This document shows, in pieces, positions 1 to 41,502 of a stretch of 41,502 nucleotides of DNA; the first letter of the stretch is position 1, and every line of letters starts with the position of its first letter. A program made the position numbers and the translations under genes. The DNA lies in contig JAJZYZ010000019.1 in assembly GCA_021797815.1 (NCBI GenBank), positions 1 through 41,502 of the forward strand. The letters are read 5' to 3'. Below the pieces are notes generated by a model. It saw nothing but the letters and a program-made list of their open reading frames with translations. It searched no databases and was not told the origin of the DNA. This stretch comes from Bacillota bacterium (GTDB lineage Bacteria; Bacillota; Sulfobacillia; Sulfobacillales; JAIMBI01).

Positions 1-76
1 GCACGACGCCCGAGATTGTACGGCAGGCCGATGGCACGCCCCGTCATGCCCGCTAGGGTGGGTCCGAGGTGCCATC

Positions 77-1330
77 ATGCGGCTTTTGCAGCGCTATCCG
101 GGCTTTCGCCACGTATTTTGGGGACAGCTCGCTTCACAGTTCGGCAACGCCGTGTTTCTTATCATGGGTCTGTGGGAGATCCAGCTGCGCGCGCCGTTTC
201 TCCTGGCGGTGGCGGGGCTTGCGATGATGGTGCCAAACGTCCTCGCCGTATTGGGGGGCGCCCTCGTCGACATGCACGACCCCCGGCGGCTCATGTTGTG
301 GACAGATATCGTACGCGGGGCCGCAGTGGGTCTCGGCATGCTGGCGCTCCTGCTGCATGCGCCTCTCATCCCGGTCATCATCGGCCTCCTGGCCGTCAAC
401 AGTCTTGGCTCTGCCCTGTTTGCCCCGGCCGAGCAGGTCATCCTGCCGTGGCTTGTCGAGGATCGCGACTTAGGCGAAGCCAACGGGGTCTACTCGCTCA
501 CGTTTCAGCTGTCGGGCGCCGTAGGCTCTTTCATCGGCGGCGCCGCCATCGCCGCCATTGGCCTGCAGGTCATCTTCGGCCTCGACCTGGCTTCGTTCTG
601 GCTCTCGGGCCTCGCCATCTGGCTCATGATGAGGATTGTGGCCCTGCGGCCGCGAGCCGTGAGCCGCGGCGCCACGGGGAGCGGCCAGAACCTTCTCGTG
701 GTGTTAAGAGACGGCCTGCGGGCGCTGTCGGTCATGCCGTGGCTTATCCGGCTCCTGCCCATCATCATGCTCACGAACTTCGCCTTTGCCGCCGCCTTCA
801 CCATGTTTCCGTACTGGTGCCGACACGTGCTGCACGTCGGGTCCGTCGGCTACGGATCGGTGGATGCGGCCTGGGCCGTGGGACTGGTGGCGGGAAGCCT
901 CCTGGTGGGACGCTTCAACGGCTGGTCCTTCCGTTCCGTCACCGTCTTCCTGGGCACGCTTATGGGCGTCACCATCCTGGCGTTCTCCGCCACCCGGGCG
1001 GCCGTACCGGCAGCTGGCCTGCTGCTTTTGGCAGGCGCCGCCAACGGGGTCTTAAACGCGATTGTCATCACCATCATGCAGCGCCTGGTTCCGGATGCTC
1101 TGCGGGGGCGCGCGTTCGGGGCGTTTGCGGCTCTCCTCACCATGAGTCAGCCGGCGGGAGCCATCCTCTCGGGCGTCCTCCTCCATGTGGCGCCGCTGTG
1201 GTGGCCCTGGGCCGCCGCCGGTGCGGCGTCCCTGGGCCTGGCCGTGATGGCGTCGCGGGAGCTTCCCGCGAGCCGCGTCGGGGGAACAGAGGCCGATGCG
1301 CTGGCCCCGCTGCAGTCCGTGCCGGATTAG
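77..1330 (+). CDS. MFS transporter (12-TM exporter type)
   Basis: This 417-residue protein is almost entirely hydrophobic, with about twelve predicted membrane segments and short loops. It starts with a short cationic stretch, MRLLQRYPGFRHVFWGQ, leading into helix 1. That opening, with FR.VFWGQ before a small-residue-rich helix, is typical of the macrolide/enterobactin-exporter-like MFS branch (MFS_3). The loop around residues 72-78 (DMHDPRR) sits where the conserved MFS loop 2-3 motif lies. The ATG at 77 is chosen because it places the arginine-rich start directly before helix 1; a GA-rich stretch upstream (GGGTCCGAGGTG) can serve as ribosome binding site. The substrate cannot be read from sequence. 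The next gene, an aminotransferase-like enzyme, has its own promoter candidate, so co-function is uncertain. Family confidence is high; substrate is unknown. Confidence 0.85.
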   Translation: MRLLQRYPGFRHVFWGQLASQFGNAVFLIMGLWEIQLRAPFLLAVAGLAMMVPNVLAVLGGALVDMHDPRRLMLWTDIVRGAAVGLGMLALLLHAPLIPVIIGLLAVNSLGSALFAPAEQVILPWLVEDRDLGEANGVYSLTFQLSGAVGSFIGGAAIAAIGLQVIFGLDLASFWLSGLAIWLMMRIVALRPRAVSRGATGSGQNLLVVLRDGLRALSVMPWLIRLLPIIMLTNFAFAAAFTMFPYWCRHVLHVGSVGYGSVDAAWAVGLVAGSLLVGRFNGWSFRSVTVFLGTLMGVTILAFSATRAAVPAAGLLLLAGAANGVLNAIVITIMQRLVPDALRGRAFGAFAALLTMSQPAGAILSGVLLHVAPLWWPWAAAGAASLGLAVMASRELPASRVGGTEADALAPLQSVPD

Positions 1331-1355
1331 CCATGGATCGGCGGGCAAGCCTGCC

Positions 1356-1364
1356 TGCTATAGT
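1356..1364 (+). promoter_or_regulatory. Extended -10 promoter candidate before the aminotransferase gene
   Basis: The bases TGC-TATAGT form an extended -10 element (TGn plus a 5/6 match to TATAAT). They lie 30 nt before the ATG at 1394 and just before a strong GGGAGG ribosome binding site. No good -35 is visible 17 nt upstream, which is acceptable for an extended -10 promoter. A very similar CCTGCTACAAT occurs upstream of the GH31 gene. Confidence 0.45.
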
Positions 1365-1393
1365 GGGGCCATCATCACCTGGGAGGTTTTTCG

Positions 1394-2533
1394 ATGACCC
1401 CCGCCGCTTTTCGGAGCCACTTCCCCATCTTTCCCGCCACGGCCCACCTGTGCAGCTGCAGTGAAGGCGCCCTGTCTGACCGGGTCATGGTGGCCATGAG
1501 CGAATTCATGACCAGCTGGCGGGTCCATGCCGCCCCCTGGCAGTATTGGATGGAGGAGGTGGACCGCGCTCGCGGGCTGTTCGCCGGCCTCATTCATGCC
1601 GCGCCCGAGGAGATTGCGGTCGTGTCCTGCGCATCCGAAGCTGCCTTTCAGGTGGCCTGGTCGCTTGATTACCGGGAGCGTCCCCGTATTCTTACCAACG
1701 ACCTCGAGTTTCCGAGCGTGGCCCACGTCTGGCTCGCTGAGGAAGCCCGGGGCGCCTCGGTCGACTTCATTGCCCACCAGGGTGGACTCCTGGACGCCGC
1801 CGCCTATCGGGCCCGGCTCGACACCGACGTGAGCCTGGTGTCGGTGCCCCTCGTGTCCTACGCCAACGGACTTCGGCTGCCGGTGGCGGAGATAGCCCGG
1901 GAGGCGCACCGGCAGGGGGCCCGCGTCTTCGTCGACGCCTACCAGGGGGCCGGGGTCATGCCGGTCGATGTGCGTGAGCTTGACTGCGACTATCTGACGG
2001 CCGGCACCCTGAAGTACCTTTTGGGCGCTCCCGGCCTCGCCTTCCTGTATGTGCGAAACGGCACGACACACGCGCACGAGCCCGTGTTGACCGGCTGGTT
2101 CGGACGTCGGGCCCCCTTTTCGTTCAACCCGCGCGAGCTTGACTTTGCGGATGGGGCCCGCCGCTTTACGACCGGCACCCCGGCCATCCCCTCGGCTTTT
2201 GCCGGACGCGCCGGATTGGAGATGGTGCTGGAAACCGATCCGGGCGCGGTGTTCACGCACGTGTCCGACCTGGCGGGCCACCTGCAGGGCCGCCTCCTGG
2301 CGTCCGGTTTCGAGCTCTTCTCCCCGCTCGACCCGTCCCAGCGGGGTCCGCAGGTGGCGGTCCGGGTAGAGAGTCCGGAGGACTGTGCCGCCTACCTGGC
2401 CACACGCGGGGTCGTGGTGAGTCCGCGCGGCGACGTCGTGCGGCTGAGCCTCCACTACTACAACAACGACGAGGACATCGAGCGGGCGGTGGACGCTCTC
2501 CTCGCCTATCGGGAGCGAGACCGACAGGTCTAG
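1394..2533 (+). CDS. PLP-dependent class V aminotransferase-like enzyme
   Basis: This 379-residue protein has the fold-type I layout of class V aminotransferases, the group that includes cysteine desulfurases, isopenicillin-N epimerase-like proteins and kynureninase-like enzymes. Visible landmarks are the cofactor-ring aspartate in VFVDAYQGAG, the Schiff-base lysine K207 in LTAGTLKYLLGAPGLAFLY, and a C-terminal small domain ending RLSLHYYNNDEDIERAVDAL, which is typical of the family. The reaction (transamination, desulfuration or lyase chemistry) cannot be assigned; the absence of an obvious catalytic Cys loop near residue 325 argues against a classic NifS/SufS. The start is fixed by GGGAGG seven bases before the ATG. 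A strong inverted repeat follows the stop codon. Cytoplasmic. Confidence 0.82.
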   Translation: MTPAAFRSHFPIFPATAHLCSCSEGALSDRVMVAMSEFMTSWRVHAAPWQYWMEEVDRARGLFAGLIHAAPEEIAVVSCASEAAFQVAWSLDYRERPRILTNDLEFPSVAHVWLAEEARGASVDFIAHQGGLLDAAAYRARLDTDVSLVSVPLVSYANGLRLPVAEIAREAHRQGARVFVDAYQGAGVMPVDVRELDCDYLTAGTLKYLLGAPGLAFLYVRNGTTHAHEPVLTGWFGRRAPFSFNPRELDFADGARRFTTGTPAIPSAFAGRAGLEMVLETDPGAVFTHVSDLAGHLQGRLLASGFELFSPLDPSQRGPQVAVRVESPEDCAAYLATRGVVVSPRGDVVRLSLHYYNNDEDIERAVDALLAYRERDRQV

Positions 2534-2578
2534 GCTCCTGGAGTCGATGACGGCGGCGGCGATCTGAAGGCGAGTCAC

Positions 2579-2621
2579 TCATGAAGAAGGAAGCGCCCGG
2601 CGGGCGCTTCCTTCTTCATGA
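2579..2621. terminator. Bidirectional hairpin terminator between convergent genes
   Basis: A 21-bp perfect inverted repeat (TCATGAAGAAGGAAGCGCCCG and its complement, around a single G) lies between the convergent aminotransferase and permease genes. It can fold on either strand into a very stable hairpin. Neither side is followed by a T-run, so it is not a textbook U-tract terminator, but position and symmetry make a transcription-end role likely. Confidence 0.75.
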
Positions 2622-2648
2622 TCGTTGCACGCCACGGGAACCAGAGTG

Positions 2649-4337
2649 CTATTCGCCCGCGCTGCTCTCCCGGTGGGCGATGTGGCTTCGGATGTCCTGC
2701 TCCACCAGCTCCGGGTGAAAGTCGAGGTTCTTGCCCGCCTTCACTTCCTTCAGCTGGTCGGTCTCGTAGGAGGAGGAAACCGCCCAGTAGTAGGCGCCTA
2801 CACCCATGAGTCCGGCGACGATGGTGTCCCAGGGGAAGGCCAGCACGTGGGCGTTACCGGTTCCGAACGAGCCGAACCAGCTCAAGACCACCACCCCGAA
2901 GAACAGCGCCGGCATCCACAGGCCCGCCCGGATGTCACGCCGTGGGAGCTTCAGGCCCACAAACGCCACTACGTACAGGGCGAGACCGACCAGGAAGAAG
3001 ATGGCCACCTGCATCGTGGTGGGCCAGCCGTACCACAGGAACATCATGGCCGAGAGTCCCATCGTCAGCGGTCCGAGCCACCGGGCATGCCGGCCGGTGC
3101 TGAAGGGCCGCGGGATCTCGGAGGCATGGCGGCGGAAGATGCCAAGCGCGCTGCCTGAGGTCATGTAACTCAGGATGCCGGCCCCGGACACCACCACCAC
3201 CAGAGCATGCCAGGACGGAAACGGCAGGATGCAGATGAGGCCGAACACGAAGCTCGCCCACAGGGCATTTAGCGGCACCCCGCGGCGGCTCAGCTTCTTT
3301 AGCCACGCCGGCAGGCCGAACCCGTTCTTCTCTACGGCATAGATGGCGCGCGGACTGGTTCCGGTGCCGATGAGTCCCACACCGGCAGGGGAGAGGCCCC
3401 CGTCGATATACAGGATGACGCCGAGCCACCCGATCCCGATGCCGATGGCGAGCTGTGCCAGCGGAGACGTGTAGCTGATGTGCGACCAGCCGTGCGCCAG
3501 CGCCGAGTGGGGCACCACCACCAGGAAGGCGATCTGAAGCCCGGTGTAGAGCACGAGACCGAACCCCACCGAAGCCAGCAGCGCAAACGGCACGTCCCGC
3601 TTCGGGTTCCGGCCCTCGGCCGCCACCGACATGGCCGAGCGGGGTCCGGAGTAGGCGTAGATGATGCCGCCGACCGCCACCGCTGTCAGCACCGGCTCAA
3701 AGCCGTATGGCATGAAGCCGCCGGTGGAGGCGGAGGTCAGGTTGGCGCCGCCGCCGTGTGTCAGGCCGGCGATGATGAGGAGGATCATGGCGCCCGTCGG
3801 AATGATCCACTTGACGGTGCTCCAGTAGGTGACCGTCCGCGCGAAGAGACGGATCCCGTAGATGTTCAGGATGGTGAACAGGAGCATGAGGAGCGCGGTG
3901 CAGAAGAGTCCCAGGGTCGTGGCGGAATCGGTCTTCGTGGAGAACAGGGCCGGCAGGTACCCGCCGGCATACTGGATGATGGCCAGACACTCGATGGCCA
4001 CCCCCAGACCGCCGGTCATGAGGTATAGCCACGAGTTCATGCTGGAACCAAGCGAGCCGAACGCGAGCTGCGGTATGCGGGCCGGGGCGCCCGACTCCGG
4101 AAACATGGCCGCCATTTCGGCGAATGGCCATTCGATGAGTAGAAACAAGATGCCGGCGATGATCCACGAGAGGATGGCGGCGGGACCGGCGAACTGGGCA
4201 CCAAACATGGCTCCGAACAGCCACCCGGACCCGATTACGGTGCCGAGCGCCATCATGAACATGTCGTACCGGGTCATCACATGCCGATACCGCCGGCCCT
4301 CGGTGATGTCCCGGCCGCTCTGGGCGTCTTGAGCCAC
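2649..4337 (-). CDS. APC-superfamily amino acid permease (aspartate:proton symporter-like)
   Basis: This 562-residue integral membrane protein has about twelve to fourteen hydrophobic segments. The first helix carries the APC signature, with MALGTVIGSGWLFGA matching the GSGWL(F/L) pattern seen in YveA/AspP-type aspartate-proton symporters. The mid-protein SGPRSAMSVAAEGRNPKRDVPFAL matches the family loop before the sixth helix (E.KNP.RD.P). The soluble C-terminal tail of about 45 residues is charged and ends ESSAGE. A longer in-frame opening exists upstream, but the GTG at 4337 is preferred: it is preceded by GAAGGGAG at a good distance and leads into VAQDAQSGRDITEGRRYRH just before helix 1. 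A LacI-type half-palindrome lies 24 nt upstream. It probably imports an acidic amino acid; the substrate is inferred. Confidence 0.85.
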   Translation of the reverse strand: MAQDAQSGRDITEGRRYRHVMTRYDMFMMALGTVIGSGWLFGAMFGAQFAGPAAILSWIIAGILFLLIEWPFAEMAAMFPESGAPARIPQLAFGSLGSSMNSWLYLMTGGLGVAIECLAIIQYAGGYLPALFSTKTDSATTLGLFCTALLMLLFTILNIYGIRLFARTVTYWSTVKWIIPTGAMILLIIAGLTHGGGANLTSASTGGFMPYGFEPVLTAVAVGGIIYAYSGPRSAMSVAAEGRNPKRDVPFALLASVGFGLVLYTGLQIAFLVVVPHSALAHGWSHISYTSPLAQLAIGIGIGWLGVILYIDGGLSPAGVGLIGTGTSPRAIYAVEKNGFGLPAWLKKLSRRGVPLNALWASFVFGLICILPFPSWHALVVVVSGAGILSYMTSGSALGIFRRHASEIPRPFSTGRHARWLGPLTMGLSAMMFLWYGWPTTMQVAIFFLVGLALYVVAFVGLKLPRRDIRAGLWMPALFFGVVVLSWFGSFGTGNAHVLAFPWDTIVAGLMGVGAYYWAVSSSYETDQLKEVKAGKNLDFHPELVEQDIRSHIAHRESSAGE

Positions 4338-4360
4338 GTCAACACTCCCTTCTACGGTTA

Positions 4361-4368
4361 AAGCGCTT
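4361..4368. promoter_or_regulatory. LacI/GalR/CcpA-type operator core (AAGCGCTT)
   Basis: AAGCGCTT is a perfect 8-bp palindrome fitting the AAnCGnTT core bound by LacI-family regulators, including CcpA cre sites. Its flanks (GGTTA...ACC) extend the partial symmetry. It lies about 10 bases upstream of the permease Shine-Dalgarno site, where a bound repressor would block early transcription. No LacI-family gene is in the window, so the regulator is unidentified. Confidence 0.45.
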
Positions 4369-4550
4369 ACCACGATTACGACGGGCGGGTCCGTAGGAAC
4401 GTTTGCAGGCACCGGTGAAATCGACGGAACGCCCGGCGATGCCAAAGACAGCGCGTGAAAAGCACATCGCCTGGGCACACGAGACAACTGCTGCCAGGAC
4501 TCCGTGCAACGAAGCCGGGTGACGAAAGGGGACTGCCGGAAGGACCACCA

Positions 4551-4583
4551 GTATCGGAAGGGTCCGGAAGGATCCGGAAGGGG
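4551..4583 (+). repeat. Short 10-bp-period GGAAG direct repeat
   Basis: Three consecutive ten-base units, each ending CGGAAG, occur at 4551-4560, 4561-4570 and 4571-4580; the last two share TCCGGAAG exactly. A related CCGGAAGG lies at 4536-4543. The period equals about one helical turn, so same-face protein binding is possible, but no binding protein is known. Confidence 0.5.
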
Positions 4584-4611
4584 CTGGGGCGGAGACGGCA
4601 AATGGCCGATG

Positions 4612-4654
4612 TGGACTATAGACAGTCCAAACTGGAATGGGCATTAACTTCCAG
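4612..4654. promoter_or_regulatory. Two adjacent inverted repeats upstream of lacZ
   Basis: TGGACT (4612-4617) pairs with AGTCCA (4624-4629), and CTGGAA (4632-4637) pairs with TTCCAG (4649-4654). Their positions in a divergent regulatory region suggest operators. They may be chance given their six-base arms. Confidence 0.3.
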
Positions 4655-4805
4655 CATTTTGTGCTAGTAGGTTCAGCGGAGCCCGGGACGATTCCTGCTG
4701 CCGCTCTTTGTCTCAACAAATATTCAGTAATCAGGACGAAGCGTGACCCGGATCCGCGAGCGGGAGGCAGGGGAACGCGCATCTGTCCGCGAAGGGGGAT
4801 TATCC

Positions 4806-7800
4806 ATGACCACCGGAAAACACGCTGCCGCCTTCGGGCAGGCGCTCGAAAATCTTGCTGTCGTGATGGAAAACCGCATGCCCGCCCACGTCCACCTGGT
4901 TCCCCATCCCACCGCCGCGGAAGCGCTCATCGGGGGGACATCGCCCCGGGTCATGTCTCTAGACGGGCGCTTTCAATTTGTTCTCGTCCCGAGGCCGGGA
5001 GCGGTGCCGGAGGACCTCTTTTCGCCGCAGGCGGATCCGACAGAGGCTTCCCCGCTCTCGCCGCTTTTTTCTTCCGTATCTTTCGCCGACGTTCCCGGGC
5101 ACTGGCAGCTTCAGGGTTATGGCGCCCCTCACTACACGGATGTGCAGTACCCCTTTCCCGTGGACCCGCCCCGTCCCCCGTCGGAGAATCCGGTGGGCTG
5201 CTATCGCCGGGCATTCGTCTGGGAGCAGCCGGAGGGCACAGGGCGGACCCACGTTCGTTTTTTGGGCGTGGACAGCGCCTTTCAGGTGTGGCTGAACGAC
5301 GTGGCCGTCGGCTACAGCGAGGGAAGCCGGCTCACGGCCGAGTTTGACGTCACCGATGCTATCCGTCCGGGCGCCAATCTGCTGGTGGTGCTGGTCGCGC
5401 AGTGGTCGAAGGGCAGTTATCTGGAGGACCAGGATCAATGGTGGCTCTCCGGCATCTTCCGGAGTGTGGACCTCCTGGCCCGCCCGGCCGCCCACATCGA
5501 AGACGTATGGGTCCGCGCCGATTTCAGTCCCGCCGGGGGCCGGCTGCAGGTAACGGTCCGGCCCGCCGAAGCGGCTGACGCCGGCCCGACTGCCATCCGG
5601 TTGGCCCTCCACCATAAAGACGGCACCGTGGTCTGGTCGGAGGAGCGCCCGGCCGCGTCAGTCGAAGAAACGGTGGTGGCGGATCTGCCGGGGGTGCGCC
5701 CCTGGACCGCGGAAACCCCCTTCTGCTATGACCTTGTGGTGGAGCTTGTTGATGCCCGCTCCGGGCGTTCCCTCGAGGCGGTCCGCCAGACGGTGGGATT
5801 TCGGACCATCCGCCTCCAAGCTGGACTCTTGACCGTAAATGGCGTCCCCATCACGTTTCGGGGTGTCAACCGGCACGAGATTGACCCCGACCGCGGGCGG
5901 GGCGTGACGGTCGCTTCGATGGAGCGCGAGGTTAAGCTCATGAAGCGCCATAACATCAATGCCGTTCGGACGTCGCACTACCCGAACCATCCCGCCTTTT
6001 TGGAACTGGCCGATCGCTACGGTCTGTACCTCATCGACGAGGCCGATCTGGAGACCCACGGCATGGAGTTGTCGGACCATCCGAACTTGCTGTCGGACGA
6101 TCCCGCCTGGGAGGCGCTCTATGTGGATCGCCTGGAGCGCATGGTGGCCCGCGACCGCAACCACCCGTCGGTGATTCTCTGGTCGCTCGGCAATGAGTCG
6201 GGATTCGGCCGTAATCACCGCGCCATGGCGAAGCGGGCGCGAGTCCTCGACGACTCGCGCCTCATTCACTATGAGGGCGACCGGGACGGGGCCGTGGTGG
6301 ACGTGCTGAGCCGGATGTACCTGCCGGTAGAGCGTCTCCGCGAGGAGGGCGAACGGGAGGAGCCCCGGCCTTTCATCCTGTGTGAGTACGGGCATGCCAT
6401 GGGAAACGGACCGGGAGGACTGGAAGACTACTGGGCGGTTATCGAGAGCCTGCCCCGCCTGCAGGGCGGGTTTGTCTGGGAGTGGAAAGACCACGCGCTC
6501 CATAAGCCCGGCTACCCCGCCGACACCTACTTTTATGGCAGCGACTTCGGCACCGAGCCGAATGACGGAAGCTTCGTGGTGGATGGCCTCTTATTTCCGG
6601 ACGGACAGCCGTCGCCCGGTCTCGCCGCGCTGAAGAAGGCGATCGAGCCGATGCGGGTCATCGCGGCCGACTGGGAGCAGGCGACGCTCTCGTGCCGGAA
6701 CCGCTTCGACTTCCGATCACTGGCGGGCCTGATTCTGGAGGCGGCCGTGTACGAGGACGGCGTGCCGGCCGGGACGAGCCGGATCCCACTGCCGGACGTT
6801 CCGCCCGGCGGGTTCGGGGTGATATCGGTCCCGCTCATGAAGGAGGGGCGCGGATCGTCATCCCTCCGGTGGCTTCATGTAAGCCTGCGGGAGCCCGAAG
6901 CGACCCCGTGGGCGGAGCCCGGACATGAGATGGCCTGGGCTGACGTGATCGACCCGCGGCCGGCCGAGAGCCGCGTGACGGCGGCCGCGCCCCGCCGCCT
7001 TCCGGTTTCCGCCCGCCAGCACGGCGACCACGTGGTCGCGGCGTGCGGCGAGAGCCGCCTCACCTTTTCGACCGCCGAGGGACGCCTTGTCGCCTGGACG
7101 CACGCCGGCGTGCCGCTCATCGCGGGAAGCCCCGGCCTCACGGTCTGGCGCGCCCCCATCGACAACGACGTGCGGGCCGCGCGCCACTGGCGTGCGTACG
7201 GCGTCCACCGTCTCCTGCGCGACCTAAGACGCGTGGAAACCGTGACCGACGGGGCCGCCTTTGAGCTCCGGACCGAAGAGCGGTATGCGCCGGCGGGGTT
7301 CATGTGGGCCCTTAAGGCGACGGTCCTCTACGGCCTCCAGCCGACGGGCCGTCTGGTCATCGAGATTGAAGTCACCCCCGAAGGCGACGGGCCGGACACG
7401 CTCCCGCGCCTGGGCCTTGAATGGAGACTTCCGACCGAGTTTGCCAACACGTGCTGGCTCGGGCTCGGCCCCGAAGAGACGTATGCCGACAGCCAGGCCC
7501 AGGGGCGGCTCGGGATATTTGAGCGGACGGTGGACGAGCTCTATGTACCCTACGTAAGGCCCCAGGAACACGGAAACCACACCGGCACCCGGTCTCTCAG
7601 CGTGTCCCGCCCAGGTGGGCCGGGCCTCTTCGTGAGCGCCCCGAGCCTGTTTGACTGGAGCCTGTCCCGTTTTGGCGCCGCGGCCCTGGAGAGGGCCCGT
7701 CACCGCCACGAGCTCGAGCCGGACGCGGCCCTGCATCTCCGGCTCGACGCCGGTCAGCACGGACTCGGAAGCGCGAGCTGCGGTCCCGATCCAGAACCGG

Positions 7801-7856
7801 CGCACCGGTTTTACAACACGGCCCGCCGGTTCTCGTTCACCCTGTCCGTACGCTGA
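4806..7856 (+). CDS. lacZ: Beta-galactosidase, glycoside hydrolase family 2
   Basis: This 1016-residue protein has the length and domain order of E. coli LacZ (1023 aa): N-terminal jelly-roll sugar-binding domain, Ig-like domain, central TIM barrel, second Ig-like domain and C-terminal Bgal_small_N beta-sandwich. The barrel carries GVNRHEIDP, then HYPNHPAFLELADRYGLYLI followed by DEADLETHGM. The acid/base is E464 in WSLGNESG and the nucleophile is E527 in FILCEYGHAMGN. It hydrolyses terminal beta-galactosides such as lactose. There is no signal peptide, so the enzyme is cytoplasmic. A GTG at 4743 would add 21 residues, but the ATG at 4806 is preceded by GAAGGGGG at normal spacing and is preferred. 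No lactose permease or LacI gene is adjacent. Confidence 0.95.
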   Translation: MTTGKHAAAFGQALENLAVVMENRMPAHVHLVPHPTAAEALIGGTSPRVMSLDGRFQFVLVPRPGAVPEDLFSPQADPTEASPLSPLFSSVSFADVPGHWQLQGYGAPHYTDVQYPFPVDPPRPPSENPVGCYRRAFVWEQPEGTGRTHVRFLGVDSAFQVWLNDVAVGYSEGSRLTAEFDVTDAIRPGANLLVVLVAQWSKGSYLEDQDQWWLSGIFRSVDLLARPAAHIEDVWVRADFSPAGGRLQVTVRPAEAADAGPTAIRLALHHKDGTVVWSEERPAASVEETVVADLPGVRPWTAETPFCYDLVVELVDARSGRSLEAVRQTVGFRTIRLQAGLLTVNGVPITFRGVNRHEIDPDRGRGVTVASMEREVKLMKRHNINAVRTSHYPNHPAFLELADRYGLYLIDEADLETHGMELSDHPNLLSDDPAWEALYVDRLERMVARDRNHPSVILWSLGNESGFGRNHRAMAKRARVLDDSRLIHYEGDRDGAVVDVLSRMYLPVERLREEGEREEPRPFILCEYGHAMGNGPGGLEDYWAVIESLPRLQGGFVWEWKDHALHKPGYPADTYFYGSDFGTEPNDGSFVVDGLLFPDGQPSPGLAALKKAIEPMRVIAADWEQATLSCRNRFDFRSLAGLILEAAVYEDGVPAGTSRIPLPDVPPGGFGVISVPLMKEGRGSSSLRWLHVSLREPEATPWAEPGHEMAWADVIDPRPAESRVTAAAPRRLPVSARQHGDHVVAACGESRLTFSTAEGRLVAWTHAGVPLIAGSPGLTVWRAPIDNDVRAARHWRAYGVHRLLRDLRRVETVTDGAAFELRTEERYAPAGFMWALKATVLYGLQPTGRLVIEIEVTPEGDGPDTLPRLGLEWRLPTEFANTCWLGLGPEETYADSQAQGRLGIFERTVDELYVPYVRPQEHGNHTGTRSLSVSRPGGPGLFVSAPSLFDWSLSRFGAAALERARHRHELEPDAALHLRLDAGQHGLGSASCGPDPEPAHRFYNTARRFSFTLSVR

Positions 7857-7861
7857 GCCTG

Positions 7862-8011
7862 TCAGATGACGATGGCGGCAAAGGCCCCGAGAGCAATGCC
7901 CCCAATCAGGAGTGCCACGCCTCCCCGACGGTCTCCTCGCGGCAGGCTGATGTTCAGGATCCCGATGAAGGCGAAAACGGCGCCGAAGAACTCCAGTGCG
8001 TGCTGCTGCAT
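7862..8011 (-). CDS. Small membrane protein, 49 aa, unknown function
   Basis: The reading frame begins MQQHALEFFGAVFAFIGILN and ends ALGAFAAIVI. It encodes two hydrophobic segments (about residues 8-21 and 31-49) separated by a basic hinge containing LPRGDRRGG, a likely helical hairpin in the membrane. Translation is well supported by GGAGGGAGG seven bases before the ATG. It lies 67 nt downstream of the DHA2 exporter gene on the same strand, so it is probably the last gene of the marR-exporter transcript. It ends only 5 nt from the convergent lacZ stop. I do not recognise a family. Small helical-hairpin proteins can modulate transporters, but that role is only a guess here. Confidence 0.6.
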   Translation of the reverse strand: MQQHALEFFGAVFAFIGILNISLPRGDRRGGVALLIGGIALGAFAAIVI

Positions 8012-8078
8012 CGTCCGCCCTCCCTCCGTGCCGGCGCACGACCGTTACAGGCCGTTTCGCCGTCCGCCGCCACGTTTC

Positions 8079-9938
8079 CTACTCGCCCGCCCCCACCCCG
8101 GCCTGAGGCGTCTCCTCCGGCGTGGCTCCCAGATATTTCTCCAGCAGCATCACGGCCAGCATCCGCATCTGTCGGCGGCGCTCGGGGTCTTCCGACAGCC
8201 CCTTGCCATCGGCCGACATGAGAAGGCCCAGCGCCACGCCCAGTCGTCCGTACACCTCACGTTCGGACGGTTCCTCACGCCGCTCGCGTCCTTCCATGTC
8301 AAACGCGGACGCGCCGGAATGGCGGCGGAGGGGGATCTCGCGCAGGAACCACGTCACCACGAAGGCTATGCAGAGTAGTCCCGCGCCGGCGATGAACACC
8401 TCCTGCGTCGCAAGCGCCAGCGAAGCGCGCACCCCGGCGATGAGGGCGTGCGCCAGCGTGACGCCGGCGGGTCCGAAGCGGCTGAACACGTGCGAGAGCT
8501 GCGTGAAGGCGGCCGGGCTCAAGAGCACCGAAGGGTTGGCGATCTTGTGCAGGGCGGTTGCCGGAAGCGCCTTGGCGACCGCTGCCGGAATATGCCGGGA
8601 CAGCTCATGGGTGAAACGGCTCGTGAGCAGGGAGCCCAGGATGGCGATGCCGACGGTGCCGCCGATCGACCGGAAGAACTGCAGGGCCGCGGTGACCACG
8701 CCCATCTCCTGGAACGGAAACGCGTTCTGCACCACGATGGTGAAGAGACTCATCAGGGTGCCCATGCCGAGTCCGGTGATGACCATGTCGCGAATCACGA
8801 TCCAGTTGGTCGCGTTCACCGTCATCCGCCCCATCAGAAACATGCCCACGACCGCAATCGCGATGCTCACGATGGCGAGCCAGCGGTACTTGCCCGTTCG
8901 GGACATGATCTGCCCGCCCACCACGGCGGAAGCCATGAAGCCCAGCATCATCGGCGTCAGCACGATGCCGGAGTTGCTGGGCGAGTCTCCGATGACTCCC
9001 TGCACGAAGAGCGGAATGTACATGATGGCGCCGAACATGCCGAGCGACACGAAGAACGACCCGATCACGCTGATGGCAAAGATTCCGTTCCGGAAGAGCC
9101 GCGGAGCCAGGATCGGCTCCTCGGTCTTCGCTTCCCATAGGAAGAAGGCGAGCCAGCCAACGATGGAGACGCCAAACGAACCCAGCACCTCCCACGAACT
9201 CCAGGTGTACTGGTTTCCGGCCCACGAGAAGCCGAGCAGCATCGGCACCGCCGCCACGACCAGGATGGCAGCGCCCGCGTAGTCGATCTTGTGCGCGGAG
9301 CGCCGGTAAATGGACGGCAGCGCGACCGCGCAGAACGTCAGCGCGAGGATGCCGAGCGGCATGTTCACGTAGAACACCCAGCGCCAGCCCCACGAGTCCG
9401 TGATGGCGCCGCCTGCCCAGGGACCGATGATGCTGGCCAGGCCGAACACCGCCATCATGAGCCCCTGCCACTTGCCCCGTTCGGCCGGTGGAAAGATGTC
9501 GCCGATGATGGCCTGCACGATGGGCATCATAGCGCCGGCCCCGAGTCCCTGAATGCCCCGATAGAGAATCAGCTGGGTCATGTCCTGGGACGTTCCCGAG
9601 AGGGCCGAGCCGACCAGAAAGATGGCCATTCCGAGCATGAAGAACGGCTTGCGTCCATACACGTCCGACAATTTGCCGTAAATGGGCACCATGACCGTGG
9701 ACGCCAGCAGATAACTGGTGGTGACCCAGGCGTACTCCGTGAGACCATGCAGATCCGCGATGATGCGGGGCATGGCCGTCCCGACCACCGTCTGGTCGAC
9801 GGCGGACAGCAGCATCCCCAGCATGACCCCCACCAGGATCATGATGAGCTGTCGGGAACTCACCTGATCACGCAGGCCGCGCGACGGATCAATAATGTTG
9901 TTGCGGACCTTGCCTCGCTGTTCCATCTCTGCCGTCAC
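8079..9938 (-). CDS. DHA2-family multidrug MFS exporter (EmrB/QacA type, 14 TM)
   Basis: The protein has 619 residues and about fourteen hydrophobic segments. It begins near MEQRGKVRNNIIDPSRG before helix 1. Family landmarks are the DQTVVGTAMPRI element at the end of helix 1 (the DHA2 LD.TVVN.ALP motif), GKLSDVYGRKPFF in loop 2-3 (MFS motif A, GxLaDrxGrkxxl), and the GIQGLGAGAMMPI helix 4 motif. It should expel lipophilic or cationic compounds using the proton gradient. The C-terminal tail of about 75 residues after the last helix is charged and cytoplasmic, longer than usual. The GTG at 9938 is chosen because AAGGAGGAG precedes it and it overlaps the MarR stop codon as GTGA. The neighbouring MarR gene is the probable regulator. 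Confidence 0.9.
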   Translation of the reverse strand: MTAEMEQRGKVRNNIIDPSRGLRDQVSSRQLIMILVGVMLGMLLSAVDQTVVGTAMPRIIADLHGLTEYAWVTTSYLLASTVMVPIYGKLSDVYGRKPFFMLGMAIFLVGSALSGTSQDMTQLILYRGIQGLGAGAMMPIVQAIIGDIFPPAERGKWQGLMMAVFGLASIIGPWAGGAITDSWGWRWVFYVNMPLGILALTFCAVALPSIYRRSAHKIDYAGAAILVVAAVPMLLGFSWAGNQYTWSSWEVLGSFGVSIVGWLAFFLWEAKTEEPILAPRLFRNGIFAISVIGSFFVSLGMFGAIMYIPLFVQGVIGDSPSNSGIVLTPMMLGFMASAVVGGQIMSRTGKYRWLAIVSIAIAVVGMFLMGRMTVNATNWIVIRDMVITGLGMGTLMSLFTIVVQNAFPFQEMGVVTAALQFFRSIGGTVGIAILGSLLTSRFTHELSRHIPAAVAKALPATALHKIANPSVLLSPAAFTQLSHVFSRFGPAGVTLAHALIAGVRASLALATQEVFIAGAGLLCIAFVVTWFLREIPLRRHSGASAFDMEGRERREEPSEREVYGRLGVALGLLMSADGKGLSEDPERRRQMRMLAVMLLEKYLGATPEETPQAGVGAGE

Positions 9939-10411
9939 TGCGCCGCTCCTCCTTGAATCTCTGACGCCGCGCGGGCGCGCCCTATCGCGCGCACCACGGC
10001 GCCCAGTCCCAATTCCAAAGCCGAAAGTTCCTCGCCGTCCAGATCCAGGAGCCATCCTCGCACGAGGCGTGGGCCGAAATTCTGCACCTGCTCAAGGAGC
10101 CTCCTCCCCTCCGCCGACAGGTCGATGAGGCTGACCCGCCGATCCCGGGGATGCGGATGCCGGTCCACCAGGCCCGCATGCACCAGCCGCTCCACGATGT
10201 GACTCGCGGCCGGGAATCCGACGCCCAGCTCCTTGCCGATGGTGCCCACCGACACGTCCGGATTGCGCGCCACGACGAAGAAAGCCCGCAGCTGGGCGAG
10301 GGTCAGGTCTCCGTCGATAAGCTCCTCGTTGCGTCGCTCCTGCATGGTCACAAACAGGCGCTTCAAGTGCGCCAGCACCTGGCTCACCCGCGCGTCCCTG
10401 TCCTCGTCCAC
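9935..10411 (-). CDS. MarR-family transcriptional regulator
   Basis: This 158-residue protein shows a winged-helix MarR domain. The recognition region VSVGTIGKELGVGFPAASHIVERLVHAGLVDR is followed by the wing HPHPRDRRVSLIDLSAEGRRLLE, whose DRR.. and L...G triads are family hallmarks. Terminal helices would form the dimer interface. MarR proteins usually repress adjacent exporter genes and are released by small aromatic ligands. The exporter gene starts inside this stop codon (GTGA overlap), so the two are co-translated, and autoregulation is expected. A longer start at 10462 exists, but the GTG at 10411 has GGAGG seven bases upstream and is preferred. The ligand is unknown. Confidence 0.88.
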   Translation of the reverse strand: MDEDRDARVSQVLAHLKRLFVTMQERRNEELIDGDLTLAQLRAFFVVARNPDVSVGTIGKELGVGFPAASHIVERLVHAGLVDRHPHPRDRRVSLIDLSAEGRRLLEQVQNFGPRLVRGWLLDLDGEELSALELGLGAVVRAIGRARAASEIQGGAAQ

Positions 10412-10433
10412 CGCGACACCTCCATCGCCTTGC

Positions 10434-10468
10434 ACGATACGCCGATCATACGAGGTCGTCAATATATT
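10434..10468 (-). promoter_or_regulatory. marR promoter with AT-rich palindrome
   Basis: On the minus strand TTGACG (10457-10462) and TATCGT (10434-10439) are separated by 17 bases, a fair sigma-A promoter (5/6 and 4/6 matches). The palindrome AATATATT at 10461-10468 overlaps the -35, a natural place for MarR autorepression. The predicted start would leave only a very short leader before GGAGG at 10419-10423. Confidence 0.45.
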
Positions 10469-10643
10469 TATGCCACGAACTAAGTATCTTTGTCGAAGAG
10501 GTTCTCACGGCGGTCGGACAAGCGGGGAGAAGAGGCGCGGCCGACCGGGCGAAGAAAAGACCGCGAGAGGACCGCACGCCCGCCGCCGTCTAGGGAATGA
10601 AAGAAGACGCCCCGGCAAGCGCGGGCATACGGCGCGCCCACAT

Positions 10644-10672
10644 GGAGGAGGCGACGTGCGTCCGCCTCCTCC
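10644..10672. terminator. Hairpin downstream of odhB, probable terminator
   Basis: GGAGGAGGCG (10644-10653) pairs perfectly with CGCCTCCTCC (10663-10672) around a nine-base loop. It lies about 100 nt after the odhB stop. No T-run follows on either strand, so intrinsic termination is plausible but not proved. Confidence 0.45.
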
Positions 10673-10768
10673 GTCCACGAGGCACGCCAGCCCTGATGCG
10701 GGTGTACGGGCCCCACCGACGGTGGTCCGCGTCCGGCGTCAAGATACGGGCGTCCGGGTCCTTGACCG

Positions 10769-11965
10769 TCAGCCCTCGAGCAGGAGCCGCTCCGGATCCT
10801 CCACCAGCTGCTTTACGGTGACGAGGAAGCGCACGGCCTCCGAACCGTCCACAATCCGGTGGTCGTAGGACAGGGCGAGATACATCATGGGTCGGATCTG
10901 CACCTCGTCCTCCACCGCCATCGGGCGCTTTTGGATGGTGTGCATCCCGAGGATGGCAACCTCGCGGCCGTTCAGGATGGGCGTGGAGAACATGGATCCG
11001 AACACGCCGCCGTTCGTGATGGTGAAGGTGCCGTCTTGCAGGTCTGACAGCTGAAGCGAGTTGGTCCGCGCCTTCTCGGCCAGCCGGGCAATCTCCGCCT
11101 CGATTTCGTAGAATGCCAGGCGATCGGCGTCGCGCACCACCGGCACCACAAGCCCGCCCTCCGCCGCCACTGCGATCCCGATGTTGTAATACTGCTTTAA
11201 GACCATGTCGTCGCCATCAATCTCGGCGTTGAGGCGCGGAAACTGCTTCAAACTCGCCACCACGGCCTTGGTGAAGAATGACATGAACCCGAGGCGCACG
11301 CCGTGACGCTCCTGAATCGCCCCCCGCCAGCGGCTTCGAAGGGCCATGGCGGCCGTCATGTCCACCTCATTGAACGTGGTCAGCATGGCCGTGTTCTGCT
11401 TGGTCTCGACGAGGCGCCTCGCGATGGTGAGGCGCCGCCGGGACATCCGGACTCGCTCCACGCGCCCGCCCCCCGCGGCCGGGACAGCTGCCGGCTCGGC
11501 GGCCGGCGCGGGCGCCGGAGCTTTTTTGGCCGCCGCCGGCTCAACCGCCCGTTCCACGTCTTCGCGGCGGACCCTCCCGCCGGCCCCGGTCGCGGCCACG
11601 GACTCGATGCTTACCCCGCGCTCTTCGGCCAGCCGGCGGACGGCCGGAGTGGCCCGAACCGCCGCCTCCGCCGACACCCCTTCCACTGGGGCCGGAGCGG
11701 CCGGGGCGGCGGGAGCGGCCGCCGTGGCCCCTTCCTCGACATGACCGAGGATGTCGCCCGGCGCCACGGTGGCGCCCGGCTCGGCCTGGATGTCGGCCAG
11801 CACCCCCGAAGAGGTGGCGGCCACCTCCAGGTTCACCTTGTCGGTTTCAAGCTCCAGGAGCGGTTCGCCCATCGCGACGGGGTCGCCCACTTTCTTAAGC
11901 CAGCTGCCCACCGTCGCCTCAACCAGAGACTCTCCCAGCTGGGGCACCACCACATCAACGGCCAT
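10769..11965 (-). CDS. odhB: 2-oxoglutarate dehydrogenase E2, dihydrolipoyl succinyltransferase
   Basis: This 398-residue E2 has one N-terminal lipoyl domain (residues 1-75) with lipoylated K43 in ETDKVNLEV, an Ala/Pro linker, a peripheral subunit-binding domain near residues 110-145 ([17 protein letters not shown]), a second Ala/Pro linker and a catalytic domain. The active-site motif is SYDHRIVDG with H369 and D373. It transfers succinyl groups from lipoate to CoA in the TCA cycle and forms the core of the complex. The preceding E1 gene identifies it as the oxoglutarate rather than the pyruvate type. A longer frame exists upstream, but the ATG at 11965 has AAAGGAG six bases away and starts [14 protein letters not shown], the standard E2 N-terminus. 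It overlaps odhA by 11 nt. The E3 gene (lpd) is not in the window. Confidence 0.95.
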
Positions 11966-14792
11966 GCCGTGCTCCTTTCGACCCGGAGATGACCGGGGCC
12001 TCGCCGTTCTCGTACAGCGCCTCGCGTGCAATGCGGGCCTGTTCGGCCACATGCACGTCCGGCAACCCCTCCGCCGGACTTGAGCGCGGCGGCCGTCCCG
12101 CATAGGTGACGCGGCCGGATGATGCGCGCCGCGCGAGATGCGGCCGCATAAACCACCAGGCGCCCATATTCTCCGGCTCCTCCTGGGCCCACACCACGTC
12201 GGCCTCGCGCACTTCCGCGAACAGATCGTCGAGCTCGGCCGTCGGCGTTGGGTAAAGCTGCTCCACCGCCACCACCATGGTGGTCCGCGCCGCGTCCGGA
12301 TGCTCCTCGAGTGCGGCCAGCACATCCACCGACAGTTTGCCGCTCAGGAAAACGAGCCGCTTGACCGGGCCTTCGGGGCGGTGCTTGACCAAAAGCGGCT
12401 TAAACCGGCCAGTGGTGAGATCGGTCAGGCTGGAGCTCGCCCGTGGGTGGCGCAGGAGGCTTTTCGGCGTCATCACGATGAGCGGCATCGGGTGCTGGCG
12501 GTTCATGACCGCCTGGGCGCGAAGCAGGTGAAAGTACTGGGCCGCGGTCGTCGGATAGGCGACCCGCCAGTTGTCCTCCGCCGAAAGGGCCAGAAATCTC
12601 TCCAGCCGCGCGCTTGAGTGCTCCGCCCCCTGGCCTTCATAAGCATGGGGCAGCAAGAGCACCAGGCCGGCGTCTTGCCGCCACTTGGCGTGGCCGGCCG
12701 CCAGGAACTGATCGATGTGGACCTGCGCGGCGTTGGCAAAGTCCCCGAACTGGGCCTCCCAGCAGACGAGCGACTCCGGCCGCTCCAGGCTGTAGCCATA
12801 TTCGAAGCCCACCACGCCGGCTTCCGAGAGGGGGCTGTTGTAAAGCGTGAAGGACGCGCGCGCCTGCGGCAGGTGCTGAAGCGGGCGGTAGGTCTCCCCG
12901 TTCTCGGCATCGTGCCAGACCCCGTGCCGCTGGCTGAAGGTGCCGCGCTCGGTGTCCTGGCCCGTCACGCGCACCGGCGTGCCGTCGGCCAGGATGGTAC
13001 CAAAGGCCAGCATCTCGCCGAGGGCCCAGTCGACGGCCCCCGGCTTGTCGAATGCCTCGCGCCAGCGGCGCACCACCCGTTCCAGCTTGGGATAGAGATG
13101 AAACCCTTGGGGGACCCGGAAGAGGTCCTCATGAAGTGCACGGAGCGCCGGCTCCGGTACGCCGGTGGACGCCGGCGGCTCCACCGGCGGTTCCGCCGGC
13201 GGCCCCGCGACACCGCCGTCACCATTGCGGGCGGCCTCGTAAGCCTGGCGGATGCGGGCCTGAACGTCTGCGGCCTTCTTCTCTTCCTCCGCGGCCGTCG
13301 CCTGTCCGGCGGCCATTAAGGCGTCGGCCCACTGTCTCCGCACCGTCGGATGGGCGGCGATCCGCGCGTACATAAGGGGCTGGGTGTAGGCAGGATCGTC
13401 GCCTTCGTTGTGTCCCCAGCGCCGGTAGCCGACCATATCGATGAGAAAGTCCTTGTGAAAGCGCCGCCGATACGCGTGCGCCAGCCGTACCATGCGGATA
13501 CAGTCCTCCGGGCGGTCCGCGGATACGTGCACGATGGGGACGTCGAACCCTTTGGCGAGGTCACTCGCGTAGCGCGTGGAACGCCCCTCGACGGGATCGG
13601 TGGTAAACCCGATGCCGTTATTGGCGATGATGTGGAGCGTCCCCCCGGTCGTGAATGCGGCAAGGCCGGACAGATTGAGGGTCTCGGCCGTCACGCCTTC
13701 GCCGGGGAAGGCGGCGTCACCATGCACCAGGATGGCGAGCGCCTGGTCGGGGTCCCATCCGGGCGGCCCTGGCCGGTCCACCATGTCCTGGCTGGCACGG
13801 GCCATCCCTTCCACCACCGGATTGACAAACTCCAGGTGGCTCGGATTGTTGGCCAGCGTCACCCGCACCGTGGGCCGCGGGGCCCCGTCCTGCGCCACGG
13901 TCCGCGACAGGCCGAGGTGATATTTCACGTCGCCGGTCCAGCCATTCGACAGGGAAACGTCCGATGATTCGAGATCGTGGCTCGGCGCCGCGTGAAATTC
14001 TTCCATGATGACTTCGTACGGCTTTCCCAGCACATGTGCCAACACGTTCAGGCGGCCGCGGTGCGCCATCCCCACAAGGACGTCGCCGGCTCCGGCGGCC
14101 GCCGCCAGACGGACGCTCTCATCCAGCATCGGCACCAGCATGTCGGTGCCTTCGATCGAGAAGCGCTTCTGACCCGGGAACGTGGTGTGCAGGAAGTGCT
14201 CGAACTCTTCCACCTCGATGAGACGGTGCATCAGGATCCGGCGTTCAACGTCGGACAGAGGCGCGTCGTACTGACCCGATTCGACGGCTTCATAAAGCCA
14301 TGCGCGCTCCGTGTGTCCGTCGAGGTGGTCAAACTCATAACCAATCGCGGCCGCGTAGGTCCGGCTAAGCCGCTCCCAACTCTCGCGCACGCTCCCCTGC
14401 CCGCTCACCGGGATCACGAGCCCGGGGTTCACGGCCATGAGGGGAAGCGCCGCCACGTCCTCGTCCGGGGGCGCCAGGGGCTCCGGCGCCGGCTGCAGGG
14501 GATCGAAAGACGCCGCGCGATGGCCGCGCCGGCGCACGAGCCGCAGAGCCTTCACGGCCCGGGCCTCAAGACCGGGGTCGGGGCCCCCGACCGTCGACGG
14601 AGCCGCAGCCGGGGCGCGGGAACGCAGGAACTCCTCGAGCGCCTCTCGGTGTGACGCGAGAAACTCGCGATCGGCAGGCGCGACGGCCCCCGGGTCGTCG
14701 CGGAACAGCTCGAACTGCTGCAAGAGGTATCCGAGGTTGGGCCCGGTGAAATCACGCAAAATGTTGTGACGCTGATCTTCTAGGCTCGGCAA
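11955..14792 (-). CDS. odhA: 2-oxoglutarate dehydrogenase E1 component
   Basis: This 945-residue protein decarboxylates 2-oxoglutarate using thiamine diphosphate and passes the succinyl group to lipoyl-E2. The N-terminal [18 protein letters not shown] is the usual OdhA opening. The ThDP-binding region has [17 protein letters not shown] and, further on, [20 protein letters not shown] followed by the N-G-I-GFTT stretch. The C-terminus retains [20 protein letters not shown], nearly invariant in E1o. The start is a decision: the frame is open to a TTG at 14849, but that codon is itself the -35 of a good promoter (14821-14849), so the TTG at 14792 is preferred; GGGGGG lies 13 nt before it, a loose spacing. 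Start confidence is moderate, function very high. Confidence 0.93.
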
Positions 14793-14820
14793 AGCTCGAC
14801 GCGCACCCCCCGACCTTCTT

Positions 14821-14849
14821 ATTGTTCCGATCCTGGGGGTCCGGGTCAA
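14821..14849 (-). promoter_or_regulatory. Sigma-A-type promoter of odhAB
   Basis: On the minus strand TTGACC (14844-14849, 5/6) and AACAAT (14821-14826, 4/6) are separated by exactly 17 bases. It would start transcription about 25 nt before the TTG chosen for odhA, so the longer upstream start would lie in the promoter. Confidence 0.55.
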
Positions 14850-14918
14850 CTCTTCCTCTCACTCGGACCCGGACACGGGCCTTCCCCCCGCGACCGCGGC
14901 GGCCGGGTCCCACCCTCC

Positions 14919-14927
14919 TGCTACAAT
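14919..14927 (+). promoter_or_regulatory. Extended -10 promoter candidate before the GH31 gene
   Basis: TGC-TACAAT is an extended -10 element with a 5/6 match to TATAAT, 92 nt before the GH31 ATG. There is no recognisable -35. The context CCTGCTACAAT resembles CCTGCTATAGT upstream of the aminotransferase gene. Confidence 0.45.
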
Positions 14928-15018
14928 CTACAGGAATCGTCCGCAGCCTTTGCGCGCAAGCATCTCCACATGGTGCCCGCCGTCACGGAACGACCAGACA
15001 CGACAGGAGGTCTCTTCG

Positions 15019-17235
15019 ATGCCTACGCTTCCCCAAAACCTCTTCACACCGGAATGGCCCCGGCCCTTCGTGCGCTTCGAGCCCGCCGACAGCCTGCCCG
15101 ACGGCGTCCGCCTGGACCTCTGCGACGCCGATGGCATGCTCACGCCCGCCACGGTGCAGATCCTGGCCGGGGGTGTCGTGCGCGTGTCTGTGGGACAGCG
15201 CCCGCCGCGACGGCGCACGCTGCTGGCCGAACGGCCCGCGGCGGCCGCGACCCGCGTCAGTGAGGAGGCAGGCGGGCTGGCCATCGAAGGAGGCGGGGTC
15301 CGGGTCCATATCTCGAACCGGGGACCGTTTTTGGCGGTGGAGGATGGGGAGGGTCATCGATTTGCGACCTGTCCGCTGGCCGACGGGGGATTTGACTCCA
15401 CGGTGGATCGGACCATCGGCATCGCGACGGCCGGCGTGGCGTGGTTTGACGCCCCCCTTGACCCCGGAGAGGCGGTCTACGGACTCGGCGAGCAGTTCGG
15501 ATCGCTCAATCATCGCGGTCAGATGGCCAGCCTGTGGGCCGAAGATGCGTTCGGCCTTCCTGCCAACGAAACCTACATCACGACTCCCTATCTCATGTCG
15601 ACGGCCGGATATGCGCTCTTTTTGGATACGGCCGCGCCTACGCGCTGGGACATGGGCGCCACCCTGCCCGGCCGTCTGCGGATGACGGCGGCGGAGCCGG
15701 TCCTCGACCTCTACTTGTGGCTTGGCTCGCTGCCCACGCTGCTGGCCGGCTATCAGGCGCTCACCGGCCCCGCGGCGCTCCCGCCCCGCTGGTCCTACGG
15801 CGTGTGGATGAGCCGCTGGGGATACCGCGACCAAGATGAGCTATTGGCCGTGGCGCGCAAGCTCCGCGATCGGGCGCTTCCCTGCGATGTCCTTCATCTC
15901 GACCCCTACTGGCTTACGGAGAAGAACGGCCACACGTGTCCTTTTGAGTGGGACCTGGAAGCCTTTCCGGATCCGGCCGGGATGATCGAGGAACTCTCGA
16001 CTCTCGGGTTTCATCTCTCTTTATGGATCAATCCCTTCCTGCCCCGCGGCAGCCGGGTCTGGCGGGAGGCTCGTGAGCGCGGCTTTCTCGTGACGACCGA
16101 CGCCGGGACCGCGGCCCGCATCCCGCGCTTCGACGATGAGAGCGGCGTGGTGGACTTTACCAATCCCGACGCGGCCGCCTGGTACCAGGGCCTCCTGCGT
16201 CCCCTCCTGGACCTCGGCGTCAGCGTCTTTAAGAGCGACTTTGGAGAGAGCGTCCCGCACACCGGCGTGCGGATGTTTGATCCCGAGGTGTCGGGACCGG
16301 CCGCGCGCAACCTGAACCCGCTTCTCTACCAGCGGGCGGTGTTTCAGGCGACGGCCGCCGCCCGGCCCGAGGGCCCGATGGTGTGGGGCCGCTCCGGGTA
16401 CGCGGGCGTCCAGCGCTATCCCCTGCAGTGGGGCGGCGACTCGGGCGTCACCTTCGAATACATGGCCACAAGCCTGCGGGGGGCGCTCAGCTTTGGTCTG
16501 AGCGGCGCGGCCTTCACGGCGTTCGACGGGGGTGGGTTTTCCGGCACTCCGGAGCCGGAAGTGTACATGCGCTGGGCCGCGATGGCGCTTCTGTTCTCCC
16601 ACACGCGCTTTCACGGGACCTCCCCCCGTGAGCCCTGGGAGATGGGAGAAGACGCGGAGGCCGTCTTCCGACTCTTCGCCGACCTCCGGTATCAACTGCT
16701 CCCGTATCTCCACTGGGCGGCCGCGGACGCGGTCCAAAAGAGCCTGCCGCTCGCGCGTCCCCTGGTCCTGATGGACCCGCAGGACCGCAACACCTGGCAC
16801 CTGGACGACGTATACGGGCTCGGTCCGCATCTATTGGTGGCACCGCTCTTCAACGCCGAAGGGACGCGGGACGTGTATCTGCCCACTGGCCGCTACGCGG
16901 ATTGGTTCCACCCCGGTCGGGTGGTGGAAGGCGGGCGCTGGCACCGGCGCGAGCGGGTGCCGTTTTCGGAGGTGCCGCTCTATCAACGGCTGGGAAGCGC
17001 CATCCCGCTCTACCCGTCGGGCCTTACGACGGTACCGGCGGTCCAAGAGCCGCCGGACCGCTACCGTCTCGTCCTCCCCAACGTGGGAGGACCGGTCACC
17101 GGTGCCCCCGGCCTCACCCTTGGGTGGGAGCACGGCAAGCTGGTGGCCGAGGCGGATCACGCGGCCAGCCTGGAAATTCCCGGACGCGAGCCCATCCGCC
17201 TCACCCCCTCCCGCCCCACTCCGATCGAAGGCTAG
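15019..17235 (+). CDS. Glycoside hydrolase family 31 alpha-glycosidase (YicI-like)
   Basis: This 738-residue protein has an N-terminal beta-sandwich, a (beta/alpha)8 barrel from about residue 255 and C-terminal beta domains, the usual GH31 plan. Catalytic residues are visible: nucleophile D407 in VFKSDFGESVP and acid/base D474 in QWGGDSGVTFEYMA. Flanking stretches such as HLDPYWL, LWINPFL, DFTNPDAAAWY and LRGALSFGLSG align well with the YicI alpha-xylosidase subgroup, so alpha-xylosidase or alpha-glucosidase activity on oligosaccharides is likely; sequence alone does not decide. No signal peptide is present. GGAGG seven bases before the ATG at 15019 fixes the start, rather than the upstream in-frame codon at 14950. 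A kinase-like gene follows after 29 nt, likely in the same transcript. Confidence 0.92.
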   Translation: MPTLPQNLFTPEWPRPFVRFEPADSLPDGVRLDLCDADGMLTPATVQILAGGVVRVSVGQRPPRRRTLLAERPAAAATRVSEEAGGLAIEGGGVRVHISNRGPFLAVEDGEGHRFATCPLADGGFDSTVDRTIGIATAGVAWFDAPLDPGEAVYGLGEQFGSLNHRGQMASLWAEDAFGLPANETYITTPYLMSTAGYALFLDTAAPTRWDMGATLPGRLRMTAAEPVLDLYLWLGSLPTLLAGYQALTGPAALPPRWSYGVWMSRWGYRDQDELLAVARKLRDRALPCDVLHLDPYWLTEKNGHTCPFEWDLEAFPDPAGMIEELSTLGFHLSLWINPFLPRGSRVWREARERGFLVTTDAGTAARIPRFDDESGVVDFTNPDAAAWYQGLLRPLLDLGVSVFKSDFGESVPHTGVRMFDPEVSGPAARNLNPLLYQRAVFQATAAARPEGPMVWGRSGYAGVQRYPLQWGGDSGVTFEYMATSLRGALSFGLSGAAFTAFDGGGFSGTPEPEVYMRWAAMALLFSHTRFHGTSPREPWEMGEDAEAVFRLFADLRYQLLPYLHWAAADAVQKSLPLARPLVLMDPQDRNTWHLDDVYGLGPHLLVAPLFNAEGTRDVYLPTGRYADWFHPGRVVEGGRWHRRERVPFSEVPLYQRLGSAIPLYPSGLTTVPAVQEPPDRYRLVLPNVGGPVTGAPGLTLGWEHGKLVAEADHAASLEIPGREPIRLTPSRPTPIEG

Positions 17236-17264
17236 GGCAAACCGGCAAAGGAGCGGCGATCCCG

Positions 17265-18266
17265 ATGCGGGAGCGAAAGATGGCCTGGACCGCGATGCCG
17301 GCGACCCTTCGCCGGCTGGTCGAAGAGCGGCTCGGCGCACCCGTCACCCGGCACCAGCGGGCCTACGGCGGCTACGGGCCGAGCGTGAGCCTCCGCCTGC
17401 AGGCCGAAAACGGCGCCCGTGTGTTTGTGAAGGGGGCGGGGCCAGAATCGAACGAGGTCAACTGGCGCACGATTCCCTACGAGCAGGCGCTCTACGAGTC
17501 AGGCGCGCTGGCGGGCATCGCGCCCGCTTACCGGGGGTCGGTGACTCACACCGGATGGCACCTCCTCCTCTTAGAAGACCTTGGTCAGGGCGGCCGGGTG
17601 CCGCCCTGGACGCCGGAGCGCGCCCGCGCGGTGATGAGCGACATTGCCCGCTTCCATGCGACCGTAAAACCTCCGCCCGTGGTGCTGCCGCTCCCGCCTG
17701 ACGTTGGCGGCAACTGGACCCGCGTGGCCTCTGACCCCGTGACGCGAAGTGCCTTTATGGCCCTCTTCGCTCCGGGGACGGGCGCCGCCGCGTGGCTTGA
17801 CGGGACGTTGCCGGCCCTGCGGGCCGCAGAAGACGACTTCTGGAGCGCGGGCAGGCTTTCTCCGGAGGTAGCCGGCCGGAGCGTGTTCCTGCATGCCGAT
17901 ATACGATCGGACAATCTCCGGGTCCGAGATGGCCGCCTCATCCTGTTTGATTGGGCGGCCGCCGCCATCGGACCCGCCATTTTCGACCCGGTGTTCTTTC
18001 TCCCGAGCCTGGTCGCAGAATCGGCGCTCGACCCGGAGCCCCTCCTCGCGCACTACCGGGCCGCGCTACAGAGCCACGGCATCGCCATCGACGAGCGGGC
18101 CATCGATGCCGCCGCCGCCCTCACGGCCGGCTACTTTGCGGCCGCGGCGGGCCTGCCGGTTCCACCGCTCCTGCCCCGCCTGCGCATGGTCCAGAAGGCA
18201 CAGCTTGGTCCTGCGCTCCGGTTCGCGACCGGGCGTCTCGGCCTTCCCTTCCCGGAACTCCTGTAG
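17265..18266 (+). CDS. APH/choline-kinase-fold phosphotransferase
   Basis: This 333-residue protein resembles the aminoglycoside phosphotransferase / ecdysteroid kinase-like superfamily. The catalytic loop is LHADIRSDN with H210, D212 and N217, and the metal-binding aspartate is D229 in LILFDWAAA. An upstream LLLEDLG stretch matches the hinge after the ATP pocket. The substrate cannot be inferred from the fold, which covers drugs, sugars, amino alcohols and others. Its place directly after the GH31 gene, with an AAAGGAG site before ATG 17265, suggests it could phosphorylate a sugar released by that enzyme; antibiotic resistance is not indicated by context. An ATG at 17280 is an alternative start. 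A longer frame upstream overlaps the GH31 gene and was not used. Confidence 0.8.
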   Translation: MRERKMAWTAMPATLRRLVEERLGAPVTRHQRAYGGYGPSVSLRLQAENGARVFVKGAGPESNEVNWRTIPYEQALYESGALAGIAPAYRGSVTHTGWHLLLLEDLGQGGRVPPWTPERARAVMSDIARFHATVKPPPVVLPLPPDVGGNWTRVASDPVTRSAFMALFAPGTGAAAWLDGTLPALRAAEDDFWSAGRLSPEVAGRSVFLHADIRSDNLRVRDGRLILFDWAAAAIGPAIFDPVFFLPSLVAESALDPEPLLAHYRAALQSHGIAIDERAIDAAAALTAGYFAAAAGLPVPPLLPRLRMVQKAQLGPALRFATGRLGLPFPELL

Positions 18267-18271
18267 GAATG

Positions 18272-18312
18272 AGAGAAGAGGCCCGCGCCGTGCTGGCGCG
18301 GGCCTCTTCTCT
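18272..18312. terminator. Bidirectional hairpin terminator, kinase / Opp permease
   Basis: AGAGAAGAGGCCCGCGCC (18272-18289) pairs perfectly over 18 bp with its complement at 18295-18312 around a five-base loop. It sits between the kinase and oppB-like stop codons, so it can serve both convergent transcripts. It lacks a T-run on both sides. Confidence 0.8.
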
Positions 18313-18320
18313 GACCAGCT

Positions 18321-19271
18321 CTAGTCGTACCGGATCCGGGGGTCGAACACTCCATACAGCACGTCGGCCATCAGGTTACCCGCGATGGTGAGAAGGCCCG
18401 TGAGCAGCACGGCCCCCATCACGATCGGATAGTCCCGCTTGATGGCAGCGTTATAGGTGAGAAGCCCCATGCCCGGGTAGTTGAACACCACCTCGACGAA
18501 GAGAGCTCCTCCGATGAGGGTCGGGATGTTGTATCCGAACAGCGTGATGAGGGGCAGCACCGAGTTTCGCAGCGCGTGCTTGAACACGACCGCAAACTCC
18601 GACAACCCCTTGGCCCGTGCCGTGCGCACATAGTCCTGCACCAGCGAGTCAATCATCGAGGTGCGCATGAACCGCGACCAGCCCGCCACCGACACAATCA
18701 CGAGGGTGAAGACCGGAAGGGTCACGTGCGACGCCCAGTTCCCGATGTTCTGCGGCGCGGTGGGGTCGGATATGCCGCCGGACGGGAACATGTTGAGGTC
18801 GATGGCGAAGATGACGAGCACGATGATGGCCACCCAGAAGGTGGGCATCGAGTAGAAGAAATAGGCGATGGTGTTGCTGACGTGGTCGAACCACGAGTCG
18901 CGCCAGTACGCCTGAATGCAGCCCAGCAGGATTGCCACCGCGTTGGAGATGACGGTCGAGATGCCCACAATGGCGAGTGTCCGCGGCATGTCAATCTCGA
19001 AGAGCTTGGCCACGGTCAGATTGTAGAAGTACGACACGCCGAGGTTGCCGTGCAGGAGTGCCCAGAACCACTTGGCGTACTGGATGTAAAGCGGCTTGTT
19101 AAGGCCGAACTCCCGGTCAATGGCCGCAACCCGCTGCGGGGTCGCCTTCGGGCCCAGCATGGCCTGTGCAGGACCACCCGGCACCACGTGCACCATGAGG
19201 AAGCTCACGATGGTCAGTCCGACCATGGTCGGAATGGACTGCACGATACGCTTGGCAATGAATATGGCCAT
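18321..19271 (-). CDS. ABC transporter permease, OppB/DppB type
   Basis: This 316-residue protein opens MAIFIAKRIVQSIPTMVGLTIV, the usual N-terminal helix of OppB/DppB permeases, followed by the VVPGGPA loop and a large extracytoplasmic region before helix 2. The C-terminal half contains DYVRTARAKGLSEFAVVFKHALRNSVLPLIT, the EAA-like coupling motif that docks on the ATPase, and ends DPRIRYD, typical of the family. Five to six membrane helices are expected. The ATG at 19271 is preceded by a GGGGGTG stretch; the longer frame to 19319 would run into the oppC-like gene. It starts 4 nt after the partner permease stop. These permeases carry peptides, nickel chelates or oligosaccharides; the substrate is unknown here. 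Confidence 0.92.
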   Translation of the reverse strand: MAIFIAKRIVQSIPTMVGLTIVSFLMVHVVPGGPAQAMLGPKATPQRVAAIDREFGLNKPLYIQYAKWFWALLHGNLGVSYFYNLTVAKLFEIDMPRTLAIVGISTVISNAVAILLGCIQAYWRDSWFDHVSNTIAYFFYSMPTFWVAIIVLVIFAIDLNMFPSGGISDPTAPQNIGNWASHVTLPVFTLVIVSVAGWSRFMRTSMIDSLVQDYVRTARAKGLSEFAVVFKHALRNSVLPLITLFGYNIPTLIGGALFVEVVFNYPGMGLLTYNAAIKRDYPIVMGAVLLTGLLTIAGNLMADVLYGVFDPRIRYD

Positions 19272-19275
19272 CTGG

Positions 19276-20181
19276 CTACACCCCCAGTAGACGTGGGTCG
19301 AAGGCCTGCCGCAGAGCATCTCCCAGGAAGTTCACTGCCAGCTCCACAATCACGATCATGAGTCCGGGTGGATACATGAGCCACCAGGCACCCTGGAAGA
19401 TGTAGCTCATGCTGTCAGACAGCAGCTCGCCCCAGTTAGGTGCCGGCGGTGGGAGACCGAGACCCAGAAATGACAGACCCGCGATGATCAGGATGACGCC
19501 GCCGACCTGAAAGGTGGTGGTCACCGTCAGCACGCCGATGATGTTGGGCATCATATGCCGGATCATGATCCGCCAGTTGCTCGCCCCGCTCGCGCGCGCC
19601 GCTTCCACGTAGTCCCTCTGCTTGATCGACAGCACCTCGCCGCGGACTAGACGGGTGACCCCGAACCAGGCGGTGGCAGACAGGATAAGCGTGAGGAGCA
19701 GGGCGCTCGGGGTAAAGATGGCATCGAGGAGCAGGAGCAGGAACAGCACCGGAATCGAAAACAAGACGTCGATGATACGCATGAGAAGCACATCCAGGGC
19801 GCCGCCCACCATGCCCGATATCATGCCGTACAGAAGTCCGATGACCATGCTCACGATCGTGGCCGCAAAGCCCACGATGAGCGTCACCTGGCCTCCCACC
19901 ATCAGTCGAATGAGTTCGTCCCGTCCCAGCGCGTCAGTACCGAGAAGGTGCTGAAACGACGGCGGCTGCAGGATCTGCAGCAGGTTCGGATTGTTGGGCT
20001 GGGCGTGATCGATCAGAGGTCCGACAAAACTGAACAGCACGCAGAAAAGAAGCATAATCGTGCCGGCGACGGCAAGAGGGCTTGACCAGAAAAGACGCCA
20101 TTGACGGGACGTCCCAGGCTCAGGCGCCATCCCTTGTTTTTCTTCGGCAAGTTCCACGTCGGTCGGTGGGACAACGGCCAT
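19276..20181 (-). CDS. ABC transporter permease, OppC/DppC type
   Basis: This 301-residue protein has an N-terminal cytoplasmic stretch of about 35 residues, then a first helix (SPLAVAGTIMLLFCVLFSF) and the conserved LLGTDALGRDELIRLMVGGQ loop of OppC/DppC permeases. The EAA coupling loop is RDYVEAARASGASNWRIMIRHMMPN, and the end FDPRLLGV is a frequent family terminus. The start ATG at 20181 has GGAGGT seven bases upstream; the upstream ATG in the same frame lacks a suitable site. It precedes the OppB-like gene by 4 nt. The order C then B, with no ATP-binding subunits or solute-binding protein in the window, is unusual. The 5' leader may reach about 200 nt. Confidence 0.92.
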   Translation of the reverse strand: MAVVPPTDVELAEEKQGMAPEPGTSRQWRLFWSSPLAVAGTIMLLFCVLFSFVGPLIDHAQPNNPNLLQILQPPSFQHLLGTDALGRDELIRLMVGGQVTLIVGFAATIVSMVIGLLYGMISGMVGGALDVLLMRIIDVLFSIPVLFLLLLLDAIFTPSALLLTLILSATAWFGVTRLVRGEVLSIKQRDYVEAARASGASNWRIMIRHMMPNIIGVLTVTTTFQVGGVILIIAGLSFLGLGLPPPAPNWGELLSDSMSYIFQGAWWLMYPPGLMIVIVELAVNFLGDALRQAFDPRLLGV

Positions 20182-20220
20182 CAAACGCACCTCCATCCCT
20201 TGGTACAGCTTATAAGGTCG

Positions 20221-20238
20221 CGGACCGCTCACGGTCCG
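20221..20238. promoter_or_regulatory. Inverted repeat upstream of the Opp permease pair
   Basis: CGGACCG (20221-20227) and CGGTCCG (20232-20238) form a perfect seven-base inverted repeat with a four-base loop, 40 nt before the permease start codon. It could be an operator or a leader hairpin. A TTATAAG sequence lies on the start-codon side at about 20210-20216. Confidence 0.35.
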
Positions 20239-20392
20239 GCAACCCCTTTGGTTCCCGAAACGAAAACCGGGTGGGCTTTGTTTCAGACGCAGCGCAGCAA
20301 ACTGACTGTGGGAAGTTCGACGCGCCTCGACGTTTGTCCTCTTCGCCCAGCAAATCGACCGCGACCGTTCAATCGTTCCTGACGTTTGGCTT

Positions 20393-20422
20393 AAGGTATT
20401 CCCCTCGAAAGCAGAATGTCAA
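20393..20422 (-). promoter_or_regulatory. Possible promoter of the Opp permeases
   Basis: A consensus -35 hexamer TTGACA lies on the minus strand at 20417-20422, overlapping the stop codon of the 82-aa gene. The only -10 at allowed spacing is weak (TACCTT, 20393-20398, 18-base spacer). If used, it implies a leader of about 200 nt. Confidence 0.3.
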
Positions 20423-20667
20423 GAGGAGCTGTCAGGATCTTCTGAACGCTCGGGAGCATCCGCGTCCGGCGGCGGCCGCTCCGGTTCCTCCCGCCACTGC
20501 TGGTCGCCGGTCCGCCGATCGACGTACAGGCGAAGCCGATGGCCCTGCTCGTCACGCGCCACCTGCCCGGTGGGCTGAAAGTCGCTTCGTCCGCGACGTC
20601 TCAAAACGACCATGGAGACCAGGCCCATGACGAGGACGGCTCCGGTCCCCACCTCTGAAAAGGTCAT
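20419..20667 (-). CDS. Small membrane protein, 82 aa, unknown function
   Basis: The protein begins MTFSEVGTGAVLVMGLVSMV, giving one membrane helix at about residues 6-22. A basic stop-transfer RRRGRSD follows, then a hydrophilic tail ending in a Pro/Glu/Asp-rich stretch with PDSSS at the terminus. The topology is probably N-out with a cytoplasmic tail. GGGAG lies five bases before the ATG, and the gene starts 13 nt after the PBP2 stop codon, so co-transcription is likely. The frame is open further upstream, but only as an overlap with the PBP2 gene in another frame. I recognise no family. An accessory role in envelope synthesis is suggested only by position. Confidence 0.6.
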   Translation of the reverse strand: MTFSEVGTGAVLVMGLVSMVVLRRRGRSDFQPTGQVARDEQGHRLRLYVDRRTGDQQWREEPERPPPDADAPERSEDPDSSS

Positions 20668-20680
20668 CGCGTCTCCCGCC

Positions 20681-22639
20681 TCAGCTGCCCGAAGACGCCG
20701 GGGGCTGATAGAGCGGGTGGCCCGTCCAGGCGAATGGCCACGCGTAGTTGGCGCCGTACACCTGATCGAACAGGGTCTTGGCGCCCGGGTCGGCGAGATG
20801 GAAGTACTGGTCATAAATGGCCCGGGCCACGAAACCGGAATACGCGCCGAACACGCCGTTATGGATCCACACCACGATGTCAAGCTTGGGCTTGGGCCAG
20901 CTGCCTGAATAGGTGGCGGGGTTGGCGGGCGCGAATGTCGTAAAGAATGCGTCGTTGACAGTCCCGGTCGCCTTCTGGGCCGTGCCGGTCTTCGTGGCCA
21001 CATACATGGGAATGCCGGCCATGGCGCCGTAGCCCGTCCCGGTGGGATCCTGAGCCGACATCTCCATGCCCTGGTGGATGACGTCGTAGATCCAGGGGGC
21101 GAAGCCGGTCTTCGACTGCGCCTTCGGCTGAATGACCTGAACCACCTTGCCGCTCGGAGCGGTGACGTAGGAGCCAAGGTGCGGCCAGTACAGGGTGCCG
21201 CCATTCGCGACTGCCGCCTCTGCGCGCGCGAGGCCAATCAGGGTGTAGCCGGACAGTCCCTGACCGATGACCGTCTCAAGATTGTATCCCCAGGTCCACG
21301 GCACATGCTGGGTCTGCTGCAGAAGTGCCGGGGTCGGCATGACGCTTGGCACTTCTCCCGGCACGTCAATGCCGGTGGTGGTGTCCAGACCGTAGAGCTT
21401 GATGTACTTGTCCATCTTCTGAATCCCCATCCAGTATCCGACCCAGTAAAAGTAGACATCGTCGGAGTGCTCGATGGCCTGGGTCATAGTCTGGGGACCG
21501 AATCCGGGCGCGTACCAGTTCTTGAATTGAGGGTCGAGCGTGAAATAACCGGGGTCATTCACGACGGTCGAGGGCGTCACCGTGCCGGACGCCAGCGCCC
21601 CGCCGGCGATGATGGGCTTGAAGATGGAACCGGGGGCGAAGTTCCCCATAATGGCGCTGTTGTAAAACTCGTGCGCGTTAAGGGCCTGGCTGTAGGCGGC
21701 CTGGGACGCCGGATAGGTGATGAGCTGCGGATTGTAACTGGGGAGACTGGCGATGGCCAGAATATCCCCGTTCTGGGGGTCGGTCACGATGACGGCGCCA
21801 ACGTTGGCCGTGGGCGAGTAAGGCGAGCCCCCATAGCGCAGGGGCGAGGTCTGCATGGCGTGCATGACGTAGGCGAGTGCGCGGGTGGCCGTCACCTCGA
21901 GGTTCCAGTTAATGGTCAGGTGGAGGGTGTTTCCGGCGGTGGCCGCTTTCTGACCGTACAGGCGTACGATGTTGCCGGCCTGGTCCACCTCCACGAACTG
22001 GCTCCCCTGTTTGCCCGCCAGATACTTCTGGTAGCTCATTTCGAGCCCGTCCGCGCCAAAGAGGGTGTTGGGGTTGGCCTTAGCCTGCGCCGTCTCGGCC
22101 GCGCTGTGCGGCGACTCGCTTAGAAATCCCACGAAGTTGCCGAAGGTCGCGCCTTGAGGATATTGACGCACCGGCACCGGAAACAGGTGCAGGTTCGGAA
22201 AGCGGGTGCGCTCTTCTTCATACGTCGTAATCTGCTTCGGGGTCAGACTGTGATTCGGGTCCAGCACCACGGGCTGATAGGAATACTGGCGATGCAGGGC
22301 CGTACTGATGACCGTGTCGAGCTGCGCCGGCGTGGTGCCGAGGAGAGAGGCCAGCGCGTCCAGTTCCTTCTTCGGCATCGCGCCGTTGACGGTTGGATCG
22401 AGGTACTCGAGCTCCCAGCCCGGCACACTGTTGGCCAGCACGGTGCCGTCGCTCGTGACGATGTTGCCGCGCGGCGCGATGACCGGTATCTGGCGCAGGT
22501 AATCCTGCTGGGCCAGGCTCTGGTAGTGGGCCGCCCGCCGGACCTGCAGATAGTAAAGGCGCGCCGCCACCGTGGACAGTACGAGAAAGAGCGCGACAGC
22601 AATGACGAACGCGCGCCGTGCGGCAACTTTCTGGGTCAC
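20681..22639 (-). CDS. Class B penicillin-binding protein, PBP2/MrdA type transpeptidase
   Basis: This 652-residue D,D-transpeptidase has a short cytoplasmic N-terminus, one membrane anchor (about residues 10-30), a dimerisation/pedestal domain beginning IAPRGNIVTSDGTVLA, and a C-terminal transpeptidase domain. The active-site serine is S338 in GSIFKP (SxxK with K341), the second motif is S392-D-D394 in HSDDVYFYWVGYWMG, and the third is K550-T-G in ATKTGTAQK. An Asp in the second motif, where many PBPs have Asn, is as I recall also found in E. coli PBP2, and the following YFY..GY.MG matches that subgroup, so it probably crosslinks septal-independent or elongation peptidoglycan. GTG 22639 is preferred over ATG 22645 because GGGGG directly abuts the ATG. 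No rodA or mreBCD is nearby. Confidence 0.9.
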   Translation of the reverse strand: MTQKVAARRAFVIAVALFLVLSTVAARLYYLQVRRAAHYQSLAQQDYLRQIPVIAPRGNIVTSDGTVLANSVPGWELEYLDPTVNGAMPKKELDALASLLGTTPAQLDTVISTALHRQYSYQPVVLDPNHSLTPKQITTYEEERTRFPNLHLFPVPVRQYPQGATFGNFVGFLSESPHSAAETAQAKANPNTLFGADGLEMSYQKYLAGKQGSQFVEVDQAGNIVRLYGQKAATAGNTLHLTINWNLEVTATRALAYVMHAMQTSPLRYGGSPYSPTANVGAVIVTDPQNGDILAIASLPSYNPQLITYPASQAAYSQALNAHEFYNSAIMGNFAPGSIFKPIIAGGALASGTVTPSTVVNDPGYFTLDPQFKNWYAPGFGPQTMTQAIEHSDDVYFYWVGYWMGIQKMDKYIKLYGLDTTTGIDVPGEVPSVMPTPALLQQTQHVPWTWGYNLETVIGQGLSGYTLIGLARAEAAVANGGTLYWPHLGSYVTAPSGKVVQVIQPKAQSKTGFAPWIYDVIHQGMEMSAQDPTGTGYGAMAGIPMYVATKTGTAQKATGTVNDAFFTTFAPANPATYSGSWPKPKLDIVVWIHNGVFGAYSGFVARAIYDQYFHLADPGAKTLFDQVYGANYAWPFAWTGHPLYQPPASSGS

Positions 22640-22809
22640 GGACATCCCCCTACCGGTCGAACGCGCCAGCCGTACGTGTGGTTGCACGACGGGGCCAGTC
22701 ATCTCGTGGTCTCATAGCCAGTCTCGCCACCAGCGCCCCGACAGCGTCCGTGCCACCGTCGCACCGGCGGTGAAACGGTCGTACAGGGAGCGTCAACCGG
22801 CTAGGTGCC

Positions 22810-22815
22810 AGTATA
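22810..22815 (-). promoter_or_regulatory. -10 element candidate for the PBP2 gene
   Basis: TATACT (5/6 match) occurs on the minus strand in the context CGCTATACT, about 170 nt before the PBP2 start. The bases about 17 nt upstream are GC-rich with no -35 match. Support is weak to moderate. Confidence 0.35.
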
Positions 22816-23435
22816 GCGGGCGCGCGGACCGCGGGGAACCACCGGACGCGTCACCGGTGTCGTGGCTCACCGCGGCTCGTTGCGGGAGACGCCCTGCGAA
22901 AGGGCTCGTCACGCTTCCCGCGGTCCGCAATTCGAGCGCCTTCGGACCCGGGCGCGAGCGCGGATCGGACGCGAAGCCGCGCCGCCCGACGGGCGCTCTC
23001 CCATGCCGCCAGCGAGACCACCTTACCCCATGGCTGACGGCCCGGGCCCCGCTTTTGGACGTCCAGGGTCTCCGGCCGCGGGTGGCGGGGCAAAAATTCT
23101 CCGAGATCTGGGTTCCGATGGAGGATCGCGCCGATCGTCCGCCCCCCGGTGCGCCGTAATCGTCCCGATTCCGTCTTGTCGAAGAGAGCACCGACGTCCA
23201 GCCCGGCCGGCGCTTGTAATCGGTCCCGGCCCACGGCGCTCAGGGAAGCGGACCTGCTCGGGGCCCGGCGGACGCGCGGAGGACACACCGCGCAGACACG
23301 GAGTCGAAGGAGCCTGTCCGCAACCCCGCCGATCCACGGACACGAGGGCAGGCGTCCGGCGCGGCGGCGGGGATCCACACCTGAAGGCACGGGGAGCGGG
23401 CCTCGACGTGAAAGACGGCGGCCCGGCCACGCGGA

Positions 23436-23471
23436 CGCAGGAACGCGGCGCGATGCCGCCGCGTTCCTGCG
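23436..23471. terminator. Hairpin terminator at the end of the rpoD transcript
   Basis: CGCAGGAACGCGGCG (23436-23450) pairs over 15 bp with 23457-23471 around a six-base loop. It begins 12 nt after the rpoD stop codon, the expected place for the operon terminator. It is not followed by a T-run. Confidence 0.75.
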
Positions 23472-23483
23472 CAAGGTCGAGGC

Positions 23484-24677
23484 TCAATCCAGGTAGTCGC
23501 GGAGCTTCTTGCTGCGGGTCGGGTGGCGAAGCTTTCTGAGCGCCTTCGCCTCGATCTGGCGAATGCGTTCGCGCGTCACGCCAAACACCTGTCCCACTTC
23601 TTCCAGCGTGCGTGCCCGGCCGTCCGACAGGCCGAAGCGAAGACGGAGAACTTTCTCCTCACGATTGGTCAGGGTGTCCAGAACCTCTTCCAGCTGTTCC
23701 TTCAACAACTGGTAGCCGGCCGCCTCGGCCGGTGCGGGAGCGTCCTCGTCCTCGATGAAATCGCCCAGGTGGGAGTCTTCCTCCTCACCGATGGGAGTCT
23801 CGAGCGATACCGGCTCCTGCGCGACTTTCTGAATCTCGCGCACCCGCTCCACGGTGATTCCCATCTGCTCGGCAATCTCCTCCGGCGTCGGGTCGCGGCC
23901 CTTCTCCTGGAGAAGCTGGCGCTGCACGCGGATGAGCTTGTTAATGGTTTCCACCATATGCACCGGAATGCGAATGGTGCGGGCCTGGTCGGCAATGGCG
24001 CGGGTGATGGCCTGACGGATCCACCAGGTCGCGTAGGTGCTGAACTTGTAGCCCTTGCGGTAATCAAATTTCTCAACGGCTTTGATGAGTCCGAGGTTGC
24101 CTTCCTGGATCAGATCCAAGAACAGCATGCCCCGACCCACGTAGCGCTTGGCGATCGACACTACGAGACGCAGGTTGGCCTCCGCCAGACGCTTTTTGGC
24201 CTCCTCGTCGCCGGCCTCAATGCGCTTTGCAAACTCGACCTCTTCGGCCGCCGTCAGGAGCGGGACCCGCCCAATCTCCTTGAGATACATGCGGACGGGA
24301 TCATCGATGGCCACACCCTCCGGCACCTGGAAGGCGCTGTCCCCCCGGCGCTTGCGGGGCGTACTGGCCTGAGGTCCCGGCGGCTCCTCGGCTTCCTCCT
24401 CCTCCGCCTCCTCGGCCTCTTCGTCCTCATCTTCCTCGTCGGCTCCCGCCACTCCGGGCACGGCGCTCCGATCGTCCACCAGCTGGATGCCCTGGTCCGT
24501 GATCATCTCGTAAGCCGTGTCGATCTGCTCAGGCGGGAGGTCAAAGCTTTGCAGCGCGTCCATGATGGTCTGATAGGAGAGCTTGCGGCCCCCGTGCTCC
24601 TTGGCGCGCTGGATTAAGTCCTGCAGCACGTCGTGCACCTGGACCGACTGGGTCGTCTCATGGTGATGCTGAGCCAT
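23484..24677 (-). CDS. rpoD: Primary sigma factor (sigma-A / sigma-70)
   Basis: This 397-residue protein has all parts of a group 1 sigma factor. Region 1.1 occupies about residues 10-75, followed by a very acidic linker (residues 80-98, nearly all Glu/Asp). Region 1.2 starts at [11 protein letters not shown] (126), and region 2 carries the [20 protein letters not shown] motif and the aromatic run [12 protein letters not shown] used for promoter melting. Region 3 follows, and region 4 ends with the helix-turn-helix [20 protein letters not shown]. It directs RNA polymerase to housekeeping promoters. The ATG at 24677 has AAAGGAGGG upstream and lies 3 nt after the dnaG stop. The dnaG-rpoD pair is the core of the macromolecular synthesis operon. 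Confidence 0.98.
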
Positions 24678-24680
24678 TGA

Positions 24681-26420
24681 TCATCCCTCCTTTCGCGGCC
24701 GTCGTTTGGCTTCCTGGATATGGGGCCAGAGTTCACGGATCTCGTCTTCCAGAGCGTGGTCATGAGGTCCCGATGCGGCCCGGCGTACGAGATCCTGCCA
24801 CCGGGCCTCCTGACGCCGCTGACCGAGTGCACGTGCCAGGTCGGTCAAGGAGTCGGCGCTGACGGGCGCATCGCTCAAGACGGCTTCTGAAGCCAGTTCG
24901 CGTGCTCCTTCCGGGAGGGAGCCAACCCAGTCCGCGGTCGGCATGCGGTCTCGCCCGTCCCAGGCTGCGGCGATGGCCTGCCATCGCGCGTCGTTACAGA
25001 GTTCGGGCAGAGTTGTCAAAACCCCTTCCATCTGATCTGGAAATTGTATGAGTCCCGCCAGCAAATTGACCTCGTCTCGGGAAACGCCGACCTTTTCCGG
25101 CGGCCGCGCCATATCTGGTCGGCCAGACGGACCGCCGTTCGGGGTCCGGCCTTGCCCGCGCCTCAGAGCCTGTGCTACAACGCGTGGCTCCACCGCCCAC
25201 AGGCGCTGCAGCAGTTCCACGTGTCCCTGCCGCTCTACGGGGTCGTCCACCGCCAGCAGCAGCGGCCGCAGGTCACGAAGCGCCGCCGCCTTCGCGGCCG
25301 GATCGCGACGAACGTCATGCGCCCGCTCCTGAATCCGGCGGGTGAGGTAGAGGACCGGCTCGTTCATGAGCGCCTGCACCGCCTCCCGCCCCTTTGCCTG
25401 CAGCAGTTCGTCAACATCCTTCTCGGCATAGGATTCGGCTTGAAACACGGTCATCCCGGCCCGGGCCAGGATCACAAACGCACGTCCCGCCGCCTCGCGG
25501 CCCGCGGCGTCGTTGTCGTAGGCCAGCATCACCCGGGCGGTGAAGCGCTTCAGGTAGCGCGCGTGCTCCTCCGTGAGCGCGGTTCCGAGGGAGGCAACCG
25601 CCGCGTTCACCCCGGTCCGGTGCAGGGCAATGGCGTCAAAATACCCCTCCACCAGCACCGCCATGGCATCTTTCAAGTGCGGACGGGCCAGATGGGCCCC
25701 GTACAGGATGCGGCCCTTCTTGTAGAGAACCGTTTCGGGCGAGTTCAGATACTTGGGCTCGCCGTCTCCGATGATGCGCCCGCCAAACCCCACCACTCGG
25801 CCATCAGGATCCAAAATAGGAAACGTTACCCGCCCGCGGAGGCGATCATACACGCCGCCGCTCTGGCGTTCGGCGGCCACGCCCGCCTCCAGCATCTCGC
25901 GCTCCGTGAAGCCCTGCCGCCGAAGCCACTCGGCCCCTTCGGTCCAGTCGTCGGGCGCATACCCGAGGCCCCACGTCTCCACGCTGACCGCGTCCAGACC
26001 GCGCGCGTCCAGGAAGCGGGATGCTTCCGGATGGCGGCCGAGCGCCGTCCGATAGAAGCCCTGCAGTTCACGCAGGACGCCGTAGAGGCGCTCCCGCCGA
26101 TCGATGCGGGAACGATCGGCGGCATCGCGCGCGAGCGGCATGCCCGCCCGCTCCGCCAGGAGCTCCAGCGCCTCACGGAAAGTTCGATGGTCGCGCTCCA
26201 TCAGATAGGTGAAGACGTTGCCGCCCTTATGGCACCCGAAGCAATAGAAGAGCTGCTGCTCGGGGTCTACCGTGAACGACGGCGTTTTCTCTCCGTGAAA
26301 CGGGCAGAGGCCCCAGAGCTTGCGGCCGCGGCGTGTCAGCAAGACGGTCTCGCCGACGATGTCCACGATGTCCGACGCCCGCCGCACTGCGTCGGCCACG
26401 CTGTCTCCGACGGCCGGCAT
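24681..26420 (-). CDS. dnaG: DNA primase
   Basis: This 579-residue primase makes RNA primers for replication. The N-terminal zinc-binding domain has C39, H42, C60 and C63 (CPFHGEKTPSF...FYCFGCHKGG). The RNA polymerase domain follows, with the TOPRIM motifs VEGYFDAIALHRTG and VMLAYDNDAAGREA. The C-terminal third is the DnaB helicase-interaction region. The frame extends six codons further, but the ATG at 26420 has GGAGG six bases upstream and gives the normal start MPAVGDSVADAV. A strong hairpin sits between the upstream ppdK stop and this gene, so dnaG-rpoD expression may be set separately from the rest of the operon. The rpoD gene follows after 3 nt. Confidence 0.97.
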   Translation of the reverse strand: MPAVGDSVADAVRRASDIVDIVGETVLLTRRGRKLWGLCPFHGEKTPSFTVDPEQQLFYCFGCHKGGNVFTYLMERDHRTFREALELLAERAGMPLARDAADRSRIDRRERLYGVLRELQGFYRTALGRHPEASRFLDARGLDAVSVETWGLGYAPDDWTEGAEWLRRQGFTEREMLEAGVAAERQSGGVYDRLRGRVTFPILDPDGRVVGFGGRIIGDGEPKYLNSPETVLYKKGRILYGAHLARPHLKDAMAVLVEGYFDAIALHRTGVNAAVASLGTALTEEHARYLKRFTARVMLAYDNDAAGREAAGRAFVILARAGMTVFQAESYAEKDVDELLQAKGREAVQALMNEPVLYLTRRIQERAHDVRRDPAAKAAALRDLRPLLLAVDDPVERQGHVELLQRLWAVEPRVVAQALRRGQGRTPNGGPSGRPDMARPPEKVGVSRDEVNLLAGLIQFPDQMEGVLTTLPELCNDARWQAIAAAWDGRDRMPTADWVGSLPEGARELASEAVLSDAPVSADSLTDLARALGQRRQEARWQDLVRRAASGPHDHALEDEIRELWPHIQEAKRRPRKEG

Positions 26421-26446
26421 ACGAAACCTCCATGCCATAGCTTCGC

Positions 26447-26478
26447 GGGCGGCGGTGCTATTCCTTCCACCGCCGCCC
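26447..26478 (-). promoter_or_regulatory. Leader hairpin between ppdK and dnaG
   Basis: On the minus strand GGGCGGCGGTG and CACCGCCGCCC form an 11-bp perfect stem around a ten-base loop (GAAGGAATAG). It ends 26 nt before the dnaG ATG, leaving the GGAGG site free. A partial terminator or RNA-processing/attenuation element is plausible, because the E. coli rpsU-dnaG-rpoD operon also has a terminator and processing sites flanking dnaG. There is no T-run. Confidence 0.5.
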
Positions 26479-26548
26479 CCCGAGGGCCCGCGAGGGGAAC
26501 TCTTACCGGGCGTTAAGGAGCGTCCCGTGCCTTTTTGGCGTCCGGCTC

Positions 26549-29182
26549 TCAGGACCCCGCGAGCTGTGCCTGCGCCGCCGCCAGCCGCGCGATGGGCACC
26601 CGGTAGGGCGAGCAGCTCACATAGTCGAGACGGGCTTCGTGGCAGAACTCGATAGAGGCGGGATCGCCGCCATGCTCGCCGCAGATGCCGACCCGGAGGT
26701 CTTCTCGCGCGGCTCTGCCCTCCGTTACCGCCAGGCGGATGAGGCGTCCGACGCCGCCCCGATCAAGCGTCACAAACGGATTTTCGGTCAGGACCTTGTC
26801 GGCCAGGTAGGTGGGCAGGAATTTCGACTCCGCATCGTCGCGACTGTATCCGAACGTGGTTTGGGTGAGGTCGTTGGTCCCGAAGGAGAAGAACTCCGCC
26901 GTCTCGGCAATCTCCCCCGCTACCAGGGCGGCTCGCGGCACTTCAATCATGGTGCCGATCTTGTATGGCAGCGAAACGCCCGCCGCACGGCCCACGGCCT
27001 CGTTCGCCTCGCGCACCAGATCCCGCATGCGCGAGAGCTCCGACGCCACCCCCACCAGCGGGATCATGACCTCGACATGCGGATCGCGCCCCTCCTTAAG
27101 AAGCCGCGCTTCGGCCTGGAAGATCGCACGCGCCTGCATCGTGTAAATTTCCGGATACACGATGCCGAGACGCACACCCCGGAACCCCAGCATGGGATTG
27201 AACTCATGGAGCGCGTTGGCCCGCCGCCGCACCTGTTCCAGTCTGGCCGCGTCGTCGTCACGGTCGTCTGCCTCCGCCTGCCGGATCTCGGCCGACACGT
27301 CCTCGACATCGGGTAAAAACTCGTGAAGCGGCGGGTCGAGGAGCCGGATGGTGACCGGCAGACCGTCCATCGCTCGCAGGATTCCGTAGAAGTCCTCCTC
27401 CTGCATGGGCAACAGCCTCTCCAGCGCCCGCTTCCGGCTTTCCACCGTCTCCGCCAGAATCATCTCCTGAACCACCGGCAGCCGGTCCGTGCCCATGAAC
27501 ATATGCTCGGTCCGGCAGAGCCCCACGCCCTCAGCTCCGAATTCCCGGGCCCGGGCCGCATCTTCAGGCGTGTCGGCGTTGGCCTCCACGCCCAGGGTCC
27601 GGATCTCATCGGCCCAGGTGAGAAGCGTTTCGAACTCGGGGAACAGGTTCGGCTCCACCGTCGGCACTTCGCCGGCAATGACGCGGCCGGTGGCCCCGTC
27701 GATGGTGATGACGTCGCCGGCGTGCACGGTCCGGTCCACGGCCACAAATAGGCTGCGGGCCGCGTCGATGCGTACCATGTCACAGCCGGTGACGGCCGGC
27801 TTGCCCATGCCCCGCGCCACGATGGCTGCATGGGACGTCATCCCCCCGCGGCTCGTCAGCACGCCCTGGGCCGCTACGAGACCATGAATATCGTCAGGTG
27901 TCGTTTCCGGCCGGACCAGGATGACGGCTTCTCCTGCCGCCCCCCGCGCCTCGGCCTCGTCGGCGTCAAAGACAACCCGCCCCGACGCCGCTCCCGGCGA
28001 CGCGGGAAGCCCGCGGGCAATCTCGTCCACCCGCGCGCCCGGATCGATCTGGCGGTACAGGAGCTGGCGCACCTGCTCCGGGTCCTGACGACGCACGGCT
28101 TCCTCACGGGTCAGGATGCCCTCCGCGACAAAGTCGACCGCGATCTTCACCGCGGCCCGCGCGGTGCGCTTGGCTCCCCGCGTCTGCAGGAGGAAGAGGT
28201 GCTCCCGCTCCACCGTAAATTCGATGTCCTGGACGTCGCGGTAGTGCTTCTCCAGAAGCCGGCACGTGTCCACAATCTCCTGGTAGGCACGCGGCAGCGC
28301 CTGGGCCAGCTCCACGATGGGACGCGGGGTGCGGATGCCCGCCACCACATCCTCGCCCTGGGCATTGGTGAGGAACTCACCGTACAGGACCGACTCGCCC
28401 GTGTTGGGGTCGCGGGTAAACAGGACACCGGTGCCCGACGTGTCCCCCATGTTGCCAAAGGCCATCATCTGCACGTTCACGGCCGTGCCGAGGGTGTCCG
28501 GAATCTTATTGATGCGGCGGTAGACCTCCGCCCGCGGGTTGTTCCAGGAGTCGAACACCGCCTTGATGGCCAGCTCCAGCTGTCGGTGGGGATGTTCCGG
28601 GAATTCGGCCCCGGTCTCCTCGCGCACTACCGCCAGATACCGGTCGATGACCGCCATCAGGGCATTTTCATCCAGCCGCTGGTCCTCGGACACGCCCTCC
28701 TGGGCCTTTACGGCGTCCAGGACCGCCTCGAAACGGTCCATGTTCATGTGCAGGACCACGTTGCCGAACATCTGGATGAAGCGCCGGAAGCTGTCCAGGG
28801 CAAAGCGCCGGTTTCCGGTCAGGCGTCCGAGCCCCTCGGCGGTTTCCCGATTGAGCCCCAGGTTCAGCACGGTATCCATCATCCCGGGCATGGAGATGGG
28901 AGCGCCCGACCGCACCGAAACCAGCAAGGGGTCCTGCGGATCGCCCAGCACCTTGCCCACGCGCTGCTCAAGCCCGGCCAGGTGCTCGAATGTCTCGTCC
29001 AATACCCCGTCTGGAAAGTCGTGGGCGGCCTGGTACGCGATGCAGGCTTCGGTGGTGATCGTGAACCCGGGCGGGACCGGCAGTCCGATGCGGCTCATCT
29101 CCGCCAGCCCGGCCCCCTTGCCTCCCAGTTTGTCGCGGTCGTCTTTGGAGCCCTCCTCGAAATAGAAAACGTACCGACTCAT
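26549..29182 (-). CDS. ppdK: Pyruvate, phosphate dikinase
   Basis: This 877-residue enzyme interconverts pyruvate + ATP + phosphate and PEP + AMP + PPi. The N-terminal nucleotide-binding domain starts YVFYFEEGSKDDRDKLGGKG. The central swivelling domain has the phosphohistidine H451 in GGMTSHAAIVARGMGKPAVTG, with T449 as the residue PPSR proteins phosphorylate. The C-terminal PEP/pyruvate TIM barrel has the catalytic cysteine C834 in GICGEHGGDP. Length matches the family. The ATG at 29182 overlaps the PPSR stop codon as ATGA, so enzyme and regulator are translated together. PPDK can run as a PPi-dependent pyruvate kinase or gluconeogenic PEP former; direction depends on metabolism. Confidence 0.97.
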   Translation of the reverse strand: MSRYVFYFEEGSKDDRDKLGGKGAGLAEMSRIGLPVPPGFTITTEACIAYQAAHDFPDGVLDETFEHLAGLEQRVGKVLGDPQDPLLVSVRSGAPISMPGMMDTVLNLGLNRETAEGLGRLTGNRRFALDSFRRFIQMFGNVVLHMNMDRFEAVLDAVKAQEGVSEDQRLDENALMAVIDRYLAVVREETGAEFPEHPHRQLELAIKAVFDSWNNPRAEVYRRINKIPDTLGTAVNVQMMAFGNMGDTSGTGVLFTRDPNTGESVLYGEFLTNAQGEDVVAGIRTPRPIVELAQALPRAYQEIVDTCRLLEKHYRDVQDIEFTVEREHLFLLQTRGAKRTARAAVKIAVDFVAEGILTREEAVRRQDPEQVRQLLYRQIDPGARVDEIARGLPASPGAASGRVVFDADEAEARGAAGEAVILVRPETTPDDIHGLVAAQGVLTSRGGMTSHAAIVARGMGKPAVTGCDMVRIDAARSLFVAVDRTVHAGDVITIDGATGRVIAGEVPTVEPNLFPEFETLLTWADEIRTLGVEANADTPEDAARAREFGAEGVGLCRTEHMFMGTDRLPVVQEMILAETVESRKRALERLLPMQEEDFYGILRAMDGLPVTIRLLDPPLHEFLPDVEDVSAEIRQAEADDRDDDAARLEQVRRRANALHEFNPMLGFRGVRLGIVYPEIYTMQARAIFQAEARLLKEGRDPHVEVMIPLVGVASELSRMRDLVREANEAVGRAAGVSLPYKIGTMIEVPRAALVAGEIAETAEFFSFGTNDLTQTTFGYSRDDAESKFLPTYLADKVLTENPFVTLDRGGVGRLIRLAVTEGRAAREDLRVGICGEHGGDPASIEFCHEARLDYVSCSPYRVPIARLAAAQAQLAGS

Positions 29183-30000
29183 ACCGCACGCCCTTCCTGT
29201 TGCACAATTTCAAGCACCCGGCTGGCCGTTTCCTCCACGGCGTGGTTGGTCACATCGACAACCGGGCAGCCCAGTCGCTGATACACATCGAACGCATAGT
29301 CAAGCTCGGTCCGGATGCGCTCCCGGTTTGCGTATGGAGAACCGGAAGAGAGGCCGATCGCCTTCAGGCGCTGCAGCCGGATGTTGGCCAGCATGTCCGG
29401 GTCAATTACGAGCCCCACGCACTTCTTGCGGCCCACCCGGAATACCTCCGGCGGGACGGGCACCTCCGGCACCAGGGGGATGTTGGCCACCTTCAGGCGG
29501 TGGTTCGCCAGGTACAGGGAGACCGGCGTCTTCGAGGTGCGGGAGACTCCCAAAATCACCACGTCGGCCTGCAGGACGCCGGCCGGGTCCTTGCCGTCGT
29601 CGTACTTGACGGCAAACTCCACGGCATCCACCCGATCAAAGTATTCGCGGTCCAGGCGGTGAGAAAGGCCCGGAACCATCTGCGGCTCGCGGTGCAGCGC
29701 ATCGGCCAGTGCTTCCAGCACCGGTCCCATCAGGTCGATGTGCCGAACGCCCGCCCCCTCCGCCGCCCGGTGGAGAAGCTCTCGCAGCTCGGGCCGCACC
29801 AGGGTGTAGACCAGGAGGGACGGCTCATGGGCCCTCGCCTGAGCGACGGCCGCGTGCACCGCCTCCTCGCTGCCCACATGCGGAACCCGCACTACCCGGA
29901 TTCCGCCCACGTCTCCGTCAAATTGAATGGCAGCGCCCCGCACCACCTGCTCGGCCGTTTCTCCGAGGGAGTCCGAGACCACAAACACCGTGGCCTGCAT
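29179..30000 (-). CDS. PPDK regulatory kinase/phosphorylase (PPSR, DUF299)
   Basis: This 273-residue protein begins MQATVFVVSDSLGETAEQVV, the standard PPSR N-terminus, and carries the P-loop-like GVSRTSKTPVSLYLAN at residues 151-166. The family is bifunctional: it inactivates the dikinase by ADP-dependent phosphorylation of the active-site threonine, and reactivates it by phosphate-dependent removal. Its natural target here is T449 of the adjacent PPDK, whose ATG overlaps this stop codon. The Bacillus homologue is YqfL, in the same genomic neighbourhood. The start has GAAAGGGG upstream. It lies 5 nt after glyS, so it belongs to the same operon. Confidence 0.95.
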   Translation of the reverse strand: MQATVFVVSDSLGETAEQVVRGAAIQFDGDVGGIRVVRVPHVGSEEAVHAAVAQARAHEPSLLVYTLVRPELRELLHRAAEGAGVRHIDLMGPVLEALADALHREPQMVPGLSHRLDREYFDRVDAVEFAVKYDDGKDPAGVLQADVVILGVSRTSKTPVSLYLANHRLKVANIPLVPEVPVPPEVFRVGRKKCVGLVIDPDMLANIRLQRLKAIGLSSGSPYANRERIRTELDYAFDVYQRLGCPVVDVTNHAVEETASRVLEIVQQEGRAV

Positions 30001-30005
30001 ATCGT

Positions 30006-32081
30006 CTATCCCCTTTCGCCGGTGATTCGCTGCAGGTCCGCGCCGCGGCGCGCGAAATCGGCTACGGCCGCCAGAAGGCCCAGCCGACGCGCTCGCACGG
30101 GCGGGTCCGGATCCATCACCAGCACAGCCTCCAGGAAATGATCGAGCGGTTCGTAAAGGTCCCGGACGCGCTCCCAGTAAGAGCGCCAGTACTCGCTACC
30201 CCTTGCCGCCATCCCATTGTGGGCGGCTGTCGCCCGTCTCACGGCGTTCGACAGGGCTTCTTCGGCCGGATCGGAGTAACGGTCCAGAAGGGCCGGCGGG
30301 GCCTGTCCGGCCAGATTGGTGGCCCGCTTGAAGGTGGCGGCCATGAGCTCGAAGTCGCCAACCGCAAGCCGCCGGTCGAGCTCCCGCAGGCGATCCGGCA
30401 GGGAGTCCCAGTTCTCACGCCCGTGGAGCACGGCATCCACGACGTCGGCGCGCACGCGGCCCGCAAAGTATCCTTTGACGCGCGCCCCCAGAAATTCCTT
30501 CAACCGCTCCCGGGCCTCGGTCCCTCCCCTCTCGCCCTCTCCGCCCCACAGGCCGAGGGCGCACTCGAGCAGCGGGTCGAGCGCCACCGATCCAAGCGCG
30601 TCCCCTTCCATAAGGAGACGGGCCAGCCCGAGTCCCACGCGTCGAAAGCCGAACGGATCCTGCGATCCGGTGGGGTAGAGGCCCTTGGCTTCCATGCCGG
30701 CCAGCGTGTCGAGACGGTCGAGGAGGGAGAGCGTCTGCGGGATCGCGCCCGATGGCAGGCGGTCCTCCGGTCCGGCCGGGTGGTACTGATCCGAGACTGC
30801 CGCGGCCACCTCCGGCTCCTCGCCGTCAAGGGCGGCATACAGGCCGCCCATCGTTCCCTGGAGTTCCGGAAACTCTCCCACCACGTGCGTCAGCAGATCG
30901 GTCTTGCAAAGCCGGGCCGCCCGGACCGCGAGGGCGGCCCGGTCCGGGTCGAGTCCCAGCAGGGAGGGAGCGCTCTCGCAGAGCGCCTCGAGGCGGCGGC
31001 GCTTGTCGCCGAGGGTGCCGAGCCGCTCGTGCAGGACCACCCGGTCAAGATCCCGGACCCGCGACTCCAGCGGCCGGCGGCGATCCTCCTCAAAAAAGAA
31101 ACGGGCGTCGAAAAGCCGCGCGGCCAGCACCTTCTCATTGCCGCGAACGACGGCGGAGAGGTCGAGCCCCTCCCCGTTGCGGACCCCTACAAACGCGTTC
31201 GTGATCCGATCCTCGGCGTCCCGCACCGGAAAGAAGCGCTGGTGATGCGCCATGGCTGTCTCCAGGATAGGAGCGGGCAGGCTCAAGGCTTCTCGCTCAA
31301 AGGCACCGCGAAACGGCACCGGCCACTCCACCAGATCCGCCACCTCATCGACGAGTCCCGGATACTCAAAGAGCGAGCCCCCCACCTCAGCCGCCAGCTG
31401 TTCCCCCCGGGTCCGGATGAGGGCGGCCCGCGCATCGTGAGACAGCTCCACGTGGTGTGCGCGCATGGCCGCTTCGTATTCTTGGGCGTGACCGATGCTG
31501 AAGCGACCCGGATGATCCGTCCGGTTGCCGCAGCTGTCGCGCCCGCTCTTAAGTCCGAAGGCGGCGACCGGCAGAACCGCGTCGTCCAAGAGTGCGACCA
31601 ACCACCGCACGGGCCGGATGAACCGACGGTCGTCTTCTGCCCACCGCATGGTCCGCGGGGGGTTCAATGCCGCCATCGCCTCTTCCAGTACGACCGGCAG
31701 CAAGTCGTCCACGAGCCCTTCAGGCTCGTCCACCGTCGCCACCACGTAGCCGGCCTCGGCCCCCTCCCCGGCCACCAGCGCCTCGGTCCCGATGCCGAGC
31801 CGTCTTGCGAAGCCGAGTGCCGCGGCTGTGAACTCTCCGGCGGCGTCACGGGCCCGGTCGAGGGGAGGTCCTTTCACCCGGGTGCGTGCGGGAGACTGAC
31901 GCTCCGCCACATCGCCGCCTATCGCGAGGCGGCGGGGCGTTCCCCACGTCTTCACGTCGACGGCCAGGAGTCTCCTCTCCGCAAGCCGCGTCCGCACCCC
32001 GTCTCCGAGCGCCCGTCGGAGCACGTCCAGATAGGCGGTCGGCATCTCCTCCACGCCGAGCTCCAGCAAGAAATGCCTCAT
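30006..32081 (-). CDS. glyS: Glycyl-tRNA synthetase beta subunit
   Basis: This 691-residue subunit opens MRHFLLELGVEEMPTAYL, the conserved GlyS start, and continues with the B3/B4-like and HD-domain architecture. HHQRFFPV, followed by a short linker and NAFVGVRNGEG, lies near residues 275-300. A C-terminal DALR-like helical domain (MVMDPDPPVRARRLGLL-type ending) recognises the tRNA anticodon. It forms the alpha2beta2 enzyme with GlyQ, the arrangement in most Bacteria. The ATG overlaps the glyQ stop codon as ATGA, ensuring paired synthesis. No T-box leader is visible upstream of glyQS, which are inside the operon. Confidence 0.96.
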   Translation of the reverse strand: MRHFLLELGVEEMPTAYLDVLRRALGDGVRTRLAERRLLAVDVKTWGTPRRLAIGGDVAERQSPARTRVKGPPLDRARDAAGEFTAAALGFARRLGIGTEALVAGEGAEAGYVVATVDEPEGLVDDLLPVVLEEAMAALNPPRTMRWAEDDRRFIRPVRWLVALLDDAVLPVAAFGLKSGRDSCGNRTDHPGRFSIGHAQEYEAAMRAHHVELSHDARAALIRTRGEQLAAEVGGSLFEYPGLVDEVADLVEWPVPFRGAFEREALSLPAPILETAMAHHQRFFPVRDAEDRITNAFVGVRNGEGLDLSAVVRGNEKVLAARLFDARFFFEEDRRRPLESRVRDLDRVVLHERLGTLGDKRRRLEALCESAPSLLGLDPDRAALAVRAARLCKTDLLTHVVGEFPELQGTMGGLYAALDGEEPEVAAAVSDQYHPAGPEDRLPSGAIPQTLSLLDRLDTLAGMEAKGLYPTGSQDPFGFRRVGLGLARLLMEGDALGSVALDPLLECALGLWGGEGERGGTEARERLKEFLGARVKGYFAGRVRADVVDAVLHGRENWDSLPDRLRELDRRLAVGDFELMAATFKRATNLAGQAPPALLDRYSDPAEEALSNAVRRATAAHNGMAARGSEYWRSYWERVRDLYEPLDHFLEAVLVMDPDPPVRARRLGLLAAVADFARRGADLQRITGERG

Positions 32082-32932
32082 GCCTGCACCGAATCCTGCA
32101 GGGCCAGATAGCCCTGCGCGGCCATTCGGGCCAGCGTGCGCAGGCGAACGACGTATCCCTGCCGCTCGGTGACCGAGATGCCGCCGCGGGCGTCCATGAG
32201 GTTAAACAGGTGCGAGGCCTTCATCATCTGCTCGTAGCCGGGCCGAATGAGCGACAGGCCCAAAAGTCGCCGCGATTCCTCTTCGGCGTCTAGAAAGGAG
32301 GCCCGCAGGCGCTCCGGGTCCGCCGCTTCAAAGGCGTAGGTCGACTGCTCCCATTCGCTGCGGCGGAACAGCTCCGCATAAGATACGCCCGGTCCCCAGG
32401 CTACCGACCAGATGTCGGGGACATCGTCCAAGTAGAGAGTAAGGCGCTCGAGGCCGTACGTAATCTCGGCCGCCGGCGGCCGGCATTCCATGCCCCCCAT
32501 CTGCTGGAAGTAGGTGAATTGGGTCACCTCCATGCCGTCGAGCCACACCTCCCAGCCGAGTCCGAAAGCTCCCAGGCTCTCGGCGGCCCAGTTGTCCTCC
32601 ACCAGCCGCACGTCGTGCCGGCGGCGGTCGAGGCCCAGGGCCTCCAGACTTTCCAGGTACAAATTCACCACGTCATCGGGAGCGGGCTTCAGCATGACCT
32701 GCATCTGAAAATGCTGAAACACCCGATTCGGATTCTCGCCGTACCGGCCGTCGACCGGCCGTCGGCAGGGCTCAACATAGGCGACCCGCCAGGGCTCCGG
32801 ACCGAGGGCATGAAAAAAGGTCAGAGGATTCATGGTGCCGGCGCCCTTCTCCACGTCGTACGGCAGGCCGATGAGGCAGCCGCGGGCACTCCAAAAATCT
32901 TCGAGCCGTCGGATCACATCCTGCATCGTCAC
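32078..32932 (-). CDS. glyQ: Glycyl-tRNA synthetase alpha subunit
   Basis: This 284-residue class II aminoacyl-tRNA synthetase subunit contains the active site. Early residues FWSARGCLIGLPYDVEKGAG are followed by MNPLTFFHALGPEPWRVAYV, PCRRPVDGRYGENPNR and WEVWLDGMEVTQFTYFQQMG, all nearly invariant in GlyQ. The GTG at 32932 is chosen because AGGAGG sits seven bases upstream and the codon overlaps the recO stop codon as GTGA; an ATG two codons later gives nearly the same protein. Slightly shorter than Bacillus GlyQ (about 295). Partner GlyS follows with an ATGA overlap. No independent promoter or T-box is visible in front. Confidence 0.96.
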   Translation of the reverse strand: MTMQDVIRRLEDFWSARGCLIGLPYDVEKGAGTMNPLTFFHALGPEPWRVAYVEPCRRPVDGRYGENPNRVFQHFQMQVMLKPAPDDVVNLYLESLEALGLDRRRHDVRLVEDNWAAESLGAFGLGWEVWLDGMEVTQFTYFQQMGGMECRPPAAEITYGLERLTLYLDDVPDIWSVAWGPGVSYAELFRRSEWEQSTYAFEAADPERLRASFLDAEEESRRLLGLSLIRPGYEQMMKASHLFNLMDARGGISVTERQGYVVRLRTLARMAAQGYLALQDSVQA

Positions 32933-33708
32933 CGGCCGTCCTCCTCGAGTCCCGCCTCGCCGAGCGGTCCTGAAACCTGCTCCCAAAATCGAAACGCGCG
33001 CGGCATCCTGCCCAGATGGTACAGGAGATAATTTTTCGCCTGCCGCTCGAGCGATTCCATCAGGGTCCGGCTCCCCACGACCGTTCCCAGCCGGTCCGGT
33101 GTCAGCGCGTCGGCCCGCCGGAGCCACGCGCGCGAGGCCTGGGGCAGGTCTTCATCACCGGGAACCCGGCAGCGGGCGCACACCGGTCCGGAGGCGCTCC
33201 GGAACCCGGCCTCCGCTTCCTCATCCAGAGGTGAGCCGCAGGCGCTGCATCGGGACAGGTCGGGGGCGAACCCCGCGTGGCGCATGAGCTGCCAGAAGGC
33301 GGCGAGAAAGACCGCCTCCGCCGGCCGCCCCTCATCCAGTGCCGAGAACGCCTCTGTCACCAGGGAAAACGCCTCCGGAGCCGCATCATGTTCCGACCAC
33401 AGCTCGTCCAGCATGTCGGCCAGCATGGCCGCCCGGGCCGTCCGCTCCAGGTTGTCGCGGATCCGGGGATAGTGGCGGACGGCATCAGCGGCGGTGACGG
33501 TGTAGAGAGTCGAACGCCCCCGGTAGATGGTCATGTCGGTCAGGGTGAGCGCCTGTACGCCGGCCGCGAGGTGGCTCCGGCTGGAGCGGACCCCGCGCGC
33601 CACGGCCGAGAACTTACCCTGCATGCGGCCGAATCCAACCAGGAGCGCGTCGTGTTCGCGATAGGGGCGGTGGCGGAGAACCAGGACCCGATCGCGCACG
33701 TCCGCCAT
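32929..33708 (-). CDS. recO: DNA repair protein RecO
   Basis: This 259-residue protein loads RecA through RecFOR at gaps and anneals SSB-coated strands. The N-terminal OB domain is VLVLRHRPYREHDALLVGFG followed by GKFSAVARGVRSSRSHLAAG, and the middle is helical. A C4 zinc motif is present with C154, C157, C177 and C180 (CSACG...CARC), as in many Gram-positive and Thermus RecO proteins. The ATG shares one base with the era stop codon (TGATG), and its own stop overlaps glyQ. Length is typical. Confidence 0.94.
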   Translation of the reverse strand: MADVRDRVLVLRHRPYREHDALLVGFGRMQGKFSAVARGVRSSRSHLAAGVQALTLTDMTIYRGRSTLYTVTAADAVRHYPRIRDNLERTARAAMLADMLDELWSEHDAAPEAFSLVTEAFSALDEGRPAEAVFLAAFWQLMRHAGFAPDLSRCSACGSPLDEEAEAGFRSASGPVCARCRVPGDEDLPQASRAWLRRADALTPDRLGTVVGSRTLMESLERQAKNYLLYHLGRMPRAFRFWEQVSGPLGEAGLEEDGR

Positions 33709-34601
33709 CAGCCGGAGCCTCTCGTGCCGAGGCCAAACCGTCGGAGCCAGTCCTCACGGTCTCGCCAGCCCTTCTCCGCTTTCACCCAGATTTCCAGGAA
33801 CACCTGGTGGCCAAAATACTCCTCCAGGACCAAGCGCGCGCGGCGCCCGATCTCGCGGCTCATCCGCCCGCCCTCGCCCACCAGAATGCCGCGCTGGCTC
33901 TCCCGCTCCGCATAAAGTGTGGCGCGGATGTACGTGAGATCGGCACGGCGATGAATCTTCTCCTCCACCACCACTGCCACCGCGTGGGGCACCTCGTCGC
34001 GGGTGAGTTCCAGCACCTGTTCGCGGATGGCTTCCGCAATGTAAAAATCTTCGGCCTGGTCCGTGACCTGGTCCGCGTCAAACAGCTGCGGGCCTTCCGG
34101 CAGCATGGCCAAGGCATCTTCGAGGAGGATGTCCACCCCATCGCCGGTCAGGGCCGACACCGGATACACCCGGCTGTAAGGGTAGAGGTCGCGAAACGCG
34201 GCGACCCGCAGCCGCACATCGTCAGCCCGGTCCATCTTGTTGGCCACAAGCCAGGCCGGCGTCTCCTGACGTCCCAAAAAGTCCGCCACCCACTCATCTT
34301 CGCGCCCCGGCTCCCGCGTCAGGTCCACCACGTGCCAGATGGCGTCGACGTCTGCTGCCGACAGCTGGGCCGTCCGCACCATGGCCGTCCCGAGCTTGGT
34401 GCGCGGACGGTGGATGCCGGGGGTGTCCACCAGCACCAGCTGCGCCTCGTCGGTGGTGACGATGGCACGGATGCGGGTGCGGGTGGTCTGGGGCTTCGGG
34501 CTTACGGCCGCGATCCGACTCCCGACCAGGTGGTTGATGAGAGTCGACTTGCCGACGTTGGGCCGCCCCAGGAGAGCGACGATCCCGCTTTTGTAACTCA
34601 T
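33708..34601 (-). CDS. era: GTPase Era
   Basis: This 297-residue GTPase binds the 3' end of 16S rRNA and acts in 30S assembly. G1 is GRPNVGKST (residues 12-20), G2 lies in the QTTRTRIRAI stretch, G3 is DTPGIH, and G4 is NKMD. The C-terminal half is a KH domain with EKIHRRADLTYIRATLYAERES and the GEGGRMSREIGRRARLVLEE segment. The ATG overlaps the cdd stop codon as ATGA, and the stop overlaps recO. The era-recO order is common in Bacillota. Confidence 0.97.
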   Translation of the reverse strand: MSYKSGIVALLGRPNVGKSTLINHLVGSRIAAVSPKPQTTRTRIRAIVTTDEAQLVLVDTPGIHRPRTKLGTAMVRTAQLSAADVDAIWHVVDLTREPGREDEWVADFLGRQETPAWLVANKMDRADDVRLRVAAFRDLYPYSRVYPVSALTGDGVDILLEDALAMLPEGPQLFDADQVTDQAEDFYIAEAIREQVLELTRDEVPHAVAVVVEEKIHRRADLTYIRATLYAERESQRGILVGEGGRMSREIGRRARLVLEEYFGHQVFLEIWVKAEKGWRDREDWLRRFGLGTRGSG

Positions 34602-35056
34602 GCGGGTCCCGACGCGGCATGCTCGCGCTCGAGGTGCTGGGGTCCGAAACTCCAGGGCAGGAGCTCGTCAAGCGTATAGCGGGCAACGGCTGGACCGCTC
34701 TCGCCCGTTACCAGGACCGGGAGCACGGGATTGAACTCCGAAAGCACCTGTCGGCAGGCACCGCACGGCGGCGCCGGCGGCGTACCCCGGCTGGCCACGG
34801 CGATGGCGGCAAACTCACGCTGGCCGGCCGCGAGAGCCACGGCCACCGCCGCCCGCTCCGCACACAGCGAGACCGGATAGGCGGCATTTTCGATGTTGGC
34901 GCCGCTGACGATGCGGCCGTCCGCCAGAAGCAGCGCCGCCCCCACCGGATAGTGGGAATAGGGGGAATAGGACATTGCCATGGCTGCCTGCGCCGCGCGC
35001 AGGAGCCGCGCTTCGGTCTGGTCGTTCTCCCCGTGCTCCCCATCCATCGCCTTCAT
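34598..35056 (-). CDS. cdd: Cytidine deaminase
   Basis: This 152-residue zinc enzyme deaminates cytidine and deoxycytidine in pyrimidine salvage. Zinc ligands are C65, C98 and C101, and the proton shuttle is E67, in LCAERAA and PPCGACRQVLSEF. The conserved SPYSHYPVGAALL and GANIENAAYPVS elements are present. The ATG at 35056 is chosen because GGAAGGGA precedes it. The frame is nevertheless open for another 49 codons, through a 9-bp repeat, to a GTG that overlaps the CBS-protein stop, which would make a 201-residue form with an Ala-Asp-Arg repeat N-terminus; that GTG lacks a well-spaced ribosome site. The C-terminal WSFGPQHLEREHAASGPA is slightly longer than usual. Confidence 0.93.
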   Translation of the reverse strand: MKAMDGEHGENDQTEARLLRAAQAAMAMSYSPYSHYPVGAALLLADGRIVSGANIENAAYPVSLCAERAAVAVALAAGQREFAAIAVASRGTPPAPPCGACRQVLSEFNPVLPVLVTGESGPAVARYTLDELLPWSFGPQHLEREHAASGPA

Positions 35057-35070
35057 GACTTCCCTTCCGT

Positions 35071-35142
35071 CTGCACGATCTGCACGATCTGCACGATCTG
35101 CACGATCTGCACCATCTGCACGATCTCCACCATCTCCACCGT
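35071..35142. repeat. 9-bp tandem repeat, eight units
   Basis: Eight consecutive nine-base units (consensus CTGCACGAT on the plus strand) fill 35071-35142. Units 1-4 and 6 are identical; the others differ by one to three bases. Because nine is a multiple of three, changes in copy number keep an upstream-extended cdd frame open, encoding Asp-Arg-Ala or Asp-Gly-Gly units. The repeat lies in the 143-nt spacer before the preferred cdd start. Confidence 0.9.
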
Positions 35143-35199
35143 CTGTTCTGTCCCCGCTCCTGCCTCGCACCTCTACGCTGTCCCTCCCGCCGCCGTCTC

Positions 35200-36492
35200 T
35201 CACTCCTGGTTGGTCGGAGACACGACCGGGGCCGGTGCCTCTTCCGGCGCCCGCCGGAGACGAACGCGCTTGACCCGTCGACCGGTCACCTGAGACGCGG
35301 TGAACTCCCAGTCGCCCGAACGCACGGTCTCGCCCTGCACGGGCGCCCGTCCCAGTAAGTGTAGGATATAGCCCCCGATTGTATCGACGTCTTCCGCCTC
35401 GAAGCTCAGATTGAGCTCTTCCCGAAGATCGTCTAGAGGCACCCGGCCGTCGACATCGTAGACATCCCCGGCCGCGATCTCCCGGATCTCCGGCTCGTCG
35501 AGGTCGTACTCATCCGAGATCTCTCCCACAATCTCTTCCAGCAAATCCTCAATGGTGACGAGGCCGGCCGTTCCCCCGTACTCATCCAGGACGATGGCCA
35601 CGTGCGTCCGCTCCCGGCGGAAGTCGCGCAACACCTCGTCCACTTTCTTGCTCTCCGGCACGAAGTGCACCGGCCGGATAAGCGACTCGATCGGGGTTTC
35701 GAGTGACCGGTCGCGCACGTAGGCCAGGATGTCGCGTGCATAAAGCACCCCTATGACGTCGTCGCGGGTGTCCCGAAAGACCGGGAGGCGCGAATGACCG
35801 GCCTGGATGACCGCTTCCCAGGCCTCGCGCAGGCTTGCACCGACCGGCACCGCGTCCATATCGATGCGCGGCACCATCACATCTCTTACGGGCGTGTCGC
35901 CGAGCTCGAAGATGCCCTGAATCATCTGCCGCTCCTCGGCCTCCAGCACACCCTCCTGCTCGCCCACGTCGACCAGTGTGCGGATCTCCTCCTCGGTGAG
36001 GAGCCGGCCCCCTTCAGCGCGGACGCCGAAAAGCCGCAGGAACCCCACGCCTATCGCCGTCAGCACCCGGACCACCGGTGTGAACACCGTCATCGAGATC
36101 AAAAGGAAACGAGAGAGGCGGATGGCCACCCGGTCCGGGTGGTGTGCCGCGTACGTCTTCGGCGTGATTTCGGCCACCAGCAGCACCACCACCGTCATCA
36201 CCACCGTGCTGACGGTGATGCCGGCCCCGCCGTAGAGCTTCAGAAAGAGGCCCGTCGCCACCGCCGAGGCGGCTACATTCGCAAGATTATTGCCCACCAG
36301 CACGGTGCCGAGAATGCGGTTCGGTTCCTGACTCATCTGCTCGAGCAGACGACCGTGTTTCGCGCCTTCCTCCGCCAGCCGGTGCGCACGCCCGCGCGAC
36401 AGGGCCATCATGGCCGTCTCCGCCATCGAGTAGAGACTGGAGAAGAAGAGAAGCAGCAGCACCCCGAGAGCCGCCCGCCAGAGGACGCTCAC
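35200..36492 (-). CDS. CNNM/CorC-type membrane protein with DUF21, CBS pair and CorC domain
   Basis: This 430-residue protein has an N-terminal DUF21 membrane domain with three to four helices (residues 1-150, including the [20 protein letters not shown] signature), a CBS-domain pair with [20 protein letters not shown] and then the [21 protein letters not shown] linker, and a C-terminal CorC/HlyC domain ([16 protein letters not shown]). The family includes MpfA-like magnesium exporters; older annotations call it hemolysin. Magnesium or cobalt handling is likely, with CBS domains sensing nucleotides. The GTG at 36492 has AAGGGAG ten bases upstream. It starts 31 nt after dgkA. Confidence 0.93.
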
Positions 36493-36523
36493 CTGCCGGT
36501 ATCTCCCTTCCTGGAATAACGTC

Positions 36524-37048
36524 TCATGGCTGCCAGTGTCTCACATCCCTCCCGTTTCGTCCGCCGTCCCCCGGTCCGGCCGACCGCCGACGACCGACCG
36601 CCAGCCCCGCCGCCACCACGCCTAGCCAGACCACCACCATGGCGGCCAGCGATGCCGGGCGGGTCCGGGCATCCACCAGGAGGACACGCGGCAGCGACAA
36701 GAGGTGAGGGCCGAAGATAAGGACCCCGACGAAAACGGCCGTCAGCGCCTCCACCAGCACGGCCGCCGCCACCACGTCTTTGGCCAGTTTGGCCAGCCGG
36801 TGCCGTCCGGGGCTTGCCAGATCCACAACAGCCTCGACGGCCGTGTTGATAAGCTCCAGGGTCAGAACCTCACCAACCGCCAGGATCAGGATGGCCCACT
36901 GCCAGCGCGGCAGCCCCAGCAACACGGCCAGCTCCACCGCCAGGGTGCCCAGCGCCACGTGGATCCGGAAATTGCGTTCGTTCACGAAGGCAGTGGCGAG
37001 GCCCTCGCCCGCATACCGAAAGGCATCGAAGAGCGTGCCGGGCCTCAC
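36524..37048 (-). CDS. dgkA: Diacylglycerol / undecaprenol kinase
   Basis: This 174-residue DgkA-family membrane kinase has the family motif E65-LINTAVE-72 in TLELINTAVEAVVDLASP. The N-terminal FRYAGEGLATAFVNERNFRIH and the DVVAAAVLVEALTAV helix also match. In Gram-positives this family mainly phosphorylates undecaprenol for cell-wall lipid carrier recycling. It is longer than usual (about 120-130 residues); the extra C-terminal part holds another hydrophobic segment (about 131-151) and a Gly/Arg-rich tail. The GTG start overlaps the ybeY stop codon as GTGA. Confidence 0.92.
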   Translation of the reverse strand: MRPGTLFDAFRYAGEGLATAFVNERNFRIHVALGTLAVELAVLLGLPRWQWAILILAVGEVLTLELINTAVEAVVDLASPGRHRLAKLAKDVVAAAVLVEALTAVFVGVLIFGPHLLSLPRVLLVDARTRPASLAAMVVVWLGVVAAGLAVGRRRSAGPGDGGRNGRDVRHWQP

Positions 37049-37485
37049 GGCCGGACCAGGCCCACCCGACTCAGAATCCGCTCCGCCGTCGCCATCATGA
37101 CCGCTTCCTCGTCAGGATCCTCATGGTCGTAGCCGAGGAGGTGCAAGAGGCCGTGCACCGATAGGAAGCCCACCTCCCGCGCGGTGCTGTGGCCGTAGCG
37201 CGCCGCCTGTTCCGCTGCGCGCTCGATCGACACCACGATATCGCCCAGGAGCTCGGGCGCCCCTGCCATCGGATCGCCCTCCTGCTGCGAGAACGAGAGC
37301 ACGTCCGTCGCGCGGTCCTGGCCCCGGTAGCTCAGGTTCAATTCCCGGATCCCGGCGTCATCCGTCAGGAGGACGCTCACCTCACCCCCGGGCCTAAGCT
37401 CATCGAGTCCCGCCTTCAGCGCCTGACGCACCGTTTCCTCCCAGGGGGCCAGCGACTCCGGACGGCTTTCCACCCACACCTCCAC
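37045..37485 (-). CDS. ybeY: Endoribonuclease YbeY
   Basis: This 146-residue metalloenzyme takes part in 16S rRNA 3'-end maturation and ribosome quality control. The zinc motif HGLLHLLGYDH gives H111, H115 and H121, and the conserved RGQDRATDVLSFSQ and LLGDIVVSIERAAEQA stretches precede it. The GTG at 37485 has GAGGAG eight bases upstream; the N-terminus has the usual 35 residues before the first core strand, so a later start would delete part of the fold. As a result the gene overlaps the end of pgpH by 86 nt. Its stop codon overlaps dgkA. Confidence 0.95.
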   Translation of the reverse strand: MEVWVESRPESLAPWEETVRQALKAGLDELRPGGEVSVLLTDDAGIRELNLSYRGQDRATDVLSFSQQEGDPMAGAPELLGDIVVSIERAAEQAARYGHSTAREVGFLSVHGLLHLLGYDHEDPDEEAVMMATAERILSRVGLVRP

Positions 37486-39583
37486 CGCGGCGGCTCCTCT
37501 CGATTTCTTTCAACACCGGATCGGGATACTCTACGCGCTGATGGAAAACCCCGGTCAGCACGCGCGTGAACGTCCGGGCGATGAGGTCCAGATCCCGGAG
37601 CGTAAGATCGGCCGAATCGAGCTGCCCATCTTCCAGCCGCTCCTTGATCGTCCGCCGCACCACCTGCTCGATGGCATCCGGCGTCGGAGTCCTGAGCGCG
37701 CGGGTGGTTGCCTCGCTGGCGTCGGCCAGCATCACGATGGCCGTCTCCCGGCTCTGCGGCTTCGGACCGTCGTAGCGAAAGTCCACCTCTTCGACGCCCT
37801 CCCCCGTGTCCCGATCCCGCGCCCGCTCATAAAAGTAGCGGATGAGGGTGGTTCCATGGTGCTGGGCGATGAAGTCCTGAATGGCGCGCGGCAGTCTGTG
37901 CTGCTGCGCCAGCTCCAGACCGTCGCGGACGTGCGAGGAGATGATGAGCGCCGACAGGCTCGGCGACAGCTTATCGTGCGGATTTTCCGCTCCGAACTGG
38001 TTGTCGATGAAAAAGTATGGGCGCTTGGTCTTGCCGACGTCGTGATAGATGGCCCCCACGCGGGCCAGAAGCGAGTTGCCCCCGACCGCCTCGGTGGCGG
38101 CCTCGGCCAGATTGCCCACCAGGATGGCGTGCTGGTACGTGCCCGGCGCCTCGATCAAAAGTTTTCGCAAGAGCGGCTGGTTCGGATTGGTGAGCTCGAC
38201 AAGCCGCATGGCCGTCACCACCCCGAAGGGCGCCTCCAGAAAAGGCGCCACCCCCACCGCCAGCATGGAGGCGATGCCGCCGTCAAAGAATGCCCAGGCC
38301 AGCTGCTGCCAGACGGGGACATCGAGCACCGACAGGCCCTCCACGAAGTCAAGCCCGAGAAGCGTGAGAAGGTTCACCACGCCCACCAAGAACGCCACCC
38401 GCACCACGTCATAGCGTGCAGACAAACGCCGCACGCCGATGACTCCCGCGACCGCCCCGAAAAACGCCACCAGGCCGGTGGTGAGATCGGTCCCGGAGAG
38501 AATCCCGGTTGAAAACGCCAGCACGCCGGCCGCCACGATAGCGAGCCCCGGGTCGACCAGCGCCGCCAGCATGACCGACGCTGCTGGCACCACCACGAAG
38601 TCGGATCCGGGAAGGCCCAGGGTCTCGGCCGCCAGAAGACCCGCCACCGTCAAGATGCCCATGATGAGGAGCTGGGGGGTGCGCTGGAGGTCCTGCCGGC
38701 GAAATTCATAGAGATAGCCGCCCAGCACGGCCACCACCACCAGGCCGAACAGGAGACCGCCGGCCGCCGGCCCCGGGTCAAACCCCTGGTTCAGAAGCCC
38801 CAGTTCCTGCAAGAGCTGGTATTTGGCAGGCGTCACGACGTCATTCTTGGTGAGCACCTGGGCGCCCTTGGAGACCCGCACGGCTGGCACCGAGCTTGCG
38901 GCCTGCAGCCGCCGCTGGTTTGTGAGGGTCATGTTCGGAAAGCTGTTGGGCTGGAGCAGGGCGCTTGTCATGTCGGTGACAAAAAGCCGCAGGCCGGGGG
39001 CGCTCTCGGCCGTGGCAGCCTGGGTCGCCATCAGGGTCTTGGCATCGGTCAGGCTTCCCTGGGTGTCGCGGACGCCGCCGTTCGAGGCCGAGAGGACCCC
39101 TTCCAGGATGACCGACACACTGGACTGCAGGGCCAGCTGGGCACCGGGCGAAAGCTGCAGCACCCCGGCCCAGACCGATCGGGGCACGCCGATGGGCATG
39201 AGGGCAGAAGCCTCCGCTGCCCGGGCTGACAGCGGCACCACGGTGTCGGCCGACAGGTTCGCGATACTGGCAAAGTCATCGGAGACCGTGCGCTGCACGA
39301 CCTTCAGGATCTTGGGATTCGTGACGTAGACTACGGGCACCCGGTTCGCGGCCTGGCGGCGGGCCCGTTCGGTCGCGCCCTGGTTTACCACGTTGAAGGG
39401 GGCGTAGACCGAGCGCGGAGCCGTGTCGCCCACCTGCACGCTTACGCGCTGGCTGTAAAGATTGGCCGCAAAGATGGCTCCGATGGCAATCCACACGGCG
39501 CCCGCGATGAGAAACGCCGGCGCCATGCGGGGGGGCAGGGCGTCCCATATGCGGCCAAAGCGGATTGGTCGTTCACGTTTCAT
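37400..39583 (-). CDS. pgpH: 7TM HD-domain phosphodiesterase PgpH (c-di-AMP hydrolase)
   Basis: This 727-residue protein has an N-terminal anchor (about residues 20-40), a large extracytoplasmic 7TMR-HDED domain, a seven-helix membrane domain (about 285-475), and a cytoplasmic HD domain. The HD core has NLAEAATEAVGGNSLLARVG, the YHDVGKTKRPYFF motif and IISSHVRDGLELAQQHRLP, then FIAQHHGTTLIRYFYERA. The family degrades cyclic di-AMP to pApA. The ATG at 39583 is preceded by GAAGG and lies within the last codons of phoH (11-nt overlap); a longer frame at 39682 lies wholly in phoH. The C-terminal 28 residues are Gly-rich and read in another frame inside ybeY, so they may be non-functional extension. 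Confidence 0.94.
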   Translation of the reverse strand: MKRERPIRFGRIWDALPPRMAPAFLIAGAVWIAIGAIFAANLYSQRVSVQVGDTAPRSVYAPFNVVNQGATERARRQAANRVPVVYVTNPKILKVVQRTVSDDFASIANLSADTVVPLSARAAEASALMPIGVPRSVWAGVLQLSPGAQLALQSSVSVILEGVLSASNGGVRDTQGSLTDAKTLMATQAATAESAPGLRLFVTDMTSALLQPNSFPNMTLTNQRRLQAASSVPAVRVSKGAQVLTKNDVVTPAKYQLLQELGLLNQGFDPGPAAGGLLFGLVVVAVLGGYLYEFRRQDLQRTPQLLIMGILTVAGLLAAETLGLPGSDFVVVPAASVMLAALVDPGLAIVAAGVLAFSTGILSGTDLTTGLVAFFGAVAGVIGVRRLSARYDVVRVAFLVGVVNLLTLLGLDFVEGLSVLDVPVWQQLAWAFFDGGIASMLAVGVAPFLEAPFGVVTAMRLVELTNPNQPLLRKLLIEAPGTYQHAILVGNLAEAATEAVGGNSLLARVGAIYHDVGKTKRPYFFIDNQFGAENPHDKLSPSLSALIISSHVRDGLELAQQHRLPRAIQDFIAQHHGTTLIRYFYERARDRDTGEGVEEVDFRYDGPKPQSRETAIVMLADASEATTRALRTPTPDAIEQVVRRTIKERLEDGQLDSADLTLRDLDLIARTFTRVLTGVFHQRVEYPDPVLKEIERSRRGGGVGGKPSGVAGPLGGNGASGAEGGTR

Positions 39584-40547
39584 GGGTCGGGGCCTTCGCC
39601 TCCGCCGCCTCGTACGCGGCCACAATCGTCTGTACCAGGGGGTGGCGCACGACATCGCTGCGGCCGAGGCGCACGATGGCAATCTCGCTGTAGCCGTCCA
39701 GTATCTCCGTGGCGCGAACGAGACCTGACGCCACGCCGGGCGGCAGGTCGGCCTGGGTGATGTCGCCGTTGACGACGACCCGGGTACCGCGCCCGATGCG
39801 GGTCAAAAACATCTTCATCTGCTCGTGGGTGGTGTTCTGGGCCTCATCCAGGATGACGAAGCTGTTGGACAGGGTCCGCCCACGCATATAGGCCAGCGGA
39901 GCCACTTCGATGATGCCGCGCTCGCGGTAGCGCTCCACCGCCTCCAGTCCCAGCATCTCAAAGAGCGCGTCGTAAAGGGGTCGTAGGTATGGATCCACCT
40001 TGTCCTGGAGATCGCCGGGCAAAAACCCGAGCTTCTCGCCGGCCTCGACGGCCGGGCGCGTCAATACCAGGCGATCCACATCTTTGGCCTTCAGTGCCGC
40101 GACGGCGATGGCCATCGCCAGAAAGGTCTTGCCGGTGCCGGCGGGACCGACTCCGAACACCAGCGGATCCTGCCGCATCGCACGGAGGTACCGGGCCTGG
40201 CCCAGCGTTTCCGGCCGCACCGTGCGGCCGCGGAACGTGGTCAGGACACTCTCGTCCAAGAGACTGCGGAATTCGTCTTCGCGGTCTTCCTGGACCGCCG
40301 CCAGGGCCGCGTCCACAGTATCCCGGCGCACTTCGCCGCCACTTCTCAGCCATTCCGCCAGAAGGTCCAGCACCCGCCGGGCCGAGCCGGCCGGCCCTTC
40401 TTCGCCCGTTATCGCGACGACGTTGCCACGAGCCGTCAAACGGACCGACAGCACATGTTCAATCTGCTTCAGGTGGGCCTCGTTACGGCCCATAAGCTGC
40501 GTTGCCGTGCGGTTGTCGGCCATCACCCACTGGTCCGGATCCGGCAA
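39573..40547 (-). CDS. phoH: PhoH-like ATPase / RNA-binding NTPase
   Basis: This 324-residue protein has an N-terminal KH-like part (MGRNEAHLKQIEHVLSVRL and the following strands) and a C-terminal NTPase domain with Walker A GPAGTGKT (134-141) and Walker B FVILDEAQNT. The family is associated with rRNA processing and decay with YbeY, which is encoded two genes downstream. The start is a TTG at 40547 with AGGGGG seven bases upstream, directly after a TGA of a short leader frame; the next in-frame ATG is residue 9. It is the first clear gene of the long operon. Confidence 0.94.
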   Translation of the reverse strand: MPDPDQWVMADNRTATQLMGRNEAHLKQIEHVLSVRLTARGNVVAITGEEGPAGSARRVLDLLAEWLRSGGEVRRDTVDAALAAVQEDREDEFRSLLDESVLTTFRGRTVRPETLGQARYLRAMRQDPLVFGVGPAGTGKTFLAMAIAVAALKAKDVDRLVLTRPAVEAGEKLGFLPGDLQDKVDPYLRPLYDALFEMLGLEAVERYRERGIIEVAPLAYMRGRTLSNSFVILDEAQNTTHEQMKMFLTRIGRGTRVVVNGDITQADLPPGVASGLVRATEILDGYSEIAIVRLGRSDVVRHPLVQTIVAAYEAAEAKAPTHET

Positions 40548-40767
40548 TCACGTTCCCCCTCCGGCGGGTCTGCTCGCCTCGGCGATGTGCTCCTGCCCCA
40601 CGGCCTCGATGTCGACCGTCGCGACCCCTGTATAAGACGCCACCCGGCTGCGCTCGGTGACGACCCCGCACCGGGCCGAAACTCTCGTGAAAGCTTGACG
40701 AGGCCCCGGGCCTCCGCCATTGCTCGGGCCTCGGTAATGGTGAGAGGGCGGGTTTTTTGATGGCCTC

Positions 40768-40773
40768 ATTATA
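40768..40773 (-). promoter_or_regulatory. Consensus -10 (TATAAT) for the phoH-rpoD operon
   Basis: TATAAT occurs on the minus strand inside TGGTATATAAT, about 220 nt before the phoH start. The expected -35 position reads CGGCGC with no match, although the TGG just before gives some extended -10 character. It is the best promoter candidate for the large housekeeping operon. Confidence 0.5.
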
Positions 40774-40994
40774 TACCACGGTCATCCGGTGCGCCGGCAG
40801 ACGCGGGTGCGCCTACAAAGGGGCCTCGTTCGCCCTCTGGCGCCGCGCGCGACAGGCGCCAGGTCCCATCCCCCCGATCATGACGGCCGCGAGCCCGCCT
40901 GGATCCCTAGGCGGGAGCTCGATCGGGTCGCGAGGAGCTCGCCGGGTCTCGAAATAAGCCCCGCTCCCCTGCATTGAGCCTCCCCTCCGCCGGC

Positions 40995-41033
40995 AAAACG
41001 GGCGGCCATTACCCGGCCGGCCCGTTTTCTTTT
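40995..41033. terminator. Bidirectional intrinsic terminator with T-tracts
   Basis: AAAACGGGC-GGCC (40995-41007) pairs with GGCC-G-GCCCGTTTT (41015-41028), followed by CTTTT. The opposite strand also ends GCCCGTTTT. This is the only hairpin in the window with a classic T-run. No gene that it would terminate is apparent on either side within the window. Confidence 0.7.
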
Positions 41034-41459
41034 GGACAGAAGGCCGATGGGAGAGTCCGAAGGGGCCGGATGGGGGCACGGCCGCCACACGGGGCGCCGA
41101 TGCGTCAGGCGCGCCCCGCGGACAGGATCTTCCCTGCGGTCCAAGCGGCGTGCGGGCCCGGAGTGAGTCCGTCGCGCTGGCCCGCAAGAGAAGCTGTCCC
41201 CCCTCGCCCGGAAAGGACCCATGCGATCGTGCGGACGGGCGCGGTCGGCAAGTTGGGGCTCCGTCGATGGGTCCCGGTGCCCTTTGAGCCTCCCCGCCCC
41301 ATCCGGTCTCCGGGCTCATCCCCCACCAGTCCTGTCTCCTCGCGCATCACGGACCGAGATGGATGAGCCGGATGCTCAGACGGCGCACCGCTTTCAGCCG
41401 CGGAAGGTCGGGAAGTCTGGCAGGCACCGTCGAGCCCCTGACGGGCCGTTCCTCCCACC

Positions 41460-41486
41460 TTTGCGGCCCGACGGGACGGCCGCAAA
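41460..41486. repeat. Inverted repeat at the right edge
   Basis: TTTGCGGCC (41460-41468) and GGCCGCAAA (41478-41486) form a perfect nine-base stem with a nine-base loop. It could be a terminator for a gene beyond the window; its function is not established. Confidence 0.4.
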
Positions 41487-41502
41487 CGGGAGCATGTCCC
41501 GA

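What the first reader, a model, noticed from the sequence alone, without database searches (positions are those of the whole stretch)
7862..8011. 49-aa helical-hairpin membrane protein after a drug exporter
A short frame with a near-perfect Shine-Dalgarno site encodes two hydrophobic segments and a charged hinge. It follows the marR-DHA2 exporter genes on the same strand and would be missed by length-filtered gene callers. Small membrane proteins sometimes tune transporters, as with E. coli AcrZ and AcrB.
Basis: partly seen in the sequence, partly recalled or inferred. Interest (0 to 1): 0.5.

Follow-up and report, generated by a model that had tools for sequence, protein, structure and literature searches.

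The report
Small hairpin membrane protein beside exporter
A real 49-amino-acid membrane protein sits directly after a multidrug-type exporter gene in an uncultured Bacillota genus; in related bacteria unrelated small membrane proteins of the SPW type take the same place, so it is probably a helper of the exporter.

Summary
An ATG frame of 49 codons lies at 7862-8011 on the minus strand, with GGAGG 7 nt upstream, 67 nt after a marR-DHA2 exporter pair. It is conserved at 78% in the one congener available, without indels, dN/dS 0.125 at dS about 1.0: a gene under purifying selection. AlphaFold2 gives a two-helix hairpin.

The family is very narrow: two orthologues plus one diverged copy in the congener that is not beside an exporter. 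The window protein matches no Pfam, NCBIfam, PHROG or PADLOC family at E <= 1.

New context: of 21 exporter homologues at 58% identity or more, 17 are followed by a pair of small SPW-type membrane proteins, 2 (the window genus) by the 49-aa protein, 2 by neither. After 50 more distant homologues the automatic test found no such gene (0 of 18; 0 of 32). Neither genome of the window genus has an SPW match. Sequence tests do not link the 49-aa protein to SPW. Most likely it is an accessory subunit or modulator of the exporter, in a place held by an SPW pair in relatives. The gene is shown; the function is inferred.

The parts
7862..8011 (-). small ORF, 49 aa, helical hairpin (helices 2-22 and 28-47), conserved motif E-F-x-G ... 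I-G-x-L-N-x-x-x-P-x-G-x-R-R-G-G
8019..8027 (-). ribosome-binding site GGAGGGAGG, nearest GGAGG 7 nt before the ATG
   Evidence: read from the sequence
8012..8078 (-). 67-nt gap between the exporter stop and the small ORF; no terminator-like site reported in it
8079..9938 (-). DHA2/EmrB-type MFS exporter, 619 aa, GTG start, with a conserved C-terminal tail of about 81 residues (8082-8324)
   Evidence: (TIGR00711 260.9 bits, cut-off 230.2)
9935..10411 (-). MarR-family regulator, GTG start, GTGA overlap with the exporter start
10434..10462 (-). promoter-like site upstream of marR (1 found, 0.3 expected in shuffles); consensus match only
4743..7856 (+). convergent beta-galactosidase (GH2), ending 5 nt from the end of the small ORF; not part of the unit

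Best explanation
The frame is a real gene for a two-helix inner-membrane protein, made from the same mRNA as a MarR-controlled DHA2 exporter. Most likely it is an accessory subunit or modulator that binds the exporter in the membrane and alters its stability, assembly or substrate range, in the place where relatives of the exporter have a pair of SPW-type hairpin proteins. Shown: coding, conservation, predicted hairpin, gene order, and the recurrence of small membrane proteins at this position. Inferred: co-transcription (same strand, 67 nt, no terminator-like site between), control by MarR, membrane insertion with the RR loop in the cytoplasm (positive-inside rule), binding to the exporter, and any effect on transport.
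For: dN/dS 0.125 for the small ORF against 0.086 (exporter), 0.164 (marR) and 0.164 (beta-galactosidase) for the same genome pair. Same gene order in G001 with its own ribosome site. Hairpin model, pLDDT 87.5 in the best of five. In 14 of 14 exporter orthologues of family f3 (63-69% identity) both SPW-type genes follow the exporter (11 of the 14 first genes and 12 of the 14 second genes were also used to build the profiles). The same holds in 3 of 3 of family f18 at 60%, the second gene there by weaker matches. An automatic test for a small two-helix gene within 150 nt was positive in 13 of 16 orthologues and in 0 of 18 plus 0 of 32 more distant homologues: 50 of the 55 lower matches listed. 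G000 and G001 have no SPW match at E <= 0.001, while 31 of 42 genomes of the order do. In the exporter tree G000/G001 group with f3.
Against: Only two orthologues exist in the data, from one genus. The diverged copy in G001 (36-45% identity by different alignments) lies near a nucleoside hydrolase and a TnpB-type gene, not an exporter. The passages I read on SPW name no link to export. The predicted orientation (charged loop inside) is opposite to that suggested by the charged N-termini of the SPW hairpins, so they may not bind alike. Two exporter homologues at 58-59% (f30) have no partner, so export can do without one. Polarity is not firm: f30 groups with f18 in the tree, so one ancestral SPW pair needs a loss in f30 and another in this genus, against two separate gains. 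Terminator-like sites also occur inside marR and the exporter. No expression or binding data.
Confidence: 0.5

Rival explanations
1. A small membrane protein that is merely co-regulated by MarR: it protects or senses the membrane under the same chemical stress and does not touch the exporter.
For: The diverged copy in G001 is not next to an exporter, so the family can work alone. MarR units often hold unrelated response genes (recalled).
Against: Two kinds of small membrane protein without detectable relation occupy the position after this one exporter group, and none was found after 50 more distant homologues.
Confidence: 0.33
2. A strongly shortened SPW unit: the same family as the neighbours' proteins, worn down beyond recognition.
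For: Same position; two helices; a proline at the end of helix 1; a glycine seven residues before that proline in the three family members and in many of the SPW units, by eye (alignments). The diverged copy scores somewhat above its shuffles against an SPW-unit profile (26 of 498 reach it).
Against: Profile comparison gives 3.0%, 1.8% and 0.9% probability. The window and G001 proteins score no better than shuffles of themselves (291 and 207 of 500 reach them). No tryptophan; opposite charge pattern.
Confidence: 0.08
3. A small hydrophobic toxin-like peptide or mobile-element passenger.
For: Small and hydrophobic; the diverged copy lies next to an IS605-type TnpB gene.
Against: No PADLOC or PHROG family match for the window protein, no plasmid or phage match, no Rfam match at 7000-11500, strong ribosome site, and conserved order with the exporter.
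Confidence: 0.04
4. Not a gene: a chance open frame in GC-rich DNA.
For: Long antisense frames are common here; an overlapping plus-strand frame exists (7866-8378).
Against: Codon-position pattern 9/3/22 and dN/dS 0.125; the five other frames give 0.32 to 7.6, the lowest being one antisense frame.
Confidence: 0.02

Closest known systems
AcrZ (E. coli, 49 aa, binds AcrB)
   Same: Size; a small membrane protein linked to a multidrug exporter.
   Different: AcrZ is a single helix on an RND pump (passages of PMC10710835); this one is a hairpin next to an MFS exporter, and no binding is shown.
WatS1 (Methylomonas, 55 aa, binds the RND pump WatABO)
   Same: Small protein said to change an exporter's substrate range (passages of PMC10710835).
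   Different: Different pump class; no sequence comparison was made.
SPW family, Pfam PF03779
   Same: SPW-type genes hold the position after this exporter in 17 of 21 homologues; a two-helix unit (passages of PMC8078820).
   Different: No SPW motif and no detectable sequence relation; orientation predicted opposite.

Membership tests
Transporter-modulating small membrane proteins (AcrZ kind) | Translated protein of about 50 aa or less | tested here: inconclusive
   Coding selection shown, translation itself not observed.
Transporter-modulating small membrane proteins (AcrZ kind) | Inserted in the inner membrane | tested here: inconclusive
   Two hydrophobic helices in the model and by hydropathy; insertion not testable here.
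Transporter-modulating small membrane proteins (AcrZ kind) | Binds its transporter and changes its activity | not testable with these tools
   Needs co-purification and transport assays.
Transporter-modulating small membrane proteins (AcrZ kind) | Conserved together with the transporter | tested here: inconclusive
   Present in the genus (2 of 2); absent beside 19 of 21 exporter homologues at 58% or more, of which 17 have SPW-type genes there.
SPW repeat family PF03779 | Match to the Pfam profile | tested here: not met
   No Pfam match for the window protein at E <= 1; no SPW match in the G000 or G001 genome at E <= 0.001.
SPW repeat family PF03779 | S-P-W motif at the end of helix 1 | tested here: not met
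   The window protein has L-P-R-G there.
DHA2 exporters (for the neighbour gene) | Score above the EmrB subfamily cut-off TIGR00711 | tested here: met
   260.9 bits against 230.2.

The most novel reading that the evidence does not exclude
A branch of DHA2 exporters with a long cytoplasmic tail works with small hairpin membrane partners, usually a pair of single SPW units. One genus has swapped that pair for an unrelated 49-aa hairpin, a non-homologous replacement of an exporter subunit. This would be the first small-protein partner of a DHA2 exporter that I know of (recall; I saw passages of one review).
Probability: 0.35. Interest if true: 0.6.

Novelty: new member of a known kind. Interest (0 to 1): 0.4.

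Why it matters
Small membrane proteins are easily missed in annotation, and the review passages I saw tie none to a DHA2 exporter. If the partner role holds, this exporter group gives a testable case in which two unrelated kinds of small protein do the same job. It would also give the SPW family, for which the passages I read state no function, a first functional setting.

Tried and rejected
Homology of the 49-aa protein to the SPW proteins was tested by profile comparison and by shuffles and is not supported. A resemblance between the exporter's C-terminal tail and tail motifs of the first SPW-type protein looked striking by eye but gave 0.55% probability against 0.28% for a reversed control, so it is dropped.

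More family members were sought with the three-member profile in 154 genomes of the class and 398 of the phylum. Five marginal matches at E 0.004-0.01 (G051, G162, G228, G287, G496) are not counted: three lie in frames of 280 aa or more, one holds a stop, one covers 15 residues. The single-protein search of 61 relatives gave two more marginal ones, G060 (E 0.07, in a 77-aa frame) and G026 (E 0.08); neither is among the profile matches at E <= 0.01. Two own-genome matches at E 0.6-0.8 are not counted. Pattern scans of one genome each for 84,980 species gave none and only the congener's two copies. Viral contigs, plasmids and phages: none. The diverged copy has weak matches below cut-off (DUF4418 E 0.016; a PHROG of unknown function E 0.056). 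Searches against solved structures gave nothing meaningful (best E 0.46, best E 1.4: a bare hairpin resembles many things).

Rows dropped before counts: contig ends (L083; L093, ORF listing only; L116, L121, L125); one further match (G023:C151) starts at a contig end and was not fetched. So 50 of 55 lower matches were tested. The 18 are 14 from other genomes of the order (34-47% identity) and 4 from G000/G001. In one search the identities (24-38%) are for 3' parts only. The automatic test missed 3 of 16 orthologues (L050, L058, L060) that do carry SPW-type genes by profile. The first tree was useless for rooting because of long outgroup branches. The second also warns of long branches meeting, and the fork joining the two close groups has support 81/82. 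Literature listings showed no paper on SPW proteins beside exporters by title or abstract start.

Full report
What is there. The window is a whole contig (C140) of a 2.9-Mb genome in 142 contigs, 97.75% complete. On the minus strand it holds marR (9935-10411), a DHA2-type exporter (8079-9938) and the 49-codon frame (7862-8011). marR and the exporter overlap by GTGA. The frame starts 67 nt after the exporter stop, with GGAGG 7 nt before its ATG. A beta-galactosidase gene on the other strand ends 5 nt beyond its stop. A consensus scan of 7400-10700 gave no terminator-like site between exporter and frame and one promoter-like site, before marR; it also gave six terminator-like sites (1.7 expected) in or upstream of marR and inside the exporter, and none after the frame. 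These are consensus matches only.

It is a gene. The one congener found, G001 (public name: MAG Bacillota bacterium isolate YP2.bin78), carries the same order marR, exporter, small frame, convergent beta-galactosidase and its own ribosome site. The two frames are equally long, 78% identical, without indels. Of 34 nucleotide differences, 9, 3 and 22 fall on the first, second and third codon positions. dS is 1.0, dN 0.126, ratio 0.125; the exporter gives 0.086, marR 0.164, the beta-galactosidase 0.164. The other five frames give 0.32 to 7.6. Random placement of the same substitutions changes 20.6 +/- 2.2 residues against 11 observed, and 22% of draws create a stop. Of 857 start-to-stop frames of 30-90 aa in the window (366 distinct stops) it is the only one with both a ribosome site and two hydrophobic segments.

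What it encodes. AlphaFold2, with the three family members as alignment, gives helices 2-22 and 28-47, mean pLDDT 87.5 in the best of five models (70-74 in the others). Residues shared by all three members include E7, F8, G10, I16, G17, L19, N20, P24, G26, R28, R29, G30, G31. The charged loop suggests both ends face outward and the loop inward; this is the positive-inside rule, not a result. The window protein has no Pfam or NCBIfam match at E <= 1, nor PHROG or PADLOC.

How wide the family is. Besides the two orthologues, G001 has one diverged copy (50 aa, GTG start, 36-45% identity depending on the alignment and partner). It lies between a nucleoside hydrolase and an IS605-type TnpB gene, not beside an exporter. 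Its codon pattern against the G001 orthologue (20/14/31, dN/dS 0.25 at a saturated dS) fits a coding gene. Nothing further was found beyond marginal matches in 154 class and 398 phylum genomes, in pattern scans of 84,980 species, viral contigs, plasmids or phages.

The place after this exporter. I collected exporter homologues in the order, class and a sample of the phylum. Twenty-one have 58% identity or more: 2 in the window genus, 14 in family f3 of the order, 3 in family f18 and 2 in f30 outside it. All 14 of f3 have two further genes after the exporter by profile. The first, 127-226 aa, follows within 90 nt where the start was clear, and has one hairpin bearing S-P-W and a long polar tail; the second, 68-87 aa where the start was clear (not in G026), is another hairpin. 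Six of these proteins scanned against Pfam all match SPW (PF03779), at E 1.5e-5 to 8e-3, below the curated cut-off, so 'SPW-type' is the safe word; the two groups are related to each other at 89% probability. The 3 genomes of f18 have the same pair; their second gene matches the first-gene profile at 1e-6 to 1.5e-8 and its own profile only at 1e-4 to 4e-3. The 2 of f30 have neither and end soon after the last helix. The window genus keeps the long tail (76-86 residues in 16 exporters; two tail helices in a low-confidence exporter model, mean pLDDT 70.7) but has no SPW match in either genome (31 of 42 genomes of the order do). The tail is not a strict marker: homologues at 44-46% in G004-G006 are 764-765 aa long and have no such partner.

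Controls. An automatic search for a small two-helix gene within 150 nt found one after 13 of 16 close orthologues, after 0 of 18 more distant homologues and after 0 of 32 others, 50 of the 55 lower matches listed. None of the 35 stretches and 98 matches any of the three profiles at E <= 0.01. Of 20 further homologues from the class and phylum (L089-L108, 40-52%), none matches at E <= 0.001; L097 matches the second SPW profile at 0.004 and L106 at 0.015.

Reading. In the exporter tree the window genus stands with f3 in one supported group (100/99), and f18 with f30 in another (96/97). An ancestral SPW pair would need a loss in f30 and a replacement in this genus; two separate gains of the same pair at the same place would need fewer events but seem less likely to me. 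Horizontal transfer is not excluded, and the tree carries long-branch warnings. Tests for a hidden relation between the 49-aa protein and SPW fail. That two kinds of small membrane protein without detectable relation occupy the place after one exporter group, and not after 50 distant homologues, is the best argument for a partner role. Against it stand the copy without an exporter and the restriction to one genus.

Compared with what is known. The review passages that I saw list small proteins acting on transporters, among them AcrZ and WatS1 on RND pumps, but no small-protein partner of a DHA2 exporter (PMC10710835, 12 of 16 places shown). For SPW, the passages seen of a modelling paper describe one or two units of two transmembrane helices with the motif near the outer face, often with a degenerate second unit, and state no function (PMC8078820). 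Thus the protein is a new, very narrow small-protein family of a known general kind; membership in the AcrZ kind cannot be claimed until binding is shown. That the relatives lie near Sulfobacillus is my recall from a chromosome length, not a result.

Noticed in passing
L049-L062 and L109-L111, downstream of the exporter gene: Pairs of SPW-type genes directly after a DHA2 exporter in 17 genomes of two families; in the six Pfam hits each protein matches only about the first half of the 93-position SPW profile.
   Followed up: partly
L109 4153-4210 (orientation of the exporter): In G056 the first SPW-type gene appears to start inside the last 58 nt of the exporter gene, an overlap that suggests coupled translation.
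   Followed up: no
L009 6341-6493 and 6648-7763: The diverged copy of the small protein lies 154 nt before an IS605-type TnpB gene; by eye a GC-rich stretch with short palindromes lies between them.
   Followed up: partly
L009 5670-5909 (minus strand): An 80-aa hydrophobic frame upstream of the diverged copy on the other strand, without a Pfam match at E <= 0.001.
   Followed up: no
window 8082-8324, exporter 3' part: A conserved tail of 76-86 residues in 16 exporters, absent in the two f30 homologues that have no small partner genes; longer ends also occur in G004-G006 homologues without partners.
   Followed up: partly
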